From Sinomonas gamaensis (GTDB lineage Bacteria; Actinomycetota; Actinomycetes; Actinomycetales; Micrococcaceae), in the NCBI RefSeq assembly GCF_005876955.1, contig NZ_SSCL01000006.1:1-64000 (forward strand): DNA of 64,000 nt. Reading direction: 5' to 3'. Both the position numbers and the translations under genes were made by a program. The notes beneath the pieces were generated by a model. It was not told the origin of the DNA. It worked only from the letters and a program-made list of their open reading frames with translations, and did no database searches. Shown in pieces: positions 1-64,000 of this stretch. Within the stretch, counting starts at the first letter, position 1. Every line of letters starts with the position of its first letter.

Positions 1-1
1 C

Positions 2-286
2 GGGCTGGGGACGAAGACGGTGCAGCTGACGGATGCGCAGAAGCAGGATGGGAACAACGCGTACAACACGTACGTGCATCAGGGGCTGCCGCCGGGTCCG
101 ATCGGCTCGCCGGGGGCGAAGGCCGTGGCGGCCGCGGCGCACCCGACGGCGAACGACTACCTGTTCTGGGTCACGGTGAACCTGGACACGGGGGAGACGA
201 AGTTCGCCAAGACCTACGCCGAGCACCAGACGTACGTGGCCCAGTACCAGCAGTGGTGCAACGCCCACGCCGGGAAGTGCCAGTAG
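2..286 (+). CDS. mltG: MltG-type endolytic murein transglycosylase, C-terminal end (partial)
   Basis: Only the last 94 codons are present; the reading frame is open to the left edge. The segment GLPPGPIGSPG followed by YLFWVTVNLDTGETKF is the typical C-terminal signature of MltG (YceG), a membrane-anchored enzyme that cleaves nascent glycan strands and so sets peptidoglycan strand length. The protein ends in a Cys-containing tail (QQWCNAHAGKCQ), as in Arthrobacter homologues. In most actinobacteria aroE follows mltG on the same strand; here the next gene converges from the other strand. Family assignment is firm for the fragment; whether this is the only mltG copy cannot be seen. Confidence 0.85.
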   Translation, partial: GLGTKTVQLTDAQKQDGNNAYNTYVHQGLPPGPIGSPGAKAVAAAAHPTANDYLFWVTVNLDTGETKFAKTYAEHQTYVAQYQQWCNAHAGKCQ

Positions 287-318
287 CGAGGGCGGCAGGC
301 ACCACTGAGTCCGCGCGC

Positions 319-558
319 TCAGGCCTCCCTCAGCACGTCCGGCAACTCCTCGACATAGACCGTCTGCGGCGGCTCGTAGTAGATGACCAGCACCTTGTCA
401 CCCACCTCGAACACGCTGGTTTTGTCGAAGGGGTGGGCATGGAAAGCGCTCGTGCCGCCCTGGAACGGCAGCATGACCTCCCCGACGGTGCCGGGCCCGA
501 TCCGTCCTGTCACCCGTCCGATCTTGCCAGTGAGGCTTCGGTCAACGTCCTTGTGCAT
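319..558 (-). CDS. NfeD-like OB-fold protein (short form)
   Basis: A 79-residue protein containing little more than the soluble OB-fold of NfeD: GKIGRVTGRIGPGTVGEV near residues 11-28, then a second beta-rich half with VGDKVLVIYYEPP near residues 52-64. Full NfeD proteins add a protease and membrane segments in front; both are absent. It lies 8 bp downstream of the flotillin gene on the same strand. NfeD and SPFH/flotillin proteins are a classic gene pair (for example yqfB-floA and yuaF-floT in Bacillus), so it probably partners the flotillin at the membrane. No anchor of its own is visible. Confidence 0.75.
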   Translation of the reverse strand: MHKDVDRSLTGKIGRVTGRIGPGTVGEVMLPFQGGTSAFHAHPFDKTSVFEVGDKVLVIYYEPPQTVYVEELPDVLREA

Positions 559-566
559 CGGCTTCG

Positions 567-1991
567 CTAGGCGTCTTTGTTAGGACGGGACGCTTTGCCG
601 TTCTTGAGCGCCCCGGTAATCGACGGCAGGAAATTGCCCACTTGGGCCAGAATTCCGCCGACCATGCTGTTGAGGCCCTCGCCACCATTCAGGACGGTCA
701 ATTGATCAACGTGGGCAAAGGGCTCGGCGGCCGCAGAAACGATCGCAGGCATGTTCTCCGCGAGCTGCTGTGAGATCACTGCTTCCTGGTTGGTCCCGAG
801 CGCTTCGGCCCGGGCCTTGATGCCGTCCGCCTCGGCCAGAGACTTTGCCTTGATGGCCGAGGCTGCCGCGTCCCCGCGCGCCCGCGTGGCGGCTGCTTCG
901 GCTTCGCCGGTGATCTTCGTGGCCCCCGCTATGGCAGCCGCTGCAGTCGCATTGGCTTGGGCCTCGACCTCCACCTTGCGGGCATTCGCCTGGGCCTCGA
1001 GCTCGGTGCGGCGGGCCCTTGCCTCGGAGGCGCTGATGTCGGCCGCCTTCTGGGCTTCCGCCTCGGTGCGGAGGGCATAGGCCTTGGCATCGGCCGGCTT
1101 GCGAATCGAGGTCTGCAGCTTCTGCTCCTCGCGGTCAGCCTCGAGCTTCGCCACCTCGGTTTCCTGGACCACCACCTTCTGACGCGCCGTGGCCTCGGCC
1201 AACGGGCCTGCCTGAGCGGCGTTCGCCCTCGCCGTCTCCGCATTGGCCTGGGCCGCGGACTGCCTGATGGCGGAAAGGCTCTGGGCATCGGCAATCTGCG
1301 CCGCGGCCTCTGCTTCCTTTTCCGCAGCTTCACGGTTCCTCGTGGCCTCGGCGATCCGAGCTTCCATCATCACCTGGGCGATGTGCGGCTTCGCGAGGTT
1401 TTGGATGTACCCCGTGGGATCCTGCAGATCCTTGATCTGAAGGGAATCAACCACGAGGCCGAGCTTTTCCATTTCCGTGCCGCTCGCACTGCGAACCAAG
1501 GAGGCGAGTTTGTCCCGCTCGCGGATGATCTCTTCCATCGTCATGCTGCCGATGATCGATCGGAGGTGGCCTTCAAAGACGTTGTAGACCTGACTCTGCA
1601 TTTTGGGCTGCTGGCCGAGGAACCTACGCGCGGCATTCGCGATGAAGGGAGCAGCGTCGCCGATCTTGTAGATCACGACGCCCTCCACGATCACCTGAAT
1701 GCCCTGCGAGGTCACGCAATTGACCTGGAGCTCTGTTTCATTCAGCGTCAGGGAGAGCGTCCTGACCGTCTGGAGCCCGGGAACCACCAAGGCGCCCTTC
1801 CCCGTGACGATTTTGAAGTCCATGCCGTCCCTGGTGTCTGCGCTTCCCCGGGTCAGGCCAGAAATGATCAGCGCCTCGTTCGGTTCTGCCACCTTCCACA
1901 TCAATTTGATGAGCAGCCTGATGACGGCGATGGCGACCACTACGCCCAAGATCGTCAGCAGAATCGGAAGGTAGGCCAAGAGGTCGAACAT
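567..1991 (-). CDS. Flotillin / SPFH-domain membrane scaffold protein
   Basis: About 474 residues. One N-terminal hydrophobic segment (roughly residues 3-25) precedes an SPFH/band-7 domain (about 30-210) and a long Ala/Glu-rich coiled coil (about 215-400, full of EAEAAA and QANA repeats), which is the FloT/YuaG architecture. Such proteins oligomerise on the inner face of the membrane and organise lipid microdomains. The ATG at 1991 is chosen because GAAAGGA lies 8 bp upstream; a TTG seven codons earlier is the alternative. It sits between a PH-like protein and an NfeD-like protein in one leftward operon. Confidence 0.92.
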   Translation of the reverse strand: MFDLLAYLPILLTILGVVVAIAVIRLLIKLMWKVAEPNEALIISGLTRGSADTRDGMDFKIVTGKGALVVPGLQTVRTLSLTLNETELQVNCVTSQGIQVIVEGVVIYKIGDAAPFIANAARRFLGQQPKMQSQVYNVFEGHLRSIIGSMTMEEIIRERDKLASLVRSASGTEMEKLGLVVDSLQIKDLQDPTGYIQNLAKPHIAQVMMEARIAEATRNREAAEKEAEAAAQIADAQSLSAIRQSAAQANAETARANAAQAGPLAEATARQKVVVQETEVAKLEADREEQKLQTSIRKPADAKAYALRTEAEAQKAADISASEARARRTELEAQANARKVEVEAQANATAAAAIAGATKITGEAEAAATRARGDAAASAIKAKSLAEADGIKARAEALGTNQEAVISQQLAENMPAIVSAAAEPFAHVDQLTVLNGGEGLNSMVGGILAQVGNFLPSITGALKNGKASRPNKDA

Positions 1992-2016
1992 CGACTGTCC
2001 TTTCAACGACAAGCGC

Positions 2017-2448
2017 TCAGGTGCCTCGTGGTGTCAGTCTGCTGTGTGCGTCACTCGATGGGAAGTCCAGCCCAATTGTGCGGAGTCCAGTCCACCGCGT
2101 AGCCGCACTCCTCCAGGAAAGGAGGAGCGCTTCGGGCCGCCGGGGCGACCAGAACGTCCACCACAGGCTCGGATCCGTAGTGACGATCTCGACGTCCCAG
2201 AAGAGCGGCGGGAAGTTGAGCGTTCGCCTCTTAGCGAAGACCTGCTTGACCTGCTCGCGCGGAATCACCCAGGGGCCCCGCGCGAAGAGACGTGCCGGCC
2301 CGCGGGCCTCGAACTCGAGTTGTTCCGGAGTGATCACCAGACGGATCCACGGTGGGCTCGCACTGACCTTGTAGCTGCAGTACGCGCCGCCGATGACTTC
2401 CTGTCTCGGCACCTCAGCCCTGACCCGGTCCGGGTCGGTGTTCCCCAT
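2017..2448 (-). CDS. Hypothetical protein, PH-like beta-rich, upstream of flotillin
   Basis: About 143 residues, rich in aromatic residues and beta-prone strands (WIRLVITPEQLEFEARG, FPPLFWDVEIVTTD, LWWTFWSPRRPEALL). The pattern resembles bacterial PH-like proteins that read LVITPE and then F.S.RP, but I cannot name a family. No signal peptide or clear membrane helix is present. It ends 25 bp before the flotillin start, on the same strand, so the two are probably co-transcribed. The ATG start is inferred from lack of a ribosome site at the upstream TTG. Confidence 0.6.
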   Translation of the reverse strand: MGNTDPDRVRAEVPRQEVIGGAYCSYKVSASPPWIRLVITPEQLEFEARGPARLFARGPWVIPREQVKQVFAKRRTLNFPPLFWDVEIVTTDPSLWWTFWSPRRPEALLLSWRSAATRWTGLRTIGLDFPSSDAHSRLTPRGT

Positions 2449-2606
2449 GCGCGAGAGTTTAGAGCCCAACGGATACGGCCTCCGTAGACGGATCTCCGAG
2501 CCCGCAGAAAGTCGAGTACCGGCAAGTGTGGTGAGTGAGTACGGCGACTTGGGACAGTTTTTTGTGTAAGGACACCGCGAATTTGCTCGACAAGCGGGTG
2601 AGGAAC

Positions 2607-3125
2607 ATGAATGTGAACGACATCATCTGGGCGGCCAGCGCCAGCACGATGGGACTCCTGAGTCTGGCCGCACTCGTGCCGGGCAAAAGGAAGCTGGAGG
2701 GGCCGCCGTCGTCCGTAACTCCGGTGGTTGAGCTGGCCGGCGAGGTGCCGACTCGCGAGACGACGACGGAAGAGCAGCCGGCGAGCCAGCTCGACCAAGG
2801 CGAGCGGTTCCGGCTCATCGAGGCGAGGAACGCTGCCGAGGACGCGTACGCCCGGCGGGTCGCCGTCGCCGAACACGAGTTCACGGCGACAAAGAACCGT
2901 GCCGAGGTCCACGTCCGGGCTGCGGAGATGTTCCTCGAGCATGAGGAGCGACGGCGGAGCCAGCGGATCGGCACCGCGCGAGAGTATCTGGCCGACGCCC
3001 TGCTCGAACACCGCTTGATCCTTGCGGAGGCGGAGAAGGTTGTGGCCGATGCGAAGGCCCACGACAACGACGTCGCCTCGGCCGCTGCCGCGCTCGAGGC
3101 CTTCGGGCAGCGACAAGCCGGATGA
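2607..3125 (+). CDS. Hypothetical membrane-anchored coiled-coil protein
   Basis: About 172 residues from the ATG at 2607, which follows GTGAGGAAC; an in-frame GTG at 2535 is possible but would place 24 polar residues before the membrane helix. Residues 3-22 (NDIIWAASASTMGLLSLAAL) form a likely membrane segment. The rest, from about residue 60, is a charged alpha-helix rich in Arg/Glu/Ala with heptad character. No enzyme motif is seen. It stands alone on the plus strand and is followed by a strong terminator hairpin. Function unknown. Confidence 0.6.
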   Translation: MNVNDIIWAASASTMGLLSLAALVPGKRKLEGPPSSVTPVVELAGEVPTRETTTEEQPASQLDQGERFRLIEARNAAEDAYARRVAVAEHEFTATKNRAEVHVRAAEMFLEHEERRRSQRIGTAREYLADALLEHRLILAEAEKVVADAKAHDNDVASAAAALEAFGQRQAG

Positions 3126-3141
3126 CTTGGTGAACAAGGGT

Positions 3142-3175
3142 CGAGGCGGGACGCAGATTGCTGCGTCCCGCCTCG
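3142..3175 (+). terminator. Intrinsic terminator-like hairpin
   Basis: A perfect 15-bp GC-rich inverted repeat (3142-3156 with 3161-3175) closes a 4-nt ATTG loop, 16 bp after the stop of the coiled-coil protein gene. The gene to the right (dctA) converges from the other strand, so the hairpin may serve both. No long T-run follows, as is usual in high-GC actinobacteria. Confidence 0.8.
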
Positions 3176-3274
3176 GGTGCACCGGTTCAGTCCTGCGCCC
3201 GGCCTTCGGGCTACCTGTTGCGATGGGGTGTGCAGGAGGCTGGATGACTCGGCGCGGTCTCGATGAGCTGTGGG

Positions 3275-4585
3275 CTAGTGAACCAGAGCCGGTTCAGGCA
3301 GCTGGACCTTCTCGACCTCGACGGGGGTGAAGCCCGCCTTCAGTTCGGCGTGGAGCTTCTCTGTGTCGAGCGCCCGCTGCCACTTGGCAATGGCAACGCA
3401 GGAGACGATGTTGCAGACCGTGCTGGTCAGGGCGCGGGCTTCGCTCATGAACCGGTCGATGCCGACGATCAGGGCCACACCGGCCACCGGAAGCGTGGGC
3501 ATCACGGTGAGCGTGGCCACCAGGGCGACGAAGCCGCTGCCCGTGACACCCGCGGCCCCCTTGGAGGTCAGGAGCATCATGCCGAGCATGAGGAGGATCT
3601 GGTCCCAGCTGAGGTGGATGTCGCACGCCTGGGCGATGAACATCGAGGCGAGCGTGAGGTAGACCGCCGTGCCGGTGAGGTTGAACGAGTAGCCGGTGGG
3701 GACGACGAGTCCGACGACACCGCGCTCGCAGCCGATCCGCTCGAGCTTGGAGAGCAGGCGAGGCAGGACGGGTTCGCTCGAGGAGGTGGCGAGGACGATC
3801 AGGAATTCGTCCTTGAAGTAGCGCAGGAGCTGCCACAGGCTGAAGCCGGTGATCTTGGCGAGGATGCCCAGGCCGATGACGACGAACGCGATGCAGGCTG
3901 CGTAGAAGGCGAGGATCAGCATCCCGAGGTTGCCGATCGAATGGGCCCCGTACTTGCCCACGGTGTAGGCCATGGCACCGAACGCCCCGATGGGCGCGAC
4001 CTTCATGATGTAGCCGAAGACCACGAACAGCAGCCGGTTGAAGCTGTTGACCACATCCAGCGCGAGCCTCCCGGGTGCGCCGAGCTTGGTGAACGCGAAG
4101 CCGCACAGCAGGGCGATCAGGAGTACGGGGAGGACCTCGCCGTTCGAGAACGCGCCGACGAAGGTGCTCGGGACGATGCTCAGCAGGAAGTCCGAAGGAT
4201 TGCTGCTCGGCAGCTGGCTCGTGTACTTCGAAGCCACTGACGCATTGAGGTGGGCGGGATCGATGTGCATCCCGGCTCCGGGCTGGAAGAGCAGGACGGC
4301 GCCGAGGCCCAGCGCGAGGGCCAAGGCGGTCAGCGTGTAGAAGAGGCCGAGGGAGCGGACCAGGGTCGGCCCGACCTTCTTGGTGTCAGTGAGCGAGGTG
4401 ATGCCGCTGACGATCGTGCAGAAGACGATCGGCGCGATCAGGAACTTCACGAGTTTGACGAAGCCGTCGCCGAGGGGCTGGAGCGAGGAGCCGAGGTCGG
4501 GCCAGAAGGCGCCGACCAGAATGCCGAGCCCTACGCCGATGAGGACCTGAACGTACAGGTGTCCCAGGATTGATTTGATCTTCAT
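3275..4585 (-). CDS. dctA: C4-dicarboxylate/cation symporter (DAACS family, DctA)
   Basis: 436 residues with the full DctA/GltP layout: eight membrane helices and two re-entrant loops. The signatures TGYSFNLTGTAVYLTL (around residue 300) and MLLTSKGAAGVTGSGF (around 340) line the substrate and sodium/proton sites in this family. It imports C4-dicarboxylates such as succinate, fumarate or malate. The gene follows prpF on the same strand after 57 bp, with a divergent LysR gene beyond, so a substrate of the PrpF pathway or a related di- or tricarboxylate is a reasonable inference. Confidence 0.92.
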   Translation of the reverse strand: MKIKSILGHLYVQVLIGVGLGILVGAFWPDLGSSLQPLGDGFVKLVKFLIAPIVFCTIVSGITSLTDTKKVGPTLVRSLGLFYTLTALALALGLGAVLLFQPGAGMHIDPAHLNASVASKYTSQLPSSNPSDFLLSIVPSTFVGAFSNGEVLPVLLIALLCGFAFTKLGAPGRLALDVVNSFNRLLFVVFGYIMKVAPIGAFGAMAYTVGKYGAHSIGNLGMLILAFYAACIAFVVIGLGILAKITGFSLWQLLRYFKDEFLIVLATSSSEPVLPRLLSKLERIGCERGVVGLVVPTGYSFNLTGTAVYLTLASMFIAQACDIHLSWDQILLMLGMMLLTSKGAAGVTGSGFVALVATLTVMPTLPVAGVALIVGIDRFMSEARALTSTVCNIVSCVAIAKWQRALDTEKLHAELKAGFTPVEVEKVQLPEPALVH

Positions 4586-4642
4586 TGAAAAAACTTCCTT
4601 GACGGGCCCCGATCCATGATCGCAGGGGCCGGGCGGTTTGGG

Positions 4643-5788
4643 CTATGCCGTCTGGGCCACAGGTTGTGCGACGTCGATGTCGGCGACGGCGAGCTGGCGC
4701 GCCGCCCGGTGCAGGGCGACTTCGCTGACTTTGCCGGAGGCATCTGTGGTGACTTCGGCGGTGATGACACCGGCGGGGGTGCCGATGCGCAGCAGCCCTG
4801 ATGCGCTGCTGCCGAGGGGGGCCAAGCGTGCGGCTTCCGCGACGACCGTTCCCGGAAGGGCGGAAGCGAGAGAGACCGCGACGGCGGAGGTGAGTCCAAT
4901 TGCCGGGTGCGGAGCGAGCATCGAGAGCATCCGCACCCGCACGTCGTGGCTCTCCGCCGTGATCTTCGCGCCGTCGCTGGCGATGTAGTCGCCAGCAGGG
5001 GCGACGACGCCGACCTTCGGCACCGCGTTCTGCGGCGGATCCTCAGGCCGCCGGATTCCCATCTGGACGGCGGCGGCAGACCGCGCCCTGATCAGCTGAG
5101 GCAGGTGCGTGGTGAGAGGGTCGGTCATCGAGGACAGGTCGATGCCCACCTGATCCGCGGGGAGGAACACCGCCGGCGCGCCGGCGTCGACCATGCTCCC
5201 CTTGAGTCCGGCCCCGATCTCGTCAACGGGCCTGCCCGTCGGCAGGACCGAGCCGGTCGTCTGGCCCCAGGGGGCGTGGAACGAGAGGCTCACGGGGACC
5301 CCGGGCGCGCTGCTGCCCGGAACCGTGGCGCGTCCCGACGTCGGGACGCGGCCGCCCGGCGTCGAGATCGTTCCGCTCAGAACGGCCCCCGTGTTCACAT
5401 TGCGCATGCGGACCCGCGTTGTCCCGGCGCTCGGGGCGACGATGCCCGACTGAACCGCGTACAGGGCAATCGCCGTGGCGCAGTTGCCGCAGTTGGAGCC
5501 CAGCTCGACGGTCGGGTCGCCGATCCCGACCTGCGCGAAGAGGTAGTCGAGGTCGGCCGGTCCGTCGGGAGTCGGGGTGATGATCGCGGCCTTCGACGTC
5601 GTCGAGGTCCCGCCGCCAACGCCGTCGAGCTGGCGTGCGTCCGCCGCCCCGAAAGCATCGGCGAGCAGCATCAGCACCTCCTCCTGGCTGGTGGCGTGGA
5701 GCGTCACGTCGTCGGCGTCGAAGAGCCAGCACTTGCTCGTGCCGCCCCGGTACCAGTGACCGCGAAGTCGCACGGTCGTCTCCTTCAT
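4643..5788 (-). CDS. prpF: PrpF-family isomerase (aconitate / oxalomesaconate-type tautomerase)
   Basis: 381 residues with the PrpF opening RGHWYRGGTSKCW and the conserved SNCGNCATAI segment near residue 100. PrpF proteins have a diaminopimelate-epimerase-like double fold and move a double bond in C6 tricarboxylates: cis/trans-aconitate, 2-methylaconitate, or 4-oxalomesaconate. No prpD/acnD or gallate-pathway gene is adjacent, so the exact substrate is open. Its place with dctA and a divergent LysR regulator suggests a small import-and-isomerise module for aconitate-like acids. Confidence 0.85.
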   Translation of the reverse strand: MKETTVRLRGHWYRGGTSKCWLFDADDVTLHATSQEEVLMLLADAFGAADARQLDGVGGGTSTTSKAAIITPTPDGPADLDYLFAQVGIGDPTVELGSNCGNCATAIALYAVQSGIVAPSAGTTRVRMRNVNTGAVLSGTISTPGGRVPTSGRATVPGSSAPGVPVSLSFHAPWGQTTGSVLPTGRPVDEIGAGLKGSMVDAGAPAVFLPADQVGIDLSSMTDPLTTHLPQLIRARSAAAVQMGIRRPEDPPQNAVPKVGVVAPAGDYIASDGAKITAESHDVRVRMLSMLAPHPAIGLTSAVAVSLASALPGTVVAEAARLAPLGSSASGLLRIGTPAGVITAEVTTDASGKVSEVALHRAARQLAVADIDVAQPVAQTA

Positions 5789-5899
5789 GCTTTGGAGTGT
5801 TGCGCCTCACAGCGCCTGTTACTTCTACGATCCGCGCCACGAGGCTTCAGCACAATCACAGGAATCTTCAGATGCGTCTAGTTTTGCTAAACTCTGGGG
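5789..5899. promoter_or_regulatory. Divergent promoter region between prpF and lysR
   Basis: The 111-bp gap between the prpF-dctA start and the LysR gene is AT-richer than its surroundings. Near the lysR start it contains the short dyad AGTTT-TGCT-AAACT (5880-5893), compatible with a LysR-type operator. Divergent LysR control of the adjacent operon is the usual arrangement; the exact box and promoter elements cannot be fixed by eye. Confidence 0.45.
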
Positions 5900-6841
5900 G
5901 TGGCTGATCTCGACCTGCACCGTCTCCATCTGCTCCGCGAGGTGGCTCGCTCGGGGTCCTTGACGTCCGCTGCTGCGGCCCTGACCTTCACCACTTCGGC
6001 GGTCTCCCAGCAGATCACAAAGCTGGAACACGAGGTGGGCGTTGCCCTGATCGAGCGGCATCCCCGCGGCGTCGTGCTCACTGAAGCGGGCCAAGCTTTG
6101 CTGCGCTACGCGGACGACATCGACAGGACGATCGAGGCCGCCCGCGCGGAGATGGGCGAGTTCGCAGGCCTCCGCCGCGGGCAGCTGCGGATGGGCACAT
6201 TCCCCACGGTCGGTGCATCCCTGATGCCCGACGTCGTGCTCGCGTTCCGCGCGCGCCACCCCGAAGTCGCGGTCACGGTTGTCAGCGCACGGCGCGCGGG
6301 ACTGCTCGAGCGTCTCAGGCGGCGCGACATCGAGCTCACCCTGCTGTGGGACTACCCGTGGGAGCGCATCGAGGACGAGGACCTGACCCTCATCCCGCTC
6401 ATGGATGACCCGACCCTGCTCCTGGTGCCCAACGACCACCCGGTCGCGTCCCGGCGCTCTGTGCGGATCGAGGCGTTGCAGGACCAGGAGTGGATTGTCC
6501 GCGACGAACATCCGGTGGCTGATGTTCTGCGCCGCGTCTGCCGCGACGCAGGCTTCGATCCCCGCATTGCGTTCGCCGCCAATGACTACCAGGAGACCCA
6601 GGGCATGGTGGCAGCGGGCATCGGCATTGCCTTGGCCCCCCGCCTCGCGCTCAGCGCGCTCCGCCCAGACGTCGTCGCCGTTCCGCTCGCCGGGTCCCCG
6701 GCCCGCAGAATCCTCCTCGCCCACCTCGCCAACCGCAGGCTCAGCCCGGCGGGCGAGCAGGCCGCTTCCGTCTTCCGTTCCACCGCGCGGCGCGCGCACG
6801 CCGCGGGTTTACGATCCTCTCGTGTCCCTCACTCCGGATGA
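5900..6841 (+). CDS. LysR-family transcriptional regulator
   Basis: 313 residues. The N-terminal winged HTH shows the LysR pattern (LHLLREVARSGSLTSAAAAL, then SAVSQQITKLEHEVG, residues about 5-45). The periplasmic-binding-like effector domain follows from about residue 90. It starts at a GTG preceded by CTGGGG. Transcribed away from prpF-dctA, it is the probable regulator of that operon, with a di- or tricarboxylate as likely coinducer (inference). Its 3' end overlaps the start of the next gene by 20 bp. Confidence 0.9.
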   Translation: MADLDLHRLHLLREVARSGSLTSAAAALTFTTSAVSQQITKLEHEVGVALIERHPRGVVLTEAGQALLRYADDIDRTIEAARAEMGEFAGLRRGQLRMGTFPTVGASLMPDVVLAFRARHPEVAVTVVSARRAGLLERLRRRDIELTLLWDYPWERIEDEDLTLIPLMDDPTLLLVPNDHPVASRRSVRIEALQDQEWIVRDEHPVADVLRRVCRDAGFDPRIAFAANDYQETQGMVAAGIGIALAPRLALSALRPDVVAVPLAGSPARRILLAHLANRRLSPAGEQAASVFRSTARRAHAAGLRSSRVPHSG

Positions 6842-7760
6842 TCTCTCCGCGTTCCGCGGCCGCCTGCTGGCATTCTGCTATCAGCTTCTCGGGTCGCCTT
6901 TCGAGGCTGAGGACGCGGTACAGGACACGATGGAGCGTGCGTGGCGGGCCCGGGACTCCTTCGACCCGGCGGTGGCGTCGCTGACGACGTGGGTCTTCCG
7001 CATCGCCCGGAACGTCTGCTTCGATCGGCTCCGCGAGTCCCCACGGCGGCCCTTGCCGCGCGACCTCAGCGCCGCCGGTCTCGACGTAGGCGCCCCGCTC
7101 GTCCCTGCCATGGACGTTCCCTGGTTGATGCCGGCACCCACGAGCTGGTGGGAGGACTCCGAACCGGAACGCTCAGCCGTGGCCTCTGACAACGTGCGGC
7201 TCGCCGTCACGGCCGTGCTCCAGGCGCTCCCGCCACGGCAGCGCGGCGTCTTCATCCTGCGCGACGTCCTCGGTCACTCCGCCGCCGAAACGGCGGCGAT
7301 TCTCGAGTTGAGCGTGGCCGCGGTCAACTCCGCACTGCAGCGCGCGCGAGCTGCAGTGCACGACGGCGCTGCTCGCCGAACGCCGTTGCGCCGCCAGGCG
7401 GTGGAGGACTACGCGCGGGCGATCGAGCGGGCGGATGCCGACGCTCTGGCCGCCCTCGTGGCCGCAGACGTGGTGTTCGAGATGCCGCCAGTGCCGCAAT
7501 GGTCCATCGGGCGGGAGAATTACGCCGCGTTCATGGCGAATCTGTTCGCTTGGCGGGGCGCACGGTGGGAGACTCAGCTGATCTCCGCCAATGGGCAGCT
7601 CGGGCTGCTCCTCTTCCTGGTCACGGATGAAGGACCGCAGCCGCACACCGTTCAGCTCTTCGCCGCAGATGCCGGCGGGACGGCAATCGGGGAGGTGCTC
7701 GTCTACCAGAACCCGCAGCTGTTCGGGCTTTTCGAGAAGGATCTTGCCTCAGACCGATGA
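6822..7760 (+). CDS. ECF-type sigma-70 factor with C-terminal SnoaL-like domain (SigG/SigJ-like)
   Basis: About 312 residues from a GTG inside the end of the LysR gene. Region 2 (FEAEDAVQDTMERAW.ARDSFD, about residues 24-50) and region 4 (LPPRQRGVFILRDVLGHSAAETA, about 140-162) are clear. A roughly 110-residue tail (DALAALVAADVVFEMPP...) has the SnoaL/NTF2-like pattern typical of SigG/SigJ-type factors, where the tail modulates activity in place of a separate anti-sigma. No anti-sigma gene is adjacent. The larger open frame upstream is an overlap artefact in the LysR gene. Confidence 0.88.
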   Translation: MSLTPDDLSAFRGRLLAFCYQLLGSPFEAEDAVQDTMERAWRARDSFDPAVASLTTWVFRIARNVCFDRLRESPRRPLPRDLSAAGLDVGAPLVPAMDVPWLMPAPTSWWEDSEPERSAVASDNVRLAVTAVLQALPPRQRGVFILRDVLGHSAAETAAILELSVAAVNSALQRARAAVHDGAARRTPLRRQAVEDYARAIERADADALAALVAADVVFEMPPVPQWSIGRENYAAFMANLFAWRGARWETQLISANGQLGLLLFLVTDEGPQPHTVQLFAADAGGTAIGEVLVYQNPQLFGLFEKDLASDR

Positions 7761-7819
7761 ATTCGGCGCTCCCCATTCGTATGCCTAGGTGACCGCCCAC
7801 CACAACGTAAGGGAGCGCC

Positions 7820-8413
7820 ATGGCACGCATCATCGTCGCGCAGTTCATCACCCTCGATGGTGTCGTCGAAGATCCCGACGGATCCGACGGCACCGCTTTC
7901 GGCGGCTGGGCCTTCCGCCACGGCCGAGAGGCAATTGCCGGCGACAAATTCGCCTACGGTCCGATTCTGCAGACCGGGGTCTTCCTGTTCGGAAGGAAGA
8001 CCTGGGAACACTTCTCGACGCTGTGGCCGGGGCGCGAGGATCCCTTTGCGCGGGCCCTCAACGCCGCGGACAAGGCAGTCGCCACGCGATCGGGAGTTGA
8101 TCTCGGCCGGTGGCAGAATTCTCGAGCCGTCAGCGGCGATGTCGTTGAGTGGGCTCGCCAAGAATCTGACCATCGCGACGTCGTCATTATCGGCAGCGGG
8201 ACTCTCGTCGATCAGTTTGTCAGCTCAGGGGTGGTCGACGAATACCGCCTGCGGGTCTTCCCGACTGCGACCGGCGCCGGCCGCCGCCTTTTCCCCGGCG
8301 GGTGTCACCTCGACCTGGCCAGCAGCGAACGCATGGGACCGACAACACTCGCCATCTGCACCCCGGCCCTCGACAGGGCGAGGATTCAGCCGTGGCCGGA
8401 TCCTCGCCCGTGA
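7820..8413 (+). CDS. Dihydrofolate-reductase-like / RibD C-terminal family protein
   Basis: 197 residues beginning MARIIVAQFITLDGVVEDP, the standard start of the RibD_C/DHFR-like family. GRKTWEHF near residue 55 and VIIGSGTLVDQF near residue 130 (NADPH-binding half) follow, as do the late TATGAGRRLFP residues. These proteins are presumed NADPH-dependent reductases; few have known substrates, and some occur beside sigma factors of the preceding type. A clear AAGGGAG ribosome site precedes the start. It converges on the arsenic operon. Confidence 0.88.
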   Translation: MARIIVAQFITLDGVVEDPDGSDGTAFGGWAFRHGREAIAGDKFAYGPILQTGVFLFGRKTWEHFSTLWPGREDPFARALNAADKAVATRSGVDLGRWQNSRAVSGDVVEWARQESDHRDVVIIGSGTLVDQFVSSGVVDEYRLRVFPTATGAGRRLFPGGCHLDLASSERMGPTTLAICTPALDRARIQPWPDPRP

Positions 8414-8418
8414 GTGCC

Positions 8419-8472
8419 TTAGCAGCATTCGCAGCTGTCGTCGCAGCAGCAATCGTCGTCTCCGCCCGCCAT
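8419..8472 (-). CDS. 17-residue cysteine-rich peptide, last gene of the ars operon
   Basis: A complete short frame reading MAGGDDDCCCDDSCECC then TAA: six cysteines and six acidic residues in 17. Eight bases upstream of the ATG lies AGGAGG within GAAAGGAGGTG (8479-8489), an 11-nt match to the anti-Shine-Dalgarno end of actinobacterial 16S rRNA and among the strongest ribosome sites in the window. It begins 32 bp after the arsC stop on the same strand, so it is the distal gene of arsR-aquaporin-arsC. A thiolate-rich acidic peptide could bind As(III) or a soft metal (inference). I know of no named family. It is not an attenuator leader for this operon, because nothing lies downstream on this strand. 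Confidence 0.7.
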   Translation of the reverse strand: MAGGDDDCCCDDSCECC

Positions 8473-8504
8473 CCTGGCCACCTCCTTTCCCGCTGTTCCG
8501 TGGT

Positions 8505-8930
8505 TTAGGTGCCTGAGGGAAGCAGCTCGGCGATGAGGTTCTCGACGCGCCCCTTGATCTCGTCTCGGATCGGGCGCACGGAATCGACCCCCTTCCCAGC
8601 GGGGTCGTCGAGCTCCCAGTCCTCGTAGCGCTTTCCGGGGAAGATCGGGCAGGTGTCGCCGCAGCCCATGGTGATGACGATGTCGGAATCCTTGACCGCC
8701 TGCGTCGTGAGAATCTTGGGGCTTTCGGTGCGGATGTCGATGCCCTCCTCGAGCATCGCTTCGACCGCGGCGGGGTTGACTCTCTCCGCGGGCTCAGAGC
8801 CAGCGGACCTGACCTCGATGCGACCCCCCGAGAGACGGTTGAGATACGCGGCGGCCATCTGGGAGCGGCCCGCATTGTGGACGCAGACGAAAAGAACGGA
8901 GGGCCGGCTGGCTGCAGCATCTGAGCTCAT
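8505..8930 (-). CDS. arsC: Arsenate reductase, low-molecular-weight phosphatase type
   Basis: 141 residues. The P-loop CVHNAGRSQM (CX5R, residues about 15-24) and the later GCGDTCPIFPGK with two further cysteines are the LMW-phosphatase-type ArsC layout: the first Cys attacks arsenate, and the others relay the disulfide to thioredoxin or mycoredoxin (which one cannot be told here). It reduces As(V) to As(III) in the cytoplasm. The start is fixed by an ATGA overlap with the aquaporin gene; longer frames upstream lie inside that gene. Confidence 0.92.
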   Translation of the reverse strand: MSSDAAASRPSVLFVCVHNAGRSQMAAAYLNRLSGGRIEVRSAGSEPAERVNPAAVEAMLEEGIDIRTESPKILTTQAVKDSDIVITMGCGDTCPIFPGKRYEDWELDDPAGKGVDSVRPIRDEIKGRVENLIAELLPSGT

Positions 8931-9625
8931 GAGATGACTTTCTGTTCGGCCTCGACGGAGGCGGTACCCGTTGCGGACGGATACAGGAGACGGACCAGGA
9001 GGAACCCGAGCGCGCCGCCGACGAGCTGGGCGAGGACGAACGCCGGGGCGGAGACCGGAGCGATCCCCGCGAAGGTGTCGGTAATGGTCCGAGCGAAGGT
9101 GACGGCAGGGTTGGCGAAGCTGGTCGAACTCGTGAACCAATAGGCCGCGGCGATGTACCCGCCGACGGCGAAGGCAACCCGGTCCGCGCGGCCCGAGCGA
9201 ATGACGCCGAACACCACGAGCAACAGGCCGACCGTCGCCACGACCTCGCCCAGCCACAGCCCGGGCCCCGAACGGACGTGCGACGAGAGCGCCACCGCGT
9301 CGAGCCCGAACATCAGGTTCGCCACCACCGTGCCGGCGAGGCCGCCGAGACACTGGGCCAGGATGAGCGCGGCAGCGGTGGGCCAGTCGAGGATCCCCAA
9401 AGCCTTCTCCACGAGGGTCACGACAGGATTGAACGAGGCCGACACCGGCTGAAGCGCGACGATGAGCGCCACGAGCGCAGCACCCGTGGCGATGCTGTTC
9501 TCCAGCAGCGCGAGGCCGGTGTCGGGGGAAAGCCGGGAGGCCATGATTCCAGAGCCGACGACGGCGATCACCAGGAACGCCGTGCCTGTCGCCTCGGCGG
9601 CGGCACGCCGAGCGAGGAGGTTCAC
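8927..9625 (-). CDS. MIP/aquaporin-family channel in ars operon (AqpS-like arsenite exporter)
   Basis: 232 residues, six membrane helices, and two half-helix NPA-type motifs: NPVV near residue 65 and NPAVT near residue 170. The first NPA motif is altered to NPV. In the Sinorhizobium meliloti arsR-aqpS-arsC-arsH operon such a channel takes the place of ArsB/Acr3 and lets arsenite leave the cell after ArsC has reduced arsenate. The same order, arsR-channel-arsC, occurs here with 4-bp overlaps on both sides, and no pump is present. It belongs to the GlpF-like branch by general appearance, but selectivity-filter residues were not assigned. Confidence 0.88.
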   Translation of the reverse strand: MNLLARRAAAEATGTAFLVIAVVGSGIMASRLSPDTGLALLENSIATGAALVALIVALQPVSASFNPVVTLVEKALGILDWPTAAALILAQCLGGLAGTVVANLMFGLDAVALSSHVRSGPGLWLGEVVATVGLLLVVFGVIRSGRADRVAFAVGGYIAAAYWFTSSTSFANPAVTFARTITDTFAGIAPVSAPAFVLAQLVGGALGFLLVRLLYPSATGTASVEAEQKVIS

Positions 9626-9972
9626 CTGGCCGTCCCGCCGATCACGGACGCCAGGTTCTCCAGCGACTCGGTCCGAGCTCGGTAGTACGCCCAGACGCCC
9701 CGCTTCTCCCGCTCGAGGAGCCCTGCTTCATGCAGGATCTTCAGGTGATGGCTGATCGTGGGCTGCGAGAGGTCGAAGGCGTCGTTCAGATCGCACACGC
9801 ACGCCTCCCCGCCCTCGTGCGAGGCGACCAAGGACATCAAGCGCAACCGCACCGGATCCCCCAAGGCCTTGAGCACGATCGAAACCTGCTCGGCCACCTC
9901 CTCGGAGATCGGCTCGCGCGCAAGCGGCGAACAGCACGCGACCGCCTGGATCGGGGTCAGCTCGAGATTCAT
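9622..9972 (-). CDS. arsR: ArsR/SmtB-family arsenic-responsive repressor
   Basis: About 116 residues from the ATG at 9972; a GTG two codons upstream also fits. Winged HTH with DLSQPTISHHLKILHEAGL as recognition region. The arsenic-sensing pair is visible as CVCDL just before the HTH (as in the E. coli ArsR ELCVCDL site), and an extra CC pair occurs near residue 13. It represses until As(III) binds. No Shine-Dalgarno is visible, so the gene may be leaderless. Its start lies inside a dyad that is the probable operator. Confidence 0.93.
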   Translation of the reverse strand: MNLELTPIQAVACCSPLAREPISEEVAEQVSIVLKALGDPVRLRLMSLVASHEGGEACVCDLNDAFDLSQPTISHHLKILHEAGLLEREKRGVWAYYRARTESLENLASVIGGTAR

Positions 9973-10003
9973 AGACACTCGTCAATATTTACGCCTGTCT
10001 ATG
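9970..10003. promoter_or_regulatory. Probable ArsR operator, dyad over the arsR start
   Basis: CATAGACA (9970-9977) and TGTCTATG (9996-10003) form an exact 8-bp inverted repeat around the AT-rich core GTCAATATTTAC. One arm contains the arsR start codon itself, so a bound repressor would cover the transcription start and initiation region. The position and symmetry suit an ArsR autoregulatory site; binding is inferred. Confidence 0.6.
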
Positions 10004-10040
10004 TCTTGTGGCAAGAGCGCGCGCCTCTCCCATGAATCGG

Positions 10041-12422
10041 TTACGGGCTAACCGCCACTTTGCCCCTAACAGTCTCAGAGGCATGTAGGCAACGCGCCCG
10101 GTGGAGTCCGGGCCCGTAGGCGGCAGTGGTTCCATCGGGCAGGGCGACCGCGGCACCGCTTCCGGGCGGGACGGTGAGGTCGAGATGGAACTCGTCGTCC
10201 ACGAACGACCACGAGACCTCGATCTCCCCGCGAGGCGAGACGAAACGGAAGCTGGCGGAGGTCACGTCTCCGCCGGGGAAGGGCTTCACCTCGAAGCGCT
10301 CCCATCCGACCGAACCGGGCGCTTGGCGCAGCCCTACGAGGTATTCGTGGAGGAAACGGATCACGGCGCCCTTGCTGTAGTGGTTGAGCGAGGCGTGGGC
10401 TGTCCCGTCCTCTTCGACGCCTTCCCAGTCCTCCCAGATGGTCGTCGCGCCGCGATCCAGCATGCCCAGCCACGAGGGCGTCCCCCGACGGAAGAGCAGC
10501 CGGAAGGCGAGGTCGGCACGCCCGTTCTCTGCGAGGATCGGAAGCAGCGCCCCGCTAGAGAGGAAGCCCGTTCCAACGCGGTCGTCGGCCTCGTGGATCA
10601 GCTCGACCAGTCGGTCCAAGGCCGCCTCACGAAGCGACTCGGGGACGAGACCGAAGGCCAAGGCGCGGACGTAGGCGCCTTGCGTGTCCTCGCCCGTGCG
10701 GCCCTCGCGCGTGAGGAACTCCTCCTGCCAGGCGTCCTTCACGGCGGCCGCGATCCGGCCATACTTCCGCGAGGCTTCCTCGCGGCCGAGGATGCCCGCG
10801 ATGCGGCTGAGGGTCAAGGAGGAACGGTAGAGGTAGGCCGTCCCCACTTCGCCGCGGTCGACACTCATGTAGGCGTACGGGTTCTCGGCCAAAGGGTCGA
10901 TGAGGGAGCCGTCCGCACGCCGGCGCTTGGGCTCGCACCACTCCCCGTAGTGGAACGGGCCGTCCCAGATGTACCGCTCGTGGGGGAGCGGCACCTCGGA
11001 CCGCGAGACCCGCGCAGGGTGGCGGAGCGTCGCGGCGAGGTGGAGCGCATAGTCGACCCACCGGACCATCGACTCCCAGTTCTCGGCCAAGATCTGCGGA
11101 TTCCCGTACGACTCGTAGATCGCCCAGGGCACGAGGACCGTAGCGTCGCCCCAGCCCGCCGACCCTCCCATCGCCCGGGTCGGATTGTCGGGATGCGCCT
11201 TCAAGCGGGCCGAATCGGGGGAGAAGGCGGCGGGGAGGCCGTCGTCGCACTGGTCGTCGCGGACGGACTGCAGCCATTTCCTTGAGAACCCCTCGACGTC
11301 GTACAGCATGGCCGCGACCGGCGCGAAGATCTGATAATCCCCGGTCCACCCCGAGCGTTCCCGGGTGGGGCAGTCAGTGGGGACATCGACGACGTTGCCC
11401 CGGAAGCTCCACACTGCCGCCTCGTGCAGGCGCTCGAGGTCGCGTGAGCTGCAGCGGAACCATCCGCGCCGGTCGAGATCCGAATGAACGACCACGACGG
11501 TCAAGCTGCTGGGAACGAGCTCGCGACCTGGGTGCGTGATCCGCACGTACCGGAAGCCGTGGACGGTGTGCCGTGGTTCGAAGACGTCCGGCCCGTCGCC
11601 CGCGATGACGACGTCCGTCTGGTGGAACTGGCGGATTCCGTTCTGGGGCGTCGCCATGTCGAGATGAGTCGTGGTGAGGTCGCCGTCGCGGTCCAGATGC
11701 TCCCCGAATTCGAGCACCGTCTCCGACCCGCACGGCCCAACGTCGCTCAGCCTCACCCAGCCGGAGAGGTTCTGGCCCGCATCGAGGATCGAAACCCCGG
11801 CCCGAAGCCGCCGCAGCGAAACCGGACGCCGCTCCTCGACCCGGCGCACGGGCGGGCTAGGCGACCACGACGGGGCAGGTGGGGCGACAACCCCCACACG
11901 GACCGGCGCCGGGTCCGACGGATCGGGATCGACGCGGAAGTCGGTGGTCTGGCCGCCCATGAGGTCGGCCCTCACAATCTGGCTCGGAAAGGTGAGCCAG
12001 TCACCCCCGGTGCCCACGGTCATCCCGGCCCCCGACCCGAGGTCGATCTCCAGCTGAGCCAGGGCCGCCGTCGTCGTTCCCCAGACGTTGCGACGCTGCG
12101 CGCCGCTGTTCCGGCCGCGGAACCAGCCATCGGAGAGGACGATGTCGATCCGGTTCGGGCCAGGCGTAAGGTGCGCTGCGACGTCGTACTGCTGGGCGTA
12201 CAGCGTCTCGTCGTAGCTCGTCGAGCCCGGGGCGAGCTCGATGTCGCCCACGCGGATGCCGTTGATGAATACCTCGTAGACGCCCAAGGCGGTGGCGGTG
12301 AGCGTGGCCGCGCGGGGCGCTGCCGGAAGGTTGAAGGACTTGCGGAGGATGTAGGCGCCCCGGTCCTCCCGGTTCGCATCGTCGTCGGACTCGGCGGGCG
12401 AGATCCATTTGGCGGCGATCAT
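10041..12422 (-). CDS. Alpha-L-rhamnosidase, glycoside hydrolase family 78
   Basis: About 793 residues with no signal peptide, so cytoplasmic. The N-terminal beta-sandwich carries VLSDGWFRGRNSG (about residue 90), and the (alpha/alpha)6 domain begins near CPTRERSGWTGDYQIFAP, where the acidic catalytic region of GH78 lies. A C-terminal beta domain closes the protein (SFRFVSPRGEIEVSW). GH78 enzymes remove terminal alpha-L-rhamnose. The start is set by an ATGA overlap with the MFS gene; a longer open frame upstream is that gene read out of frame. It is the last gene of the glycoside operon. Confidence 0.93.
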   Translation of the reverse strand: MIAAKWISPAESDDDANREDRGAYILRKSFNLPAAPRAATLTATALGVYEVFINGIRVGDIELAPGSTSYDETLYAQQYDVAAHLTPGPNRIDIVLSDGWFRGRNSGAQRRNVWGTTTAALAQLEIDLGSGAGMTVGTGGDWLTFPSQIVRADLMGGQTTDFRVDPDPSDPAPVRVGVVAPPAPSWSPSPPVRRVEERRPVSLRRLRAGVSILDAGQNLSGWVRLSDVGPCGSETVLEFGEHLDRDGDLTTTHLDMATPQNGIRQFHQTDVVIAGDGPDVFEPRHTVHGFRYVRITHPGRELVPSSLTVVVVHSDLDRRGWFRCSSRDLERLHEAAVWSFRGNVVDVPTDCPTRERSGWTGDYQIFAPVAAMLYDVEGFSRKWLQSVRDDQCDDGLPAAFSPDSARLKAHPDNPTRAMGGSAGWGDATVLVPWAIYESYGNPQILAENWESMVRWVDYALHLAATLRHPARVSRSEVPLPHERYIWDGPFHYGEWCEPKRRRADGSLIDPLAENPYAYMSVDRGEVGTAYLYRSSLTLSRIAGILGREEASRKYGRIAAAVKDAWQEEFLTREGRTGEDTQGAYVRALAFGLVPESLREAALDRLVELIHEADDRVGTGFLSSGALLPILAENGRADLAFRLLFRRGTPSWLGMLDRGATTIWEDWEGVEEDGTAHASLNHYSKGAVIRFLHEYLVGLRQAPGSVGWERFEVKPFPGGDVTSASFRFVSPRGEIEVSWSFVDDEFHLDLTVPPGSGAAVALPDGTTAAYGPGLHRARCLHASETVRGKVAVSP

Positions 12423-13750
12423 CGGACGGACTTGACCTTCAAGACGATGCACAGGCTTCCGATCAGTGCGAGGGCGGCGCCCGCGAGGTAGAGAGCGGTG
12501 TAGTTCTTCTCGGCCCCATTCGCTCCGAGGACGATGATGAGCGGCGCGATGAGCGGGGCGATGGCGCTGGGGATCCGCTGCGAGAACCCAACGACGGCGA
12601 GGTAGCGGCCCGCCTGAGCACGGTCGGGCAGGACGGCGAACACGATGGCCCCGTCGACCGCGCCGAAGAGGGCGATGGCAGCCTGCATGAGGAGCGCGCC
12701 GATCACGAGGGTGACGAAGGAGTGCGCGAAGGCCTCGGTGATGCCGCCGCCCACGAACAGCAGGGCGCCGATGAACGTGAACAGCTTGCGGCGACGCAGC
12801 CGGTCGGACAGGAATCCGCCGATGAGCGCGCCGGCGCTCGCAGAGAGGACGCCGAGCATTCCGATGATCGCGACGGTGCCGGCCACCTCCTTGACCGGAA
12901 GCCCGAGGCGTTGGGCGTAGAAGAAGGTGCCGAACGTGGTGTTGAAGTACAGGCCCATGAAGAAGATGAACCGTCCGAGCCAGTTCCACGCGAAGTCCGG
13001 GTGCTTCCGTGGGCTGAAGACGTAGCTCTCCAGAAGCGCCTTGACGCTCACCGCGCTGTTGTGGACAAGCCCGACCGAGCTGCCCTCTCGCTTGAACAGC
13101 GGGAACAGCACGAGGAACACGAGCCCCACGAGCGCCGGGACCATGAACACCAGCAGGGTGCTCGAGGACACCGCGTAGGCGATGCCGATGCCCAAGACGG
13201 GCGCGATCTGGGCCGAAAGCCCGCTGAGGGCTGAGATCTTGCCGCGCTGCTCCTCCGGGATCCGATCGGCCTGGAGGTTCAGGATGGCCTGGCCGGCGGC
13301 GGACCAGCCGGAGAGGCCGAGGACCCAGCCGGCGCCGACCACGACGACCGTCGGTGCGAGGGCGATGACCAGGAGGCCGATGAGCCCAAGGAGCGCGCCG
13401 CCGAACATGAAGGGGGTGCGGCGTCCGAGGCGCGAGCGGAAGCGGTCGCTCCAGACGCCGATGAGGGGGCTCGCGGCGATGGAAACGAACTGCGCGGTTC
13501 CGGCGACGTAGCCGAGGACCTCCTCGTGGCCCGGAGCGAGCTGGGAAATGCGCACGGACAGCGAATAGGCAAGGGGGACGATGAAGGCCATCGAGACGCC
13601 GAAATTCGCGAGCGACATGAGGGTCAGATAGCTCGCACTCGCCTTCTGGAGCGGGGGTGCCTCGATGGCAGGGGCGACGGCGGTGGCCGACCCAGCGCCG
13701 GATGCCGGCTCCGCCTGCAGTTCGGCTTCAGTGTTGGGCTGCGACATCAT
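12419..13750 (-). CDS. MFS sugar/glycoside transporter
   Basis: 443 residues with 12 predicted helices. The cytoplasmic loop GVWSDRFRSRLGRRTPFMF after helix 2 is the RxGRR-type motif common to MFS and GPH sugar carriers. The start ATGATG is preceded by AAAGGAGTC. The gene overlaps the glucuronidase end by 23 bp and the rhamnosidase start by 4 bp, which ties it to uptake of the intact glycoside that the three cytoplasmic hydrolases then process. Substrate identity is inferred from context only. Confidence 0.88.
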   Translation of the reverse strand: MMSQPNTEAELQAEPASGAGSATAVAPAIEAPPLQKASASYLTLMSLANFGVSMAFIVPLAYSLSVRISQLAPGHEEVLGYVAGTAQFVSIAASPLIGVWSDRFRSRLGRRTPFMFGGALLGLIGLLVIALAPTVVVVGAGWVLGLSGWSAAGQAILNLQADRIPEEQRGKISALSGLSAQIAPVLGIGIAYAVSSSTLLVFMVPALVGLVFLVLFPLFKREGSSVGLVHNSAVSVKALLESYVFSPRKHPDFAWNWLGRFIFFMGLYFNTTFGTFFYAQRLGLPVKEVAGTVAIIGMLGVLSASAGALIGGFLSDRLRRRKLFTFIGALLFVGGGITEAFAHSFVTLVIGALLMQAAIALFGAVDGAIVFAVLPDRAQAGRYLAVVGFSQRIPSAIAPLIAPLIIVLGANGAEKNYTALYLAGAALALIGSLCIVLKVKSVR

Positions 13751-15575
13751 GACTCCTTTGTCGGCTGATCTCTTGTCTGCTGATTTCTTGGGTTACGGGT
13801 TTGCGTCCGCGGAGGTCTTTCCAGCGCTCGCGGAGAGCGAAGGCGGCTGCTTTGGGCTTGCGGTCCCGGGTGAAGACGCCCTTCTTGTTGCCGTCCACAC
13901 GGTGGATTGCGGCGCCGGTGCCGAAATCGGCGAAATTCCACACCTGTTCGCCGACGAACGACGGAATGCGGTCGAAGACGCGGTGGTTCATCGCGAGGAA
14001 ATCAGCTTGGAATTCTTCGGTCCACGGGGTGCTCGTCACCGAATGCAGCCCGGCGATGGTGTCGGCGCCATATTCGCTCATCATGATCGGCTTGCCGTAT
14101 TTCGCGGCCCACCCGCGGAGGTCCGCCTCGAGGAGCTTCTCCGCCGTCTCGAGGTCGCCCGTGGCCACGTACCAGCCGTAGTAGCGGTTGAGCGAGATGA
14201 CGTCGATGAGGTCGGCGGTGCGGTCGGTCTCGCAGGTGGCGAAGATGACGGTTGTCATCGTGACGGGACGCGTGGGATCGAGTTCCCGGGTGAGGCTGAT
14301 GAGCGGTTCGAAGTACTCCCTGGCTCCGTCTTCGTTGGTCGAGGGCTCGTTTGCGACGCACCACATCACCACGCTGGGATGGTTCTTGTCCCTCTCGATG
14401 AGCTCGCGCAGGTGCTGGGCGTGCGCGGCCTGGGTCTGGTCGTTGATGGTCTCGGAGGAGAAGGTGGGCCTTGGCGGTTGGCCGGTGAGCCCGGCTTCGA
14501 CGGCGAGGTTGAGTCCGACGGCGGCCGTCTCGTCGATCACGACGATGCCGTGGCGATCGGCGAACTCGAGCACTTCCTCGGCGTAGGGGTAATGCGAGGT
14601 GCGGAAGGAATTCGCGCCGGTCCAGTCCAAGAGGCGGAAATCGTGGACGAGGTACGCGTTGTCGTGGCCCTTGCCCCGGATGGCGGAGTCCTCGTGCTTG
14701 CCGAACCCGGTGAAATAGAACGGCTCGCCGTTGATGAGGAACTGGTCTCCTTCGACCGCAACCGTTCGGATTCCCACCGGAAGCTCGTAGACGTCCACGG
14801 GACGAGCCCCGTCATGGATCTCGATCTCCAGCCGGTACAAGTAGGCCGCGCCCGGCCGCCACAGCACGGGGTCCTCGACGCGGAGTGTGCCCGCGTGCCC
14901 TTCGCCGGACGCGACGGTGATTCCCGATTCGTCGACGAGCTGCACGCTCGCCGGAGCCGGCTCGCTCGTTGCCAGCCGGTAGCTCACCAGCGCGGTCCCG
15001 CCGTCGAGCTCCGTGGTCACCGTCACGTCCGTCAGGTGAGTGACGGGGGTGCTGTAGAGCCACACTGAGCGGGCCAGGCCGGCGTAGTTGTAGAAGTCGT
15101 GGAAGTAGCTCTGGCGCTCCTTCCCGTCGGGTCCGACGGTCAACTTCCCGGGCGGGATCGTGACGTTCGTGAGCCGGTTGTCGACCGCGACAGTGAGCCG
15201 GAACGCCTCCCCGGCGACCACGACGTCGGTGAGGTCCGCCTCGAATGGCGTGTAGCCGCCGTCGTGCTTGATGACCAAGGTGTCGTCGACGTAGACCGCG
15301 GCCGCGTGCGTGGCGGCGTCGAAGCGGAGGACGACCCGCTCGCCGGCCCAGCCGCGCGGCACCCGGACGGTGCGCTGATACCAGACCAGGCCCACGTGGT
15401 CGTGGATCTCCTGGTCCGCGAACAGGTCGTTGTAGCTGGCCGGGACGGCGGCCTCGAGGTGGGTGTCGAGCCGAGACTTCCACGGCTCCGGCCCGACCTT
15501 GGTGTCGAGGGCGAAGGCCCACAGCCCGTCCAGGCTGAGCAGGTCGCGGGTGGGGGTGGTGAGAGGCTTCAGCAT
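13728..15575 (-). CDS. uidA: Beta-glucuronidase, glycoside hydrolase family 2
   Basis: 615 residues in the three-domain GH2 order: sugar-binding jelly roll, immunoglobulin-like domain, TIM barrel. The acid/base Glu lies in VMWCVANEPST (about residue 410) and the nucleophile in MMSEYGADT (about residue 500). The opening (RDLLSLDGLWAFALDT) and the spacing match UidA/GUS beta-glucuronidases more than beta-galactosidases. No signal peptide. The neighbouring GH78 suggests that rhamnose is removed from the glucuronic acid first. Confidence 0.9.
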   Translation of the reverse strand: MLKPLTTPTRDLLSLDGLWAFALDTKVGPEPWKSRLDTHLEAAVPASYNDLFADQEIHDHVGLVWYQRTVRVPRGWAGERVVLRFDAATHAAAVYVDDTLVIKHDGGYTPFEADLTDVVVAGEAFRLTVAVDNRLTNVTIPPGKLTVGPDGKERQSYFHDFYNYAGLARSVWLYSTPVTHLTDVTVTTELDGGTALVSYRLATSEPAPASVQLVDESGITVASGEGHAGTLRVEDPVLWRPGAAYLYRLEIEIHDGARPVDVYELPVGIRTVAVEGDQFLINGEPFYFTGFGKHEDSAIRGKGHDNAYLVHDFRLLDWTGANSFRTSHYPYAEEVLEFADRHGIVVIDETAAVGLNLAVEAGLTGQPPRPTFSSETINDQTQAAHAQHLRELIERDKNHPSVVMWCVANEPSTNEDGAREYFEPLISLTRELDPTRPVTMTTVIFATCETDRTADLIDVISLNRYYGWYVATGDLETAEKLLEADLRGWAAKYGKPIMMSEYGADTIAGLHSVTSTPWTEEFQADFLAMNHRVFDRIPSFVGEQVWNFADFGTGAAIHRVDGNKKGVFTRDRKPKAAAFALRERWKDLRGRKPVTQEISRQEISRQRSHDVAAQH

Positions 15576-15587
15576 TGAGGTCTCCTG

Positions 15588-16820
15588 CTAATGCCCGACG
15601 GCGGTCAGATCGCCGGCGCGGGCGACGGAACCGAGCCAGGCGAGGCTCGGCTTGGGGGTGCGGGCGAACGTGTCGCGGTCCACGCTGATGAGCCCGAAGG
15701 TCGGCTCCCAGTGGCCCCACTCGTAGTTGTCCAGAAGGCTCCAGTGCAGGTAGCCGCGGACGTCGATGCCGTCGTCGACCGCCTCCGAGACGTGCCGGAG
15801 GGCCTCGTCCGTGTAGGTGATCCGGCGGGCATCATCGCTGGTGGCGATGCCGTTCTCGGTGATGAGGATCGGGAGGCCGCCGGTGACCTCGGCCGTGTGC
15901 CGGAGGGCGATGCCGATCGCGTCCGGGCGATAGGCGGTGCCGACGAGCGTGTTGTCCGGGCTCTGCGGATGGGGCTCGATGCCCGCCTCGCTCACCCACT
16001 GGCTCGAGTACGACTGGACGCCCACGAAGTCGTCGCGGATCGAGCCTTGGAGGTAAAGGTCCTCCCAGACGTATTCGAGTTCGCGCTTCTTCGCCTCCGC
16101 TCCGGGGCGGGCCACGAAGGCGCGGTTCGCCACGGTCCAGCCGACCTTCGCATCCGTCCGCGCTCGGACGATCTCGCGGGCGGCGTGGTGCGCGTCGACG
16201 AGCCGCGCGCCGATCTCGGGGTCCGGGGGCGGGAGCTGCGGCCTGGGGTCCTGGTCCACGGTCGGGCTCTGCCACTGTTCCTGCGCCTGCTCTTCCGTCG
16301 CCTGGGGCGCGGCGGTCATCATGCGACGCATCGTGGTCATCATGGCGAGCATGTTCGGCTCGTTCATCGTCGCGACCCATTCCACGCCGCCCAGGATGGA
16401 GGTGGCCTCGGCGGCGTAGGCGGCGAAGCGCTCGACGGCCCGCTCGCCGAGCCAGCCGCCCTCCTCCGCGAACCAGCGGGGAGTCGTGAAGTGATGGAGC
16501 GTCACGACCGGGGTGAGGCCGAGTTCGAAGGCCGTCTCGATCATCCGGCGGTAGTGGGCCAGCTCGGCGCGGGAGAACCGACCGGGGAGCGGCTCGATGC
16601 GGGCCCACTCGATGCCGAAGCGGTACGAGTTCAGGCCCGCGTCGGCGAGGAGCGTCATGTCCTCCCGGTAGCGGTGGTAGCTGTCGATCGCGTCGCCGCT
16701 GGGCTCCATCCCGGGGACGGTCTGCTCCTGGACCCACCAGTCGCTGTTGAGGTTGTTGCCCTCGATCTGATGCGGGGCGGTGGAGGCTCCCCAGAGGAAG
16801 CCGGGCGGGAAGCTGTTCAT
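15588..16820 (-). CDS. Glycoside hydrolase family 1 beta-glycosidase
   Basis: About 410 residues beginning FPPGFLWGASTAPHQIEGN, the GH1 signature. The acid/base Glu is in TMNEPN (about residue 150) and the nucleophile in ILITENGIA (about 305). It is somewhat shorter than the usual 440-470 residues. GH1 members cleave beta-glucosides, galactosides or fucosides; the specificity is not readable here. It overlaps the SDR end by 4 bp and precedes the glucuronidase by 12 bp, so it belongs to the same glycoside-degrading operon. The longer frame upstream belongs to the SDR region. Confidence 0.93.
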   Translation of the reverse strand: MNSFPPGFLWGASTAPHQIEGNNLNSDWWVQEQTVPGMEPSGDAIDSYHRYREDMTLLADAGLNSYRFGIEWARIEPLPGRFSRAELAHYRRMIETAFELGLTPVVTLHHFTTPRWFAEEGGWLGERAVERFAAYAAEATSILGGVEWVATMNEPNMLAMMTTMRRMMTAAPQATEEQAQEQWQSPTVDQDPRPQLPPPDPEIGARLVDAHHAAREIVRARTDAKVGWTVANRAFVARPGAEAKKRELEYVWEDLYLQGSIRDDFVGVQSYSSQWVSEAGIEPHPQSPDNTLVGTAYRPDAIGIALRHTAEVTGGLPILITENGIATSDDARRITYTDEALRHVSEAVDDGIDVRGYLHWSLLDNYEWGHWEPTFGLISVDRDTFARTPKPSLAWLGSVARAGDLTAVGH

Positions 16821-17560
16821 GCGACGGACCAGCCTCCGTCGCTGGGCAGGATGGCGCCGTTGACGTTGAGGGAGTCGTCGCTCAGCAGCCAGGCGATGGC
16901 TGCGGCGAGCCGCTCGGCCTCCGCCACGGGGGAGCCGATGGCCTGCATGAGGGGGAAGACACGGCCGGCCGCGAAGTCGCTGCGGACCGTGGCCTCGATG
17001 TTGGTGGCCACCGCGCCCGGCGCCACGGCGTTGGCCCTGACGCCTTGGGGCCCGTACATGAAGGCCGTGTTCTTTGTGAGCCCGATGACTGCGTGCTTCG
17101 AGGCGGTGTAGGCGGCGCCCGCGGCCGACCCGCGCAGCCCGGCCTCCGAGGCGACATTGACGATCGAGCCGCCCCCGCCCGCGACGAGGAGCGGGAGCGC
17201 AGCGCGGGTCAGCCGCATGGGGGCCGTGACGTTGACGCGCAGCACGCGGTCCCAGGTGTCGTCGTCGACCTCGCCCAGAGGCAGGAAGCCGTCCATGATT
17301 CCGGCGACGTTGGCCGCTCCGTGGAGCTCGCCGTCGCACGCGGCAATGACGGCGTCGATCGTGCGGCTCTCGGCGACGTCGCCGGCCACGGTCCTCACGT
17401 CCGACTCCGGGAGCGACGCCTTCACCTCGTCGAGCCGCTCGGCCACGATGTCCGTGGCCACGACCCTCGCGCCTTCGTCGGCGAGTCTCACGGCGGTGGC
17501 GCGGCCAATTCCGGAGCCGGCGCCGGTGACAATGACGGTCTTTCCTTGAAAACGGTTCAT
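16817..17560 (-). CDS. Short-chain dehydrogenase/reductase (SDR)
   Basis: 247 residues with the classical SDR set: TGAGSGIG cofactor loop (residues 12-19), DVAE, NVAG, catalytic Ser in NVASEAG, and YTASKHA (Tyr/Lys pair near residue 150). These are NAD(P)-dependent oxidoreductases. In a sugar operon it could oxidise a released sugar, such as L-rhamnose or glucose, but this is inference. A clear gap of 15 bp separates it from the propeller protein upstream. Confidence 0.92.
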   Translation of the reverse strand: MNRFQGKTVIVTGAGSGIGRATAVRLADEGARVVATDIVAERLDEVKASLPESDVRTVAGDVAESRTIDAVIAACDGELHGAANVAGIMDGFLPLGEVDDDTWDRVLRVNVTAPMRLTRAALPLLVAGGGGSIVNVASEAGLRGSAAGAAYTASKHAVIGLTKNTAFMYGPQGVRANAVAPGAVATNIEATVRSDFAAGRVFPLMQAIGSPVAEAERLAAAIAWLLSDDSLNVNGAILPSDGGWSVA

Positions 17561-17575
17561 TGTTGAATTCCTTCT

Positions 17576-19180
17576 TTATTCGACGAGGTCTTCGATATTG
17601 AGCTGGACTCCGCCGTAGCGTGCGAAGCCGTGGCTCTTCGGCTGGCCGTCCGTATCGCGGTCGAAGAGCAGGCGGGTTCCGTCCTGCCTGCCGGACCACG
17701 TGGCGCGAAGGCGCATTTCGCCCGGGTGTTCGCCCGTGAGTTCGAGGTCGGCCTGATAGACGGTGTCGCTGATGAAGGAGCTGCGCGTTTGTTCAAAGCC
17801 CGCGTAGAACGTTCGACCGTCGTCGCTGTAATCGACGTACGTGATTTTCGAGGAGGCTGCACGGCCGACGGAAAGGTCACCCGATTGACGTTCGAATTCG
17901 ATGTGCCCCGAGTGCTGTCCGGCGATCCGTCCTCTGAAAAGCGGTTCGGAGGCCTTCCTCAGAGCTTGCTCCGCGGACGCTCCGCTGATGCTGTAGGGAG
18001 CGGACGACGGCGTTGGCCGGGTGGACACCGGTGCGGACGGTTCGTGGTCGAGCAGGTGGGCGACGCGGACCCGCATCTCTCGGTAAGTCCCGGGCTGCTC
18101 GCTGCCGCGCAGCACCTCGAGCCACATGGTCTTCCGGCCGGAGGGGTGCCACGACATCGGCGAGCAGTAGACCCAGGACTCATCCGGGTTGTTGAGCGGG
18201 ATGCCCTCGTACCCTGGCTCGCTCATGGACTTCTCGATGTCGATGAGCACGGGGCCCACGTTGCCTTCGCGGAAGCTGCGGACGCCGCTGACGGTGTACG
18301 TGTAGACGGCCCACGCCAAGTCCATCCCCGCAAGAATCGCGTGGGGTCGCGGGACGAGCCCCAGGATCGCCGGGTTGGTGCGCTTTGAGGCGCGCGAGGT
18401 CATGACGAGCCCGAGGCGCTCGTCAGGGGAGAAGATCGTCGTCTCGTCGTAGCCGGGCGTCCTGGTAATGCGGACCAGCTCTTCCGACGCCAGATCCTGG
18501 ACGACGGAATCCGGCAGGAAGCCGTCGGTGCCGCCGACCGCTGAGATTGCCGTGCCGCCGCGGACGAACTGCTTGACCTCGCCGCCCCTGACCGGCTGCG
18601 GGAGGAAATATCCGTCTCGTTCAGGGTCTGGGATGAGCGCATCGACGGTGCTGATGATGCTGGGGTCTTCGATCGTGTAGCGGTCCTCGGCGCGGCTCAG
18701 CCTGCCGAGGCCCACGATGGCGCCGAAGTCGTTCCGCAGAGTCGTCCACGAGATGTGCTCGTTGTCGGGCGAGATGATGATCTCGGACCAGTGGTGCGAG
18801 GTCAGAGGGTCTTCCTCGAGCCCCCACGGGTACTCGACGGGGACGAGCCCGGCTTCGGTGCAGCTATCCAGATCCGGGGTGCATTCCAGCACGTAGTCGC
18901 CCAGGAGCAGGCGCCGGTTGTCGGCAAACGGCATGTGCCGGATGCCGTTGGCCTTCGCATGCTGGGGGATGCGGCCGGAGAAGATCGTGCGGAAGTTGGC
19001 GCCGTCGTCATCGACCACCGCCACGTGATACCAATCCTCTCCGAAAGGGTCCTCGTCTTTGCGGTAGAGGACGCACACCTTTCCGGAGTACGTATAGGTG
19101 GCGCTGGGGTCCCTCACATCATCGGGGAGCGGGACGTCGGTGATGTCGATCCGGCCAAAGTCGTCGGTGGTGATCTGCAT
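17576..19180 (-). CDS. Cytoplasmic TolB-like beta-propeller protein, first gene of the glycoside operon
   Basis: 534 residues, no signal peptide, no membrane helix. Repeated strand-turn-strand blades with PD40/TolB-like motifs appear (IIISPDNEHISWTTL, IFSPDERLGLVMTS, SWHPSGRKTMWLEVL, VDYSDDGRTFYAGF), giving a probable six- or seven-bladed propeller. It leads the operon of SDR, GH1, GH2, MFS and GH78. Oligogalacturonate lyases and some sugar-modifying enzymes use similar propellers, but I see no diagnostic catalytic set. Function is unknown; a role in binding or modifying the imported glycan is inferred from position. Confidence 0.7.
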   Translation of the reverse strand: MQITTDDFGRIDITDVPLPDDVRDPSATYTYSGKVCVLYRKDEDPFGEDWYHVAVVDDDGANFRTIFSGRIPQHAKANGIRHMPFADNRRLLLGDYVLECTPDLDSCTEAGLVPVEYPWGLEEDPLTSHHWSEIIISPDNEHISWTTLRNDFGAIVGLGRLSRAEDRYTIEDPSIISTVDALIPDPERDGYFLPQPVRGGEVKQFVRGGTAISAVGGTDGFLPDSVVQDLASEELVRITRTPGYDETTIFSPDERLGLVMTSRASKRTNPAILGLVPRPHAILAGMDLAWAVYTYTVSGVRSFREGNVGPVLIDIEKSMSEPGYEGIPLNNPDESWVYCSPMSWHPSGRKTMWLEVLRGSEQPGTYREMRVRVAHLLDHEPSAPVSTRPTPSSAPYSISGASAEQALRKASEPLFRGRIAGQHSGHIEFERQSGDLSVGRAASSKITYVDYSDDGRTFYAGFEQTRSSFISDTVYQADLELTGEHPGEMRLRATWSGRQDGTRLLFDRDTDGQPKSHGFARYGGVQLNIEDLVE

Positions 19181-19261
19181 GACGACAAGAGTCCCGCGTC
19201 CGTTTCAAGCGCACATCCGGCCAGCAGAGTGACTCGTGATCCGCGGATGCAGTAGGCCGAA

Positions 19262-19277
19262 TACTGCAGTTGCAGTA
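19262..19277. promoter_or_regulatory. Palindrome in the divergent control region
   Basis: TACTGCA-GT-TGCAGTA is a perfect 7-2-7 palindrome in the 203-bp gap between the propeller-led glycoside operon (leftward) and the histidine kinase gene (rightward). Its centre is about 80 bp upstream of one start and 115 bp upstream of the other. It has the form of a regulator-binding site; which protein binds is unknown, and no sugar-responsive regulator gene is adjacent. Confidence 0.45.
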
Positions 19278-19383
19278 GATTCACGGTCTTGGCAGACAGC
19301 ACGTGAATTCGTGGAATAACCTCGAAGAGGGCTGGCAGCTCGGGGAATTTCCGGTGGCCCGCAGCACCGATCAGGAGGAGGCG

Positions 19384-20592
19384 ATGACGCCTATGTCACA
19401 TCACCTTCGACTGGTGCGCCCTGCCCCGAGAGCCCATCCTGACCTGCCCGGAGCCTTGGCCACGAGGACGTGGGAGCTGGCACTCGATGGGGTCGCCGCC
19501 CTGATGGTGATCATTGAGCTGTATCGCGAGCTGACCCTGGGCTTTTCGGCCTTCGGACTTGCAAGGTTGGCGGTTGCCGCGGTGTGCGTGGGGTTGCGGC
19601 GCAAGTTCCCCATGACTGCGACCACCGTCGCCGCCGTCGCGGGCTCGGCGATCGCCCTCGACAGGGGCTACAACCTCACTGTGTGGACCCTCGTCCAAAT
19701 CTGCCTTTTCTCCGTGCCGCTGCGGCGGTCGAGGAGGGCATCGCTCGTCCTCGGCGTCGTTGTCTGCCTCCCGCAGTACATCTTCACGATGGCCGTCCTC
19801 AATGTGGGTCCCCTCGAGCCCACAGCCTTGATCTCGCCGCTGTGGACGGCCGCCGTCCTCGGAATTGGCCTATCCCTACGCAGCCACCAGAATTACATTT
19901 CCGCCCTCAACAAGAGTGCTCAAGCCGCCCTTGACGCCCGCGAAAGCGACATCATGCATCGAGTGGCAGAAGAAAGGCTGCGCATCGCGCGGGACCTTCA
20001 TGACGCCGTCGCCCATAATGTGGCCGTCATTAATGTGCACGCCGGCGCATTGGAACGGATTCTTCCCGCGCCCACCTCCGCCGTTCAAACCTCCCTCACC
20101 GAAATCCGGAATGCCTGCGGCAATGTCCTGACAGAGATGCAGGACATTCTTACGGTCCTCCGTTGCACGGACGACGAGCCCGCGCGCACCCCCACCAACG
20201 CAGTCTCAGTTCCTGCGCTCATCGATTCGTTCCGGGGGCTGGGAATGGAACTCGACGCGGATATCGACCTCCAGCAGCCGCTCGGCGCGGCGTCTGACGC
20301 GGCGCTCTATCGGATTGTCCAAGAAGGCCTGACAAATGCTCATCGCTATGGAACCGGTGCGGCGACTCTGCACGTGTATAGGAGCGGCGACCAGCTCAGA
20401 ATCGACATCGACAATGCTGTGGCCGATGGCGGCAGCGGCCGCGACAGCGGCGGATTCGGACTGATCGGCATGCGGGAGCGCACTGCCGCGGCCGGGGGCT
20501 CCTTCGAAGCCGAGAAGCATGGGCAGACCTTTGTGCTGCGCGCGGCCCTGCCCTTGGCGGTGGCCGCGCCGACGGAACAGGCGGGGAGATGA
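19384..20592 (+). CDS. NarL-type sensor histidine kinase
   Basis: About 402 residues from the ATG at 19384, chosen for the AGGAGGAGG ribosome site just upstream; an in-frame codon at 19303 lacks one. Several N-terminal membrane helices (about residues 30-190) are followed by a HisKA_3 domain with the phospho-acceptor in IARDLHDAVAHNVAV and a HATPase_c domain with GGFGLIGMRERTAAAGG. Overlaps the response regulator by 4 bp. The stimulus is unknown; the membrane part is DesK/LiaS-like in having little outside the bilayer. Confidence 0.9.
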   Translation: MTPMSHHLRLVRPAPRAHPDLPGALATRTWELALDGVAALMVIIELYRELTLGFSAFGLARLAVAAVCVGLRRKFPMTATTVAAVAGSAIALDRGYNLTVWTLVQICLFSVPLRRSRRASLVLGVVVCLPQYIFTMAVLNVGPLEPTALISPLWTAAVLGIGLSLRSHQNYISALNKSAQAALDARESDIMHRVAEERLRIARDLHDAVAHNVAVINVHAGALERILPAPTSAVQTSLTEIRNACGNVLTEMQDILTVLRCTDDEPARTPTNAVSVPALIDSFRGLGMELDADIDLQQPLGAASDAALYRIVQEGLTNAHRYGTGAATLHVYRSGDQLRIDIDNAVADGGSGRDSGGFGLIGMRERTAAAGGSFEAEKHGQTFVLRAALPLAVAAPTEQAGR

Positions 20593-21251
20593 TCACCGTC
20601 CTCCTGGTCGACGACCAGCCCGCCATCCGCGTGGGCCTTCGCGCCATTCTGGAATCCGCGGGGTTTCGCGTCGGTCCCGAAGCCGGCAACGGCAGGGAAG
20701 CCCTGGTGGTGGCTCAGCAGGTTCGGCCCGATGTCATCCTCATGGACCTCCGGATGCCCGGGACCGACGGCCCCACGGGGGTGCGGCTCATTCGCGCCCA
20801 GCCAGAGCTGGAGAGCACGAGGATCATTGTCCTGACGACGTTCGACGAGGATCCGGACGTGCTCGAAGCCCTCCACGCGGGGGCGGACGGCTTCCTGAGC
20901 AAGAGTGCTGGGCCAGATGAGATCATCGACGCGGTGCGCAAGGCTTCGCTCGGCGAGGTGGCCTTGTCCCAGACCGCACAGAAGGCGGTGCTCCGTCACC
21001 TGCTCACGAAGTCGAGGGCCGTTCCGACCGCCCAAGACTCGGCCTTGGCGGCAGCCCTCACGGCTCGGGAACGGGACATCGTCATTGCCGCCGCGGAGGG
21101 GATGGACAATGAGGCGATTGCCGCCGCTTTCTTCATTTCGCCGCTCACCGTGAAGACGCATATCAATCGGGCGATGATCAAGCTGAATTCGAGGGACCGA
21201 GGCCAGCTGGTCGCCGCCGCCTATCGCATTGGGCTGATGACTAAGAACTGA
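20589..21251 (+). CDS. NarL/LuxR-family response regulator
   Basis: 220 residues: receiver with VLLVDDQPAIR (acidic pocket), phospho-acceptor Asp in ILMDLRMPG (about residue 54), and Lys in FLSKSAG. A C-terminal LuxR HTH (ARERDIVIAAAEGMDNEAIAAAF then SPLTVKTHINRAM) follows. It partners the kinase gene it overlaps. Targets are unknown; no adjacent exporter or membrane operon suggests one. Confidence 0.92.
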   Translation: MITVLLVDDQPAIRVGLRAILESAGFRVGPEAGNGREALVVAQQVRPDVILMDLRMPGTDGPTGVRLIRAQPELESTRIIVLTTFDEDPDVLEALHAGADGFLSKSAGPDEIIDAVRKASLGEVALSQTAQKAVLRHLLTKSRAVPTAQDSALAAALTARERDIVIAAAEGMDNEAIAAAFFISPLTVKTHINRAMIKLNSRDRGQLVAAAYRIGLMTKN

Positions 21252-21342
21252 ACGCGCCCGGGTGGTTCGAGAGACGGCAAGCGGGTAACCGCGTAATACC
21301 GGTCGCCCCGCACCAGCGACCCGGGCGAAAGGACCTTCCGCC

Positions 21343-22479
21343 ATGGCCAATTTGAGGAGCGTGGGAGTCGAAGAAGAACTCCTGCTTTTCGATTCCGCGT
21401 CCGGAACTCCCGCAGCGGCGGGCGAGCAGGTACTGATGGCGTGGAATTCCGCGACGGCCTCGCGCACCGGCTTTCGGTCGGGCGAGCCGCGCCTCGTGGC
21501 AGAGGTGAAGCAGGAGCAGATCGAACTCGTGGGGCCACCCTTGGTCCGCCACGAGGACGTCGAAGCCGCGATCCGCCTGGGCCGCCGACGGCTGGACGAA
21601 GCCGCCCTCGCGGTGGGGGTCCGCGCTGTGCCGCTGGCAACGTCGCCGGTGCCGGTCCGCCCCCACCTGACGGAGAGCGTCCGCTACGGACGCATGGCCG
21701 AGCGCTTCGCCGTGACGCTCGAGCAGCAGCTCACCTGCGGGTTCCACATTCACGTTGCCGTCGCCGGGCCCGACGAAGGCGTCGCCGTGCTCGACAGGAT
21801 CCGGGCTTGGCTTCCCATGCTCCTGGCGCTGAGCGCCAATTCGCCGTTCTGGGGCGGGCGGGACACGGGCTTCAGCAGCTACCGCTATCAGGCTTGGAGC
21901 CGCTGGCCGACCTCGGGGCCAAGCCCCGTCTTCGGCCACGCTGAGGTCTACCGCGAGAGGGTCGCGGCGATGCTCACGTCAGGTGTTCTGCTCGACGCCG
22001 GCATGATCTACTTCGACGCGCGCCTCTCCGACGCCCATCCAACGGTCGAGGTACGCATCGCCGACGTCTGCCAGGACCCCGCACACGCCGCCATGCTCGC
22101 GGTGCTCACCAGGGCACTGGTCGAGACTGCGGCCCGCCAATGGCAGGCCGGTCTAGCGCCCGACGACGTCCCCGCCGAGCTGCTGCGGCTGTGGACGTGG
22201 CAGGCGAGCAGGTTTGGGGTGGAAGGCGAACTCGTCGACCCGACCACCCGCACCCCGCGTCCAGCGGGCGACGCGTTGGCGGGCCTTCTTTCCTTCGTGG
22301 GTCCCGTACTCGAGGAAGCGGGCGAACTCACATCGGTGGAGGACACCGTCGCCTCGATCCTGCGGGACGGCACGGGCGCGCGCCGGCAGCGCCTGGCCCG
22401 CGCCCTCCATGGGAGTCCGGAAGGTGCCGTGCGAGACGCAATGCGACAGCCGCCGTCGACCGCTCGCTTGGGGGCGTGA
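21343..22479 (+). CDS. YbdK-type carboxylate-amine ligase (glutamate-cysteine ligase family 2)
   Basis: 378 residues with the GCS2 opening VGVEEELLLFD, the HIHVAV strand (metal/substrate region), and SANSPFWGGRDTGFSSYR. YbdK-like proteins have weak gamma-glutamyl-cysteine ligase activity in E. coli; actinobacteria make mycothiol and often keep several paralogues, including EgtA for ergothioneine. No egtBCD genes are adjacent, so a specific pathway is not assigned. Confidence 0.88.
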   Translation: MANLRSVGVEEELLLFDSASGTPAAAGEQVLMAWNSATASRTGFRSGEPRLVAEVKQEQIELVGPPLVRHEDVEAAIRLGRRRLDEAALAVGVRAVPLATSPVPVRPHLTESVRYGRMAERFAVTLEQQLTCGFHIHVAVAGPDEGVAVLDRIRAWLPMLLALSANSPFWGGRDTGFSSYRYQAWSRWPTSGPSPVFGHAEVYRERVAAMLTSGVLLDAGMIYFDARLSDAHPTVEVRIADVCQDPAHAAMLAVLTRALVETAARQWQAGLAPDDVPAELLRLWTWQASRFGVEGELVDPTTRTPRPAGDALAGLLSFVGPVLEEAGELTSVEDTVASILRDGTGARRQRLARALHGSPEGAVRDAMRQPPSTARLGA

Positions 22480-22529
22480 GCGGTCGACGGCGGTGGTCTG
22501 CGGTCTGGCGGTCGTGGGGGTGTGCTGGG

Positions 22530-22766
22530 CTAGCCGCTCCAGACGTCACCGGCCAGGAGGCGGGCCGCCTCGGCGCGGGCCTCCCGGTCGCTGAGTCCTG
22601 CCTCTCTGAGGTCCCCCAGGAGGCGCTGACGCATCCGCAAGGACGTGGGCTCCTGCTGGTCAGCGGGAGGCGGGTACGACTCATGGTCATCTGAGAGGCG
22701 CAACGGCGAGAGTGTCGAATGGCCTCGGACTGTTACTCGGGTGGGAAGCTTGGCGCGGGGGCGCAT
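22530..22766 (-). CDS. Small hypothetical protein (start uncertain)
   Basis: A 78-codon frame whose last 40 residues (MRQRLLGDLREAGLSDREARAEAARLLAGD) form a convincing charged amphipathic helix; the first 25 residues look like read-through sequence. No ribosome site is visible at the ATG at 22766, and the true start may be an internal codon. If it is not a gene, the 22480-22936 interval holds nothing else that I can recognise. Confidence 0.4.
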   Translation of the reverse strand: MRPRAKLPTRVTVRGHSTLSPLRLSDDHESYPPPADQQEPTSLRMRQRLLGDLREAGLSDREARAEAARLLAGDVWSG

Positions 22767-22936
22767 GGATTGCCGCCTGTTCTGTCCCTAGCCGGACTAT
22801 TGGGACCTTTTGCTCTGGTGCGCAGAGATCCTCGCTGCTCGAGATCTGGTGCTGCCCCTCATTGTCCGCCAGAATGGCGAGATTGGGGAGGGGTTCTGTG
22901 AGTTTGCTTGGGGATTGAAGGAAATTTCTTCGAGCC

Positions 22937-23356
22937 TTACGGTCCTTGATAACCCACGTCCAAGAGCCGGAAGATCTGGCCTCCCGGCGCCGAGAAATAC
23001 GCGTGCGGGCTGCCAGGGTGAGTGAATTCGGGGACGCGCGCCTCGCGCAGCCGCTGCTGGAGCCCGGACACGTCGGCCGTGCGGAACTCGATCCAGGCTC
23101 CGCGGAAAGCCGTAGCATCAGTGAGCCCGCCGCTCGGCCCGGTAGGGGCCAGATCCGAGAATTCCACGCTGAAGGCACTCCCGTCGGGGAACTTCACCAG
23201 CAGAATTGGAAACTGCAGCCCGAAGTCGCGCTCGACCGTCTCGCACCCAAGGACGTCCTGGAAGAGCTCGGTGAAGGCAGCGCGATGCTCGGGCGCCACG
23301 AAAAGGTGCACCCGCGCACCGAGCCCAATGAGCCCGCCGTGTGGATCTGCGGCCAT
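22937..23356 (-). CDS. VOC / glyoxalase-fold protein
   Basis: 139 residues. Paired beta-alpha-beta-beta-beta modules are visible: RVHLFVAPEHRAAFTELFQDVLGCE, LLVKFPDGSAFSVEFSD, then WIEFRTADVSGLQQRLREA and YFSAPGGQIFRLLDVG. These are metalloenzyme or antibiotic-binding folds; the activity is not deducible. It is the last gene of a leftward row of small proteins and lies 6 bp after the 71-residue protein gene, so it is probably co-transcribed. Confidence 0.85.
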   Translation of the reverse strand: MAADPHGGLIGLGARVHLFVAPEHRAAFTELFQDVLGCETVERDFGLQFPILLVKFPDGSAFSVEFSDLAPTGPSGGLTDATAFRGAWIEFRTADVSGLQQRLREARVPEFTHPGSPHAYFSAPGGQIFRLLDVGYQGP

Positions 23357-23362
23357 GACCGG

Positions 23363-23578
23363 CTACTTGTGTTCCGGTCCCCAGTGGGCTGTTCTGCGCT
23401 CGCCGTTCTCCGCGGAGCGAAGTTCGGCCCATTCGAATGCCGGATTCGCGTGCCTGCGCTCGCTGACCCACTGCGCGGTCCGCTGCTCGGCGGCTTCCCA
23501 GTCGGCGGCCTCGAAGATTTCCTCGCAGGTCTCGTCCGGTTCGCCGTGCTCTTTCACGAAGATGTTGAAAGTCCCCAT
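23363..23578 (-). CDS. Small hypothetical protein, paralogue A of tandem pair
   Basis: 71 residues starting MGTFNIFVKEHGEP, with EWAELRSAENG near residue 50. The N-terminal pattern xxF(N/D)(I/V)FVK and the (E/D)WAELR motif are shared with the neighbouring upstream gene, so the two are diverged duplicates. The start at 23578 is chosen because this paralogous motif begins there; an ATG six codons earlier is possible. Acidic, soluble, no known domain. Confidence 0.6.
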   Translation of the reverse strand: MGTFNIFVKEHGEPDETCEEIFEAADWEAAEQRTAQWVSERRHANPAFEWAELRSAENGERRTAHWGPEHK

Positions 23579-23647
23579 GCGTCCATCGTGCGGCATGCCC
23601 CGCGAAAGCGGCAGGGGCGGAGGCCGAAGTTCCTCCGCGGCGGGTGG

Positions 23648-23878
23648 CTATGCTCCAGAAGTCCTCTCGCCGAGCCGCCATGCGGCGAACACCGATCCGT
23701 TCGAGGGCCCCCGGAGTTCGGCCCAGTCCAGGGCGACTTCAGGATTGTCTTCGCTGTAGCTGTTGATGACTTCGCTGGCCATTTCGATGCCCTCCCTTGC
23801 AGTCTCTGCACTCACCTGGGCCAGGCACAGTGGCTGTGCCACGCCTGACGCCTTCACGAAAACATCGAACCCCGCCAT
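23648..23878 (-). CDS. Small hypothetical protein, paralogue B of tandem pair
   Basis: 76 residues starting MAGFDVFVKASGVA, with a central helix (AREGIEMASEVINSY) and LDWAELRGPSNG near residue 54. AAGGA lies 11 bp upstream of the ATG at 23878. It is a paralogue of the 71-residue protein encoded 69 bp downstream. No database family is recalled. Context: a leftward group of three small proteins and a VOC protein. Confidence 0.6.
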   Translation of the reverse strand: MAGFDVFVKASGVAQPLCLAQVSAETAREGIEMASEVINSYSEDNPEVALDWAELRGPSNGSVFAAWRLGERTSGA

Positions 23879-23917
23879 GAGAAGAGCATCCTTCCTGCAG
23901 TTGTGGGGTGGCAACTC

Positions 23918-24145
23918 TCAGTTATGCGGGGAACCAGACGAGCCGTGCCATTTCAGCCTGCGCCTGTGGAGCTCGGAGACAATCGCCCGCTCATGTCGAG
24001 CCAACGCCGCTCCGCCGCTCCCAGACTCACCTCTGACCTGCCGCATGCGGTCCTCGACCTCGGCCAGCCGCATGATCAGCTCGGGCACGGTCGCGCTGCC
24101 TAGATCGTCGGTCTCTCTGCTGACGTCGCCTGCGTTCCAGCCCAT
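23918..24145 (-). CDS. Small hypothetical protein with helical core
   Basis: 75 residues from ATG 24145: MGWNAGDVSRETDDLGS, then LIMRLAEVEDRMRQVRG, and a second charged helix ERAIVSELHRRRLKWHG. The product is probably a short helical hairpin. An in-frame ATG at 24253 would add 36 residues of less protein-like sequence. It begins the leftward small-protein group. Function unknown. Confidence 0.45.
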   Translation of the reverse strand: MGWNAGDVSRETDDLGSATVPELIMRLAEVEDRMRQVRGESGSGGAALARHERAIVSELHRRRLKWHGSSGSPHN

Positions 24146-24299
24146 GGCGCCTCGCTCTTCTGGTCTCGCCGGCCCGTCTGCTGGCCGAATCCGCCAAGTA
24201 CGATCCGAGCCGACACCATGGACCCTAATCGCCGGCAAGGCGTCCGTATTCACCCCTATGGGTGTATCCCGTGTCCCGGCGTGATGGGAGTATCGAGCT

Positions 24300-24947
24300 A
24301 TGCGGATTGCTCTCGTGAACGACTATGAGGTCGTCGTGCGGGGGATTGCCGCCATGCTCCGCTCTTATCAGGACCAAGTGGAGATCGTGGAACTCGACCT
24401 GAATTCTTCTGTCGGAGACCCGGTCGACATCACCCTTTACGACACCTTCGCTGCAACTCAGGGTGACCGGGAGGCCGTGCACAGGCTGTCGCTGAATCCG
24501 CTGGCCGGGAAGGTGGTGGTCTACTCCTGGAATCTCGATCCTCAGCTGCAAGCGGCAGCCATCGCGAACGGCGCCAGTGCTTGCCTCTCGAAATCGCTGC
24601 CCGCCCACGAGTTGGTCGAGGCGCTGCAGGCAGTGCACAGCGGCCGAGAGTGGCGAGATCCTGAGCGGAGGGGGTCGGCGACGGTCGTCGGAGGCGACTG
24701 GCCGGGCAGGGAAGAGGGCCTTACTCAGCGGGAGGCCGAAATCCTGGCCTTGATCACTCAAGGCCTGAACAACATGGAGATCGCGGAACGCACACGGCTC
24801 TCCCCGAATTCGGTGAAGACGTACATTCGCAGCTGCTACCGGCGTATCGGGACGGCGAACCGGTCAAAAGCCATCCTCTGGGGCGTTGAGCATGGGTTCC
24901 GCCCCGATCGGGAACGGGTCCCGCCCCACACCGCCAGCGGCTTCTAG
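24300..24947 (+). CDS. Orphan LuxR-type response regulator with altered acidic pocket
   Basis: 215 residues. The receiver-like half keeps the candidate phospho-acceptor (ITLYDTF, about residue 50) and the Lys (CLSKSLP), but the usual Asp-Asp pair at the start is Asn-Asp (IALVNDYEVVVRG). The C-terminal LuxR HTH is intact (LTQREAEILALITQGLNNMEIA, then SPNSVKTYIRSCYRRIG). No kinase gene is adjacent. Phosphorylation by a distant kinase or phosphate-independent action are both possible. Confidence 0.85.
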   Translation: MRIALVNDYEVVVRGIAAMLRSYQDQVEIVELDLNSSVGDPVDITLYDTFAATQGDREAVHRLSLNPLAGKVVVYSWNLDPQLQAAAIANGASACLSKSLPAHELVEALQAVHSGREWRDPERRGSATVVGGDWPGREEGLTQREAEILALITQGLNNMEIAERTRLSPNSVKTYIRSCYRRIGTANRSKAILWGVEHGFRPDRERVPPHTASGF

Positions 24948-25003
24948 CAGCCGGGCCTTCGCGAGGTCTTTCCCGTGTCGGTGTGTGCTGCCATCCTCCT
25001 CGT

Positions 25004-25309
25004 GTGAGCGGACTGAACCAGCAGGGCGAAGCGGAGCCGGATCCGATTGTGGTGCCACCGGAGGAGATTGATCGCGAGCCGATCACTCAGGCGCACAAGG
25101 CGTTGCCCGTATGGGTGCGGCTGACCTTCGACGACGGCCGCCCCGAGCGCACCGAGAAGGGCTTCGCGAAGGCCTGGACCGAGCATTTCGTCTTGGTGCA
25201 GGTGCTGTGGACCATCGCCTACTACAGAGGAGCCCGTGAATTCTGGGTTGAAGCATCCAGCGTGAAGCGCCGAGTCATCGAGCCGGCGTGGCTGGGGCGT
25301 TCGGCCTGA
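25004..25309 (+). CDS. Conserved hypothetical protein
   Basis: About 101 residues from GTG 25004 (VSGLNQQGEAE). An acidic, flexible N-terminus leads to IVVPPEEIDREPITQAHKAL and then VWVRLTFDDGRPERTEKGFA and LWTIAYYRGAREFWVEAS. The look is that of a compact soluble protein conserved in actinomycetes; no function is known to me. It overlaps the proposed TetR start by 22 bp. Confidence 0.6.
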   Translation: MSGLNQQGEAEPDPIVVPPEEIDREPITQAHKALPVWVRLTFDDGRPERTEKGFAKAWTEHFVLVQVLWTIAYYRGAREFWVEASSVKRRVIEPAWLGRSA

Positions 25310-25890
25310 GTGCCTCCCGGAGGACAGGGCGTTCTGTCTACTCAAAAGTAGTAAGGATTCTCGCGGCTGCCTACGATCTGTTTGCGCGGCGCGGTATCCG
25401 AAACGTCGGAGTCGATGAGCTGATCCAGACGTCCGGAGTGGCGAAGGCCACCTTCTACAAGCACTTCCCCAGCAAGGATGATGTGGTGCTGGCCTACCTC
25501 CAGCTCTGGTTCGAGGAACGGAGCGCTGCCATCGACCGGGCAGTGGGCCGATACGGCAACCACGATGGGGGAGCGGTCCTCACCATCTTCGATGTCTTCG
25601 ACGACTGGTTCCGCCAAGGAGCCGTCCAAGTCAGCTCCTTCCTTCACGTCATGATGGAGATGGGCCCCGGACACCCGCTGGGCAAGGCGAGCATCGGCTA
25701 TCTGGAACAGACACGACGTCAGGTGGCTGACCTCGCAGAGTCTGCGGGACTCGCAGAGCCAGACGAGTTCGCATGGTCTATCCACATTCTCGTCAAGGGC
25801 GCGATCGTCGCGGATGCCGAAGGCGATACGCGGGCCGCCCAGAGGGCCCGGCGCATGGCCCGAATTCTGATGGACCACCACCGGCAGTAA
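25288..25890 (+). CDS. TetR-family regulator, probable regulator of the ole operon
   Basis: About 200 residues. HTH near the N-terminus: ILAAAYDLFARRGIRNVGVDELIQTSGVAKATFYKHFPSKD. The ligand-binding domain follows. The GTG at 25288 is uncertain; a later start is possible because the first 20 residues precede the helix. It sits 40-80 bp before oleA on the same strand, so control of olefin synthesis by a fatty-acyl ligand is plausible but inferred. Confidence 0.85.
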   Translation: MAGAFGLSASRRTGRSVYSKVVRILAAAYDLFARRGIRNVGVDELIQTSGVAKATFYKHFPSKDDVVLAYLQLWFEERSAAIDRAVGRYGNHDGGAVLTIFDVFDDWFRQGAVQVSSFLHVMMEMGPGHPLGKASIGYLEQTRRQVADLAESAGLAEPDEFAWSIHILVKGAIVADAEGDTRAAQRARRMARILMDHHRQ

Positions 25891-25971
25891 CGGGAGGTCC
25901 CGGAAGGGGCAGAGGCCAGCTGACGCCCCGTGAGTGCCAGAGCCGGTTATCTGGGTAAAGTCTCCGCAGGA

Positions 25972-27024
25972 ATGCGGCACGGCGACGAACAGGGGCTCCA
26001 CTTGGCAGGGAACGCGACCTTCCGGCACACCAACACCGCGCTGCTATCGGTGAGCAGTGTCGAGGCTCCGAGGATCGTGAGTTCCAGGGACTTCGATCAG
26101 AGGTTGGCCTCCACGCTCAAACGGCTCAAGTTCCCGCCCCGTCTGCTTGAGCGAGTCGCCGGCATCACGCACCGCCGCTGGTGGGACGTGGGGACCTCGT
26201 TCGATGATGCCGCAGTCGAGGCTGGCGCGAAGGCGATGGCCGAGGCCGGCGTCGAAGCGGCCGACATCGGCCTGCTGATCAACACCTCGGTCACGCGGCG
26301 CAACCTCGAACCGTCCGTAGCGGTGAAGATCCACCACAGGCTGGGGCTTACGTCGTCGGCCATGAACTTCGATCTCGCCAACGCCTGCCTCGGCTTCGTC
26401 AACGGCTTGATCATGGCTGCGACCATGATCGACTCCGGGCAGATCAAGTACGCCGTGATCGTCAACGGCGAGGACGCTCAGGCCACGCAGGAAGCCACGC
26501 TGGCCCGACTCCAGCGGCCCGAGACCACGCGTGAAGACTTTGCCCGCGAATTCGCGACGCTCACCCTCGGATCCGGTGCCGCGGCCGCAGTTCTGGGACC
26601 CGCGGACGCACACCCTGGAGGGCACCGGCTTATCGGGGGCGTGATGCGTGCCGGCACGGAGCACCACGAATTGTGTGTGGGAGGCATCGACGGCATGGCC
26701 ACCGATGCGAAGGGCCTGCTCGACGGCGGCCTTCAACTCGTGGTCGCTGCCTGGCACGAAGCCCAGCCGGAGTGGGATTGGGCCACCATGGACCGGTACG
26801 TGACGCATCAGGTCAGCAACGCCCACACCCAGGCGATCATCAAGGCCATTGATCTCGATCCGACCAGGGTGCCCATCACGTTCCCCTATTGGGGCAACGT
26901 GGGGCCCGCCTCGCTCCCCATGACGCTGGCGGCCGAGGCGCAGTCGCTCACCTCTGGGGACCGGGTCCTCTGCATGGGCGTTGGCTCCGGTCTGAACACG
27001 GGCATGGTGGAAATCGTTTGGTAG
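25972..27024 (+). CDS. oleA: OleA, acyl-CoA head-to-head condensing thiolase
   Basis: About 350 residues; a GTG at 25930 would add 14. It belongs to the KAS III/thiolase superfamily, with the catalytic Cys in DLANACLGFVNG (about residue 130), the partner-donated Glu in TRRNLEPSVAVKIH, and His/Asn regions HQVSNAHTQ and FPYWGNVGPASLP. OleA condenses two fatty acyl-CoAs to a 2-alkyl-3-ketoacid, the first step of long-chain olefin synthesis. Followed directly by oleBC (7-bp overlap) and oleD, the order known from Micrococcus luteus. Confidence 0.93.
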   Translation: MRHGDEQGLHLAGNATFRHTNTALLSVSSVEAPRIVSSRDFDQRLASTLKRLKFPPRLLERVAGITHRRWWDVGTSFDDAAVEAGAKAMAEAGVEAADIGLLINTSVTRRNLEPSVAVKIHHRLGLTSSAMNFDLANACLGFVNGLIMAATMIDSGQIKYAVIVNGEDAQATQEATLARLQRPETTREDFAREFATLTLGSGAAAAVLGPADAHPGGHRLIGGVMRAGTEHHELCVGGIDGMATDAKGLLDGGLQLVVAAWHEAQPEWDWATMDRYVTHQVSNAHTQAIIKAIDLDPTRVPITFPYWGNVGPASLPMTLAAEAQSLTSGDRVLCMGVGSGLNTGMVEIVW

Positions 27025-29666
27025 CCACCACCTGGCCGGGGCTCGATGCTGAATGGTCTCGGACAATCCTCGTCAAATCCACATCGGCGGTCGACGCCCC
27101 CGGAAGGGCGCGCCGCTGGCATGTGCTGGACAACGCCGCCCAACTCTCCCGCCGTGGCCTGACTCCGCGCGGGACCCTCCTGTGCGTCCACGGCAACCCC
27201 ACCTGGTCCTATCTGTGGCGCTCGCTGGTGGCTGCCGGATCCGACCCTGCGCATCCGTGGCGCGTCGTCGCGATGGACCAACTGGACATGGGCTACTCCG
27301 AGCGGACCGGCACGTTTCGGCGTCTAGCGGACCGGATCAATGACCTCGGCGACTTGACCGACGCCCTGGGCCTCGAGGGTCCGGTCTTCACCGTGGGGCA
27401 CGACTGGGGCGGGGCGATCAGCCTCGGCTGGGCCCTGGCGCACCCGCAGCTCCTCGCCGGGGTGGTGCTGACCAACACCGCCGTCCACCAGCCTTCCGGT
27501 TCGAAGATCCCGCCTGCACTGCAGCTCGCGCTGCATCCCGCCGTGCATGGCTGGGGTACGACGACGTCGGACGCCTTCGTGCGGGTAACCCTCGCCTTGG
27601 CGAGGCCTCCACTGCCTGCCGACATCCGACGCGCCTACATGGCCCCGTACCGCGGGGCACGCCGTCGGGACGGCGTGGGGAATTTTGTTGCCGATATTCC
27701 GGTGGACGCGTCCGATCCGAGCTTCCCGGCACTCGAGGGCGTCGCCGAAGGATTGCGCGGATTGGCGGTGCCGGCGCTGATGCTGTGGGGTCCCCGCGAC
27801 CCCATCTTTTCGGATCGGTATCTCAAGGACCTCATCGGCCGGCTTCCGCAGGCGGACGTACACCGCTTCGAAGGCGCAGGACATCTCCTGGCAGAGGACC
27901 GAGACATCGCAGAGCCGATCTTCCAGTGGCTCGCCGCGCACACCGGTCCTGACGGGCCCCGGGCGGGCAATCCGACCGATTCCGGGGAATTCCGGCCGCT
28001 TTGGTCCCTGCTCGCCGAGCAGGCGGCAGGGCCTTCCGGCGGAGAAACGGCCGTCACGGAAATGGCGCCTGACGGCGCCCCCGCCCGCTCGCTCAGCTGG
28101 CGGCAGCTGGAACGGAGCATTCTGGACCTGGCCGCGGGACTGCGGGACCTTGGGGTTGGCAAAGGCACGCGCGTGAGTCTCATGGTTCCGCCCGGAGTGG
28201 ACCTGACCGTCGCCCTCTATGCCTGCCTCCGGCTCGGCGCGGTGGTCGTCGTGGCGGACGCCGGGCTAGGAACCCGAGGCTTGAGCCGCGCCGTCAAGGG
28301 GGCAACGGCTGATTTCATCATAGGAATCGAGAAGGCGCTGGCTGCGGCCCGGGTGTTCGGCTGGCCGGGGCGGCGGATCAGCGTCGGGGACCTCCCGCAA
28401 GCTTCTCGCCGGGTCCTTGGCGTTGAAACCTCCCTCGCAGCTCTGGCGAAGTCCGGGACTGGACGCGATTCAGGGCGGATGCCGGACGTCGAGCCGACTG
28501 CCGCCGCCGCCGTCCTGTTCACCTCCGGTTCCACCGGTCCCGCAAAAGGCGTGCTGTATACCCATGAGCGACTGGCCGCGATGCGCGAAACCGTGGCCAA
28601 GACCTTCGGGATCCGTCCCGGCGCCCGTCTGGTCGCTGGCTTCGCCCCGTTCGCCCTGCTGGGACCCGCGCTCGGGGCGGTCTCGGTGACGCCGGCCATG
28701 GACGTCACCGCGCCCCGGACCTTGACGGCCCGCGCGCTCGCGGACGCCGCGGCGGCGATCGACGCGACCGTGGTCTTCGCCTCGCCTGCGGCGCTGCGCA
28801 ACGTCGTCGCCACTCTGGGCGGCATCGAGGAGGCAGGGCATCAAGCCTTAGAACGGGTACAGCTACTGCTCTCTGCAGGGGCGCCCGTCCCAGAACCCCT
28901 TCTGGTGGAGGTGCAGCGCCTGCTGCCGCGGGCCTCCCTGCACACCCCTTACGGGATGACCGAGGCGCTGCCCGTTACTGACATCAGCCTCGAGCAGATC
29001 CAGGCGGCCGAGGCAGCAGCCGCTGCGGGCACCGTGGAAGGAGCCGGCAACGGCGTGTGCGTGGGGTGGCCGGTGCACGGGGCTCACGTCGCCGTCATCC
29101 CCTTGGCGCCGGACGGCACCGCACCCGGGTCCGATCCCGTCACGGAGGCCGGCATGACCGGGGAGATCCTGGTCAGCGCCCCGCACGTCAAGGAAGCCTA
29201 CGACAGGCTCTGGCTGACGCAGCGGGAGAGCGCCGATCTGCCCGGATGGCATCGCACCGGGGACGTCGGGCACTTCGACGCGGCCGGCCGGCTTTGGGTA
29301 GAGGGGCGCCTTGCCCATGTGGTCACGGCGCCCGGTGGAGTCGTGACGCCCGTGGGCGCTGAACAAGCCATCGAACGTGTGGACGACGTCCGGCTCGCCG
29401 CGATAGTGGGCGTGGGGCCAGCGGGGACGCAAGCCGTTGTCGCCGTCGTCGAGACTGTGCCCCCGGCGCGGACGCCGGGCCCGGCTGCTCCCGAGCTCGC
29501 GGCGCGCGTCCGCAAGGCGGCTCAAGAAGCCGGGGTGAAGGTCTCAGCCGTGCTCGTCGTCCCTGCCCAGCCCACGGACATCCGCCACAACGCCAAGATC
29601 GACAGGACGCGTCTGGCATGTTGGGCCGAACGGGTCCTTGCTGGCGGCCGTCGGGGAAAGCCATGA
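27018..29666 (+). CDS. oleBC: OleBC fusion: beta-lactone decarboxylase and beta-lactone synthetase
   Basis: About 882 residues from a TTG that overlaps the oleA stop. Residues 1 to about 305 are OleB, an alpha/beta hydrolase of haloalkane-dehalogenase type, with HGNPTWSYLW and nucleophile Asp in VGHDWGGA. From about 330, OleC follows: an AMP-binding-fold enzyme with LFTSGSTGPAKGVLY, TPYGMTEALPV and WHRTGDVGHFDAAGRLW. OleC closes the beta-lactone from the 2-alkyl-3-hydroxyacid using ATP; OleB removes CO2 to give the cis-olefin. Fused OleBC is known in Actinobacteria. The TTG start is inferred from GGTGGA upstream. Confidence 0.92.
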   Translation: MVATTWPGLDAEWSRTILVKSTSAVDAPGRARRWHVLDNAAQLSRRGLTPRGTLLCVHGNPTWSYLWRSLVAAGSDPAHPWRVVAMDQLDMGYSERTGTFRRLADRINDLGDLTDALGLEGPVFTVGHDWGGAISLGWALAHPQLLAGVVLTNTAVHQPSGSKIPPALQLALHPAVHGWGTTTSDAFVRVTLALARPPLPADIRRAYMAPYRGARRRDGVGNFVADIPVDASDPSFPALEGVAEGLRGLAVPALMLWGPRDPIFSDRYLKDLIGRLPQADVHRFEGAGHLLAEDRDIAEPIFQWLAAHTGPDGPRAGNPTDSGEFRPLWSLLAEQAAGPSGGETAVTEMAPDGAPARSLSWRQLERSILDLAAGLRDLGVGKGTRVSLMVPPGVDLTVALYACLRLGAVVVVADAGLGTRGLSRAVKGATADFIIGIEKALAAARVFGWPGRRISVGDLPQASRRVLGVETSLAALAKSGTGRDSGRMPDVEPTAAAAVLFTSGSTGPAKGVLYTHERLAAMRETVAKTFGIRPGARLVAGFAPFALLGPALGAVSVTPAMDVTAPRTLTARALADAAAAIDATVVFASPAALRNVVATLGGIEEAGHQALERVQLLLSAGAPVPEPLLVEVQRLLPRASLHTPYGMTEALPVTDISLEQIQAAEAAAAAGTVEGAGNGVCVGWPVHGAHVAVIPLAPDGTAPGSDPVTEAGMTGEILVSAPHVKEAYDRLWLTQRESADLPGWHRTGDVGHFDAAGRLWVEGRLAHVVTAPGGVVTPVGAEQAIERVDDVRLAAIVGVGPAGTQAVVAVVETVPPARTPGPAAPELAARVRKAAQEAGVKVSAVLVVPAQPTDIRHNAKIDRTRLACWAERVLAGGRRGKP

Positions 29667-30631
29667 AAGTGCTCGTCACGGGCGCGAGCGGGCTGCTGGG
29701 CCGGGCGGTCGCCAGGCTTCTGGTCCGCCAGGGTCACGAGGTGACCACTTTCCAGCGCCGCCCGTCAGGAGTTGACGGCGCTACGGACGTCCGCGGGTCG
29801 GTTACCGACGAGGATGCCCTCCGGGCGGCAGTGCAGGGAGCAGAAGGCGTCATCCACTTGGCTGCGAAGGTCTCCTTCACAGGCCGTGCCGCCGAGTTCT
29901 ACGAGGTGAATGTCGAAGGGACACGCCGTCTGCTCCGCGTCGCCCGGGACGCCGGGGTGCGGGACTTCGTGTTTGTCTCCTCCCCGTCCGCCGCCAACTC
30001 GGGGGCCGCCATCGCAGGGCTGGGCGCGGAGCCGGCAGCCCCCCAGCGCGCGCACGGCGACTACTCCCGCACCAAAGCGGAGGCTGAGTTGCTCGCTCTG
30101 GCCGAGGACGATCCCGGATTCCGGGTCGCGGCGGTACGTCCCCATATTGTCTGGGGTCCCGGCGACACCCAACTGGTGGAACGGGTCCTGCAGCGCGCCA
30201 AGCGGAGGCGCCTGCCCCTGCTCGACACGGGTGCAGCCCTGATCGATACCACCTACGTGGACAACGCCGCCTCCGCCATCGTCGCCGCCCTGCACCGTAT
30301 GGAACACATCCATGGCAAGGCTCTGGTCGTGACCAACGGCGAGCCCCGCCCGATTGGCGAGCTGCTCGCGGGCATCTGCGCTGCCGGGGGCGTCCCCGCG
30401 CCGTCCTGGGCTGTTCCGGGCGGAGTGGCGCGCGCGGCGGGCACGGTGGTGGAGAAGCTCTGGACCTGGGCCGGGCGGAAGGAGGAACCGCCGATGACGA
30501 GGTTCCTCGCCGAGCAGCTCTCCACCGCCCATTGGTTCGACCAGCGCGAGACCCGCAAACTCCTGGACTGGACTCCGGAGGTGTCGCTCGATGAGGGACT
30601 CGCGAGGCTCGCCGAGCATTACCGGTCCTGA
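29663..30631 (+). CDS. oleD: OleD, 2-alkyl-3-oxoalkanoate reductase
   Basis: About 322 residues, start set by the ATGA overlap with oleBC. Extended SDR/3-beta-HSD fold: VTGASGLLGRAVARLL (NADPH loop, residues 5-20), GVIHLAAKVSF, and the active-site GDYSRTKAEAE (Tyr/Lys). OleD reduces the 2-alkyl-3-keto acid made by OleA to the hydroxy acid used by OleC. It completes the operon, which ends in a strong terminator. Confidence 0.93.
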   Translation: MKVLVTGASGLLGRAVARLLVRQGHEVTTFQRRPSGVDGATDVRGSVTDEDALRAAVQGAEGVIHLAAKVSFTGRAAEFYEVNVEGTRRLLRVARDAGVRDFVFVSSPSAANSGAAIAGLGAEPAAPQRAHGDYSRTKAEAELLALAEDDPGFRVAAVRPHIVWGPGDTQLVERVLQRAKRRRLPLLDTGAALIDTTYVDNAASAIVAALHRMEHIHGKALVVTNGEPRPIGELLAGICAAGGVPAPSWAVPGGVARAAGTVVEKLWTWAGRKEEPPMTRFLAEQLSTAHWFDQRETRKLLDWTPEVSLDEGLARLAEHYRS

Positions 30632-30657
30632 CCCACCGGGCGCTTCATGGGACGACG

Positions 30658-30690
30658 AAGGCCCCGAGATCCGTGGGATCTCGGGGCCTT
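30658..30690. terminator. Bidirectional intrinsic terminator
   Basis: A perfect 15-bp inverted repeat (30658-30672 with 30676-30690) around a 3-nt GTG loop. The arms end in CCTT on one side and AAGG on the other. It lies between the oleD stop and the 3' end of the leftward tRNA gene, so it can end both transcripts. Confidence 0.85.
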
Positions 30691-30699
30691 CATGCTGGG

Positions 30700-30786
30700 C
30701 GGTGGTGGAGGGATTTGAACCCCCGTTGGCTTTTACACCAAACATCATTTCGAGTGATGCACCTTCGGCCGCTCGGACACACCACC
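30700..30786 (-). tRNA. tRNA-Ser (anticodon CGA)
   Basis: Read leftwards: acceptor GGTGGTG pairs with CACCACC. The D-arm TCCGAGCGGCCGAAGG, an anticodon arm CATCA-CTCGAAA-TGATG with anticodon CGA, a long variable arm (class II) and a T-loop TTCAAAT are all present. Discriminator G; CCA is not encoded. The class II shape and anticodon identify a serine tRNA for UCG codons. About 87 nt. Confidence 0.93.
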
Positions 30787-30915
30787 AGCAGGCATCTACT
30801 TTACCGGGCGGGCGCCTCGTGTCCAAACCGGGCGCTGGGCAGCCCGCTTGGAAGCCGCGGGCGACGGGTATGACAACCTTGGGGCCCAGCGCACAGAGGA
30901 CTCGGAGGAGGAACG

Positions 30916-31944
30916 ATGGAGCTGGATCTACGCGTCTCAGAGCCCGAAATGTCAGAGTCGGACATCGTCGTCTTCGCCCCCAATCCCACCCTCACCGTGA
31001 CGATTGAGGAGATGGCGGGAGTGCCGGACATCCACATCCATGCCGGCGGCCAGGGTGCGTGGCAGGCGCGCATGGCCCATCTGCTGGGCAGGGACGTGGC
31101 GTTGTGCGCCGTCCTCTCGGGCGAGAGCGGCCGAGTCATCCGGCACCTGCTCGAGGACGAAGGCATTCAGGTCAGGTCCGTTGCGGGCCATGGAGCGAGC
31201 AGTGCCTATGTCCACGATCGGCGGGCGGGGCGCCGCGACGAGATCGCCGCGGCGCCGGGCGAGAAGCTGTCCCGCCACGAGCTCGATGAGCTCCACGGGC
31301 TCGTGCTGAGGGAGGGCCTCGCCGCCGGTGTCGCCGTGCTCAGCGGGGCAGTGCGCGACGACGCCGTCCCCGTTGACATGTACCGTCGCCTTGCCGCTGA
31401 CCTCAGGTCCGGCGGCTGCCGAGTCATCGCGGACCTCTCGGGAGAGCGGCTGACGGCGGCCATCTCGGGCGGTCTTTCCGTAGTCAAGGTTGCGCACAAC
31501 GAACTCATCGAGAGCGGGCGTGCCGACGACGACAGCCCGGACGAGCTGATCCGCGCCATGCGCGAGATGGCGGCGGAAGGTGCTGACGCCGTCGTCCTCA
31601 CCCGCGGTGCGAAGCCCGCGCTCTTCCTCGAGGACGGCGAAATAGCCGAAATCCGGGTCCCCGAACTCCAAGTGGTCGACGAGCACGGCGCCGGCGACTC
31701 CCTCACAGGCGCCGTCGCAGCCGCCCTGTCGGAAGGCGCAAGCCTCGGCGACGCCGTGGTCCTCGGTGTTGCGGCAGGCGCGAACAACGTGACCAGGCAC
31801 GGACTCGGAAGCGGCAACGTCGAGAGCATCCGTCGGCTGGCGTCCCTCGTCGAGGTCATGCCCTTCGACGAGGAGGAGGAAGGGGCTGCCGCCGACGAGC
31901 AGGCGAGCCCGCAGGATCTGGCACGAAAGGCGAGGATCGAATGA
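30916..31944 (+). CDS. PfkB-family sugar kinase (1-phosphofructokinase-like)
   Basis: 342 residues behind a GGAGGAGG ribosome site. The opening VVFAPNPTLTVTIE and HIHAGGQGAWQARMAHLLG resemble the FruK/LacC branch, and VDEHGAGDSLTGAVAA near residue 255 holds the catalytic Asp and anion hole. The usual N-terminal Asp of the FruK pattern appears as T/V variants, and the C-terminal acidic tail (EEEEEGAAADEQ) is unusual. Overlaps surE by 4 bp. The sugar substrate is not certain. Confidence 0.85.
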   Translation: MELDLRVSEPEMSESDIVVFAPNPTLTVTIEEMAGVPDIHIHAGGQGAWQARMAHLLGRDVALCAVLSGESGRVIRHLLEDEGIQVRSVAGHGASSAYVHDRRAGRRDEIAAAPGEKLSRHELDELHGLVLREGLAAGVAVLSGAVRDDAVPVDMYRRLAADLRSGGCRVIADLSGERLTAAISGGLSVVKVAHNELIESGRADDDSPDELIRAMREMAAEGADAVVLTRGAKPALFLEDGEIAEIRVPELQVVDEHGAGDSLTGAVAAALSEGASLGDAVVLGVAAGANNVTRHGLGSGNVESIRRLASLVEVMPFDEEEEGAAADEQASPQDLARKARIE

Positions 31945-32732
31945 CCGAGGCAGCGAAGGCCCCGAGGGTCCTGATCACGAACGACGACGGCATCAGCTCG
32001 CCGGGGCTCCATACCTTGGCGGGGAGGGCCAGAGACCACGGGTTCGATGTGGTCGTCGCCGCGCCCGCGCGGGAGTCGAGCGGCAGCAGCGCGTCGATCA
32101 CAGCCGTTGAGGATGAGGGGCGCATCCGGATCGAGCGTCGGGAGCTGCCCGGGCTCGACGGCGTCGAGGCGTACGCGGTCCACGGCGCACCCGGATTCAT
32201 CTCGATGATCGCCTCACGCGAGGCATTCGGTCCGGCACCCGACATCGTCCTGTCTGGGGTCAACCGCGGTGCGAACGTCGGGACCGTGATCCTTCACTCC
32301 GGAACCGTCGGTGCCGCCCTGACCGCTGGCGCAAATGGCGCCCGAGCGCTCGCGGTCTCGCTGGACACGGGGATCAACACCGACCGGTTCGAATGGGGTA
32401 TCGCGGCAGACGCCGCCATGGGGCTCATGGACTTCCTCCTCGAGCACCCCGTAGGGACGGTGCTCAACCTCAACGTGCCGAACCGGCCCTCCGTCCCCGA
32501 GTATCGGGAGGCGACCCTGGCCTCGTTCGGTATCGTCCAGACGATCCTTGCCGAGCGCGGCCACCAGCATGTGCGACTCTCGATCTCCGATACGGACGAG
32601 GTCGCGGAGGAGGGCAGCGACTTCGCTCTCCTCGCCGCGGGCTTCGCGCCTGTCACGCTGGTCCACCCGCTCAACGTCTCGCCGCTTCAGGGCGAGCTGC
32701 CCGCTCGCATGGAGGCTCGCGCCGAGGGCTAG
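31941..32732 (+). CDS. surE: SurE 5'/3'-nucleotidase
   Basis: 263 residues with the SurE metal-site motif LITNDDGISSPGL at the N-terminus, PARESSGSSASIT (about residues 40-52) and LSGVNRGANVGTVILHSGTVGAA around residue 100. SurE is a metal-dependent phosphatase of nucleoside monophosphates and short polyphosphate. The ATGA overlap with the PfkB gene indicates translational coupling. Confidence 0.93.
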   Translation: MTEAAKAPRVLITNDDGISSPGLHTLAGRARDHGFDVVVAAPARESSGSSASITAVEDEGRIRIERRELPGLDGVEAYAVHGAPGFISMIASREAFGPAPDIVLSGVNRGANVGTVILHSGTVGAALTAGANGARALAVSLDTGINTDRFEWGIAADAAMGLMDFLLEHPVGTVLNLNVPNRPSVPEYREATLASFGIVQTILAERGHQHVRLSISDTDEVAEEGSDFALLAAGFAPVTLVHPLNVSPLQGELPARMEARAEG

Positions 32733-32741
32733 GCAGCAGCG

Positions 32742-32915
32742 TCAAGGCTCCCGTCGAGCCGAACCGCGCCGGAACCAGTATCGCGGTGGCATAAAGAACC
32801 AGAAGAGGAACACGAGGCCAAGCATCAGCAGGCCAAAGGCAGTGGGCTCCGAGGTCGAGTGGCCCGAGAAGAACAATAGGAGCCACTGAGCGACCCACGT
32901 TGCCCCGACTGACAC
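32742..32915 (-). CDS. Small membrane protein, start unclear (possible remnant)
   Basis: This frame reads WVAQWLLLFF and then FGLLMLGLVFLFWFFMPPRYWFRR, two hydrophobic segments followed by a basic tail, ending next to the convergent surE gene. The only plausible start is GTG at 32915 without a ribosome site; protein-like sequence continues upstream (DSKAIVGRLDTYAVSVGAT) to a TGA at 32982-32984 with no start codon. It may be a real 57-residue protein or the remnant of a longer one. Confidence 0.4.
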   Translation of the reverse strand: MSVGATWVAQWLLLFFSGHSTSEPTAFGLLMLGLVFLFWFFMPPRYWFRRGSARREP

Positions 32916-33107
32916 GGCGTAGGTGTCGAGACGGCCAACGATCGCCTTGGAGTCCTGGCATCGCGGAAGCGCATCTTTTGATCATCCTTCAGCGACACTT
33001 TCAGTCACACCACATCTGATCGAGCGACCAAAATGCGCCATATGAGGTGCAAAAGTTTGCTCAGGACCCAAGCTTCCACGGAGGCTCGGGACGAGGGGAG
33101 GCAGCTG

Positions 33108-33698
33108 CTACGCCGGGGCTCCTTGTGTTCCCTGACGCAAGCCGTAGTGCTTGATGAGGGTCTCCGCCATCGCGCGGGCGTCCTCGATCGACCGGGAATT
33201 CCCGGCTGCTTCGGACAGAATGGCGCCGTCGATGAGCAGGCGGCAGTCTCTGGCGAATCCTGCTGCCTCGCCGAGGCCGGCCGCTTCAGCCAGCATTCCG
33301 ATGCGTGCAGTCAGGCGTTCGGAGTAGTGGACACTGGCCTTGCCTATCGGCTCCTCGGTGCCGAACTCCGCGAGGACACGAACCATCGAAGCGCACGGCT
33401 TTCCACCAGTCTCGCCGCACAACTGCTCGACGGCGTCGAAAATGCCCAGGAGCGATTCGGGCCCTTCACCGCGGGCGGCGACTCCCGCCTCGAGCGCTTC
33501 CACCCAGATGAGGTAGAGGTGGTCGAGGTACGCCAAGGCCACTTCTTCCTTGGAATGCACGCAGCTGTAGAAGGTAGCCTTGGCAATGCCAGCGGCCTCC
33601 ACGAGATCATCGACAACCGAGGCGCGAACCCCTCGCCTTTCGAAGAGCTCGAAGCACGCCTGCAGGATCGCCTCCCTGGCGGACGGTGCGGTGGTCAT
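33108..33698 (-). CDS. TetR-family regulator
   Basis: 196 residues. N-terminal HTH: ILQACFELFERRGVRASVVDDLVEAAGIAKATFYSCVHSKEE. The C-terminal part (ESLLGIFDAVEQLC, ARDCRLLIDGAILSEAAG) is the TetR_C ligand pocket type also seen in the ole-linked TetR of this window; the two share several motifs and probably belong to the same subgroup. No obvious target lies beside it except the divergent GAF-ANTAR gene 220 bp away. Confidence 0.87.
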   Translation of the reverse strand: MTTAPSAREAILQACFELFERRGVRASVVDDLVEAAGIAKATFYSCVHSKEEVALAYLDHLYLIWVEALEAGVAARGEGPESLLGIFDAVEQLCGETGGKPCASMVRVLAEFGTEEPIGKASVHYSERLTARIGMLAEAAGLGEAAGFARDCRLLIDGAILSEAAGNSRSIEDARAMAETLIKHYGLRQGTQGAPA

Positions 33699-33920
33699 GG
33701 CGGAACCAAGCCTTCCAAACGTTCCCTCAGCTGCACATGAGGGTGCTCTGGCGAGCAGGCTCCTTCCGCTCAGTCAAGAGGATAAGACGCCTCAAGGGGA
33801 GGGTCCACCGGTCGCAGGAAATTGGCCCGAAAGAGTCGGAGTACCCGGGTGCGGACAGGTGTAGCGTGCTATCAAGGGAGAAATCAAAGGATCTTTTCGC
33901 GCGGGGGAGGCTTCAGGGGC

Positions 33921-34646
33921 ATGCACTCGGAATGGACGAGTACCGAGGTTGCCGAGTTGCAGGGCCTTCTGCTCGATAGCCCCGACCTGAGGTCGTTCCT
34001 TGCGCGACTCACCCAGGTGGCCGCGCAGGAGATGTCCCATCGAGGAACCGTGCACTGCAGCGTCACCGTGCTCCGGGAACGCCGAGGTGCAACGGTCGCG
34101 TTCAGTGATGACTTCACCACCGGTCTGGATGAAATGCAGTACCAGAGCGGGGAGGGCCCCTGCGTCACAGCCTTGAGGACCGGCAGGGTCGTTGAAGTCG
34201 AAGATCTCCTCCATGAGGGCCGTTGGCCCATGTATCGCCGTGCAGCGATGGACGCGGGAGTGCGCTCCATCCTTGCGGTGCCCATTGCCTTGGAGGCGGG
34301 CGCCCAGGCGGCCCTCAACTGCTACGCCGAGGAGGTCGGCGCGTTCGCCGGTGAGGTGAGGGCCAGCGCCGAGGCGTTCGCTGATCTGGCCTCATCCTCC
34401 ATGCGGATTGCGGTGAGGATGGAAACAGAGACGGAGAGATCCGCTGACCTCGCCGCGGCTCTTGAATCCCGGACGGCGATCAACCTCGCGACGGGTGTCA
34501 TCATGGCGCAGTCAGGATGCAATCAGGAGGAGGCGGTGGATATTCTTCGCCGAGCCTCGATAAGCCGGAACGTCAAACTTCGCGATCTCGCAACACAGAT
34601 TCTGGCCCGGTTCGGGGAGTCGGATCCGACAACCCACTTCGACTGA
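33921..34646 (+). CDS. GAF-ANTAR RNA-binding antiterminator, copy 1
   Basis: About 241 residues from ATG 33921. A GAF sensor domain (about residues 20-165; YQSGEGPCVTALRTGRVVEV and MDAGVRSILAVPIALE) is followed by a C-terminal ANTAR helix bundle (SRTAINLATGVIMAQSGCNQEEAVDILRRAS). ANTAR proteins bind paired hairpins in leader RNAs and prevent termination. It is followed 42 bp later by a second protein of the same design, so the pair arose by duplication or acts together. Confidence 0.88.
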   Translation: MHSEWTSTEVAELQGLLLDSPDLRSFLARLTQVAAQEMSHRGTVHCSVTVLRERRGATVAFSDDFTTGLDEMQYQSGEGPCVTALRTGRVVEVEDLLHEGRWPMYRRAAMDAGVRSILAVPIALEAGAQAALNCYAEEVGAFAGEVRASAEAFADLASSSMRIAVRMETETERSADLAAALESRTAINLATGVIMAQSGCNQEEAVDILRRASISRNVKLRDLATQILARFGESDPTTHFD

Positions 34647-34688
34647 GGAAACGATGACGACGTACAAGAGCATGAGTGAGAGCCGGTG

Positions 34689-35405
34689 ATGACGGTGGAT
34701 CTGCCACTCGCCCAGGAATTGGCGGTGCTGACAGCCCGTCTTGCCGACCTTCTGCTGACCCGCGAGACCGCCGCGGACGCCGTCCAGTCCCTCGCACAGG
34801 CCGCCATGGAGGCGGTCCCCCACGCGACGGGAGCGGGGGCAACCTTGATCGACGAACGCGGGCGCGAAACCAGCACCGGCGCGACCGATGAGGCCGTGCT
34901 GGAGGCCGACCGGCTTCAATACGACATGGGCCAAGGTCCTTGCCTCAGCGCGTGGGCCGAGGAAAGAACCCAGGTCATTACCGATATCGCAACCGAAAAC
35001 CGTTGGCCCCTCTGGACTCAGCCCGCCGCCCTTTTGGGGCTGCGCTCTGCGATGAGCACGCCGCTGACGGCTGGGGTCACGACCATCGGTGCGATGAAGG
35101 TCTATTCGAACACACCGGGGACATTCACGGAGCGCGACGCTCGTCTTCTCGAGATGCTCGCGCGCCCCGCGGCCGTGATGCTCGCCAACGTGCAGGCAAG
35201 AGACGCTGCCGAACGGGCGAGTCAGCGGATGTCCCAAGCAATTGCGGACCGCGACGCGATTCGCATGGCAACAGGGATCATGATGGAACGGGAACACCTC
35301 GACCCCGACGAGGCACTTTCCAGGATCATGTCCCTTTCACGGCTCGAGCAGAGGGCCCTTCGCGACATCGCCCAGGAGATCGTTGCTGGGCGACCTGTTC
35401 TCTGA
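34689..35405 (+). CDS. GAF-ANTAR RNA-binding antiterminator, copy 2
   Basis: About 238 residues. GAF domain with DMGQGPCLSAWAEERTQVI and LGLRSAMSTPL, then an ANTAR module with DAIRMATGIMMEREHLDPDEALSRIM near the C-terminus. Similar in layout to the preceding gene but clearly diverged. A GTG directly in front of the ATG is an alternative start. It precedes a small hypothetical gene by 8 bp. Confidence 0.88.
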   Translation: MTVDLPLAQELAVLTARLADLLLTRETAADAVQSLAQAAMEAVPHATGAGATLIDERGRETSTGATDEAVLEADRLQYDMGQGPCLSAWAEERTQVITDIATENRWPLWTQPAALLGLRSAMSTPLTAGVTTIGAMKVYSNTPGTFTERDARLLEMLARPAAVMLANVQARDAAERASQRMSQAIADRDAIRMATGIMMEREHLDPDEALSRIMSLSRLEQRALRDIAQEIVAGRPVL

Positions 35406-35413
35406 GGACCAGG

Positions 35414-35722
35414 ATGGATACGGGCAGCAACGGGGCAGAGAGGCAATGGAAACTTACCCGAGAGGCCGTCGAGGCCGCGGGGCTCACCATCGGGCAGGTG
35501 TGGTTACGGTACTTCAGCCTGACCGGTAGCGCGGGTGAGTACGAAGTCGATGCCTACCTCAACGGACTGCTCGTCCTTCCCACAGTGCAGCGCGACCTCG
35601 TTTCCCACGCCGTCAACGAGCTCATCAGCGAGAAGGCACAGCCGCTGAAAGCGCCGTACAGCTACAACCTTGACGGGAGGGGACCGTCCAAGGCGCCGGA
35701 CGAATCGGGGGACGCTCCTTGA
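35414..35722 (+). CDS. Hypothetical protein following the ANTAR pair
   Basis: 102 residues, start ATG 35414 behind GAGGACCAGG. Soluble, with LTIGQVWLRYFSLTGSAGEYEVDAYLNGL and QRDLVSHAVNELI. This pattern is common as a conserved hypothetical protein in Arthrobacter beside GAF or ANTAR genes as far as I recall. Function unknown; probably co-transcribed with the two ANTAR genes. Confidence 0.65.
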   Translation: MDTGSNGAERQWKLTREAVEAAGLTIGQVWLRYFSLTGSAGEYEVDAYLNGLLVLPTVQRDLVSHAVNELISEKAQPLKAPYSYNLDGRGPSKAPDESGDAP

Positions 35723-35735
35723 TCGTTAGCGCGGG

Positions 35736-36596
35736 TCAGCCGAGCGAATAGGCAGCCTCTGTCCAGAGGTGAACGAGCGCGTAAGCGCGGAACGGTCGCC
35801 AAGCCTGCGAGCGAGCCTCGGCCTCTCGAGCGGTAATTCCACCGAGGGCCCGTCTGAGCACGAGGTCCCCAGGTGCGAAGGCGTCGCGATCCCCGAAGCG
35901 CACGGAGAGATAGTCGACCGTCCACGGCCCGATGCCCGGGATCGCGAGAAGTTGTTCCCGCGTCAGCGCGGTGCCTGCTCCCCACCACTTCTTGGCGAGG
36001 GCGACTACGGTGCGCGCCCGGGCCGAAGTGAGGCCAACGGCGGCGCGCAACTCCTCGAGGTCCGCCGCAGCGAGAGCGTCGGGGCGCGGGAACGTCCGGA
36101 GGCCCGAGGGCGTTGGCTCGCCGAACGCTGCGACGAGGCGTCCGGAGAACGTGCGACCCGCCGCGAGGGAGACCTGCTGCCCGAGGACGGTCGTCACCGC
36201 AGTCTGGAATCGATTCGTGGTGCCGATGACGCGAAGTGCTGGTCGTGCTGCGACGAGCGGTGCTAGGCGGGCGTCGGGGCTCAGCGCGGACCGGATGGGA
36301 TCGAGGTCAGTGTCGAGGTCCAGCCAACGCCGGACGGATTCGACGAGCGCGTTTGCCGCGGAAGCCTCAAGCACCGGCTCGAACTCCACGTCCACGCCCT
36401 CTCTCCCGAAGCGAACTCTGACCGTGCGCGGACCTTCCGGCCCTGAAAGCACCCGGGAATGTGTCATCGCGTCGACATCGGTGACCTCGGCTCCGGGCAC
36501 GTTGTGAGCCGCAAGGCTGCCGAGCACAGCTGCCGGGTCCATGCCGCCGGGAGCGTCGAGATGGACCGCGACATTGCGTCCCATCGTTACGCCCAC
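35736..36596 (-). CDS. alkA: DNA-3-methyladenine glycosylase II (AlkA-like, HhH-GPD)
   Basis: About 286 residues (282 if started at the ATG 36584). The helix-hairpin-helix is visible as LLAIPGIGPWTVDYLSVR, followed by the catalytic Asp in AFAPGDLVLRRAL; FQTAVTTVLGQQVSL opens the HhH-GPD core. It removes alkylated purines, leaving an abasic site. No Ada domain is fused in front, unlike many actinobacterial AlkA proteins; the MGMT function is supplied by the ogt genes of the same operon. Overlaps tag by 10 bp. Confidence 0.92.
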   Translation of the reverse strand: MGVTMGRNVAVHLDAPGGMDPAAVLGSLAAHNVPGAEVTDVDAMTHSRVLSGPEGPRTVRVRFGREGVDVEFEPVLEASAANALVESVRRWLDLDTDLDPIRSALSPDARLAPLVAARPALRVIGTTNRFQTAVTTVLGQQVSLAAGRTFSGRLVAAFGEPTPSGLRTFPRPDALAAADLEELRAAVGLTSARARTVVALAKKWWGAGTALTREQLLAIPGIGPWTVDYLSVRFGDRDAFAPGDLVLRRALGGITAREAEARSQAWRPFRAYALVHLWTEAAYSLG

Positions 36597-37210
36597 ACAC
36601 CCGACGATCCGCGCCTGTGGCTGTTGACGAGGTGGGTGTCGATGATTCCGACGGCCTCCATGAGGGCGAACATCGTGGTGGGCCCTACGAAGGAGAAGCC
36701 CTTCTTCCTGAGCGCCTTTGAGAGGGCCACCGATTCGGGCGAGGAGCTCGGAATTTCTGAGAGCGTCGAAGGTGCCGGCGTGGCCATGGGCTGGAACGAC
36801 CAGACAAAGTCCACCAGGCCGCCTTCTTCACGGAGCGCGATGGTCGCTTGCGCGTTGCGGATGGTCGCCTGGATCTTCGCCCGGTTCCGAATGATGCCCT
36901 CGTTCTGCATGAGCCGTTCGACGTCGTCCTCGGTGAAGGTGGCCACCCGGTCCGGATCGAAGCTCAGGAAGGCCTCGCGGAACGCGGGACGCTTGCGAAG
37001 GATCGTCGCCCAAGAAAGGCCGGCCTGGAAGCCCTCAAGGCTGATCCGTTCGAAGAGACCCTGCTCGTCGCGGACCGGCATGCCCCATTCGGTGTCGTAG
37101 TACTCGCGCATGAGGGCGTCGGTGCTGGCCCAGGTGGGCCTCGCCAATCCGTCCTCGCCCACAACAACCCCGCCCGCGACAACCGCCGTGTCAGTCGTCA
37201 GCTCGCTCAT
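36587..37210 (-). CDS. tag: DNA-3-methyladenine glycosylase I (Tag-like), zinc ligands changed
   Basis: 207 residues with EYYDTEWGMPVRDE, LEGFQAGLSWATILRKR and KGFSFVGPTTMFALMEAVG, the Tag signatures; the Glu of LEGFQAG matches the catalytic-pocket Glu. Against E. coli Tag as I recall it, the N-terminal Cys and His of the zinc snap are Pro and Tyr here, and the C-terminal Cys is replaced in DTHLVNSHRRG, so the zinc site looks lost. It still should excise 3-methyladenine. Overlaps alkB by 4 bp. Confidence 0.9.
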   Translation of the reverse strand: MSELTTDTAVVAGGVVVGEDGLARPTWASTDALMREYYDTEWGMPVRDEQGLFERISLEGFQAGLSWATILRKRPAFREAFLSFDPDRVATFTEDDVERLMQNEGIIRNRAKIQATIRNAQATIALREEGGLVDFVWSFQPMATPAPSTLSEIPSSSPESVALSKALRKKGFSFVGPTTMFALMEAVGIIDTHLVNSHRRGSSGVWA

Positions 37211-37893
37211 TCTGTCCCCTTATCTTCTGATCCGCCCAGCCCTGTCTCACGCAGCGTGATGTTGATACGTCCTGATTCGATTCCGCAGCCCTCAGGAGCT
37301 GTTTCCGCGAAGATCTTGGTGACGCCGTGGAAGGCCAGCCGCGACGGCCCGCCGAAGACGAAGAGGTCGCCCGACTCGAGGATCACGTCCTCGTACGGAC
37401 GGCCGCGTCCCTCGCTGTTGCCGAAGCGGAACTGGCAGGCATCGCCGATGGAGAGGGAGACGACCGATTCCAGGGAAACCTCGTCCTTGTCCTGGTGCAT
37501 CCCCATCCGCGCGCCGGCATCGTAGTAGTTCACGAGCGCGGTGTCCGGGGTGTACGTTGCCTGGTCCAGCCCGTAGGCCTCGGAGACGGCGAGGCGCCCG
37601 AGGCGGACCATCCATTCGGGAAACGGCAACACCTGCTGGCCGTTCACGTCGGTGGCCTCGCGCGTGTACTTGTAAGGCTGCCAATGCCACCCGAGGCACA
37701 CCGTCTTGACCGACATCTCGTGGCCCCGGATCTTGGCGCCGCGCAACGGCACGGGTCCTCGCACCCATTCGCGATAGCGCGCGGAGATCCACCCCTGTTG
37801 CTCGAGCGAAAGCCAGCCCGGCACGTGCACCGCGCCGGGGGCAATCTCCCGGCGCGGTCGGGCCATGAGGTCGTCGCCGAAGAGAGCGCTCAC
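37207..37893 (-). CDS. alkB: AlkB alpha-ketoglutarate dioxygenase, DNA dealkylase
   Basis: 228 residues. The Fe(II) HxD is in MGMHQDKDE (about residue 135), the distal His in FHGVTK, and the 2-oxoglutarate-binding RxNxTxR in RINITLRETG. LSIGDACQFRFGN and GDLFVFGGPSRLAFHG are standard AlkB blocks. It oxidatively removes methyl groups from 1-methyladenine and 3-methylcytosine. Overlaps the ogt gene by 4 bp and tag by 4 bp. Confidence 0.94.
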   Translation of the reverse strand: MSALFGDDLMARPRREIAPGAVHVPGWLSLEQQGWISARYREWVRGPVPLRGAKIRGHEMSVKTVCLGWHWQPYKYTREATDVNGQQVLPFPEWMVRLGRLAVSEAYGLDQATYTPDTALVNYYDAGARMGMHQDKDEVSLESVVSLSIGDACQFRFGNSEGRGRPYEDVILESGDLFVFGGPSRLAFHGVTKIFAETAPEGCGIESGRINITLRETGLGGSEDKGTE

Positions 37894-38540
37894 GCCGCAA
37901 CTGCCTCAAGCCGCAGCAGCGACGACTTGGCGTCCAAGCCGCCGATATAGCCTCCGAGGCTTCCGTCCGTTCGCAGCACCCGGTGGCAGGGAACCACCAC
38001 AGGCAGGGGATTGGTGGCGCACGCGGTACCCACGGCCCTGACGGCACGCGGGTTCCCAACGGCCCGCGCGACTTCGGCGTAGCTCTCCGTGTGCCCGTAG
38101 GCAATCTCCGAGAGATGCTGCAGCACAGTGCGGCGGAACCCCGCCGAGAGGCTCAGGTCGATCGGAAGGTCGAAGGCCCTCCGGCGGCCGGAGAAGTACT
38201 CCTCCACCTGACGGGCTGCCTCGGCCAGCCTGGAGGGCGCCTCGAGGATCCTCGGGCTCAGACGCTCGGCAAGAACCGCGAGCACAGCCTCATGGCCCTC
38301 GCGTTCGTAGGCCACGCGGACGAGCCCGCGCTCGGTGGCGGCGAGCAGGAGCTTTCCGACAGGAGTCTCTACGACGCGGTACGCCACGTCCAGGACGCCC
38401 TCCCTAGACGCCCGTTCCGCCAAGCCGGCATGAAGCCTGCTGAGAACGCCCGGCTCGATCTTCACGAGTTCGGGCGAGATGACCAGGTCGACCGGCCCAA
38501 GACCGGTCGAGCTGCCAAGCGGCTGTGGGCTCGTGTTCAT
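37890..38540 (-). CDS. ogt: Methylated-DNA-protein cysteine methyltransferase with N-terminal extension
   Basis: 216 residues. The C-terminal MGMT domain has PVVVPCHRVLRTDGSLGGYIGG with the acceptor Cys; an RNase-H-like half precedes it (TPVGKLLLAATERGLVRVAYE). About 45 residues (PELVKIEPGVLSRLHAGLAERAS...) precede the usual start. The gene is embedded 4 bp into the sigma-factor gene and overlaps alkB. It repairs O6-alkylguanine; the tight linkage to a sigma factor raises the idea that alkylation of this protein also signals to the sigma (inference). Confidence 0.93.
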   Translation of the reverse strand: MNTSPQPLGSSTGLGPVDLVISPELVKIEPGVLSRLHAGLAERASREGVLDVAYRVVETPVGKLLLAATERGLVRVAYEREGHEAVLAVLAERLSPRILEAPSRLAEAARQVEEYFSGRRRAFDLPIDLSLSAGFRRTVLQHLSEIAYGHTESYAEVARAVGNPRAVRAVGTACATNPLPVVVPCHRVLRTDGSLGGYIGGLDAKSSLLRLEAVAA

Positions 38541-39037
38541 GCTGATTCCCCTTCTGCCGCCGCGACTGCGGTGGCCCGAAGCGATTTGATCCCGTCTGAA
38601 GCGGCCCTCCGCGCTGCTGCGGGGGAGCCACCAACGATCGCGGCAATGTCGTTGAACGGCAGATCGGCGAGGTACCGATAGGCAAGGACCTGCCGCTGTT
38701 TGTCTGGAAGCCGGGCAACCCTGAGCCAGATCGGGTCCACCTCTCCGTCTGCCTCCGGAAGACCATGGTCAGAAGGGCGCTCCGGCAGCTCGGACACCGG
38801 GACTGCCCGGCGGCGGACTGCTCTCACCGTATCCAGACTCTTCCTGTGGGCGATGGTCACGAGCCAAGCCTCGATGTTCGCATCGGCGGGAAGTTCCGGG
38901 TACGCCCGCAGTGCCGCCACGAACGTCTCCTGCCACACGTCCTCGGCCTCCGCCGGTCCCACGACCGCGCGGCACACCCGCAGCACGGTGGCGCCGTAGA
39001 GGACCACGAGTTTTTCGAAGGGCTGTTTCATGTCCAT
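38537..39037 (-). CDS. ECF-type sigma-70 factor of the alkylation-repair operon
   Basis: About 166 residues from ATG 39037 (or 39031). Region 2 is seen as GPAEAEDVWQETFVAALRAY with ANIEAWLVTIAHRKSLDTVR, and region 4 as LPDKQRQVLAYRYLADLPFNDIAAIVGGS. No anti-sigma with a membrane helix is next to it; instead ogt, alkB, tag and alkA follow with overlapping codons. Self-driven induction of the repair operon is the obvious reading. The long upstream extension of this frame runs through ogt copy 2 and is not coding. Confidence 0.9.
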   Translation of the reverse strand: MDMKQPFEKLVVLYGATVLRVCRAVVGPAEAEDVWQETFVAALRAYPELPADANIEAWLVTIAHRKSLDTVRAVRRRAVPVSELPERPSDHGLPEADGEVDPIWLRVARLPDKQRQVLAYRYLADLPFNDIAAIVGGSPAAARRAASDGIKSLRATAVAAAEGESA

Positions 39038-39090
39038 CACTGGGTAGACGCTGGGGCGGACCGAAATGTGAGGTGGGCGGAAGTGGAAGG

Positions 39091-39591
39091 TCAGAAGAGG
39101 CGCCCCGCCTTCACCTCGGGGGGCTCCTCGAGTTCGAGCAGGAATCGCTTCCGGTCTAGTCCTCCCGCAAACCCGGTCAGACTTCCGTCGCTGCCGATCA
39201 CCCGGTGGCACGGCACGATGATCCCCAGCGGATTGTGCCCCACGGCCTGGCCGACCGTCTGCGCGAGCCCGCGCCCGCCGAGCTGCTCGGCCAACGCCCC
39301 GTAGGTCGTCGTCGCACCGTACGGGATCTCGCGGAGCAGCCCCCACACGGCCAGCTGGAACGGGTTGCCGCGGGGCGCCGTCGTCAATTCGAACTCACGG
39401 CGCTCGCCGGCGAGGTATTCGCGCAGCTGGCGGGCAGCGTCGTCGAGCAATTCATCTCCGCCGACTCTCTCCCCGAACGACGCCTTCTGTGGAAGTGTCC
39501 AATGCCCGGGGAAGTACACGGCCGTAAGCGCTTCCCCGTCGGCGACGATGGTGAGGGACCCCAGAACGGTCTCGGCCCGGGTATGACGCAT
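39091..39591 (-). CDS. ogt: Methylated-DNA-protein cysteine methyltransferase, second copy
   Basis: 166 residues with IIVPCHRVIGSDGSLTGFAGGLDRKRFLLELE. The acceptor-site Cys and the NPFQLAVWGLLREIPYGATTTYG helix-turn-helix are intact. A conventional short Ogt, without the N-terminal extension of the copy two genes downstream. It precedes the sigma gene by 53 bp and follows tadA by 10 bp. Two MGMTs in one cluster suggest division of labour, repair versus sensing. Confidence 0.93.
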   Translation of the reverse strand: MRHTRAETVLGSLTIVADGEALTAVYFPGHWTLPQKASFGERVGGDELLDDAARQLREYLAGERREFELTTAPRGNPFQLAVWGLLREIPYGATTTYGALAEQLGGRGLAQTVGQAVGHNPLGIIVPCHRVIGSDGSLTGFAGGLDRKRFLLELEEPPEVKAGRLF

Positions 39592-39601
39592 GGTTCCATT
39601 C

Positions 39602-40093
39602 TCAGCGATGAGCGGCGAAGAACTCCCGCAGGACGTCCCCGCACTCTTCGCCGAGCACTCCTCCGTAGACCTCCGCCCGGTGGTTGAGCCGCCGTTCTCG
39701 CAGGACGTCGAACACGCTCCCGGCCGCCCCGGCCTTCTCGTCCCACGCCCCGAAGACGACACGAGGGATCCGGGCCAGGACAATGGCCCCCGCGCACATC
39801 GCACAGGGCTCGAGCGTCACCACGAGCGTGCAGTCCTCAAGCCGCCAGCCGTCGCCCGCCGCCCGCTCACGGAGGAAGGCAGCAGCAGCGCGGATCGCGA
39901 CCATCTCCGCGTGCGCTGTCGGGTCGCCGAGCGCCTCGCGCTCGTTGCGCCCCGCAGCGATCACCTCGCCGTCCGGCCCCGCGATGACGGCGCCGATCGG
40001 CACATCACCCGTGTCCAACGCGGCCTTGGCCTCCTCAAGGGCACGCCGCATCCACGCCTCGTGCGGAGAGGGCGGAAGTCCGGGGAAGGCCAC
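39602..40093 (-). CDS. tadA: tRNA-specific adenosine deaminase TadA
   Basis: 163 residues. Zinc-dependent deaminase motifs: THAEMVAIRAAA (HAE) and LEPCAMCAGAIVLARI (PCxxC), plus VPIGAVIAGPDGEVIA at the N-terminus and NHRAEVYGGVLGEECGDVLREFF at the end, the TadA pattern. It converts the wobble adenosine of tRNA-Arg(ACG) to inosine. First gene of the leftward run into the repair genes and divergent from the PAP2 gene. Confidence 0.94.
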   Translation of the reverse strand: MAFPGLPPSPHEAWMRRALEEAKAALDTGDVPIGAVIAGPDGEVIAAGRNEREALGDPTAHAEMVAIRAAAAFLRERAAGDGWRLEDCTLVVTLEPCAMCAGAIVLARIPRVVFGAWDEKAGAAGSVFDVLRERRLNHRAEVYGGVLGEECGDVLREFFAAHR

Positions 40094-40136
40094 GGTGTCA
40101 ATGATAGGTTCGCGGCAAAGAGCGAAGGGAGTTGCG

Positions 40137-40862
40137 GTGAGGGAGGCCCTTGCGGCACTCGGCCGACGGCTCGGCCCCTACGCGTCATTGTGGAGCCTGC
40201 TCGTCGCAGGTCTTGCGGTGATCCTCCTGCTCAGCTGGGCGGCGGGGGAGGTCTACGAGTCAGTCAAGGAGCACGATGCGCTGGCCGCCCTCGATGTTCC
40301 CGCGCTGCAGTACGCCATGTCCCTTCGGACTCCCGGCCTCGACACGGCTGTGACCCTTTTCACGGACATCGGGGGCAATCTTGGCGCACCTATTGTCGCC
40401 GCCGGGGCGACAGCCGTCCTCGCGGCCGCCTACCATCAGCGCCTTCCCGTGATCTTCATCCCGGCGGCCACTGTCGGCGCCTTTCTCATCACCTTCAGCG
40501 GCAAGACGATCACGGGCCGCAGTCGGCCGCCCCTCGCCGACGCGGTCCCGCCCTACGAATACTCGCCGTCGTTCCCCAGCGGTCACACACTCAACGGAAC
40601 CGTGATCGCGGGTGTGACCGTATACCTGCTGTGCCTCTACCTCCGGCGCGTCTCGGCGCGCGTGCTCGCGGTTATCGTCGGCGTGACGTACGCAGGCGCG
40701 ATGGGTCTCAGCCGCGTCTTCCTCGGCCATCATTGGCTCACCGACGTCGTTGCGGGCTGGGTCATCGGGCTGGCCTGGCTCTCCGCCGTCGTCCTCGCGC
40801 ACCGCGCCTTCCGACTCGTCCGGGCGCAGCGCGCGCAGGGCGTGGGCCGGTCGCCCAGCTGA
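40137..40862 (+). CDS. PAP2-family membrane phosphatase
   Basis: About 241 residues from GTG 40137, which follows GAAGGGAG. Six membrane helices. The three PAP2 motifs are present: KTITGRSRP, SFPSGHT, and SRVFLGHHWLTD, with the catalytic His and Asp. This group dephosphorylates undecaprenyl pyrophosphate or phosphatidate at the outer membrane face; which one cannot be told. An apparent longer frame upstream is the tadA gene read on the other strand. Confidence 0.93.
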   Translation: MREALAALGRRLGPYASLWSLLVAGLAVILLLSWAAGEVYESVKEHDALAALDVPALQYAMSLRTPGLDTAVTLFTDIGGNLGAPIVAAGATAVLAAAYHQRLPVIFIPAATVGAFLITFSGKTITGRSRPPLADAVPPYEYSPSFPSGHTLNGTVIAGVTVYLLCLYLRRVSARVLAVIVGVTYAGAMGLSRVFLGHHWLTDVVAGWVIGLAWLSAVVLAHRAFRLVRAQRAQGVGRSPS

Positions 40863-40940
40863 CAGGGAGCCCGTCCTGACGTGGAACGGCGGCGCCGGGC
40901 TGCTGCCCGACGCCGCCGCGCTCGCTGACAGCGCCGCGCG

Positions 40941-41105
40941 TCAAAGAACCGTCGCCCAGACAGCGACGACGGCCAAGATCACGCCCCAGGACACGAACAG
41001 CTGACTCCACCGCGGGCTCGGCCATTTAGCGGCCAACCACATCCCGAACAGCGCCCCCGTCGCTGCAGTGGAGTACGCGAGCAAGGAGACCATGAGCGCT
41101 TTCAT
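40941..41105 (-). CDS. Small two-helix membrane protein
   Basis: 54 residues: [24 protein letters not shown] and [19 protein letters not shown] form two membrane helices joined by a short basic loop ([11 protein letters not shown]). GAGGAGGAGGTGAG lies just upstream of the ATG at 41105, a strong ribosome site that fixes the start over longer upstream codons. Convergent with the PAP2 gene and divergent from upp. No function known. Confidence 0.8.
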
Positions 41106-41190
41106 GCGTCTCACCTCCTCCTCGAGGATGCCGATCAGTGTACTCCCGCAGGCCGTTCCAGCCAGAGGCCCGAATGATAGTTTTGCAGCC

Positions 41191-41826
41191 ATGCGCACAC
41201 TCGTCGTGGACCACCCGCTCGTTGCCCACAAGCTGACGGTCCTGCGGGACAAGAACACGCCCAGCCCGGTCTTCCGGAGGCTCGCGGAGGAGCTCGTGAC
41301 CCTCCTCGCCTACGAGGCGACGCGGGAGGTGCGCACCGAGCCGGTCACGATCGAAACCCCGATCACGACGACGGTCGGCACCGCGTTCACCAAGCCCACC
41401 CCGCTCGTGGTGCCCATCCTGCGCGCTGGACTCGGGATGCTCGAGGGGATGACGACCCTAGTGCCGACTGCGGAGGTCGGCTTCCTCGGGATGGCGCGCG
41501 ATGAGGAGACCTTGGACATCGTCACCTACGCCGAACGGCTGCCTGAGGACCTGACCGGGCGGCAGGTGTTCGTCCTCGACCCGATGCTCGCCACAGGCGG
41601 CACGCTCAGCGAGGCGATCAAATTCCTGTTCCGCCGCGGTGCGAGCGACGTCACGTGCATCTGCATTCTGGCTGCGCCCGAGGGCCTGGCTCGCCTCGAG
41701 AAGAGTGTGGGCGACGCCAACGTCCACGTGGTGCTCGCCTCGATCGACGAACGACTCAACGAGAAGGCCTACATTGTCCCCGGCCTCGGCGACGCCGGCG
41801 ATCGGCTGTACGGCCTCGCGAAGTAG
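41191..41826 (+). CDS. upp: Uracil phosphoribosyltransferase
   Basis: 211 residues beginning [20 protein letters not shown]. The PRPP-binding loop [19 protein letters not shown] and the C-terminal [12 protein letters not shown] of Upp are intact. Catalyses uracil + PRPP to UMP for pyrimidine salvage. Actinobacterial upp is often near tadA, as here. A 50-bp palindrome begins at its stop codon. Confidence 0.95.
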
Positions 41827-41876
41827 TTGCGCCGTCACGTCCGCAGGGCGCGCGCCCTGCGGACGTGATGGCGCAA
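41827..41876. repeat. 50-bp near-perfect palindrome after upp
   Basis: Bases 41827-41876 read the same on both strands except for one mismatched pair (41834/41869, a G-U in RNA). Arms TTGCGCC...GCAGGGCG flank a central CGCG. It starts one base after the upp stop and ends 5 bp before the convergent anti-sigma gene stop, so it can act as a two-way terminator. Its arm ACGTGATGGCGCAA also occurs at 44655-44668, so it belongs to a dispersed element. Confidence 0.75.
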
Positions 41877-41880
41877 GCAG

Positions 41881-42624
41881 CTAGCGCAGGCTTTCCGGGA
41901 GCTGGCCCGCCGGCGCCGACGGGGCAGGGAGCCCACCGGGAAGCGTGGGAAGCGTCGGCACAGGCACACCCAGATCGGGGCTCGGCAGCTGCGGCAGGGC
42001 ACCGGGGCTTGGGGTCGGGGCGGACGTCGCCCTCGGCGCCTCGGGCCGGATGCTCTGTGGCGCCGTCGGTCGGGCCGCGGACCCACCGGGACTCGGGCTC
42101 TCGGCAGGGGCCGGTGAGGTGGGCGCCGTCGTCGTGATGCCGCTGGTCGGCGAGCCATGCTGCCCGGGCTTCGACTCGCTGTGTCCGCCGAGCACTCCCA
42201 CGATCGTGCTGATTCCCTCATTCACCGACGAGCGGAAGCCTTCGTCCGCGGCCGCCGCTGCCGCTCCCGCCCCGACCGCGGCGGCGGCGATGATCGCCGC
42301 AGCGGCGAGCGGACGACGACGGCGGCCGCGTCGTGCGGGTCCGCCCGCCCCGGTACCGGGGACGGCGCGCAGGACGGCGGTAGCCGCGGGAGTGGTGGGC
42401 AGCTCGCTCGCGGAGGCGGCGCCGTCGTCCTCGGAAAAGTCGTCCTCGGAAACGTCCTCGGGAAGAAGGAGCGCTGCCAGCGGCCCCGGGGCGACCGGCT
42501 CACCGTGCGCGAGGGAGCGCAGTTCGGCGAGCAGCGGCCGGACGTCGTCAGCGCGCTCGGCGTCGACGTCCGTCAGGATCTCGTCGATGACCCTCTGGTC
42601 ATCCGCGCTAGGCGTGGCGTTCAT
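41881..42624 (-). CDS. Anti-sigma-like membrane protein with Pro-rich outer domain
   Basis: 247 residues. The N-terminal cytoplasmic part (about 100 residues, acidic) has no HxxxCxxC zinc motif. It is followed by a basic stop-transfer (RRGRRRRP) and one Ala-rich membrane helix, then a Pro/Ser/Thr/Ala-rich external tail (PTSPAPAESPSPGG...). This is the layout of an ECF anti-sigma factor; the gene overlaps the sigma gene by 4 bp. A role in holding that sigma inactive is inferred. Confidence 0.65.
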   Translation of the reverse strand: MNATPSADDQRVIDEILTDVDAERADDVRPLLAELRSLAHGEPVAPGPLAALLLPEDVSEDDFSEDDGAASASELPTTPAATAVLRAVPGTGAGGPARRGRRRRPLAAAAIIAAAAVGAGAAAAAADEGFRSSVNEGISTIVGVLGGHSESKPGQHGSPTSGITTTAPTSPAPAESPSPGGSAARPTAPQSIRPEAPRATSAPTPSPGALPQLPSPDLGVPVPTLPTLPGGLPAPSAPAGQLPESLR

Positions 42625-43241
42625 GACGTGCTCAGTTCTGTGGTGAGGGCGTGGGTTCTCAGGGCTTCGAGGGCGCGTCGCTGGAGCTGCTTGATGGCTC
42701 CCGGGGTGCGTCCCATGATCTCGGCGGTCTGCTCGATCGAGAGATCGGCGACGACGCGGAGAAGGAGGACTTCGCGATGGTCCTCGGTCAGGCCATTCAG
42801 AAGGCCGAGGGCGCCGCTTCCGGCAAGGGCCAGATCTTCGGGCGTGGCCGGCGCGGTGCGGAGATCGGACTCGGGTTCGTGGGGGACCATCGCCGGCGTT
42901 CGTTCGCGCCGGCGATAGTGGTCCACCGTGCGCGAGTGGGCGATCGTGAAGACGAGGGCCTTCGCTCCTTCGAGCCCGCCTCGGAGGCTGTCCATCCGCG
43001 AGTACAGCGCAAGGAAGACGTCCTGGGTCACCGCTTCGCAGTCCTCGACGCCGCGTGCGCGCAGGTAGCCGCGCACGGATGGCGAGAGGGTGCGGAAGGC
43101 TGCGGTGAAGAGTTCCGCATGGTCGCTGCGATCCGTCGAGCGGGTCGCACGGTCCGGGTCCTCGTGGGGCTCCAACCGGTCTCCCTCGTATTGTCTTGGG
43201 TCTCGGGCAAGGCTGCGGGGATGCGGCATTTGTGACCGCAC
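42621..43241 (-). CDS. ECF-type sigma-70 factor paired with membrane protein
   Basis: About 206 residues; the start is uncertain between GTG 43241 and ATG 43229. Region 2: LRARGVEDCEAVTQDVFLALY; region 4: LTEDHREVLLLRVVADLSIEQTAEIMGRTPGAIKQLQRRALEALR. It is flanked by a secreted Ala/Pro-rich protein upstream and an anti-sigma-like membrane protein downstream. No strong ribosome site is visible. The stimulus is unknown; a cell-envelope signal is likely by context. Confidence 0.9.
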   Translation of the reverse strand: MRSQMPHPRSLARDPRQYEGDRLEPHEDPDRATRSTDRSDHAELFTAAFRTLSPSVRGYLRARGVEDCEAVTQDVFLALYSRMDSLRGGLEGAKALVFTIAHSRTVDHYRRRERTPAMVPHEPESDLRTAPATPEDLALAGSGALGLLNGLTEDHREVLLLRVVADLSIEQTAEIMGRTPGAIKQLQRRALEALRTHALTTELSTS

Positions 43242-43285
43242 CCCCGCGAAACGACTTGCCAGACTACCTCAGGTCAGCGCGCAGG

Positions 43286-43909
43286 TTAGCGCTGGACCGG
43301 AAGCGACGGGAGGCTCGAGGCGCCGAGGTCGCCGGTCGAGGGCACAGCCGGTGCGCTCGGGACGGCCTGGGTGGGCGCCGCCGGGACGGCGGGAACCGCG
43401 GGAGCGGCCGCGTTGGCGCCGGCGTTGGCGCTGGCGTTCGCGTCGACGGACGCCGAACCGTTCGACGTCACGGCCGAGCAGTAGGCCGTGATGTTGCCCT
43501 CACCCTTCGCAGCGGCCGCGAGGCTCTGGAAGGCGGCCGACGTCGAAGTCAGCCCGCCCTGGGCGTAGGCCGTGCACAGGCCGAGGGCCGTCTGCACGTT
43601 CGCGCTCTGAGTGGCCGACGACGGGATGTCCGACGCCTTGCTCGTCGCCGATCCGACGGCCGACTTCGCAGCATCCGCGGCCTGGGTGGCGGCGGACGTC
43701 GGAACCGCGGGAGCGGTCGGCGCGGCAGGAAGCGCGGTCGCCGGGAGGGTCGGGGCCGGGGCACCGATGAGCTCGTGCGCGGCCTGCTGCGCAGGGGCCG
43801 GGAGGGCCTCAGCGTAGGCGGCGGTGCCCACGCCGCCCAGGGCGACGGCTCCGAGGGCGACGGCGCTCAGGGCAGCCTTGCTCGAGACGATGACGGAAAG
43901 GAAGGACAT
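43286..43909 (-). CDS. Secreted Ala/Pro/Ser-rich protein linked to ECF sigma
   Basis: 207 residues with a Sec signal (ALSAVALGAVALGGVGTAAYA, cut near residue 33). The mature part is low-complexity Ala/Pro/Ser with one folded-looking segment: TALGLCTAYAQGG... and ITAYCSAV, whose two cysteines could pair. Similar Cys-pair proteins precede sigma genes in other actinobacteria as far as I recall. The sigma gene follows after 45 bp on the same strand. Confidence 0.75.
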   Translation of the reverse strand: MSFLSVIVSSKAALSAVALGAVALGGVGTAAYAEALPAPAQQAAHELIGAPAPTLPATALPAAPTAPAVPTSAATQAADAAKSAVGSATSKASDIPSSATQSANVQTALGLCTAYAQGGLTSTSAAFQSLAAAAKGEGNITAYCSAVTSNGSASVDANASANAGANAAAPAVPAVPAAPTQAVPSAPAVPSTGDLGASSLPSLPVQR

Positions 43910-44084
43910 GAAGACTCCTCAGATCGAGACCAATGGGGAGGGCCGCCGGGCGACCCTACGCTCCCTCAACCGAGGCGCCCCTCCAAAAGGTCACGCGGTC
44001 ACCAAAAAAATCTGAGGACCCCTCCTGTCCGCAGCCTGTCCGCGGAAGCTACCGTCCGTCGTCGTACGTCTTTAAGGTGGGCGC

Positions 44085-44459
44085 ATGGACTGGAAGCTTG
44101 AGCTGGTGTTCGTGCCCGTGTCCGACGTCGACCGGGCCAAGGATTTCTACGTCAACAAGGTGGGCTTCAACGCCGACTACGACGAGCGGCCCAACGAGAA
44201 CCTGCGGTTCGTCCAGCTCACGCCTCCCGGCTCGGGCTGCTCGATCGCGATCGGGGAGGGGATCAACGACGCTCCTCCCGGCACCGCGCCCAGCCTCCAG
44301 CTCGTGGTGAGCGACCTCCAGAAGGCCTACGACCAGCTCAAGGGCAACGGCGTGGACTGCAGCGAGATCGACGTCCAGGAATGGGGGCACTTCGTGTACT
44401 TCCAGGACCCCGACGGGAACAAGTGGGCCGTGCAGTACATCCCGTGGCGGAACGCGTAG
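44085..44459 (+). CDS. VOC / glyoxalase-family protein
   Basis: 124 residues: LELVFVPVSDVDRAKDFYVNKVGF, then LQLVVSDLQKAYDQLKGNGVD and HFVYFQDPDGNKWAVQYIP. Complete VOC fold with the terminal DPDGN motif. Many such proteins are unassigned; some are extradiol-type enzymes or resistance proteins. Stands alone on the plus strand, followed by a region of inverted repeats. Confidence 0.9.
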   Translation: MDWKLELVFVPVSDVDRAKDFYVNKVGFNADYDERPNENLRFVQLTPPGSGCSIAIGEGINDAPPGTAPSLQLVVSDLQKAYDQLKGNGVDCSEIDVQEWGHFVYFQDPDGNKWAVQYIPWRNA

Positions 44460-44500
44460 GGGAGTTCCGACGGTCCGCTGGCCGCGAGGAGAAGTTACCT

Positions 44501-44541
44501 TCTCGCACACAAGTCACCCTCAGGGGAACTTGTGTGCGAGA
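44501..44541. repeat. Intergenic inverted-repeat element, copy 1
   Basis: TCTCGCACACAAGT (44501-44514) pairs exactly with 44528-44541, a 14-bp stem around a 13-nt loop. It shares the outer TCTCGCA...TGCGAGA arms with the next element 30 bp downstream. It lies between the VOC and GT39 genes, whose 3' ends converge here. Confidence 0.7.
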
Positions 44542-44572
44542 GAGTGACTTGGCGGCGAAGGCCGAGTTCCCT

Positions 44573-44613
44573 TCTCGCAGGGAAGTTCCCATTACGTGAA
44601 CTTCCCTGCGAGA
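44573..44613. repeat. Intergenic inverted-repeat element, copy 2
   Basis: A 16-bp perfect inverted repeat (44573-44588 with 44598-44613) around a 9-nt loop, CCATTACGT. Outer arms TCTCGCA match copy 1, while the inner sequence differs (GGGAAGTTC against CACAAGT). The stem is long for a terminator alone. Confidence 0.7.
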
Positions 44614-44631
44614 TAGGGCGCTCGTCTTCAC

Positions 44632-44669
44632 GTTGCGCGCCAACGACCCTGCGAACGTGATGGCGCAAC
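44632..44669. repeat. Repeat related to the upp palindrome
   Basis: GTTGCGC (44632-44638) pairs with GCGCAAC (44663-44669). The segment ACGTGATGGCGCAA (44655-44668) is identical to part of the 41827-41876 palindrome. It ends 14 bp before the GT39 gene stop and may be its terminator. Confidence 0.55.
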
Positions 44670-44683
44670 GGGAGGGCCGGGCG

Positions 44684-46744
44684 CTACCCGAGGGCGTAGA
44701 CCGTGGCCCCGCCGATCGTCTGCCCCTCGTAGTTCGATTCGACCCACTGCGTGATCTGCCGGGCCGTTTCGGAACCCGAGTTGCCCTGCATGAGGCTCGC
44801 TCCGATGAAGTAGTGGATCCTCCCTTCCTTCACGAGCTCCTGGAATTGCGCGAGGGTGGGCGACGGGTCGGTCCCGTTGAAGCCGCCGAGGGCCATGACG
44901 GGCAGCTGGGTCGCGAGCTGGTAGCCGGCTGCGTTGTTCGAGCCGACGACGGCGGCCGCCCACGTGTACTTCGACGCGTCGGTCTCGAGGGCCGCAATCA
45001 GGGCTGCCGAGGGGGTCGAAGCGCCCAGAAGGCCGCCAAAGCCCCCACGTCCGCCGCCGAAGCCACCCGTTGCAGCGCCTTGAGGAGGGGTGCCTTGCTG
45101 CAGGCCCAGGAAGTTGTTCGGCCCGCCGAACTGGGCCCCGGCCCGGAAGCCCCCGGGGCCACCGAAGCCGGTGGACGGCCCCGCGGTCACAATCGCGCCC
45201 GAATGGGGGGTCGCGACGGTTTGGAGAGTGAAGGCGAGCGGGCCAGCGAGGGTGGCGACGAGGGCGACGCAGGCCGTCGCCGGTGCGGCGGGGCGCGGCA
45301 GGGGCATGCCGAAGCCATGGGCAAGGACGACGACGGCAATCGCGAGCGCTGCAACCACAACGACCCACGGGAGCCACGGAACGAAGCCTGTCGCCCGGCC
45401 GAGGAGGACGGCACCCATCACCCCAGCGGCCGCGATGGCTGCGGAGAGGACGCAGGCCTCAAATGCGAGTCGCCGCCGCTGCCAGAGCACGCCGCCGCCG
45501 AGGCCTGCGAGGGCCGCGATCCCGGGCGCGAGCGCCACGGAGTAGTACTCGTGGATGATGCCCTGCATGAGGCTGAACGTCAGCCCCGTCACCAGGACCC
45601 AGCCGCCCCACGCGATCACCGACCCGCGGACCACGTCGGTGCGCGGTGCCCGACGGCCCACCCAGAGCAGCGCGGCGCCGAGGATGAGCGCCGCCGGTAG
45701 GAGCCACGCGATCTGGCCCCCGAACGAGTTCGAGAACAGCCGGAGCAGCCCCGGTTGGCCCCAGCCGTTGCCGCCGCCGACGGAACCGACCTCGTCGCCG
45801 TTGAGCCGACCGAAGCCGTTGTAGCCGAACGTCAGCTCGAGGATCGAGTTGGTCTGGGAGCCCCCGATGAAGGGCCGCGCGCTCGCGGGCGTGAGCATGA
45901 CGGCGGCGATCCACCATCCTGCCCCCGCGACCATCGCGACGAGGGCGCCAAGCAGGTGCGCGATGCGCCGGCCGAGCGAGTGCGGGGCAGCCCACAGATA
46001 CGCGAGCCCGAACCCGGGTACCACGAGTAGGACCTGGAGCTGCTTGGTGAGGAAGCCGAAGCCGAGGAGCACGCCGGCCGCGAGCAGCCAGCGTGACTTG
46101 GCGTCCTGGATCGAGCGAACAGTCGCGTAGCCCGCCGCGGTCATGAGCAGGACGAGGAGCGCGTCCGGGTTGTTGAACCGGAACATGAGCGCGGCGATCG
46201 GCGTGAGCGCCAGCACGACGGCGGCCAGGAGGCCCGCGCCGTGGGCGGCCCGATCACTCCCGGTCGCCGGGAAAGCGGCTCGCCGGACCGCGAGATACAG
46301 GACCCACGCCGACGCGACGCCCATGAGGGCCTCGGGCACCAGGATCGACCACGAGCTGAGGCCGAAGATCCGCACCGAGAGGTCCATGACCCAGAGGGCG
46401 GCGGGCGGCTTGTCCACCGTGATGGAATTCCCGGCGTCCGACGACCCGAAGAAGAACGCCTCCCAGTTCTGGCTCCCGGCCTGGGCCGCCGCACTGTAGA
46501 AGGCGTTGGCCCAGCCGCTCGCGCCGAGATTCCAGACGTACAGGACGCCGATCGCCACCAGCGTGACGGCCAGTTCGAGGCGGTTTCGTACGGCGGGTGC
46601 CGAACCTCTGAGGCGGCGGAGCAGGGGACGGCGGAGAGCCGCGTTGTCGCGCGACGAAGGAGCGCAGCGGCCGGAGTCGTTCGCTGTGGAGCCGCCGGGG
46701 CCGCCTTCGGGAACCACAAGGCGCTGCGGCTGGGTCTGGGTCAT
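44684..46744 (-). CDS. GT39-type membrane glycosyltransferase, copy A (ArnT/YkcB-like)
   Basis: 686 residues, start set by a 1-bp TGATG overlap with the previous gene. It has around 12 membrane helices. NAFYSAAAQAGSQNWEAFFFG and SITVDKPPAALWVMDL form the first outer loop of GT39/ArnT enzymes, which take sugars from a polyprenyl phosphate. A C-terminal extracytoplasmic domain of about 200 residues contains a Gly-rich stretch (GGFGGGRGGFGGLLGA). Works with the GT2 protein of the operon, as in Bacillus ykcBC. A longer out-of-frame run upstream is the neighbour gene. Confidence 0.9.
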   Translation of the reverse strand: MTQTQPQRLVVPEGGPGGSTANDSGRCAPSSRDNAALRRPLLRRLRGSAPAVRNRLELAVTLVAIGVLYVWNLGASGWANAFYSAAAQAGSQNWEAFFFGSSDAGNSITVDKPPAALWVMDLSVRIFGLSSWSILVPEALMGVASAWVLYLAVRRAAFPATGSDRAAHGAGLLAAVVLALTPIAALMFRFNNPDALLVLLMTAAGYATVRSIQDAKSRWLLAAGVLLGFGFLTKQLQVLLVVPGFGLAYLWAAPHSLGRRIAHLLGALVAMVAGAGWWIAAVMLTPASARPFIGGSQTNSILELTFGYNGFGRLNGDEVGSVGGGNGWGQPGLLRLFSNSFGGQIAWLLPAALILGAALLWVGRRAPRTDVVRGSVIAWGGWVLVTGLTFSLMQGIIHEYYSVALAPGIAALAGLGGGVLWQRRRLAFEACVLSAAIAAAGVMGAVLLGRATGFVPWLPWVVVVAALAIAVVVLAHGFGMPLPRPAAPATACVALVATLAGPLAFTLQTVATPHSGAIVTAGPSTGFGGPGGFRAGAQFGGPNNFLGLQQGTPPQGAATGGFGGGRGGFGGLLGASTPSAALIAALETDASKYTWAAAVVGSNNAAGYQLATQLPVMALGGFNGTDPSPTLAQFQELVKEGRIHYFIGASLMQGNSGSETARQITQWVESNYEGQTIGGATVYALG

Positions 46745-48813
46745 CACTTCACCAGTTTGTAGACGGTGGTGTTGCCTACGGTAATGGCCTTGAAGTTGGA
46801 CTCGACCCACTGCGTGATCGCCGACGTGTCGCTGCCCCCGCGGCCGCCGAAGCCACCACCACCCATGCCGCCGCCGGCGACGTAGTACGAGACTTCGCCG
46901 TTGGCGACGAGGGCCTTGAACTCGTCCAGACTCGGGTACGGATCCGACCCGCTGAAGCCGCCCATCGCGATGACATTCGTGTTCGAGGCGAGCTCGAGCG
47001 CTGCGGCCGAGTTGGAGCCGTTGGTCGCTGCGGACCACTTGGTGGTGGTCAGCTGGAGGAGCGCCACGAGGTCGCTCGAGGTGGCCGTCTCGCCGCCGGG
47101 ACCGCCGGCGCCGCCGAACCCTCCGAAGCCTGCCCGGTTCCCGAAACCGCTGCCGAACCCGCCTTCGGCTGAGGGGCCCGACGTCGGGATCGAGCCGGTG
47201 TGGCCGACCGCCGCCGTGGCGACGGTGAACGCCGTCGACCCCAATCCGCCGGCGAGCAGCGCGGCGACGGCCACCGCGACGGCGCCGATGCGCAGCCGGT
47301 CGAACCGTGCGAGCAGGCCGACGACGGTGAGCACCCCCAATACCACGATGACGACCCGGAGCCACGGGAGCCAGGACGCGTCGCGCCCGAGGAGGACCGC
47401 GGTCCACACGCTCGTCGCGAGGACGGTCACGGCGAGGACGATCCGCGAGGGCCAATACCCGCGGCCCCGCCAGAGCTCGGCCGCGCCGATGCCCACCACG
47501 CCCGCGATGCCCGGAGCGAGGGCGATGGCGTAGTACGGGTGGACGGTGCCAGTCATGAAGCTGAAGACCGCGGCGGTGACGAGCGTCCAGCCGCCCCACA
47601 CGATGAGCGAGGCGCGGACGCGATCGGTGCGGACGGCCCGGCGCGTGAACCACAGGCCCGCGACTAGCAGGATCAGCGCGGCGGGCAGGAGCCACGAGAT
47701 CTCGGTGCCGAAGCTCGAGCCGAACATGCGCAGGAGTCCGGCGGAGCCGCCGAAGCTCGCGCCGCCCGGGCCGCCGCCGCTGCCGCCGGGGAAGCCCCCG
47801 GCCGCACCGCCGAACACCCCGCTGAAGGCACTCTGGCCGGCGGCAGCACCGACGTCGCCCGCTCCGCCGGGACCGCCCGCGAAACGTCCGCCGCCGCGGT
47901 TGCCGAAGATCCGCGCGAAGCCGTTGTAGCCGAACGTGAGCTCGAGGAAGCTGTTCGTCTGGGAGCCGGCCATGTAGGGACGGATGCTCGTCGGAGTCAG
48001 GGTGAACGCGAGGATGTACGCGCCGGCCACCACCACAATGCCGCCGAGCGCCCCGAGCAGGTGCACGATCCGGCGACGAAGCGTGGTCGGAGCGGCCCAG
48101 AGGTATGCGAGGCCGAGGGCCGGGACGATCACCATGCCCTGCAGCATCTTCGTCAGGAAGGCGAGTCCGATCACGGCGCCCGCACCTGCGAGCCACTTCC
48201 AGCCGGCCTTCTCGATCGCGCGGACGGTCATATAAGCCGCGAGAACGAGGCAGAAGGTGAGCATCGCATCCGGGTTGTTGAACCGGAACATGAGCGCCGC
48301 CACGGGGGTCGCAGCCAGTGCACCGCCCGCGATGAGGCCCGCCGCCGGCCCGCTCACGCGCTTCACCGCGGCATACATGAGTGCCACCGACGCGACGCCC
48401 ACGAGGGCCTCGGGAAGCAGCATCGTGAACGAGTTGAAGCCGAAGAGGCGTCCCAGCAGGCCGGGGATCCAGAACGCGGCCGGGGGTTTGTCCACGGTGA
48501 TCGCGTTGCCGGCGTCCAATGAACCGAAGAACCAGGCCGTCCAGTCCTTGGTTCCCGCTTGGACGGCGGCCGCGTAGAAGGAGTTGGCGTACCCGGAATT
48601 GGTGAGGTTCCAGAGGTAGAGGAAGGCGCTCGCGATCACGAGGCCGAACGCCGAGGGGCGCACCCAGCGCGGCTGGTCCTTGCCGAAGGCGAGGCGCTCG
48701 AGCCGAGGTGGGGGAGAGCCGGGGTGGGACGGACGACGGCGGGTGGCGCCGTCGTCGTTCGCCGCGCCTGAGGGCGTGGTCGCCTGGGGGTCGGGGGCGA
48801 TGGAAGTGGTCAC
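46744..48813 (-). CDS. GT39-type membrane glycosyltransferase, copy B
   Basis: 689 residues, paralogue of the downstream gene. NSFYAAAVQAGTKDWTAWFFGS and AITVDKPPAAFWIPGLL occupy the same places. It has Gly-rich insertions both in a middle outer loop (GGPGGAGDVGAAAG, GGFPGGSGGGPGGASFGG) and in the C-terminal domain (GGGMGGGGFGGRGG). It probably transfers a sugar from a polyprenyl carrier onto a cell-envelope acceptor. It follows the GT2-GtrA gene by 46 bp. Confidence 0.92.
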   Translation of the reverse strand: MTTSIAPDPQATTPSGAANDDGATRRRPSHPGSPPPRLERLAFGKDQPRWVRPSAFGLVIASAFLYLWNLTNSGYANSFYAAAVQAGTKDWTAWFFGSLDAGNAITVDKPPAAFWIPGLLGRLFGFNSFTMLLPEALVGVASVALMYAAVKRVSGPAAGLIAGGALAATPVAALMFRFNNPDAMLTFCLVLAAYMTVRAIEKAGWKWLAGAGAVIGLAFLTKMLQGMVIVPALGLAYLWAAPTTLRRRIVHLLGALGGIVVVAGAYILAFTLTPTSIRPYMAGSQTNSFLELTFGYNGFARIFGNRGGGRFAGGPGGAGDVGAAAGQSAFSGVFGGAAGGFPGGSGGGPGGASFGGSAGLLRMFGSSFGTEISWLLPAALILLVAGLWFTRRAVRTDRVRASLIVWGGWTLVTAAVFSFMTGTVHPYYAIALAPGIAGVVGIGAAELWRGRGYWPSRIVLAVTVLATSVWTAVLLGRDASWLPWLRVVIVVLGVLTVVGLLARFDRLRIGAVAVAVAALLAGGLGSTAFTVATAAVGHTGSIPTSGPSAEGGFGSGFGNRAGFGGFGGAGGPGGETATSSDLVALLQLTTTKWSAATNGSNSAAALELASNTNVIAMGGFSGSDPYPSLDEFKALVANGEVSYYVAGGGMGGGGFGGRGGSDTSAITQWVESNFKAITVGNTTVYKLVK

Positions 48814-48859
48814 GGTCTGGCCTTTCGGTCGGAAGTCTAGGGGTGTTGGGCGGGGCGCG

Positions 48860-50188
48860 TCACGGGCGCCGGCGGAACACCCAGAGTCGGAAGAGCAGGA
48901 ACTTGACCGCCGTCGCGGCGAGGTTGGCGAGGGTGAGGACCGTGAGCTCGATCCACTGGCCTGGGTTCGGGATCGAGTTCATCCAGAGGAGCGCGCCGGC
49001 CGTGAGGGCCCAGCCGATCGCGAAGACGATGAGGCCCTCCGCGTGGTGGCGGGCCAGCCGAGCCCCGCCGAGGACGCCGAACGTGAAGCGCCGGTTCGCT
49101 GCCGTGTTCGCGACCGCAGTGATGAGGAGCGCCGCGAAGTTCGCCGCCTGGGCGCCCAGAAAGACCCGGCCGAGGAGATACAGCGCCGCATACGCGAGGG
49201 TCGAAGCCACCCCGATCGCTCCGAAGCGGACCAGCTGGCCGAACAGGCTCTGCCGCCGTCCCGCCTCCTCCGCGCGCTCGCCGGCCGGGAGCGGGCCGCG
49301 GGCCATTGCGGCCTGGAGCTGTGCGAGGGGGATACGGCCGCGTGCCATGTCCGTGGTCAGGCGGGACATGCCGCGCAGGTCCTCGAGGGCGGTGCGCACG
49401 ATGTCGACCTTCGAGTTGGGGTCGTCGGTCCAGTCCACCGGAACCTCGGCGCAACGCAGCCCGCACCGCTCAGCGAGCACCAGGAGCTCCGTGTCGAAGA
49501 ACCACGCCTTGTCCAGGGTATGGGGGAGGAGCTGCTGGGCCACGTCTGCGCGGATCGCCTTGAATCCGCACTGCGCGTCGCTGAAGCGGGTGCCCATGAG
49601 CGAGTGGAGGAGGAAGTTGTACGAGCGCGAGACGAATTCGCGCTTCGGGCCTCGGACGACGCGCGACGAGCGTGACAGGCGCGTCCCGATCGCCAGATCC
49701 GAGTGCCCTGAGACCAGCGGCGCCACGAGCGGGGCGAGTGCGTTGAGGTCGGTCGAGAGGTCCACGTCCATGTACGCGAGGATCGGCGAGTCGGAGGCAA
49801 GCCACACCCGCCGCAGCGCGTTCCCGCGGCCCTTCTCGTCGAGGTGCACCGCCTGCACGTTCTCCAGCTCCCGGGCCAGCCGCTCCGCAATCCGCAGCGT
49901 CGAATCCGTGGACGCGTTGTCCGCGATCGTGATGCGGTACGTGTGCTGGAACTGGGTGGCGAGGTACTCGTCGAGCCTGCGGACGCACGCCTCGAGGTCC
50001 TGCTCCTCGTTGTAGACCGGGACGGTCACGTCGAGGAGCGGGATACCAGCCCGGCGGAAGGTCTGGAGGTCGAGTGCCGTGCCCGGCTGCAGGAAGGGAC
50101 CTACGACGGCGGAGCCCGCCTGAGCGGCAGGCTCGCCGAGGTCCTCGGGGGCCGCGAGGGCCTGGGAGGCGGGATCCGTGAGCGTCAT
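48860..50188 (-). CDS. Polyprenyl-phosphate glycosyltransferase GT2 with GtrA domain
   Basis: 442 residues in two parts. A GT2 domain (LDVTVPVYNEEQDLEACVRRL, AYMDVDLSTDLNAL with the metal DxD-type motif, then GTRFSDAQCGFKAIR) occupies about residues 50-300. A four-helix GtrA domain follows (FGAIGVASTLAYAALYLLG ... LAATAVKFLLFRLWVF). It should charge undecaprenyl phosphate with a hexose and flip or present it to the two GT39 enzymes encoded downstream. Bifunctional GT2-GtrA fusions are common in Micrococcaceae. Confidence 0.93.
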   Translation of the reverse strand: MTLTDPASQALAAPEDLGEPAAQAGSAVVGPFLQPGTALDLQTFRRAGIPLLDVTVPVYNEEQDLEACVRRLDEYLATQFQHTYRITIADNASTDSTLRIAERLARELENVQAVHLDEKGRGNALRRVWLASDSPILAYMDVDLSTDLNALAPLVAPLVSGHSDLAIGTRLSRSSRVVRGPKREFVSRSYNFLLHSLMGTRFSDAQCGFKAIRADVAQQLLPHTLDKAWFFDTELLVLAERCGLRCAEVPVDWTDDPNSKVDIVRTALEDLRGMSRLTTDMARGRIPLAQLQAAMARGPLPAGERAEEAGRRQSLFGQLVRFGAIGVASTLAYAALYLLGRVFLGAQAANFAALLITAVANTAANRRFTFGVLGGARLARHHAEGLIVFAIGWALTAGALLWMNSIPNPGQWIELTVLTLANLAATAVKFLLFRLWVFRRRP

Positions 50189-50262
50189 GCTTCGACTTTC
50201 CCGTCCCGGCTTGTGCTCGGATTAGAGCGAAGCTGTGCCGCCGCTGTGACCCTCCCCCACCA

Positions 50263-50429
50263 CCGTCTCGGGTACACCAACTCCCCGTCTTGGGCGTTTC
50301 GGGAGCGCCAACTCCCCGCCTTCTGCGTCTCGGGTACAGATACTCCCAGGGGCCCAGAGTCACGGGCGGAAGGAGGTGAGTTGGCGTACCCGAGACGGTG
50401 GGGGAGGTGAGTTGGCGTACCCGAAACGG
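50263..50429. repeat. Five-copy repeat array with 31-bp period, two copies inverted
   Basis: Three degenerate copies of a 24-25-bp unit (CGTCTCGGGTAC..AACTCCCC) start at 50263, 50294 and 50324. Two copies in the opposite orientation occupy 50374-50398 and 50405-50429; spacing is 30-31 bp. The outer arms 50261-50275 and 50386-50400 form a perfect 15-bp inverted repeat. The array nearly fills the 306-bp gap between the divergent GT2 and EamA genes; nothing else is visible there except presumed promoters. Confidence 0.75.
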
Positions 50430-50494
50430 CGGTGGAGGATTCGGATGGCGCCGAATCCTCGCAGCCTGTCGGTGGGCAGTCCTAGAGTTGGTCC

Positions 50495-51382
50495 GTGACT
50501 CGCCGAACCTGGACATTGTTTGCAGCAATGAGCCTCATCTGGGGCGTCCCCTATCTTCTGATCAGCGAGGCGGTCGCGGAGGTGAGTCCCGCCGTCGTCG
50601 TCTTCGCGCGGACGGCGATTGGCGCCGTCGTCCTCCTGCCGTTCGCCTGGCGGCAGCTGCGGGCGGTATGGCAGCATCGCTGGCCCGTGCTGGCGTTCGC
50701 GCTGCTCGAGATGGTGGGGCCCTGGTTCCTGCTCAGCGATGCGGAGCGGCATCTGTCGAGCTCGCTTGCGGGGCTGCTCATCGCGTTCGCGCCGGTGCTG
50801 GCGCTCGTGATCGCACGGCTGATCGGGCTCGAGCGGAGGATCGGCGGCCTCCGGATCCTCGGCCTCGTGCTTGCGGTGGCCGGGGTGGCGGCTCTGGGCG
50901 GAGGCGGGATGGAGACCTCTGGCGCTTGGCCCGTCGTCGAGATGCTGTTCGTCGCGGTCGGGTATGCGATCGCGCCGCAGGTCGCCGCGCTCAAACTCGG
51001 CGCGGTGCCCGCACTGCCCATGACTGCCGTCTGCCTCACAGTCGCCGCGCTCATCTCCGCGCCGTTCGCGGCTGCGACGTGGCCTGCGTCGCTGCCGTCG
51101 TCCACTGCCACGGGGTCGCTCGTGCTGCTTGGTCTCCTCTGCACGGCGCTCGCGTTCCTGCTGTTCTTCCGCCTCATCGCCGATGCAGGTCCCGCCCGCG
51201 CGACGGCGATCGCGTATGTGAACCCCGTCGTCGCCCTCGCGCTCGGCGTCAGCCTGCGCGGCGAGCCGATCACGCTCCTCATCGCGGCGGGTGCCGTGCT
51301 CGTGCTGGCCGGGACGTTCCTCGCGACCCGGCGCTCGGTCCACGACGCCGAGCCTGCGCTGGAATCATCGACTGCTCCATAA
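50495..51382 (+). CDS. EamA/DMT-superfamily transporter
   Basis: 295 residues, ten predicted helices in two EamA repeats (first MSLIWGVPYLLISEAV, second AFLLFFRLIADAGPARATAIAYVNPVVALALGV). Exporters of metabolites or drugs; the substrate is unknown. It interrupts the otherwise leftward glycosyltransferase and two-component genes. Its stop lies inside a hairpin. Confidence 0.92.
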   Translation: MTRRTWTLFAAMSLIWGVPYLLISEAVAEVSPAVVVFARTAIGAVVLLPFAWRQLRAVWQHRWPVLAFALLEMVGPWFLLSDAERHLSSSLAGLLIAFAPVLALVIARLIGLERRIGGLRILGLVLAVAGVAALGGGGMETSGAWPVVEMLFVAVGYAIAPQVAALKLGAVPALPMTAVCLTVAALISAPFAAATWPASLPSSTATGSLVLLGLLCTALAFLLFFRLIADAGPARATAIAYVNPVVALALGVSLRGEPITLLIAAGAVLVLAGTFLATRRSVHDAEPALESSTAP

Positions 51383-51424
51383 CTGTCGTTTTCAGGCCTC
51401 AAAACGACCGTTATGGAGCAGTCG
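51369..51424. terminator. Nested hairpin overlapping the EamA stop codon
   Basis: The outer stem CGACTGCTCCATAAC (51369-51383) pairs with 51410-51424, and the inner stem GTCGTTTT (51385-51392) pairs with AAAACGAC (51401-51408). The EamA stop lies inside the left arm. Located between convergent genes, it probably terminates both. Confidence 0.75.
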
Positions 51425-51432
51425 TTCTGGGG

Positions 51433-52938
51433 TTAGGCGGGGAGGTACACCGCGAACTCCGTGCGCCCCGGCCGCGAGCTCAGCTCCACCGACCCGCCAT
51501 GGGCATCCACGATCGCCTGGACGATCGAAAGCCCGAGCCCCGTTGACCCCTCGGTCCCGGTCCGCGCCTTGTCGGCACGCGTGAAGCGCGCGAACGCCTT
51601 CTTCTGCAGCTCGGGCGGAACGCCGGGCCCGGTGTCGGTCACGGTGATGACGGCCTCGCCGGTCGCGGAGCGCGAGACTCCGGTGGTGATGGTGGTGCCG
51701 GGGTCGGTGTGCTTCCGGGCGTTCGAGAGCAGATTGACCATGACCTGGTGCAGGCGGGCGCCGTCGGCCTTGACCTCCACCGGTTCCTCGGGCAGGTCGA
51801 GGCGCCATTGGTGGTCGGGCGCGATGACCTTCTGATCCGACACCGTCTCCACGACAAGCTGCGTCAGGTCGACGGGCGCGAGCTTGAGGGGCTGACCCTC
51901 GTCGAGCCGCGCGAGGGTCAGGAGGTCTTCGACGAGCCGGCTCATCCGCAGCGACTGCGTCTCGACGCGCCCGAGCGACTCGGTGCCCTGCGGCGAGAGC
52001 TTCTCGGTCATCTTGAGCATGTCGGTGTAGCCGCGGATGGCGGTGAGCGGGGTGCGCAGCTCGTGCGACGCGTCGGCCACGAACTGGCGCACCTTCATCT
52101 CCGATTCCTGCCGTGCGTGGAGCGCCCCGGACACGTTGTCCAGCATGCGGTTGAGCGCATGCCCCACATTTCCCACCTCGGTGCCGGGGTGAGCGGCCGA
52201 CGGCGGTACCCGCATGGCGAGGGCGACCTCACCGGCGTCGAGCGGCAGCTGAGCAACCTTCGCCGCGACCGAGGAGACCTGATCCAGCGGCTGAAGCGTG
52301 CGGCGGATGACATACGTCCCGATCAGGCCGATGAGCACGAGTCCGCCGAGGGAGACGATGACGGTGGTCAGGATGAGCTGCTCGAGCGCGCTGTCCTTCG
52401 CGGCGAGGGGCAGGCCGGTGAAGATCACGTCTCCCGTGGCGGTCTTGGCGGCCACGATGCGGTAATGGCCCACGGTGAGACGGCGGTCCACGGGCACCGT
52501 GCCGGCCTGCCCTGACTGGACAGCCTGGGACTGCGCGATCGAGACCAGCGCGGCGATGTCCGACTGCTGCAGTTCGACCCGCTGGCCCTCCGGGCTCCGC
52601 AGCGCGGCGAGCACGATCGTGTTGCCCTGGAGCCGCGCGCTGAGCGTTCCTGCGCCCTGCCCGGGAGCATCGAGGGGGTCCGGACGAGGCTGGCTGCCGC
52701 TCGGGTTCTGGCCGATGCCGCCGTACTGCGCGGCGCGGTGGCTTGCCTGGAAGAGCTGCGTGTCGAGCTGCTGCGTGAGGAAGTTGTCCATCGACGCGTA
52801 AAGGAGCGAACCCACCACGGAGCAGATGGCCACGAGCAGCGCCATCGTGGCGAGGACGAGCTTGGTGCGCAGATGCCACGCGTTCGGGTCGGTCCAACGG
52901 CGCCGCGGGCGCGGAGCGGCGCCGGCCAGGGTGCTCAT
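51433..52938 (-). CDS. OmpR-system sensor histidine kinase
   Basis: 501 residues. Helices near residues 30-55 and 185-210 bracket an extracytoplasmic sensor loop. A HAMP linker, HisKA with VADASHELRTPLTAIRGYTDML, and HATPase with TDTGPGVPPELQKKAF and GLGLSIVQAIVDAHGG follow. Overlaps its response regulator by 4 bp. The layout matches TrcS/MprB-like kinases of actinobacteria. Its neighbourhood of cell-envelope glycosyltransferases suggests an envelope cue (inference). Confidence 0.94.
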   Translation of the reverse strand: MSTLAGAAPRPRRRWTDPNAWHLRTKLVLATMALLVAICSVVGSLLYASMDNFLTQQLDTQLFQASHRAAQYGGIGQNPSGSQPRPDPLDAPGQGAGTLSARLQGNTIVLAALRSPEGQRVELQQSDIAALVSIAQSQAVQSGQAGTVPVDRRLTVGHYRIVAAKTATGDVIFTGLPLAAKDSALEQLILTTVIVSLGGLVLIGLIGTYVIRRTLQPLDQVSSVAAKVAQLPLDAGEVALAMRVPPSAAHPGTEVGNVGHALNRMLDNVSGALHARQESEMKVRQFVADASHELRTPLTAIRGYTDMLKMTEKLSPQGTESLGRVETQSLRMSRLVEDLLTLARLDEGQPLKLAPVDLTQLVVETVSDQKVIAPDHQWRLDLPEEPVEVKADGARLHQVMVNLLSNARKHTDPGTTITTGVSRSATGEAVITVTDTGPGVPPELQKKAFARFTRADKARTGTEGSTGLGLSIVQAIVDAHGGSVELSSRPGRTEFAVYLPA

Positions 52939-53675
52939 CCGTCAGCGGGCTTGATCACGTAGCCCGCGCCGCGGACGGTGTGGATCATGGGGGCTCGATT
53001 CGCGTCGATCTTCTTGCGCAGGTAGGAAATGTAGAGCTCGACGATGTTGGCCTGGCCGCCGAAGTCGTACTGCCACACGCGATCGAGGATCTGCGCCTTG
53101 CTGATGACGCGTTTCGGGTTCTCCATGAGGTAGCGGAGCAGCTCGAACTGGGTGGCAGTGAGCTGGATCTCCTCGCCGCTGCGGGTCACCTCACGCGTGT
53201 CGGTGTTGAGCACGAGGTCGCCCACCACGAGCTCGGCGTCGTCCTGGGCTGCGACGCCCGAGCGCTGGACGAGGCGGTGCAGCCTGAGCATGACCTCTTC
53301 CATGCTGAACGGCTTGGTCACGTAGTCGTCGCCGCCTGCGGCAAGTCCCGTGATCCGGTCCTCGACGGCGTCCTTGGCGGTCAGGAAGAGGGCAGGCACC
53401 TCGGGCAGGAACTGACGGACGCGCTTGAGCACCTCGACCCCGTCGAAGCCGGGGATCATGACGTCCAGCACCAGAACATCAGGCCGGAAATCGCGGGCGG
53501 ACTTGACGGCGGCGGGCCCATCGGCGGCGACCTGCACGCTCCATCCGGTCATCCGCAGGCCCATGCTCATGAGTTCGGAGAGGCTCGGCTCATCATCGAC
53601 GACGAGAGCGCGGATCGGGGAGCCATCCGGGTGGGTCAGGGCCGGGAGGTTGTTGGTCGTGTAGGGACTTGCCAT
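52935..53675 (-). CDS. OmpR/PhoB-family response regulator (TrcR-like)
   Basis: 246 residues. The receiver has the acidic pair in VVDDEPSLSELM, phospho-acceptor Asp in VLVLDVMIPGFDG and Lys in VTKPFSMEEV. The C-terminal winged helix has LTATQFELLRYLMENPKRVISKAQIL and the typical NIVELYISYLRKKID. Cognate to the following kinase. Divergent to the membrane-anchored Gly/Gln-rich protein, a candidate target. Confidence 0.94.
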   Translation of the reverse strand: MASPYTTNNLPALTHPDGSPIRALVVDDEPSLSELMSMGLRMTGWSVQVAADGPAAVKSARDFRPDVLVLDVMIPGFDGVEVLKRVRQFLPEVPALFLTAKDAVEDRITGLAAGGDDYVTKPFSMEEVMLRLHRLVQRSGVAAQDDAELVVGDLVLNTDTREVTRSGEEIQLTATQFELLRYLMENPKRVISKAQILDRVWQYDFGGQANIVELYISYLRKKIDANRAPMIHTVRGAGYVIKPADG

Positions 53676-53881
53676 GATTCCAGCCTCCTGTGGATGGGTA
53701 GTCCGAGCCTGAGTTCTTCCTGTGGAGACCCTGTGGAGGCCAGCCTAGTGCCGACGTGCCGCTCCCGCGCCGTCCCGCCGCACGTAAGCACAGCCAGTCC
53801 AGCCGGTCGGCACAGCGGGAGCACAGGATCTCTGAGGACGCTGGACCTAACGTCACCAGCAGACCTCACAGGAGAACACCA

Positions 53882-54715
53882 ATGTCCTTCGGATCAGAGA
53901 ACCAGAAATCGAATCCCCAGCAGCCGGCTCCCCAAGCTCCGACCTACCAGGCGCAGCCTCAGCCCACTGAGACGCTGTACCCCGCTCAGGGCTGGGGCGC
54001 ACCCCAGCAGGGCGCACCCCAGCAGCCGGGACAGCAGCCCCAGGGTTGGGGAGCTGTTCCCCCAGAAAGCCCCCGCGCGCGCAAGGGCGCGCTCGAACGC
54101 ATGACGCCCGTGCAGAAGGGACTCGCTGCGGCGGGCGTCGCCGTCGTCATTGCCGGCGGTGCGGGAGCCGCCGTCTATGCGGCCACCAATGCGAGCAACG
54201 CTGCCAACGCCGCGAATCAGGGCTTCGCGGGCGGGCGCGGCGGGGCAGCGGGCCAAGGCCAAGGCGGTTCCGGCGCGAACGGCGGGTTCCAGGGCAGCTT
54301 CGGTGGTCCCGGCAACCTCGGCCTCGGCGCCGCGGGGCAGGCGGTTCACGGCGAGTATGTGGTGCAGCGCAACGGCCAGTATGTGACGGAGCTCGAGCAG
54401 TCCGGGACCATCACGTCCGTCTCGTCGGGCAAGATCACGGTCAAGAGCGGTGACGGCTATGAGCAGTCCTACGCGATCACCTCGGACACCGCCATCGCGA
54501 GCGTCGGCGCCCGGGGGAACCGCGGGCAGGGCCAATCCCAGGGCCAGTCCCAGAGCCAGCAGGGGTCGCTGAGCGCTTCAAGCCTGGCGAGCGGACAGAC
54601 CGTGCGGATCACCGCCCTCAAGGACGGCAATTCCGCCCTCAGCATCCTCGTCTCCTCGGCGACGGGCACGTCGTCCGGCACAGGCGGATCCGGCAGTTCG
54701 GGCCAGAGCAACTGA
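53882..54715 (+). CDS. Membrane-anchored Gln/Gly-rich protein with DUF5666-like domain
   Basis: About 277 residues from ATG 53882 behind CAGGAGAACACCA. A Gln/Pro-rich cytoplasmic N-terminus (QQPGQQPQGW) precedes one membrane helix (GLAAAGVAVVIAGGAGAAVYA). A Gly-rich linker and a small beta domain (HGEYVVQRNGQYVTELEQSG, ITSVSSGKITVKSGDG) like DUF5666 follow. A Gln/Ser-rich tail follows. Divergent from the TCS; its regulation by that pair is likely but unproven. Confidence 0.75.
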   Translation: MSFGSENQKSNPQQPAPQAPTYQAQPQPTETLYPAQGWGAPQQGAPQQPGQQPQGWGAVPPESPRARKGALERMTPVQKGLAAAGVAVVIAGGAGAAVYAATNASNAANAANQGFAGGRGGAAGQGQGGSGANGGFQGSFGGPGNLGLGAAGQAVHGEYVVQRNGQYVTELEQSGTITSVSSGKITVKSGDGYEQSYAITSDTAIASVGARGNRGQGQSQGQSQSQQGSLSASSLASGQTVRITALKDGNSALSILVSSATGTSSGTGGSGSSGQSN

Positions 54716-54744
54716 GCTCTGGCTGAGCCAAAGCGCTGAATAAC

Positions 54745-54793
54745 AACGACGGCGCCTCTTCCCACCCAGAGGAGCGGCGGTGTCGTGCGTGTG
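54745..54793 (+). repeat. 49-bp hairpin repeat, left copy
   Basis: AACGACGGCGCC...GAGCGGCG...GTGCGTGTG. It repeats with about 75-80% identity at 55136-55183. The imperfect dyad GGCGCC/GGCGG gives a hairpin that may end the preceding gene. The pair flanks the 73-residue gene in direct orientation. Confidence 0.6.
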
Positions 54794-54853
54794 GATACCT
54801 GAGATCAACTCAATCATGTACAGGTACAACGCGCGGGGGTATGGTCGGGCTGC

Positions 54854-55075
54854 ATGGGGAGGGAATTGGCGGGGCCGCTGTATCAGGTGATGCTCAAGAT
54901 GGTCAGGGAGACTTCGGTCGATCGATCGTCGCGGAACGCCATTGCTGCTGAGACGTGGCGCCCCGTCGTGGAGAAGCATTCACCCCGAGGGCTCTATGTG
55001 GGGGAGCCTTGCTCTGCATGCGAGCAGCCGTGGCCCTGCAAGACGCTGCACGACGTTCTCGTCGGCCTCGACTGA
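54854..55075 (+). CDS. Small hypothetical protein with Cys cluster
   Basis: 73 residues: MGRELAGPLYQVMLKM..., an Arg/Glu-rich middle, and GEPCSACEQPWPCKTLHDVL at the end. Three cysteines in CxxC...C spacing suggest metal binding. Such ends are frequent in phage- or element-borne small proteins of actinobacteria as I recall. Flanked by the two 49-bp repeats. Confidence 0.65.
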   Translation: MGRELAGPLYQVMLKMVRETSVDRSSRNAIAAETWRPVVEKHSPRGLYVGEPCSACEQPWPCKTLHDVLVGLD

Positions 55076-55133
55076 ACCCCGCCGCCCCGAATCCGGCCTG
55101 CCCGGGCCGCGTTGAACCTGCCGTGCCGCGTTG

Positions 55134-55172
55134 AAAACGACGGCGCCGCCCCCACCGAGGGGAGCGGCGCCG
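55134..55172 (-). terminator. Terminator of the transglycosylase gene, displaced by insertion
   Basis: The stem CGGCGCCGC (55141-55149) pairs with GCGGCGCCG (55164-55172), followed on the minus strand by GTTTT. It ends transcripts coming from the right. Before the integrated element arrived it would have lain about 35 bp past the stop of the transglycosylase gene; now about 2.3 kb of inserted DNA intervenes. Part of the 49-bp repeat. Confidence 0.65.
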
Positions 55173-55183
55173 ACGTGCGTGTG
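55136..55183 (+). repeat. 49-bp hairpin repeat, right copy
   Basis: Counterpart of 54745-54793, same orientation, about 390 bp apart. It shares AACGACGGCGCC at the start and GTGCGTGTG at the end, with changes in the loop. Overlaps the terminator of the transglycosylase transcript. Confidence 0.6.
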
Positions 55184-55207
55184 AGCAGCGGGTTGAGTAT
55201 CTTTCAG

Positions 55208-55228
55208 TACCAGTTGTGCGCGTAGTGG
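55208..55228. repeat. attL-like copy of the 21-bp core
   Basis: Identical over 21 bp to 57519-57539. Read leftward it encodes HYAHNWY followed by TGA, the original end of the transglycosylase gene, and is followed by that gene's terminator. Hence this is the chromosomal-left boundary of the inserted element. Confidence 0.8.
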
Positions 55229-55265
55229 GATACGGGGATTGACTGTGGCTGGGAAGCGTTGAGTT

Positions 55266-55281
55266 CCGCATGATTCCGGGG
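55266..55281. repeat. 16-bp inverted repeat near the left end of the element
   Basis: CCGCATGATTCCGGGG, an exact reverse complement of 57488-57503. It lies 37 bp inside the left core; the partner lies 15 bp inside the right core. Candidate arm-type binding site. Confidence 0.55.
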
Positions 55282-55348
55282 TTTTCGACGTTGGCCTTTG
55301 CTGGGTCGAACGGGCCTCGGCTGGACCTCCTGCGGACTATCTGCGGAC

Positions 55349-56356
55349 TCAGCGATTCTTCTTGGCAGGTTCGTAGTTCCACAAGGGTTGTTCGGTCCAT
55401 CCGGGCGGAAACCCCATCTCAGTCTCGGGTGAGAGACCTGGTATCGCGGGGAACTTCTTGGAGACTTTGGTCTTAAGAGCTCTCGGCCAGTTCGTAGTTG
55501 GGTCGATCTGCGTCACTAGGTACGCGAGAATTGCCAGGGACGCATACAGCTTCTTTGGACGGTCGAAATTTGAAATATGCCCCAGATCGGGGCCGACGAT
55601 CGTAGGGTTGAAGCGGCGTATGGCGTACGTGAGGTTCTTGTTCCACAAACGGGAGTGGTGTGCACAAAGGTTCCTCACGTTCCCAAGGGTCAGGAGCCAG
55701 CTATGAAGCTGACGCGCATTCGCAACTCCCCAACCTCGAGAAATCTCGTTCTGATCCTCTCGCCTCAGCAGACTGTACAGTCTGGTGATAGCGCCGAAGT
55801 CGAGTACTTCTACAGCTACCCACACCGGAAGCCGGCCGTCGTACTTCTGAACGTAGTGTCGAACGAAGTCCTCCGACGTCGCACGCGCTTGCCGGTCTTC
55901 GTAGCACTTGATCCAGTAATCGAACATGTCGCCTTGCCCCCCACTGGGGGCGTGGGTTCGACAGGTGTCCTCGTCAAGAGCGCCCCGTTCGAGGTACCCG
56001 AACTGGTCCCTCTTACCCAAGACATAGGCGACACGGGCGCGCAGCGCCACTTCCACGATCTTCAGCGCATCTAGGCAAAGCATCCTCAGCGAGTGATCGA
56101 ACGCATAGAGGCTGACCGCATGGTCGATCGAGTAGCCCGGCATGAACTCTGCCTCGCGGAACTGGACGGGGGACTCTCGCGGTGCTCCTGGGGCGAGCAG
56201 CTTCCGGAAGGGGTAGGTGTACGCGGAGAGGCGGTAATATCCGATCTGCGCCAGCGTGCTCGCTGCATCGGCAGGAGAGAGGCACTCCAGGCCTCGGGAC
56301 ACCATAAGGTCGACCTGTTCCTCATAGGTCAGGTACGGACGATCATAGGCCGCCAC
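55349..56356 (-). CDS. Abi_2-family abortive infection protein (HEPN-type)
   Basis: About 335 residues from a GTG at 56356 behind AGGGGG; a TTG six codons upstream is also open. YLTYEEQVDLMVSRGLE and IGYYRLSAYTYPFR at the N-terminus and VRNLCAHHSRLWNKNL near residue 240 are AbiD/AbiF (Abi_2) marks. The last contains the RNxxxH pattern of HEPN ribonucleases. Such proteins abort phage infection by cutting RNA. It is the only clear cargo of the element and is transcribed against the other genes. Confidence 0.88.
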   Translation of the reverse strand: MAAYDRPYLTYEEQVDLMVSRGLECLSPADAASTLAQIGYYRLSAYTYPFRKLLAPGAPRESPVQFREAEFMPGYSIDHAVSLYAFDHSLRMLCLDALKIVEVALRARVAYVLGKRDQFGYLERGALDEDTCRTHAPSGGQGDMFDYWIKCYEDRQARATSEDFVRHYVQKYDGRLPVWVAVEVLDFGAITRLYSLLRREDQNEISRGWGVANARQLHSWLLTLGNVRNLCAHHSRLWNKNLTYAIRRFNPTIVGPDLGHISNFDRPKKLYASLAILAYLVTQIDPTTNWPRALKTKVSKKFPAIPGLSPETEMGFPPGWTEQPLWNYEPAKKNR

Positions 56357-56515
56357 AGCTATCCCCCTGCACAAAGAAAACCGGCCCTTGTTAGCAGCAG
56401 CTAACAGCGGGGCCGGTGTTTATGGCTGTAAAGCTATCACGGCAAGCTGGGCTTGGAAGCATCCTGTTGCGTAATCGTGACCAAAGTCCCGCGGGCTGGC
56501 CGTAGCCTGCCGCTC

Positions 56516-56704
56516 ATGGATCCCAAGAAACGGGCGTACACGTTTGAGCAGGCGGGTGAGGCTGTCGGCGTGAGTTCGAGGACGCTGCGGCGCTTCGTTG
56601 AACGCGGAGACCTCGCAGCGAAGTACATCAACAGCAAGCCCGTCATCCTCGCGTCAGAGCTCGAAGCTTGGCTCGAATCGCTCCCCTCGGAGCCGGTGCG
56701 GTGA
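56516..56704 (+). CDS. Small MerR/Xis-like HTH protein
   Basis: 62 residues from ATG 56516: AYTFEQAGEAVGVSSRTLRRFVERGDLAAKYINSKPVILASELEAWLESLP. A helix-turn-helix with the wing typical of excisionase/MerR-like proteins. The stop overlaps the start of the next, similar gene. Likely a repressor or recombination directionality factor of the element. Confidence 0.75.
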   Translation: MDPKKRAYTFEQAGEAVGVSSRTLRRFVERGDLAAKYINSKPVILASELEAWLESLPSEPVR

Positions 56705-56949
56705 GCGGTGTTGACGACCGCCCGATGCTGACGGTTGCTGAGGTCGCTCGACGGCTTGCTGTCGGTGAAGAGACTGTGCGCCGTCTCGTCCGTCAGGGGA
56801 AACTCTCTCCGATCAGGATCGGCAGGACTTGCCGGATCTCGGAAGCCAGATATGAGGAATTCGCCACACCACCACCGCCTCACCCGGCCGTGAATCGCAG
56901 GGAGACGGCACAGCGGGCAGAGATCCGGGAGTGGCTTCGGAAGGCCTAG
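56701..56949 (+). CDS. Excisionase-family DNA-binding protein
   Basis: 82 residues from GTG 56701, overlapping the previous stop (GTGA). LTVAEVARRLAVGEETVRRLVRQGKLSPIRIGRTCRIS is the standard excisionase (Xis) helix-turn-helix and wing. The integrase remnant starts about 8 bp after its end with the normal 5' part of that gene missing, so a deletion has joined the two. Confidence 0.8.
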   Translation: MSGVDDRPMLTVAEVARRLAVGEETVRRLVRQGKLSPIRIGRTCRISEARYEEFATPPPPHPAVNRRETAQRAEIREWLRKA

Positions 56950-56956
56950 CCTTTAA

Positions 56957-57486
56957 TTTGTCCAACGTCTGGGACTCCAGTTGGGCGATGTCGATTTCCT
57001 CCGCCGAACCATCAGCGTTGCGCGGCAGGTCCAGGGCGACGTGCTCAAGGAAACCCGCATCGTCCCGCCGAAGCATGGATCAGAGCGAGACATCTATGTC
57101 CCGGACGGGTTGCTCCAGATCTTGGCTCGGCATATCGAGACGATCGGCGTTCATGCGGATGAGCAATGGCTATTCGGCTACGGGGGCATGTGCTCAACCG
57201 GCATTCAGCCGGGAGCAACTGGCGCACCGTTCGCAAGGCGGCCGCGTTGGGTGACAAGTACACGCTGCACGATCTGAGGCACTTCTACGCCTCGGGCCTC
57301 ATCGCGGACGGGTGCGACGTCGTTACCGTCCAGAAGGCCCTTGGCCACGCCAAGCCGAGCATCACGCTGAACGTCTATGCCCACCTGTGGCCCAACGCCG
57401 AAGATAAGACGAGGACCGCAGCATCAGGGCTGATGGCTGCGGTCCTCGGGGTTCCTGCGGACTCTGTGCGGACTCACGAGGCATGA
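56957..57486 (+). pseudogene. Tyrosine integrase, truncated and frameshifted
   Basis: Only the C-terminal half remains. One frame reads LGDVDFLRRTISVARQVQG and ERDIYVPDGLLQILARHI, up to FGYGG near 57180; after a frameshift another frame reads NWRTVRKAAALGD, YTLHDLRHFYASG and ALGHAKPSITLNVYAHL, the HxxR and His/Tyr catalytic boxes. The SAM-like N-terminal domain and the first catalytic Arg are missing. It ends 32 bp before attR, the usual place for an integrase. Confidence 0.82.
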
Positions 57487-57487
57487 G

Positions 57488-57503
57488 CCCCGGAATCATG
57501 CGG
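57488..57503. repeat. 16-bp inverted repeat near the right end of the element
   Basis: CCCCGGAATCATGCGG, the reverse complement of 55266-55281. Located between the integrase remnant stop and attR. Candidate arm-type site. Confidence 0.55.
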
Positions 57504-57514
57504 CAGAGGTCGGC

Positions 57515-58201
57515 TTAATACCAGTTGTGCGCGTAGTGGAACGCGAGCGCGTTCGAGGGGGAGCCGTAGCGGTCCTTGATGTAGCCGAGACCCCAGTCGA
57601 TCTGCGTGCGGTAGTTGGTGTGCCAGTCGTCGCCAGCCGAGGACATCTTGCCGCCGGGGAGGGCCTGGGCGATGCCGTAGGCGCCGCTGCTGGCGTTCTC
57701 GGCGGTGGTGGTCCAATCGGACTCGCGGTTCCAGAGCGTGATCAATGCCTGCATCTGGTCCTGGCCCCAGCCGAACTTCGCCAGCTGGCTCGCGGCATAG
57801 GCCTGTGCGCCGGCCGGGTCGTTGACCGGCTGGGTCTTGAGGAGCTCGGCCTTCGCGGCGGCCGCTGCTGCAGCGGCTTCCTGATCGGCCTGGGCCTTGG
57901 AGATGGAGCCGACGGCGGTGCGGGCGAAGTCGATCTTCGCGTTCGCCGTTGCGCTGATCTGCGGCGACACGTTCTCCGGGGACATGGACAGCGCCGGAGT
58001 GAGCTGGCCTGCGCTGGCTGCGGCGCCGCCGCTGACGGCGGTGACGAGCCCGAGGGAGGCGGCGACGACGGCGTTGCGGTAACGACCGCTCGTCGCGTTG
58101 CCGAGGCCGGCGGTGATACGGACAAGACGGCTGGGCGGCGTCGTCGCGCGGTGACGACCGCGTTGGCGCACAGGTGTGCCCAAGGACATGGTGTTGCTCA
58201 C
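57515..58201 (-). CDS. Secreted lytic-transglycosylase-like protein
   Basis: 228 residues from GTG 58201 behind GAGAGG. A basic start and hydrophobic segment (NAVVAASLGLVTAVSGGAAASA) form the signal peptide. An Ala-rich linker leads to a C-terminal SLT-like domain with LITLWNRESDWTTTAENASSGAYGIAQALPG, where the Glu of NRES is catalytic in lysozyme-like folds, and the ending AFHYAHNWY. It cuts or remodels peptidoglycan. The last codons form the element attachment core. A c-di-AMP-type leader precedes it. Confidence 0.92.
   Translation of the reverse strand: MSNTMSLGTPVRQRGRHRATTPPSRLVRITAGLGNATSGRYRNAVVAASLGLVTAVSGGAAASAGQLTPALSMSPENVSPQISATANAKIDFARTAVGSISKAQADQEAAAAAAAAKAELLKTQPVNDPAGAQAYAASQLAKFGWGQDQMQALITLWNRESDWTTTAENASSGAYGIAQALPGGKMSSAGDDWHTNYRTQIDWGLGYIKDRYGSPSNALAFHYAHNWY
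57519..57539. repeat. attR-like copy of the 21-bp core
   Basis: The right copy of the 21-bp core, lying in the end of the transglycosylase gene. The seven codons HYAHNWY are kept; the stop just after it, TAA, comes from the element instead of the original TGA. Confidence 0.8.
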
Positions 58202-58214
58202 GCAAGGAACCTCT

Positions 58215-58400
58215 CGTTAGCGCCTGCGAAGTTAGCTGCCGGGTTCGGATGCGAGTCATCCGGCCCCCGCCGTCCTGGCGCGGGCTTCACCCCTGGCCGC
58301 TGGTCCGCATTGAGCGGGCCTTCGCGGGCCGATGGTTCCTCCGTCTCTGCCTTCTCCTGCACTCCGGGCTGTCGGCAGAGTTCGGCGAACCACACCCGGA
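58215..58400 (-). promoter_or_regulatory. c-di-AMP riboswitch (ydaO/yuaA type)
   Basis: Read leftward, the leader contains the conserved blocks of this class: GTTCGCCGAAC near the 5' end, GGAGGAACCA, GGGGTGAAGCCCG, and GAACCCGGCAGCTAACTTCGC, which are the hallmark ydaO segments. It ends about 20 bp before the transglycosylase start. In actinobacteria this riboswitch commonly precedes rpf, NlpC/P60 and transglycosylase genes and turns them off when c-di-AMP is high. Boundaries are approximate. Confidence 0.87.
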
Positions 58401-58980
58401 GCGGCACGGGAGCCCGTGCCTCGACCACCCTAAGGCACACGCTTGCCTTTGTCACATTTGGGTAACAGCAGATCACGGGCGAGCCTCGGACGAGGCGGTA
58501 TTCTGCAGATGAACGCCCAACTCTGTCCACTTGAGACCCGTGATTCCGCGGGTGATCTGCCAGACGGTCCACATGGTGGATGCTGCAGAAGTCCGTGAAC
58601 GGCGGGGAAACGGTTCAGGAGACGCCGAACAATATTCGGTGCACGGCAGGAAACAGCGCGAAAAACGTGAAAAGTCACGTTCATATATGGTTCTGGCCGA
58701 ATCGTGAGATCTATCACAATTCCTCGTTTCGTCTCACGATCCGAGACGGGAAGCGCTTTGTTACTTGCCTGTAGCCATTGTTACGGGGGACACTCGCTGG
58801 TGTGAACAAGGACTCAATGGCACCTGCAACGGCGGCCCATCGCTCCGGCACCCCTGCCAGCCGGACCATGTGCTGTTGTCGAATGCATAGCTGACTGCAC
58901 CATCCCCAGCACCTGCTTCTTCTTCCCTGTTCAGCATTCGAAGCCGCTAGCGGCTAGTCCCACGCGAAGGTCAGCACTCC
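58401..58980. other. Long intergenic region before the winged-helix gene
   Basis: About 580 bp without a credible gene, and more AT-rich around 58620-58760. It contains a short hairpin (AACGTGA-AAAG-TCACGTT, 58664-58681) and a 9-bp inverted repeat (ATCGTGAGA 58701-58709 with TCTCACGAT 58732-58740). The riboswitch promoter and the promoter of the rightward gene probably lie here. The leader of the winged-helix gene could be several hundred bases. Confidence 0.5.
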
Positions 58981-59790
58981 ATGTCGGTTGCATCCGGATA
59001 CGTCCACATCTCTGTCCGCAACGCCCAGCGCGCCCAGACGGCGCCCACGCGCCAGCCGTTCGGAGGACGGGTTACGAACCCCTCCGATCCCTACTCCGCT
59101 CGTCCCCTTCGTCCCGTCACTGACGACTACGCCCCGATCACGGCGCCGACGCCTGTCGTCGCACCGGGCACCGAGCCCGTCCGCTCCGTCGCCTCCGACA
59201 CGGTGGCGCATGGGTTCGTCCTCTACGTGGGCATCTCCGAGGAGCAGGCTGCTGCCGCTGGCACGTCCATCGCGCGGATTGCCCAGGAAATCCGCGCCTA
59301 CGCCCAGAATCTCGTGCCCGGCGTCGAAAGCTACGCAGCAGTCGCCGTCGCCCCCGCTGCTGCACAGGGGAGTCCCCTCGACGTGGTGCGCTCGACGTTC
59401 GGCGACCCCACGATCGGCACCCGCCCCCGCCCCGAGCCGCGCGCGCCGCAGTCCAACGACAACCGCCCCAGTGGCGTGCTCATCGACCTCGCGCGGCGCG
59501 AAGTCCACCTCGACGGCGAGTCGCTGAACCTCACGTTCAAGGAGTTCGAGCTCCTCAACTACCTCGTGGAGAACGGCACGCGCACGGTCAGCCGCGACGA
59601 GCTGCTCGAGAACCTGTGGAAGAACGCCGAGGAGATTCCGAACGAGCGGACGATCGACGTCCACATCCGTCGCCTCCGGTCGAAGCTCGGACGCCTCGCG
59701 AACACCGTCCGCACAGTGCGGGGGCAGGGCTACCGCTTCTACGAGCATCCCGAGGTCATCGTCTGGGCCGCGCCCGAGTACTCGATCTGA
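58981..59790 (+). CDS. Winged-helix transcription factor without receiver domain
   Basis: 269 residues. The C-terminal OmpR-type winged helix is clear (VHLDGESLNLTFKEFELLNYLVENGTRTVSRDELLENLW and RTIDVHIRRLRSKLG). The first 100 residues carry no receiver, and instead a short alpha/beta segment (GFVLYVGISEEQAAAAGTSIARIAQEIRAYA) after a Pro/Ala-rich tract. It may bind DNA without phosphorylation. A long 5' gap and a strong leader suggest heavy regulation. Confidence 0.85.
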   Translation: MSVASGYVHISVRNAQRAQTAPTRQPFGGRVTNPSDPYSARPLRPVTDDYAPITAPTPVVAPGTEPVRSVASDTVAHGFVLYVGISEEQAAAAGTSIARIAQEIRAYAQNLVPGVESYAAVAVAPAAAQGSPLDVVRSTFGDPTIGTRPRPEPRAPQSNDNRPSGVLIDLARREVHLDGESLNLTFKEFELLNYLVENGTRTVSRDELLENLWKNAEEIPNERTIDVHIRRLRSKLGRLANTVRTVRGQGYRFYEHPEVIVWAAPEYSI

Positions 59791-59811
59791 TCGGTGTCTA
59801 GGCTTGCTCCC

Positions 59812-60366
59812 ATGAGCAAGCACCACGTCAAGCGGCTAGTGGTCCTGCGCCACGCCAAGGCCGCGTGGCCCGAAGGCGTCCCCGATGTCGACCGGCCCCT
59901 CGCGGAGCGCGGTCATGCCGATGCGCCCGAGGCCGGGAAATGGCTCCTCGCGCACCGCGTGGTGCCGGACTTCATCCTGTGCTCGGTCGCCCTGCGCACG
60001 CGGCAGACCTGCACGTGGGTCTGCGGGGAACTCGGGGATCTCGCCCCGACCCCGAAGCTAGAGTCTGGGCTCTACGCCGCAGGCGCCGCGCGGATGCTGG
60101 CCGTGATCAACCACGTCCCCGACACGGTGCGGACGCTCCTGGTCATCGCCCACATGCCGGGCGTTCAGGACCTCGTGCTGCGGCTGGCGTCACGCGATTC
60201 GGACCAGGACGCCTATCTGGACGCCGCCAACCACTTCCCCACCACAGGGCTGGCGGTTCTTGAGGTGGACAAGCCGTGGGCAGAGCTCGACGGCCAGGAC
60301 GCCAACCTCACCCATTTCGCCGTGCCGCGGGCCGAGAGCCGGAAGCACGGCCAGAAGCACCGGTAG
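59812..60366 (+). CDS. SixA-like histidine phosphatase
   Basis: About 184 residues from ATG 59812. LVVLRHAKAAW holds the RHG-type catalytic His (here RHA), LCSVALRTRQT and IAHMPGVQDL complete the phosphoglycerate-mutase-like pocket. SixA proteins dephosphorylate phosphohistidine in His-Asp phosphorelays or PTS proteins. Its last 59 bp overlap the convergent membrane-protein gene. Confidence 0.85.
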   Translation: MSKHHVKRLVVLRHAKAAWPEGVPDVDRPLAERGHADAPEAGKWLLAHRVVPDFILCSVALRTRQTCTWVCGELGDLAPTPKLESGLYAAGAARMLAVINHVPDTVRTLLVIAHMPGVQDLVLRLASRDSDQDAYLDAANHFPTTGLAVLEVDKPWAELDGQDANLTHFAVPRAESRKHGQKHR

Positions 60367-60895
60367 GCCTCGGCGGGGCCGGCTTCGACGCGGGTGCCCT
60401 GGCCGCCGGGGGCTTCGGCGCAGGCGCTTTCGGGCTGGGCCGCTGCGCGGTCGGGCGCGCCACCGGTTTCCGAGCGGGCTTTGCCACAGTCCTGCGTCGG
60501 CGCGGCCAGGCCGACGCCACGAAGAGGATGCCCAGCGTCGCGAGGGCCGCCACAACAGCACCCACGAAGTACGGATCTGCGTCCCGGCTCGAGACCGTGG
60601 TCACGGAGTCGGGCGCGTCGTCCCACGCGAGTCCGAGCATGCGCAGGAAGGCGAGGCTGCACCCAATCGTCGCCGCGGTCGTCGCGGACGCGACTGCCGC
60701 CACCCAATAGCGGTTCATGCCCAGGATCGTGTACAGCGCGCAGAGGATGAAACCCGCGAGGGCGGCGAGGGTCAGGGCGCCGAGCCATTCCTCGAGCTGC
60801 CATGCCGTGAGCGCCGCGAGGATGGCCGTCGCCGCTGCACAGCAGAGAGACGCGCGGGCACTGCGCCGCAGCGGAAGGAATCGCGAGGGGACCAC
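60308..60895 (-). CDS. Membrane protein with basic Pro/Ala-rich tail
   Basis: 195 residues, about four membrane helices (LCCAAATAILAALTAW, ALAGFILCALYTILG, AAVASATTAATIGCSLAFL, FVGAVVAALATLGILFVAS), then a strongly basic, Pro/Ala-rich cytoplasmic tail (KPARKPVARPTAQRPSPKAP). No family recalled. The gene and the SixA-like gene overlap tail to tail. Confidence 0.75.
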   Translation of the reverse strand: MVPSRFLPLRRSARASLCCAAATAILAALTAWQLEEWLGALTLAALAGFILCALYTILGMNRYWVAAVASATTAATIGCSLAFLRMLGLAWDDAPDSVTTVSSRDADPYFVGAVVAALATLGILFVASAWPRRRRTVAKPARKPVARPTAQRPSPKAPAPKPPAARAPASKPAPPRPTGASGRASGSRPAARRNG

Positions 60896-60950
60896 GAGTC
60901 CTAGTTTTTCATTGGCCGAGCCCCACTCAGTGTCGCCCTGCCGATCGGCC

Positions 60951-61577
60951 TCAGCGTTTCTCGAGCGAACCGCGGACGAGCGCGAACACCGACTCGGCGG
61001 CCTCGTCGAGACCGCGCTGCGGATTGAACGCGGCGCGATCCAACCCGGTCACGAAGGCCGCACCGAACAGCGCGACGGCGACTCCACCGGGCGTGAGCCC
61101 GGCTCGAAGCGGCTGCACGGCGTCGATTCGCCGTACTGCGGCCTCGATCTCGGCGAGGACCTCGGCCCGCATGTCGGACAGGAGCGCGTGCCACGTGCCG
61201 TCGGCCCTCCACTGCTCGCCCAGCCAGAGGCGCACGAACGCGGGATATTCGGCGATGAACTCGAGAGCGCGGCGCACCATGCCGCGCACCTCGCCAAGAG
61301 GGTCCGACGACGGCGGGCGGGGAGCGCCGTCGTCCGTCTCCCCGAGAAGCCGGGCCATGAGCAAGCCCATGCCGTAGCGCAGGAGCTGCTGGACGAGTTC
61401 CTGCTTGCTTCCGAAGTTGTAGTAGACGGTGCCCTTGGCGACGCCGGCGGCGGCGGCGATCTCGTCCACCGTCACGGCGTCGGCTCCGCGCTGCCCGATG
61501 AGCTCGACGGCGGCCAGGAAGAGCCGCTGCTTGGTCGCCTCCGACCGGGCGGACCCGCGGGTGGGCGCGGGGCTCAT
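60951..61577 (-). CDS. TetR-family regulator of the YhgE operon
   Basis: About 208 residues, start overlapping the YhgE stop by 4 bp. HTH: LFLAAVELIGQRGADAVTVDEIAAAAGVAKGTVYYNFGSKQEL. Followed by an extended ligand domain. Downstream of the permease and ATPase it should control, a frequent arrangement for YhgE-type exporters. Confidence 0.9.
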   Translation of the reverse strand: MSPAPTRGSARSEATKQRLFLAAVELIGQRGADAVTVDEIAAAAGVAKGTVYYNFGSKQELVQQLLRYGMGLLMARLLGETDDGAPRPPSSDPLGEVRGMVRRALEFIAEYPAFVRLWLGEQWRADGTWHALLSDMRAEVLAEIEAAVRRIDAVQPLRAGLTPGGVAVALFGAAFVTGLDRAAFNPQRGLDEAAESVFALVRGSLEKR

Positions 61578-63583
61578 ATCGAAATCTCCGGCTGGAGGGT
61601 CTTGAGGCGCCACGTCATGTTCTTGCGCGTGCCGAGGATGTTCAGCGCTGACCCCACGAGCGCGTACCCGACGAGCCCGGCGACGAGCGGGAGGATCCCG
61701 GAGAGGTCGCCGCCGTAGATGAGGTGCCGCATGCCGGTCACCACGTAGCTCATCGGCAGGACCGCATGCGCCACCTGGAACGGGGCCGGCGTCATCTCCC
61801 AGGGGAACGTGCCTCCGGAGGAGACGAGCTGCAGGATCAGCAGGATCAGCACCACGAACTTCCCCACCGAGCCGAGCAGCGAGACGATCCCCTGGATGAT
61901 CGCGCTGAACGCGACGCCGCCGAGCATGAGGAACAGCCACATGAGCCACGGGTGGGCCGGGTGGAGCCCGAGGCCGAGGTCGACGACGGCGGTCAGCACC
62001 GTGGCCTGCGCCGCCGAGACGACAGCGAACGGGAGCCAGCCGCCGACGGCGATCTTCCATGCGGGGGCATTCGAGGCGAGGGCCCGCTTGGTCACGGGAC
62101 GCATGGCCTGGGTCAGCATGAAGATGCCGACCCACATTGCGAGCGCGAGGAAGTACGGTGCGAGGCCTGCCCCGTACGTCGCGGCCTTCGCCTGCGAGAC
62201 GCTGTTCACGGCGACCGGATCTGCGATGACCCGCGAGACGTTGCCCTTCTGGGCGTCGGTCGGGTTCGGGACCTTGCCCGCGCCCGTGGCGAGGCCGTCC
62301 GCGAGCTGGGCCGCGCCGTCATGCGCCTGTGCCGCGCCGGAGGCGAGGGCCTGCGCGCCGTCGTCTGCCTTAGCCGCGCCGTCTGAGAGCTGAGCCGCGC
62401 CGGCGGCGGCGCTCTGCTCCCCGGCGGCGAGCTGGGAGGCTCCGGACGCTACCTGGTGGGCTCCGCCGTCGGCCTGGCTGATGCCCGAAGCGAGGGCTGG
62501 CATGCCGTTCGCGAGCTGCCGCGCGCCGTCGGCCACCTGCTGGGAACCGGCGGCGAGCTGGGCGACCTGCCCCGCCGCGGAGGTGAGCTGGGCCGTTGCG
62601 CTCTGGCCGGAAGGTGACTGTCCGGCGGCGGTGAGCGCTGCGCCGACCTGCTGCGCCTGCGCGGGGGTCAGGGTTCCGTTGGCCACGAGCTGGGCGAGTG
62701 CCCCTCTGGTCTGCTGCTGGAGCTGCGCCTGGGCGGCGTCCCCTGCGGCGACCGCCCCTTGGACCTTCTGATTCAGGAGCTGGTTGCCGGCGGCGACCTG
62801 CGCCGCGCCGTCCGCGAGCTTCTGGGTGTCAGCCGGGAGCGACGCCGTCTTCTGCTCGAGTGTGTCGAGCCCCGTGGCGAGCTGGGACGCGCCGTCGCGC
62901 ACCTGAGCTGAGCCGGCGACGAGCTGCTGCTGGCCGTCCGCAAGCTGGGCGGCGCCGGTGCGCAGCTGGGCCGTGCCCGTGGCGAGCTGGCTTGCGCCCT
63001 CGGACACCTGGCCTACGCCGTCGCGCAGCTGCCCCGCGGCGTCGGCGGCCTGGACCATCTGCGTATGGATCGTTCCGTAGCCCGTGAGGAGCTGGTTCGC
63101 GGTCTCGACGCCAACCTCCTTGGCGACCGAATCGTGGACGGCCTTCGTGGCCTTGTCCACGATCGTGGACAGGAGGTAGTTGTTCGCGTCGTTCGTGGTG
63201 ACGTCGAGCATCGCCTGCCGTGCGGCGTCGAAGGTCGAGGGGGAGGCGAGGTTGGCCGAGAAATCCGCGGGGATGCGCAGCGCGAACGAGTAAGTGCCGT
63301 TCCGCACGCCAGCCTCGGCGGTCTGCTGGTCGGGGACGCGCTGCCAGTCGAAGACGTGGCCGTCCACGAGACTGCTCGCGACCTTGCCGCCCACCTCGCC
63401 CCGGTCCTCGACGACGAGCGCGGCCTTGAGATGGTTGGTGTTCGAATAAGGATCCCAGTTCGCGTAGAGGTACACCGCGCCGTAGAGCAGCGGCACCATC
63501 GTGAGCGCGAGGATTGCGAGCTTCGGCAGGAGGCCGGAGGTCATGCGCTGGAGTTCCGAGCGGGCGAGGCGCAGCACGGTCAT
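61574..63583 (-). CDS. YhgE/Pip-type membrane protein (ABC-2/DUF3533-like permease)
   Basis: About 669 residues. The N-terminal helix (ILALTMVPLLYGAVYLYANWDPYSN) is typical of YhgE/Pip, with a large outer domain. The middle holds many repeats of (L/A)A.GA.QL (ATGTAQLRTGAAQLADGQQQL), a coiled helix. A C-terminal set of five or six helices follows (LAPYFLALAMWVGIFML...). These proteins are linked to secretion or phage-receptor function; a role as an export permease with the neighbouring ATPase is inferred. Confidence 0.9.
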   Translation of the reverse strand: MTVLRLARSELQRMTSGLLPKLAILALTMVPLLYGAVYLYANWDPYSNTNHLKAALVVEDRGEVGGKVASSLVDGHVFDWQRVPDQQTAEAGVRNGTYSFALRIPADFSANLASPSTFDAARQAMLDVTTNDANNYLLSTIVDKATKAVHDSVAKEVGVETANQLLTGYGTIHTQMVQAADAAGQLRDGVGQVSEGASQLATGTAQLRTGAAQLADGQQQLVAGSAQVRDGASQLATGLDTLEQKTASLPADTQKLADGAAQVAAGNQLLNQKVQGAVAAGDAAQAQLQQQTRGALAQLVANGTLTPAQAQQVGAALTAAGQSPSGQSATAQLTSAAGQVAQLAAGSQQVADGARQLANGMPALASGISQADGGAHQVASGASQLAAGEQSAAAGAAQLSDGAAKADDGAQALASGAAQAHDGAAQLADGLATGAGKVPNPTDAQKGNVSRVIADPVAVNSVSQAKAATYGAGLAPYFLALAMWVGIFMLTQAMRPVTKRALASNAPAWKIAVGGWLPFAVVSAAQATVLTAVVDLGLGLHPAHPWLMWLFLMLGGVAFSAIIQGIVSLLGSVGKFVVLILLILQLVSSGGTFPWEMTPAPFQVAHAVLPMSYVVTGMRHLIYGGDLSGILPLVAGLVGYALVGSALNILGTRKNMTWRLKTLQPEISI

Positions 63584-64000
63584 GCGCGCACCTCCTCGAG
63601 GGGTTGGGTCTGGGAATTGCCGACGACGGCGGTCCCGGCTTCCCAGCCGAGCGGCACCTCTCCGACGATGGCGACGACGGCGAGCGGCCTCCCCGGCTCC
63701 GTCGCGAGCCGCTCGAGGCGCGGGAGCCAATCCTCGGCGCGATCGGAATGTCGGTCGGGGGAGTCGACCACGAGGAGGCGCACGGCCGGATCGGAGAGCG
63801 CGAGGTCGGCGAGGAGCTCCACCCGGCGCCGGGCGGGAAGCTCGTCGACCCATTGGGAAGCAACGTCCTCGAACGCATGCACGGTCAGCCAGGCCTCGGG
63901 GGTTCCGAACGCGCGGTGACGCCGGGGCAGGAGCGAGAGGTCTTCGCCGACGAGGCCGAGCACGCTCAGGTGCCGCTCGGCCTCGTTGATCCCGGGCGAG
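63580..64000 (-). CDS. ABC ATPase-like protein, partial at window edge
   Basis: The frame is open to the right edge; 139 codons are visible. LPARRRVELLADLALSDPAVRLLVVDSPDR resembles the ABC signature and Walker B of export ATPases, in shortened form. It overlaps YhgE by 4 bp, so it is the probable energy component of that system. The Walker A part lies outside the window. Confidence 0.6.
   Translation of the reverse strand, partial: SPGINEAERHLSVLGLVGEDLSLLPRRHRAFGTPEAWLTVHAFEDVASQWVDELPARRRVELLADLALSDPAVRLLVVDSPDRHSDRAEDWLPRLERLATEPGRPLAVVAIVGEVPLGWEAGTAVVGNSQTQPLEEVRA

Follow-up and report, generated by a model that had tools for sequence, protein, structure and literature searches.

A very short, acidic, Cys-rich peptide gene of Micrococcaceae ars operons and its possible role as a miniature metallothionein

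Some ars operons of Micrococcaceae carry a gene for a very short, acidic, Cys-rich peptide whose coding status and linkage to the operon are well supported, and which, on balance, we take to be an ars-encoded miniature metallothionein that buffers the As(III) made by ArsC. Few bacterial operons have been studied as well as the ars operon, yet the abstract of a 2025 paper says that it has yielded no gene specific to the sequestration of arsenic inside the cell (PMC12093948). If As(III) binding by the peptide is true, a gene for only 17-30 residues, skipped by five plasmid records, would fill this gap; it would also offer bioremediation or sensing a minimal arsenic trap that is genetically encoded, and would show that a metal-binding gene under selection can be this small.

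The peptide gene at the end of an ars operon

The window, the whole 64-kb stretch of DNA that was analysed, comes from a genome of 4.32 Mb, and the named arsC locus that matches best is that of Sinomonas sp. R1AF57. Its ars genes (Table 1) are closely packed, with 4-nt overlaps, from the coordinates, between arsR and aqpS and between aqpS and arsC. An earlier note on this DNA had proposed that arsC is followed, 32 bp on, by a 17-residue Cys-rich frame with six Cys and six acidic residues behind an 11-nt Shine-Dalgarno sequence. All of this was confirmed. Direct translation gives MAGGDDDCCCDDSCECC, with six residues of each kind, and 32 nt lie between the ArsC stop codon (8505-8507) and the ATG at 8472. 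The upstream stretch, GGGAAAGGAGGTGGCCAGG-ATG, contains the Shine-Dalgarno sequence, an 11-nt match to the complement of what we take to be the 16S end, a sequence not from this genome. The window was not chosen for its peptide, and the peptide is the only small frame in it with at least five Cys and at least 25% Cys.

Table 1. Features of the ars operon and its 3' flank in the window
Feature	Coordinates	Strand	Remarks
RibD_C reductase gene	7820..8413	+	convergent, outside the operon; 3' end overlaps the hairpin
Hairpin GGGCGAGGAT...ATCCTCGCCC	8376..8409	-	3' of the peptide stop; strong fold, without a U-tract
Cys-rich peptide gene, 17 codons	8419..8472	-	stop TAA at 8419-8421; translation of the window
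Shine-Dalgarno GAAAGGAGGTG	8479..8489	-	ends 6 nt before the peptide ATG
arsC, arsenate reductase, LMWP fold	8505..8930	-	LMWPc (PF01451); NCBIfam arsenate reductase models below their own cut-offs
aqpS, MIP-family channel, probable As(III) exit	8927..9625	-	MIP (PF00230)
arsR, ArsR/SmtB regulator, Rv2640c-like	9622..9978	-	HTH_5 (PF01022)

Because arsC is followed by the peptide gene and then by a hairpin that lies inside the 3' end of the convergent RibD_C gene, the peptide gene is the last of the operon in the window, as the note had it. This placement is not general: the window's layout was found at 4 of the 29 loci described below, and the peptide gene is last at one more. Folding of 8366-8421 gave -32.2 kcal/mol (z -4.9), and strong hairpins also lie 3' of the peptide gene in L180, L181 and L182 (z -5.4, -5.9 and -4.8). 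No U-tailed terminator was found; the window's hairpin is the probable end of the operon transcript.

Distribution of relatives

Relatives of the gene were found at 29 loci. Of these, 27 are spread over 24 of the 395 Micrococcaceae genomes searched, and the other two lie on named contigs outside that set (L066 and L088). Six of the positive genomes belong to the window's genus and 18 to one other genus (g9, which includes named Arthrobacter and Pseudarthrobacter contigs). Five plasmids also carry the gene, four as full copies (L192, L193, L194 and L196, from Arthrobacter and Paenarthrobacter) and one as a shortened copy (L195). The full-length records number 33 and contain 30 distinct peptides. 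Every one of the 29 loci and of the five plasmid copies lies in an ars operon, and 27 of the 29 loci were found by genome-wide searches that did not require ars genes. The earlier note had let its proposal depend on conservation of the frame and its ribosome site in related ars operons; both are conserved in the relatives at 29 ars loci, whose ribosome sites are strong.

The first scan sought small Cys-rich frames at 109 loci around arsC relatives, 29 from a genome search (one of them without an arsC match) and 80 named. In the window's genus the peptide gene was found directly behind arsC in L002, L006 and L007 besides the window, and two loci, L003 and L004, had it before arsA. Seven of the 80 named loci carried it (L052, L066, L070, L082, L083, L088 and L091); of these, L052, L070, L082, L083 and L091 are copies of genome loci with the same peptide and, like short duplicate loci, are left out of the 29. 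The remaining small Cys-rich frames of the scan lacked the motif, and their ribosome sites were absent or weak (5 nt or less).

The 395 Micrococcaceae genomes were then searched two ways, with a peptide profile and with a DNA pattern. The profile, made from 12 peptides (A1), matched 16 genomes at E <= 1, and 15 after a match in G005, which sits in a 616-aa frame, was dropped; it is too short, and so misses many members, the window's included. The DNA pattern, which is biased to TGC codons and the [DE]CC end and misses TGT-rich, differently spaced or differently ending relatives, matched 42 genomes, 19 with the peptide and 23 with chance matches only. Chance matches were recognised by their letters (wrong frame, TGG for the stop, an internal stop, repeats), and those within loci were also scanned. 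A match in G279, open in frame and with a true stop, was rejected: it has no ATG, and its one GTG has no ribosome site. Five genomes in which the pattern missed the peptide were added by the profile (G218, G370, G383, G388 and G392).

At the level of the order, the pattern matched 29 of 396 genomes, 361 of the 396 being from outside the family, and the only members were G000 and G022; four outside matches, open in frame and with a true stop, were without an ATG or GTG start, and the others were rejected on their letters. In a class-level sample of 345 genomes, 14 matched the pattern, giving one new candidate (L197) and three transporter tails (L198-L200); the other matches besides G000 and G022 were judged to be chance on their letters. 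The candidate in L197 (5992-6054, minus strand), from another actinobacterial family, is a 20-residue frame, MCPCCDDPTCDGSCCDGECC. It has a strong ribosome site and follows a MerR-family regulator gene at a distance of 6 nt; the same 12-kb stretch also holds, by similarity, arsC, acr3 and an ArsO-like gene. L198, L199 and L200 (minus strand, ends near 4886, 4952 and 4935) encode CDF-type membrane proteins (PF01545, by a test on L198 only) with a Cys-rich tail, CGPGCDCC or CGPDCDCC. Each has an ArsO-like gene within 10 kb, and L200 has arsC and aqpS as well. The L197 peptide and the three tails look like independent uses of the same Cys-rich tail.

Occurrence in the family is patchy, with ArsC detected at E <= 1e-40 in 325 of the 395 genomes vs the peptide in 24. 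Six of the 15 genomes of the window's genus have the gene, and it is dispensable, since such a frame is lacking from the ars loci of the other nine. Of these nine, four have the oxidoreductase gene behind arsC, two have trxB, one has arsA and two have no reference gene.

Gene order and cassette behaviour

Neighbouring genes were identified from tblastn searches with a set of eleven reference proteins, a procedure by which other small genes may be missed. Seven gene orders were seen among the 29 loci. The most frequent, trxB-peptide-FAD oxidoreductase, accounts for 15 loci, in 14 of which arsC precedes trxB, and is also the order on the five plasmids. The window's order, arsR-aqpS-arsC-peptide with nothing further, has been mentioned; one locus adds the FAD oxidoreductase gene behind it. 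The others are arsC-peptide-FAD oxidoreductase (four loci), arsR-aqpS-peptide followed by further genes (two), arsR-peptide-arsA-arsA (two) and arsC-trxB-peptide at the end (one). The immediate 5' neighbour of the peptide gene is thus trxB at 16 loci, arsC at nine, aqpS at two and arsR at two, and the next recognised gene 3' is that of the FAD oxidoreductase at 21, arsA at two and arsC at one, with no same-direction reference gene at five. Acr3-like proteins (PF01758, the domain tested on L066 and the rest assigned by similarity to L066) occur in five loci and AqpS in most of the others. The name ArsO was rejected for the FAD oxidoreductase, which is only distantly ArsO-like (58 bits vs a cut-off of 425).

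Among the named loci with trxB behind arsC, the peptide gene is present in 6 of 15. The gap between trxB and the oxidoreductase gene is 182-261 nt in the six named loci with the peptide and -1 to 59 nt in the six named loci without it in which the gap could be measured; the three further named trxB loci have neither the peptide nor the oxidoreductase in view. The difference at this junction indicates that the peptide gene behaves as a small cassette that is gained and lost.

Two loci showed further peculiarities. In L168, about 0.45 kb before the peptide gene, all that matches trxB is three short segments spread across about 420 nt, so this trxB is probably damaged; the peptide frame is intact. 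In L174 the interval between the peptide gene and the next gene contains a palindrome (5051-5116, plus strand) that is about 66 bp long and begins with CCCAACCAGGTAGCAGCA. It is probably a dispersed repeat element, given that CCCAACNAGGTAGCAGCA is present in 10 copies in G388 and four in G386, with none in the other four of six genomes searched.

Sequence features and selection

Typical members of the family are MDTGCCTDTGCCDEDDLDCC and MTNGCCGDSGCCDDEDCC. The 33 full records are 17-30 aa long (54-93 nt) with 25-38% Cys, and the family is metallothionein-like in being very small, at least 15% Cys and poor in hydrophobic residues. All 33 start with ATG and have a Shine-Dalgarno-like 5-mer before it, mostly within GGGGAGGGGGTGA. 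The C-terminal end is DCC in 30 and ECC in three; because the pattern searches required [DE]CC, support for this end comes solely from the 13 loci of the unconstrained scan, all of which have it. The number of Cys is modular, with members having 5, 6, 7, 8 or 10, and four in the shortened L195. The ten-Cys member, in L163, repeats TDTGCC. L195, on plasmid pYA7-1b (4500-4538, plus strand), has 12 residues, MDTGCCTDTGCC, four of them Cys; compared with L194 it is missing 24 nt between two TGCTGC repeats, and the CC-stop end is kept.

In a census of 1.22 Mb, 74 of 6,712 nested frames (ATG to stop, 12-40 aa) had at least five Cys and at least 25% Cys. The sample is biased in that it consists of the fetched loci and the window, many of the loci having been picked for the peptide and overlapping loci being counted repeatedly. 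Of these frames 73 belong to the peptide family, each with a Shine-Dalgarno-like 5-mer, and the odd one (L036) has none. The 368 non-Cys residues of the family are 46% acidic and 6% hydrophobic or basic, vs 11% and 52% in base-shuffled codons, and this acidic excess argues for selection on the peptide beyond its Cys codons. The frame is also more conserved than the DNA behind it: 0.70 vs 0.24/0.19 in the window type (4 loci), 0.76 vs 0.46/0.36 in the trxB type (20 aligned sequences) and 0.66 vs 0.39/0.51 in a mixed set (5 loci). The stretch 31-100 nt 5' of the frame has a conservation of 0.45 in the window type and 0.81 in the trxB type, in which it is the end of trxB. Synonymous change at Cys codons carries little information, since 204 of 207 are TGC. 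In equal-length groups pN/pS was moderately below 1, at 0.58 pooled and 0.91 in the ungapped 54-nt group that includes the window. That frame lengths are divisible by three is trivial for open frames and no evidence of coding.

The window's member is the most divergent. A profile that includes its sequence fails to recover the peptide in its own genome, and its first half aligns poorly to relatives. It has in common with the family its position (arsC, peptide and hairpin, as in L180, L181 and L182), ribosome site, size, Cys and acid content, and an ECC end. On the strength of its place we count it among the orthologs, with the reservation that position, composition and ribosome site are most of what links it to the family.

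Annotation and literature

The earlier note had further held that peptides of this size are missed by annotation and that no such member had been described. Both statements stood in the material covered. The frame is missing as a gene from all five plasmid records; the gene table consulted describes itself as incomplete. On pTC2 the place of the oxidoreductase is taken by AAur_pTC20060, a 'putative Secreted protein' (L194 4511-6040, plus strand), whose annotated start overlaps the peptide frame (4500-4562) in a different frame and is probably wrong. Searches of Pfam and NCBIfam with a 20-residue frame, so short a query that a match may be missed, gave nothing up to E 1, and no profile of a known metallothionein family in these collections matched the peptide. 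Rfam had nothing at the peptide in the window, L174 or L160; a c-di-AMP riboswitch (RF00379, 53.2 bits) lies elsewhere in the window, at 58206-58397 on the minus strand. No description of such a peptide was found in the titles and abstract starts of the open-licence papers that came up in literature searches, some of them aimed at other subjects, and an ars gene survey (PMC6205960) does not use any word that begins with 'small protein', 'cysteine-rich', 'peptide' or 'metallothionein'.

Proposed function and alternatives

As(III) binds vicinal thiols. In the buffer that we favour, the peptide would be made together with ArsC once arsenic lifts ArsR repression, an induction suggested by the position of the gene behind arsR. 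Its vicinal Cys pairs, three in a peptide that also carries many negative charges, would bind As(III) released by ArsC, and, at three thiolates per As, a six-Cys peptide would hold about two As. The bound As(III) would be kept from enzyme thiols until its removal by AqpS, Acr3 or another exporter. Such a peptide would act by buffering rather than by directed delivery: the variable number of CC modules, together with the variable exporters, favours a buffer over a dedicated hand-off. As a counterpoint, where the exit is a passive channel, a buffer might also retard export. The earlier note had offered, as its other possibility, that the peptide hands As(III) to the channel. That idea is weakened, as Acr3 replaces AqpS in five loci and the peptide gene stands before arsA in two; an AqpS-specific partner is therefore unlikely, and a channel-specific role was set aside.

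Delivery to a partner in a wider sense, with the peptide as an As(III) metallochaperone that passes As(III) to ArsA or an exporter and so does as a separate peptide what the Cys sites do in ArsD, is unlikely, although some features point that way. In L177 and L178 the peptide gene is preceded by arsR and followed by two arsA genes (PF02374), so that it stands where arsRDABC operons have arsD; the genomes of these two loci have no ArsD match. Further, the tail of E. coli ArsD, ...SGCCGGNTSCC, resembles the GCCGDSGCC and CC end of the family; the sequence compared, which we take to be that of E. coli ArsD, matches an annotated plasmid arsD at 100%. According to published work, the chaperone activity of ArsD needs Cys12/13/18, and its Cys112/113 and 119/120 pairs are proposed to be regulatory (PMC4562236). 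Against a chaperone, arsA is in view at only 2 of the 29 loci, the exporter and the number of Cys modules both vary, and the ArsD profile does not match the peptide.

A frame so rich in Cys codons might instead be a Cys-sensing leader that, with a hairpin, attenuates the next gene. In the trxB type an inverted repeat was seen by eye between the peptide and FAD oxidoreductase genes in most of 20 aligned sequences, and of two such stretches folded, that of L194 was stable (z -2.8) and that of L162 not clearly above shuffles (z -1.0). Attenuation of an ars operon by a hairpin is described for Bacillus CDB3 in the same source (PMC4562236). For the peptide gene an attenuator is nonetheless improbable, though conceivable in the trxB type. 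The gene that follows differs among loci; no reference ars gene lies behind at 5 of 29, and the window's next gene is convergent. Before arsA the gap is 11 nt, which leaves no room for a terminator. Moreover, the frame is led by a Shine-Dalgarno sequence and lies inside the operon rather than in a 5' leader, and its acidic residues are selected beyond the Cys codons.

ArsC requires thiol reducing power, and the gene immediately upstream is trxB at 16 of 29 loci (the probably damaged copy of L168 among them), so one could conceive of the peptide as a redox partner whose dithiol shuttles between ArsC and either TrxB or mycothiol. The odds are poorer still for this role: window-type operons have no trxB adjoining the peptide gene, the typical member has no thioredoxin-type CxxC, and the peptide is far too short for a thioredoxin fold. 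That it is a RiPP precursor modified by the FAD oxidoreductase, whose gene is the next one recognised behind it at 21 of 29 loci, is very improbable, given that the oxidoreductase is not behind it at the other eight, the window among them, that no gene for another modifying enzyme or for export was recognised, and that the peptide is too small for a leader and a core.

The As(III) buffer can be placed in a broader, more tentative proposal, which we put forward as a possibility short of an even chance. In it the peptide is a gene-encoded, phytochelatin-like, As(III)-sequestering microprotein; its gene would be a new ars gene and the first intracellular sequestration factor within ars operons, a discrete cassette gained and lost on chromosomes and plasmids, and the same trick would have arisen behind other metal regulators, as with the MerR-linked peptide of L197.

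Comparison with known systems

Bacterial metallothioneins such as SmtA and MymT are small and Cys-rich, with few hydrophobic residues. The peptide resembles them in these respects and in its predicted thiolate metal binding, but it is far shorter and strongly acidic, has mainly vicinal Cys pairs, is encoded inside ars operons and has no Pfam or NCBIfam match. ArsD (PF06953) shares with it vicinal Cys pairs, a C-terminal CC in the E. coli plasmid form and, at two loci, the place before arsA; a C-terminal vicinal pair is found in the peptide at each of the 13 loci of the unconstrained scan. ArsD, however, has a fold of its own and a length of about 120 aa, and PF06953 does not match the peptide. 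An ArsD match was found in none of 33 genomes searched, with 1 of 14 controls positive.

The polycysteine ORFs that Canestrari 2020 reportedly described in mycobacteria are also very short, Cys-codon-rich frames in actinobacteria. They are said to be leaderless and to act as operon attenuators, whereas the peptide genes are led by Shine-Dalgarno sequences, lie in or at the end of ars operons and encode acidic residues under selection. The phytochelatins, like the ars peptide, are short thiol-acidic peptides; they are made by an enzyme from glutathione, whereas the ars peptide is encoded by a gene.
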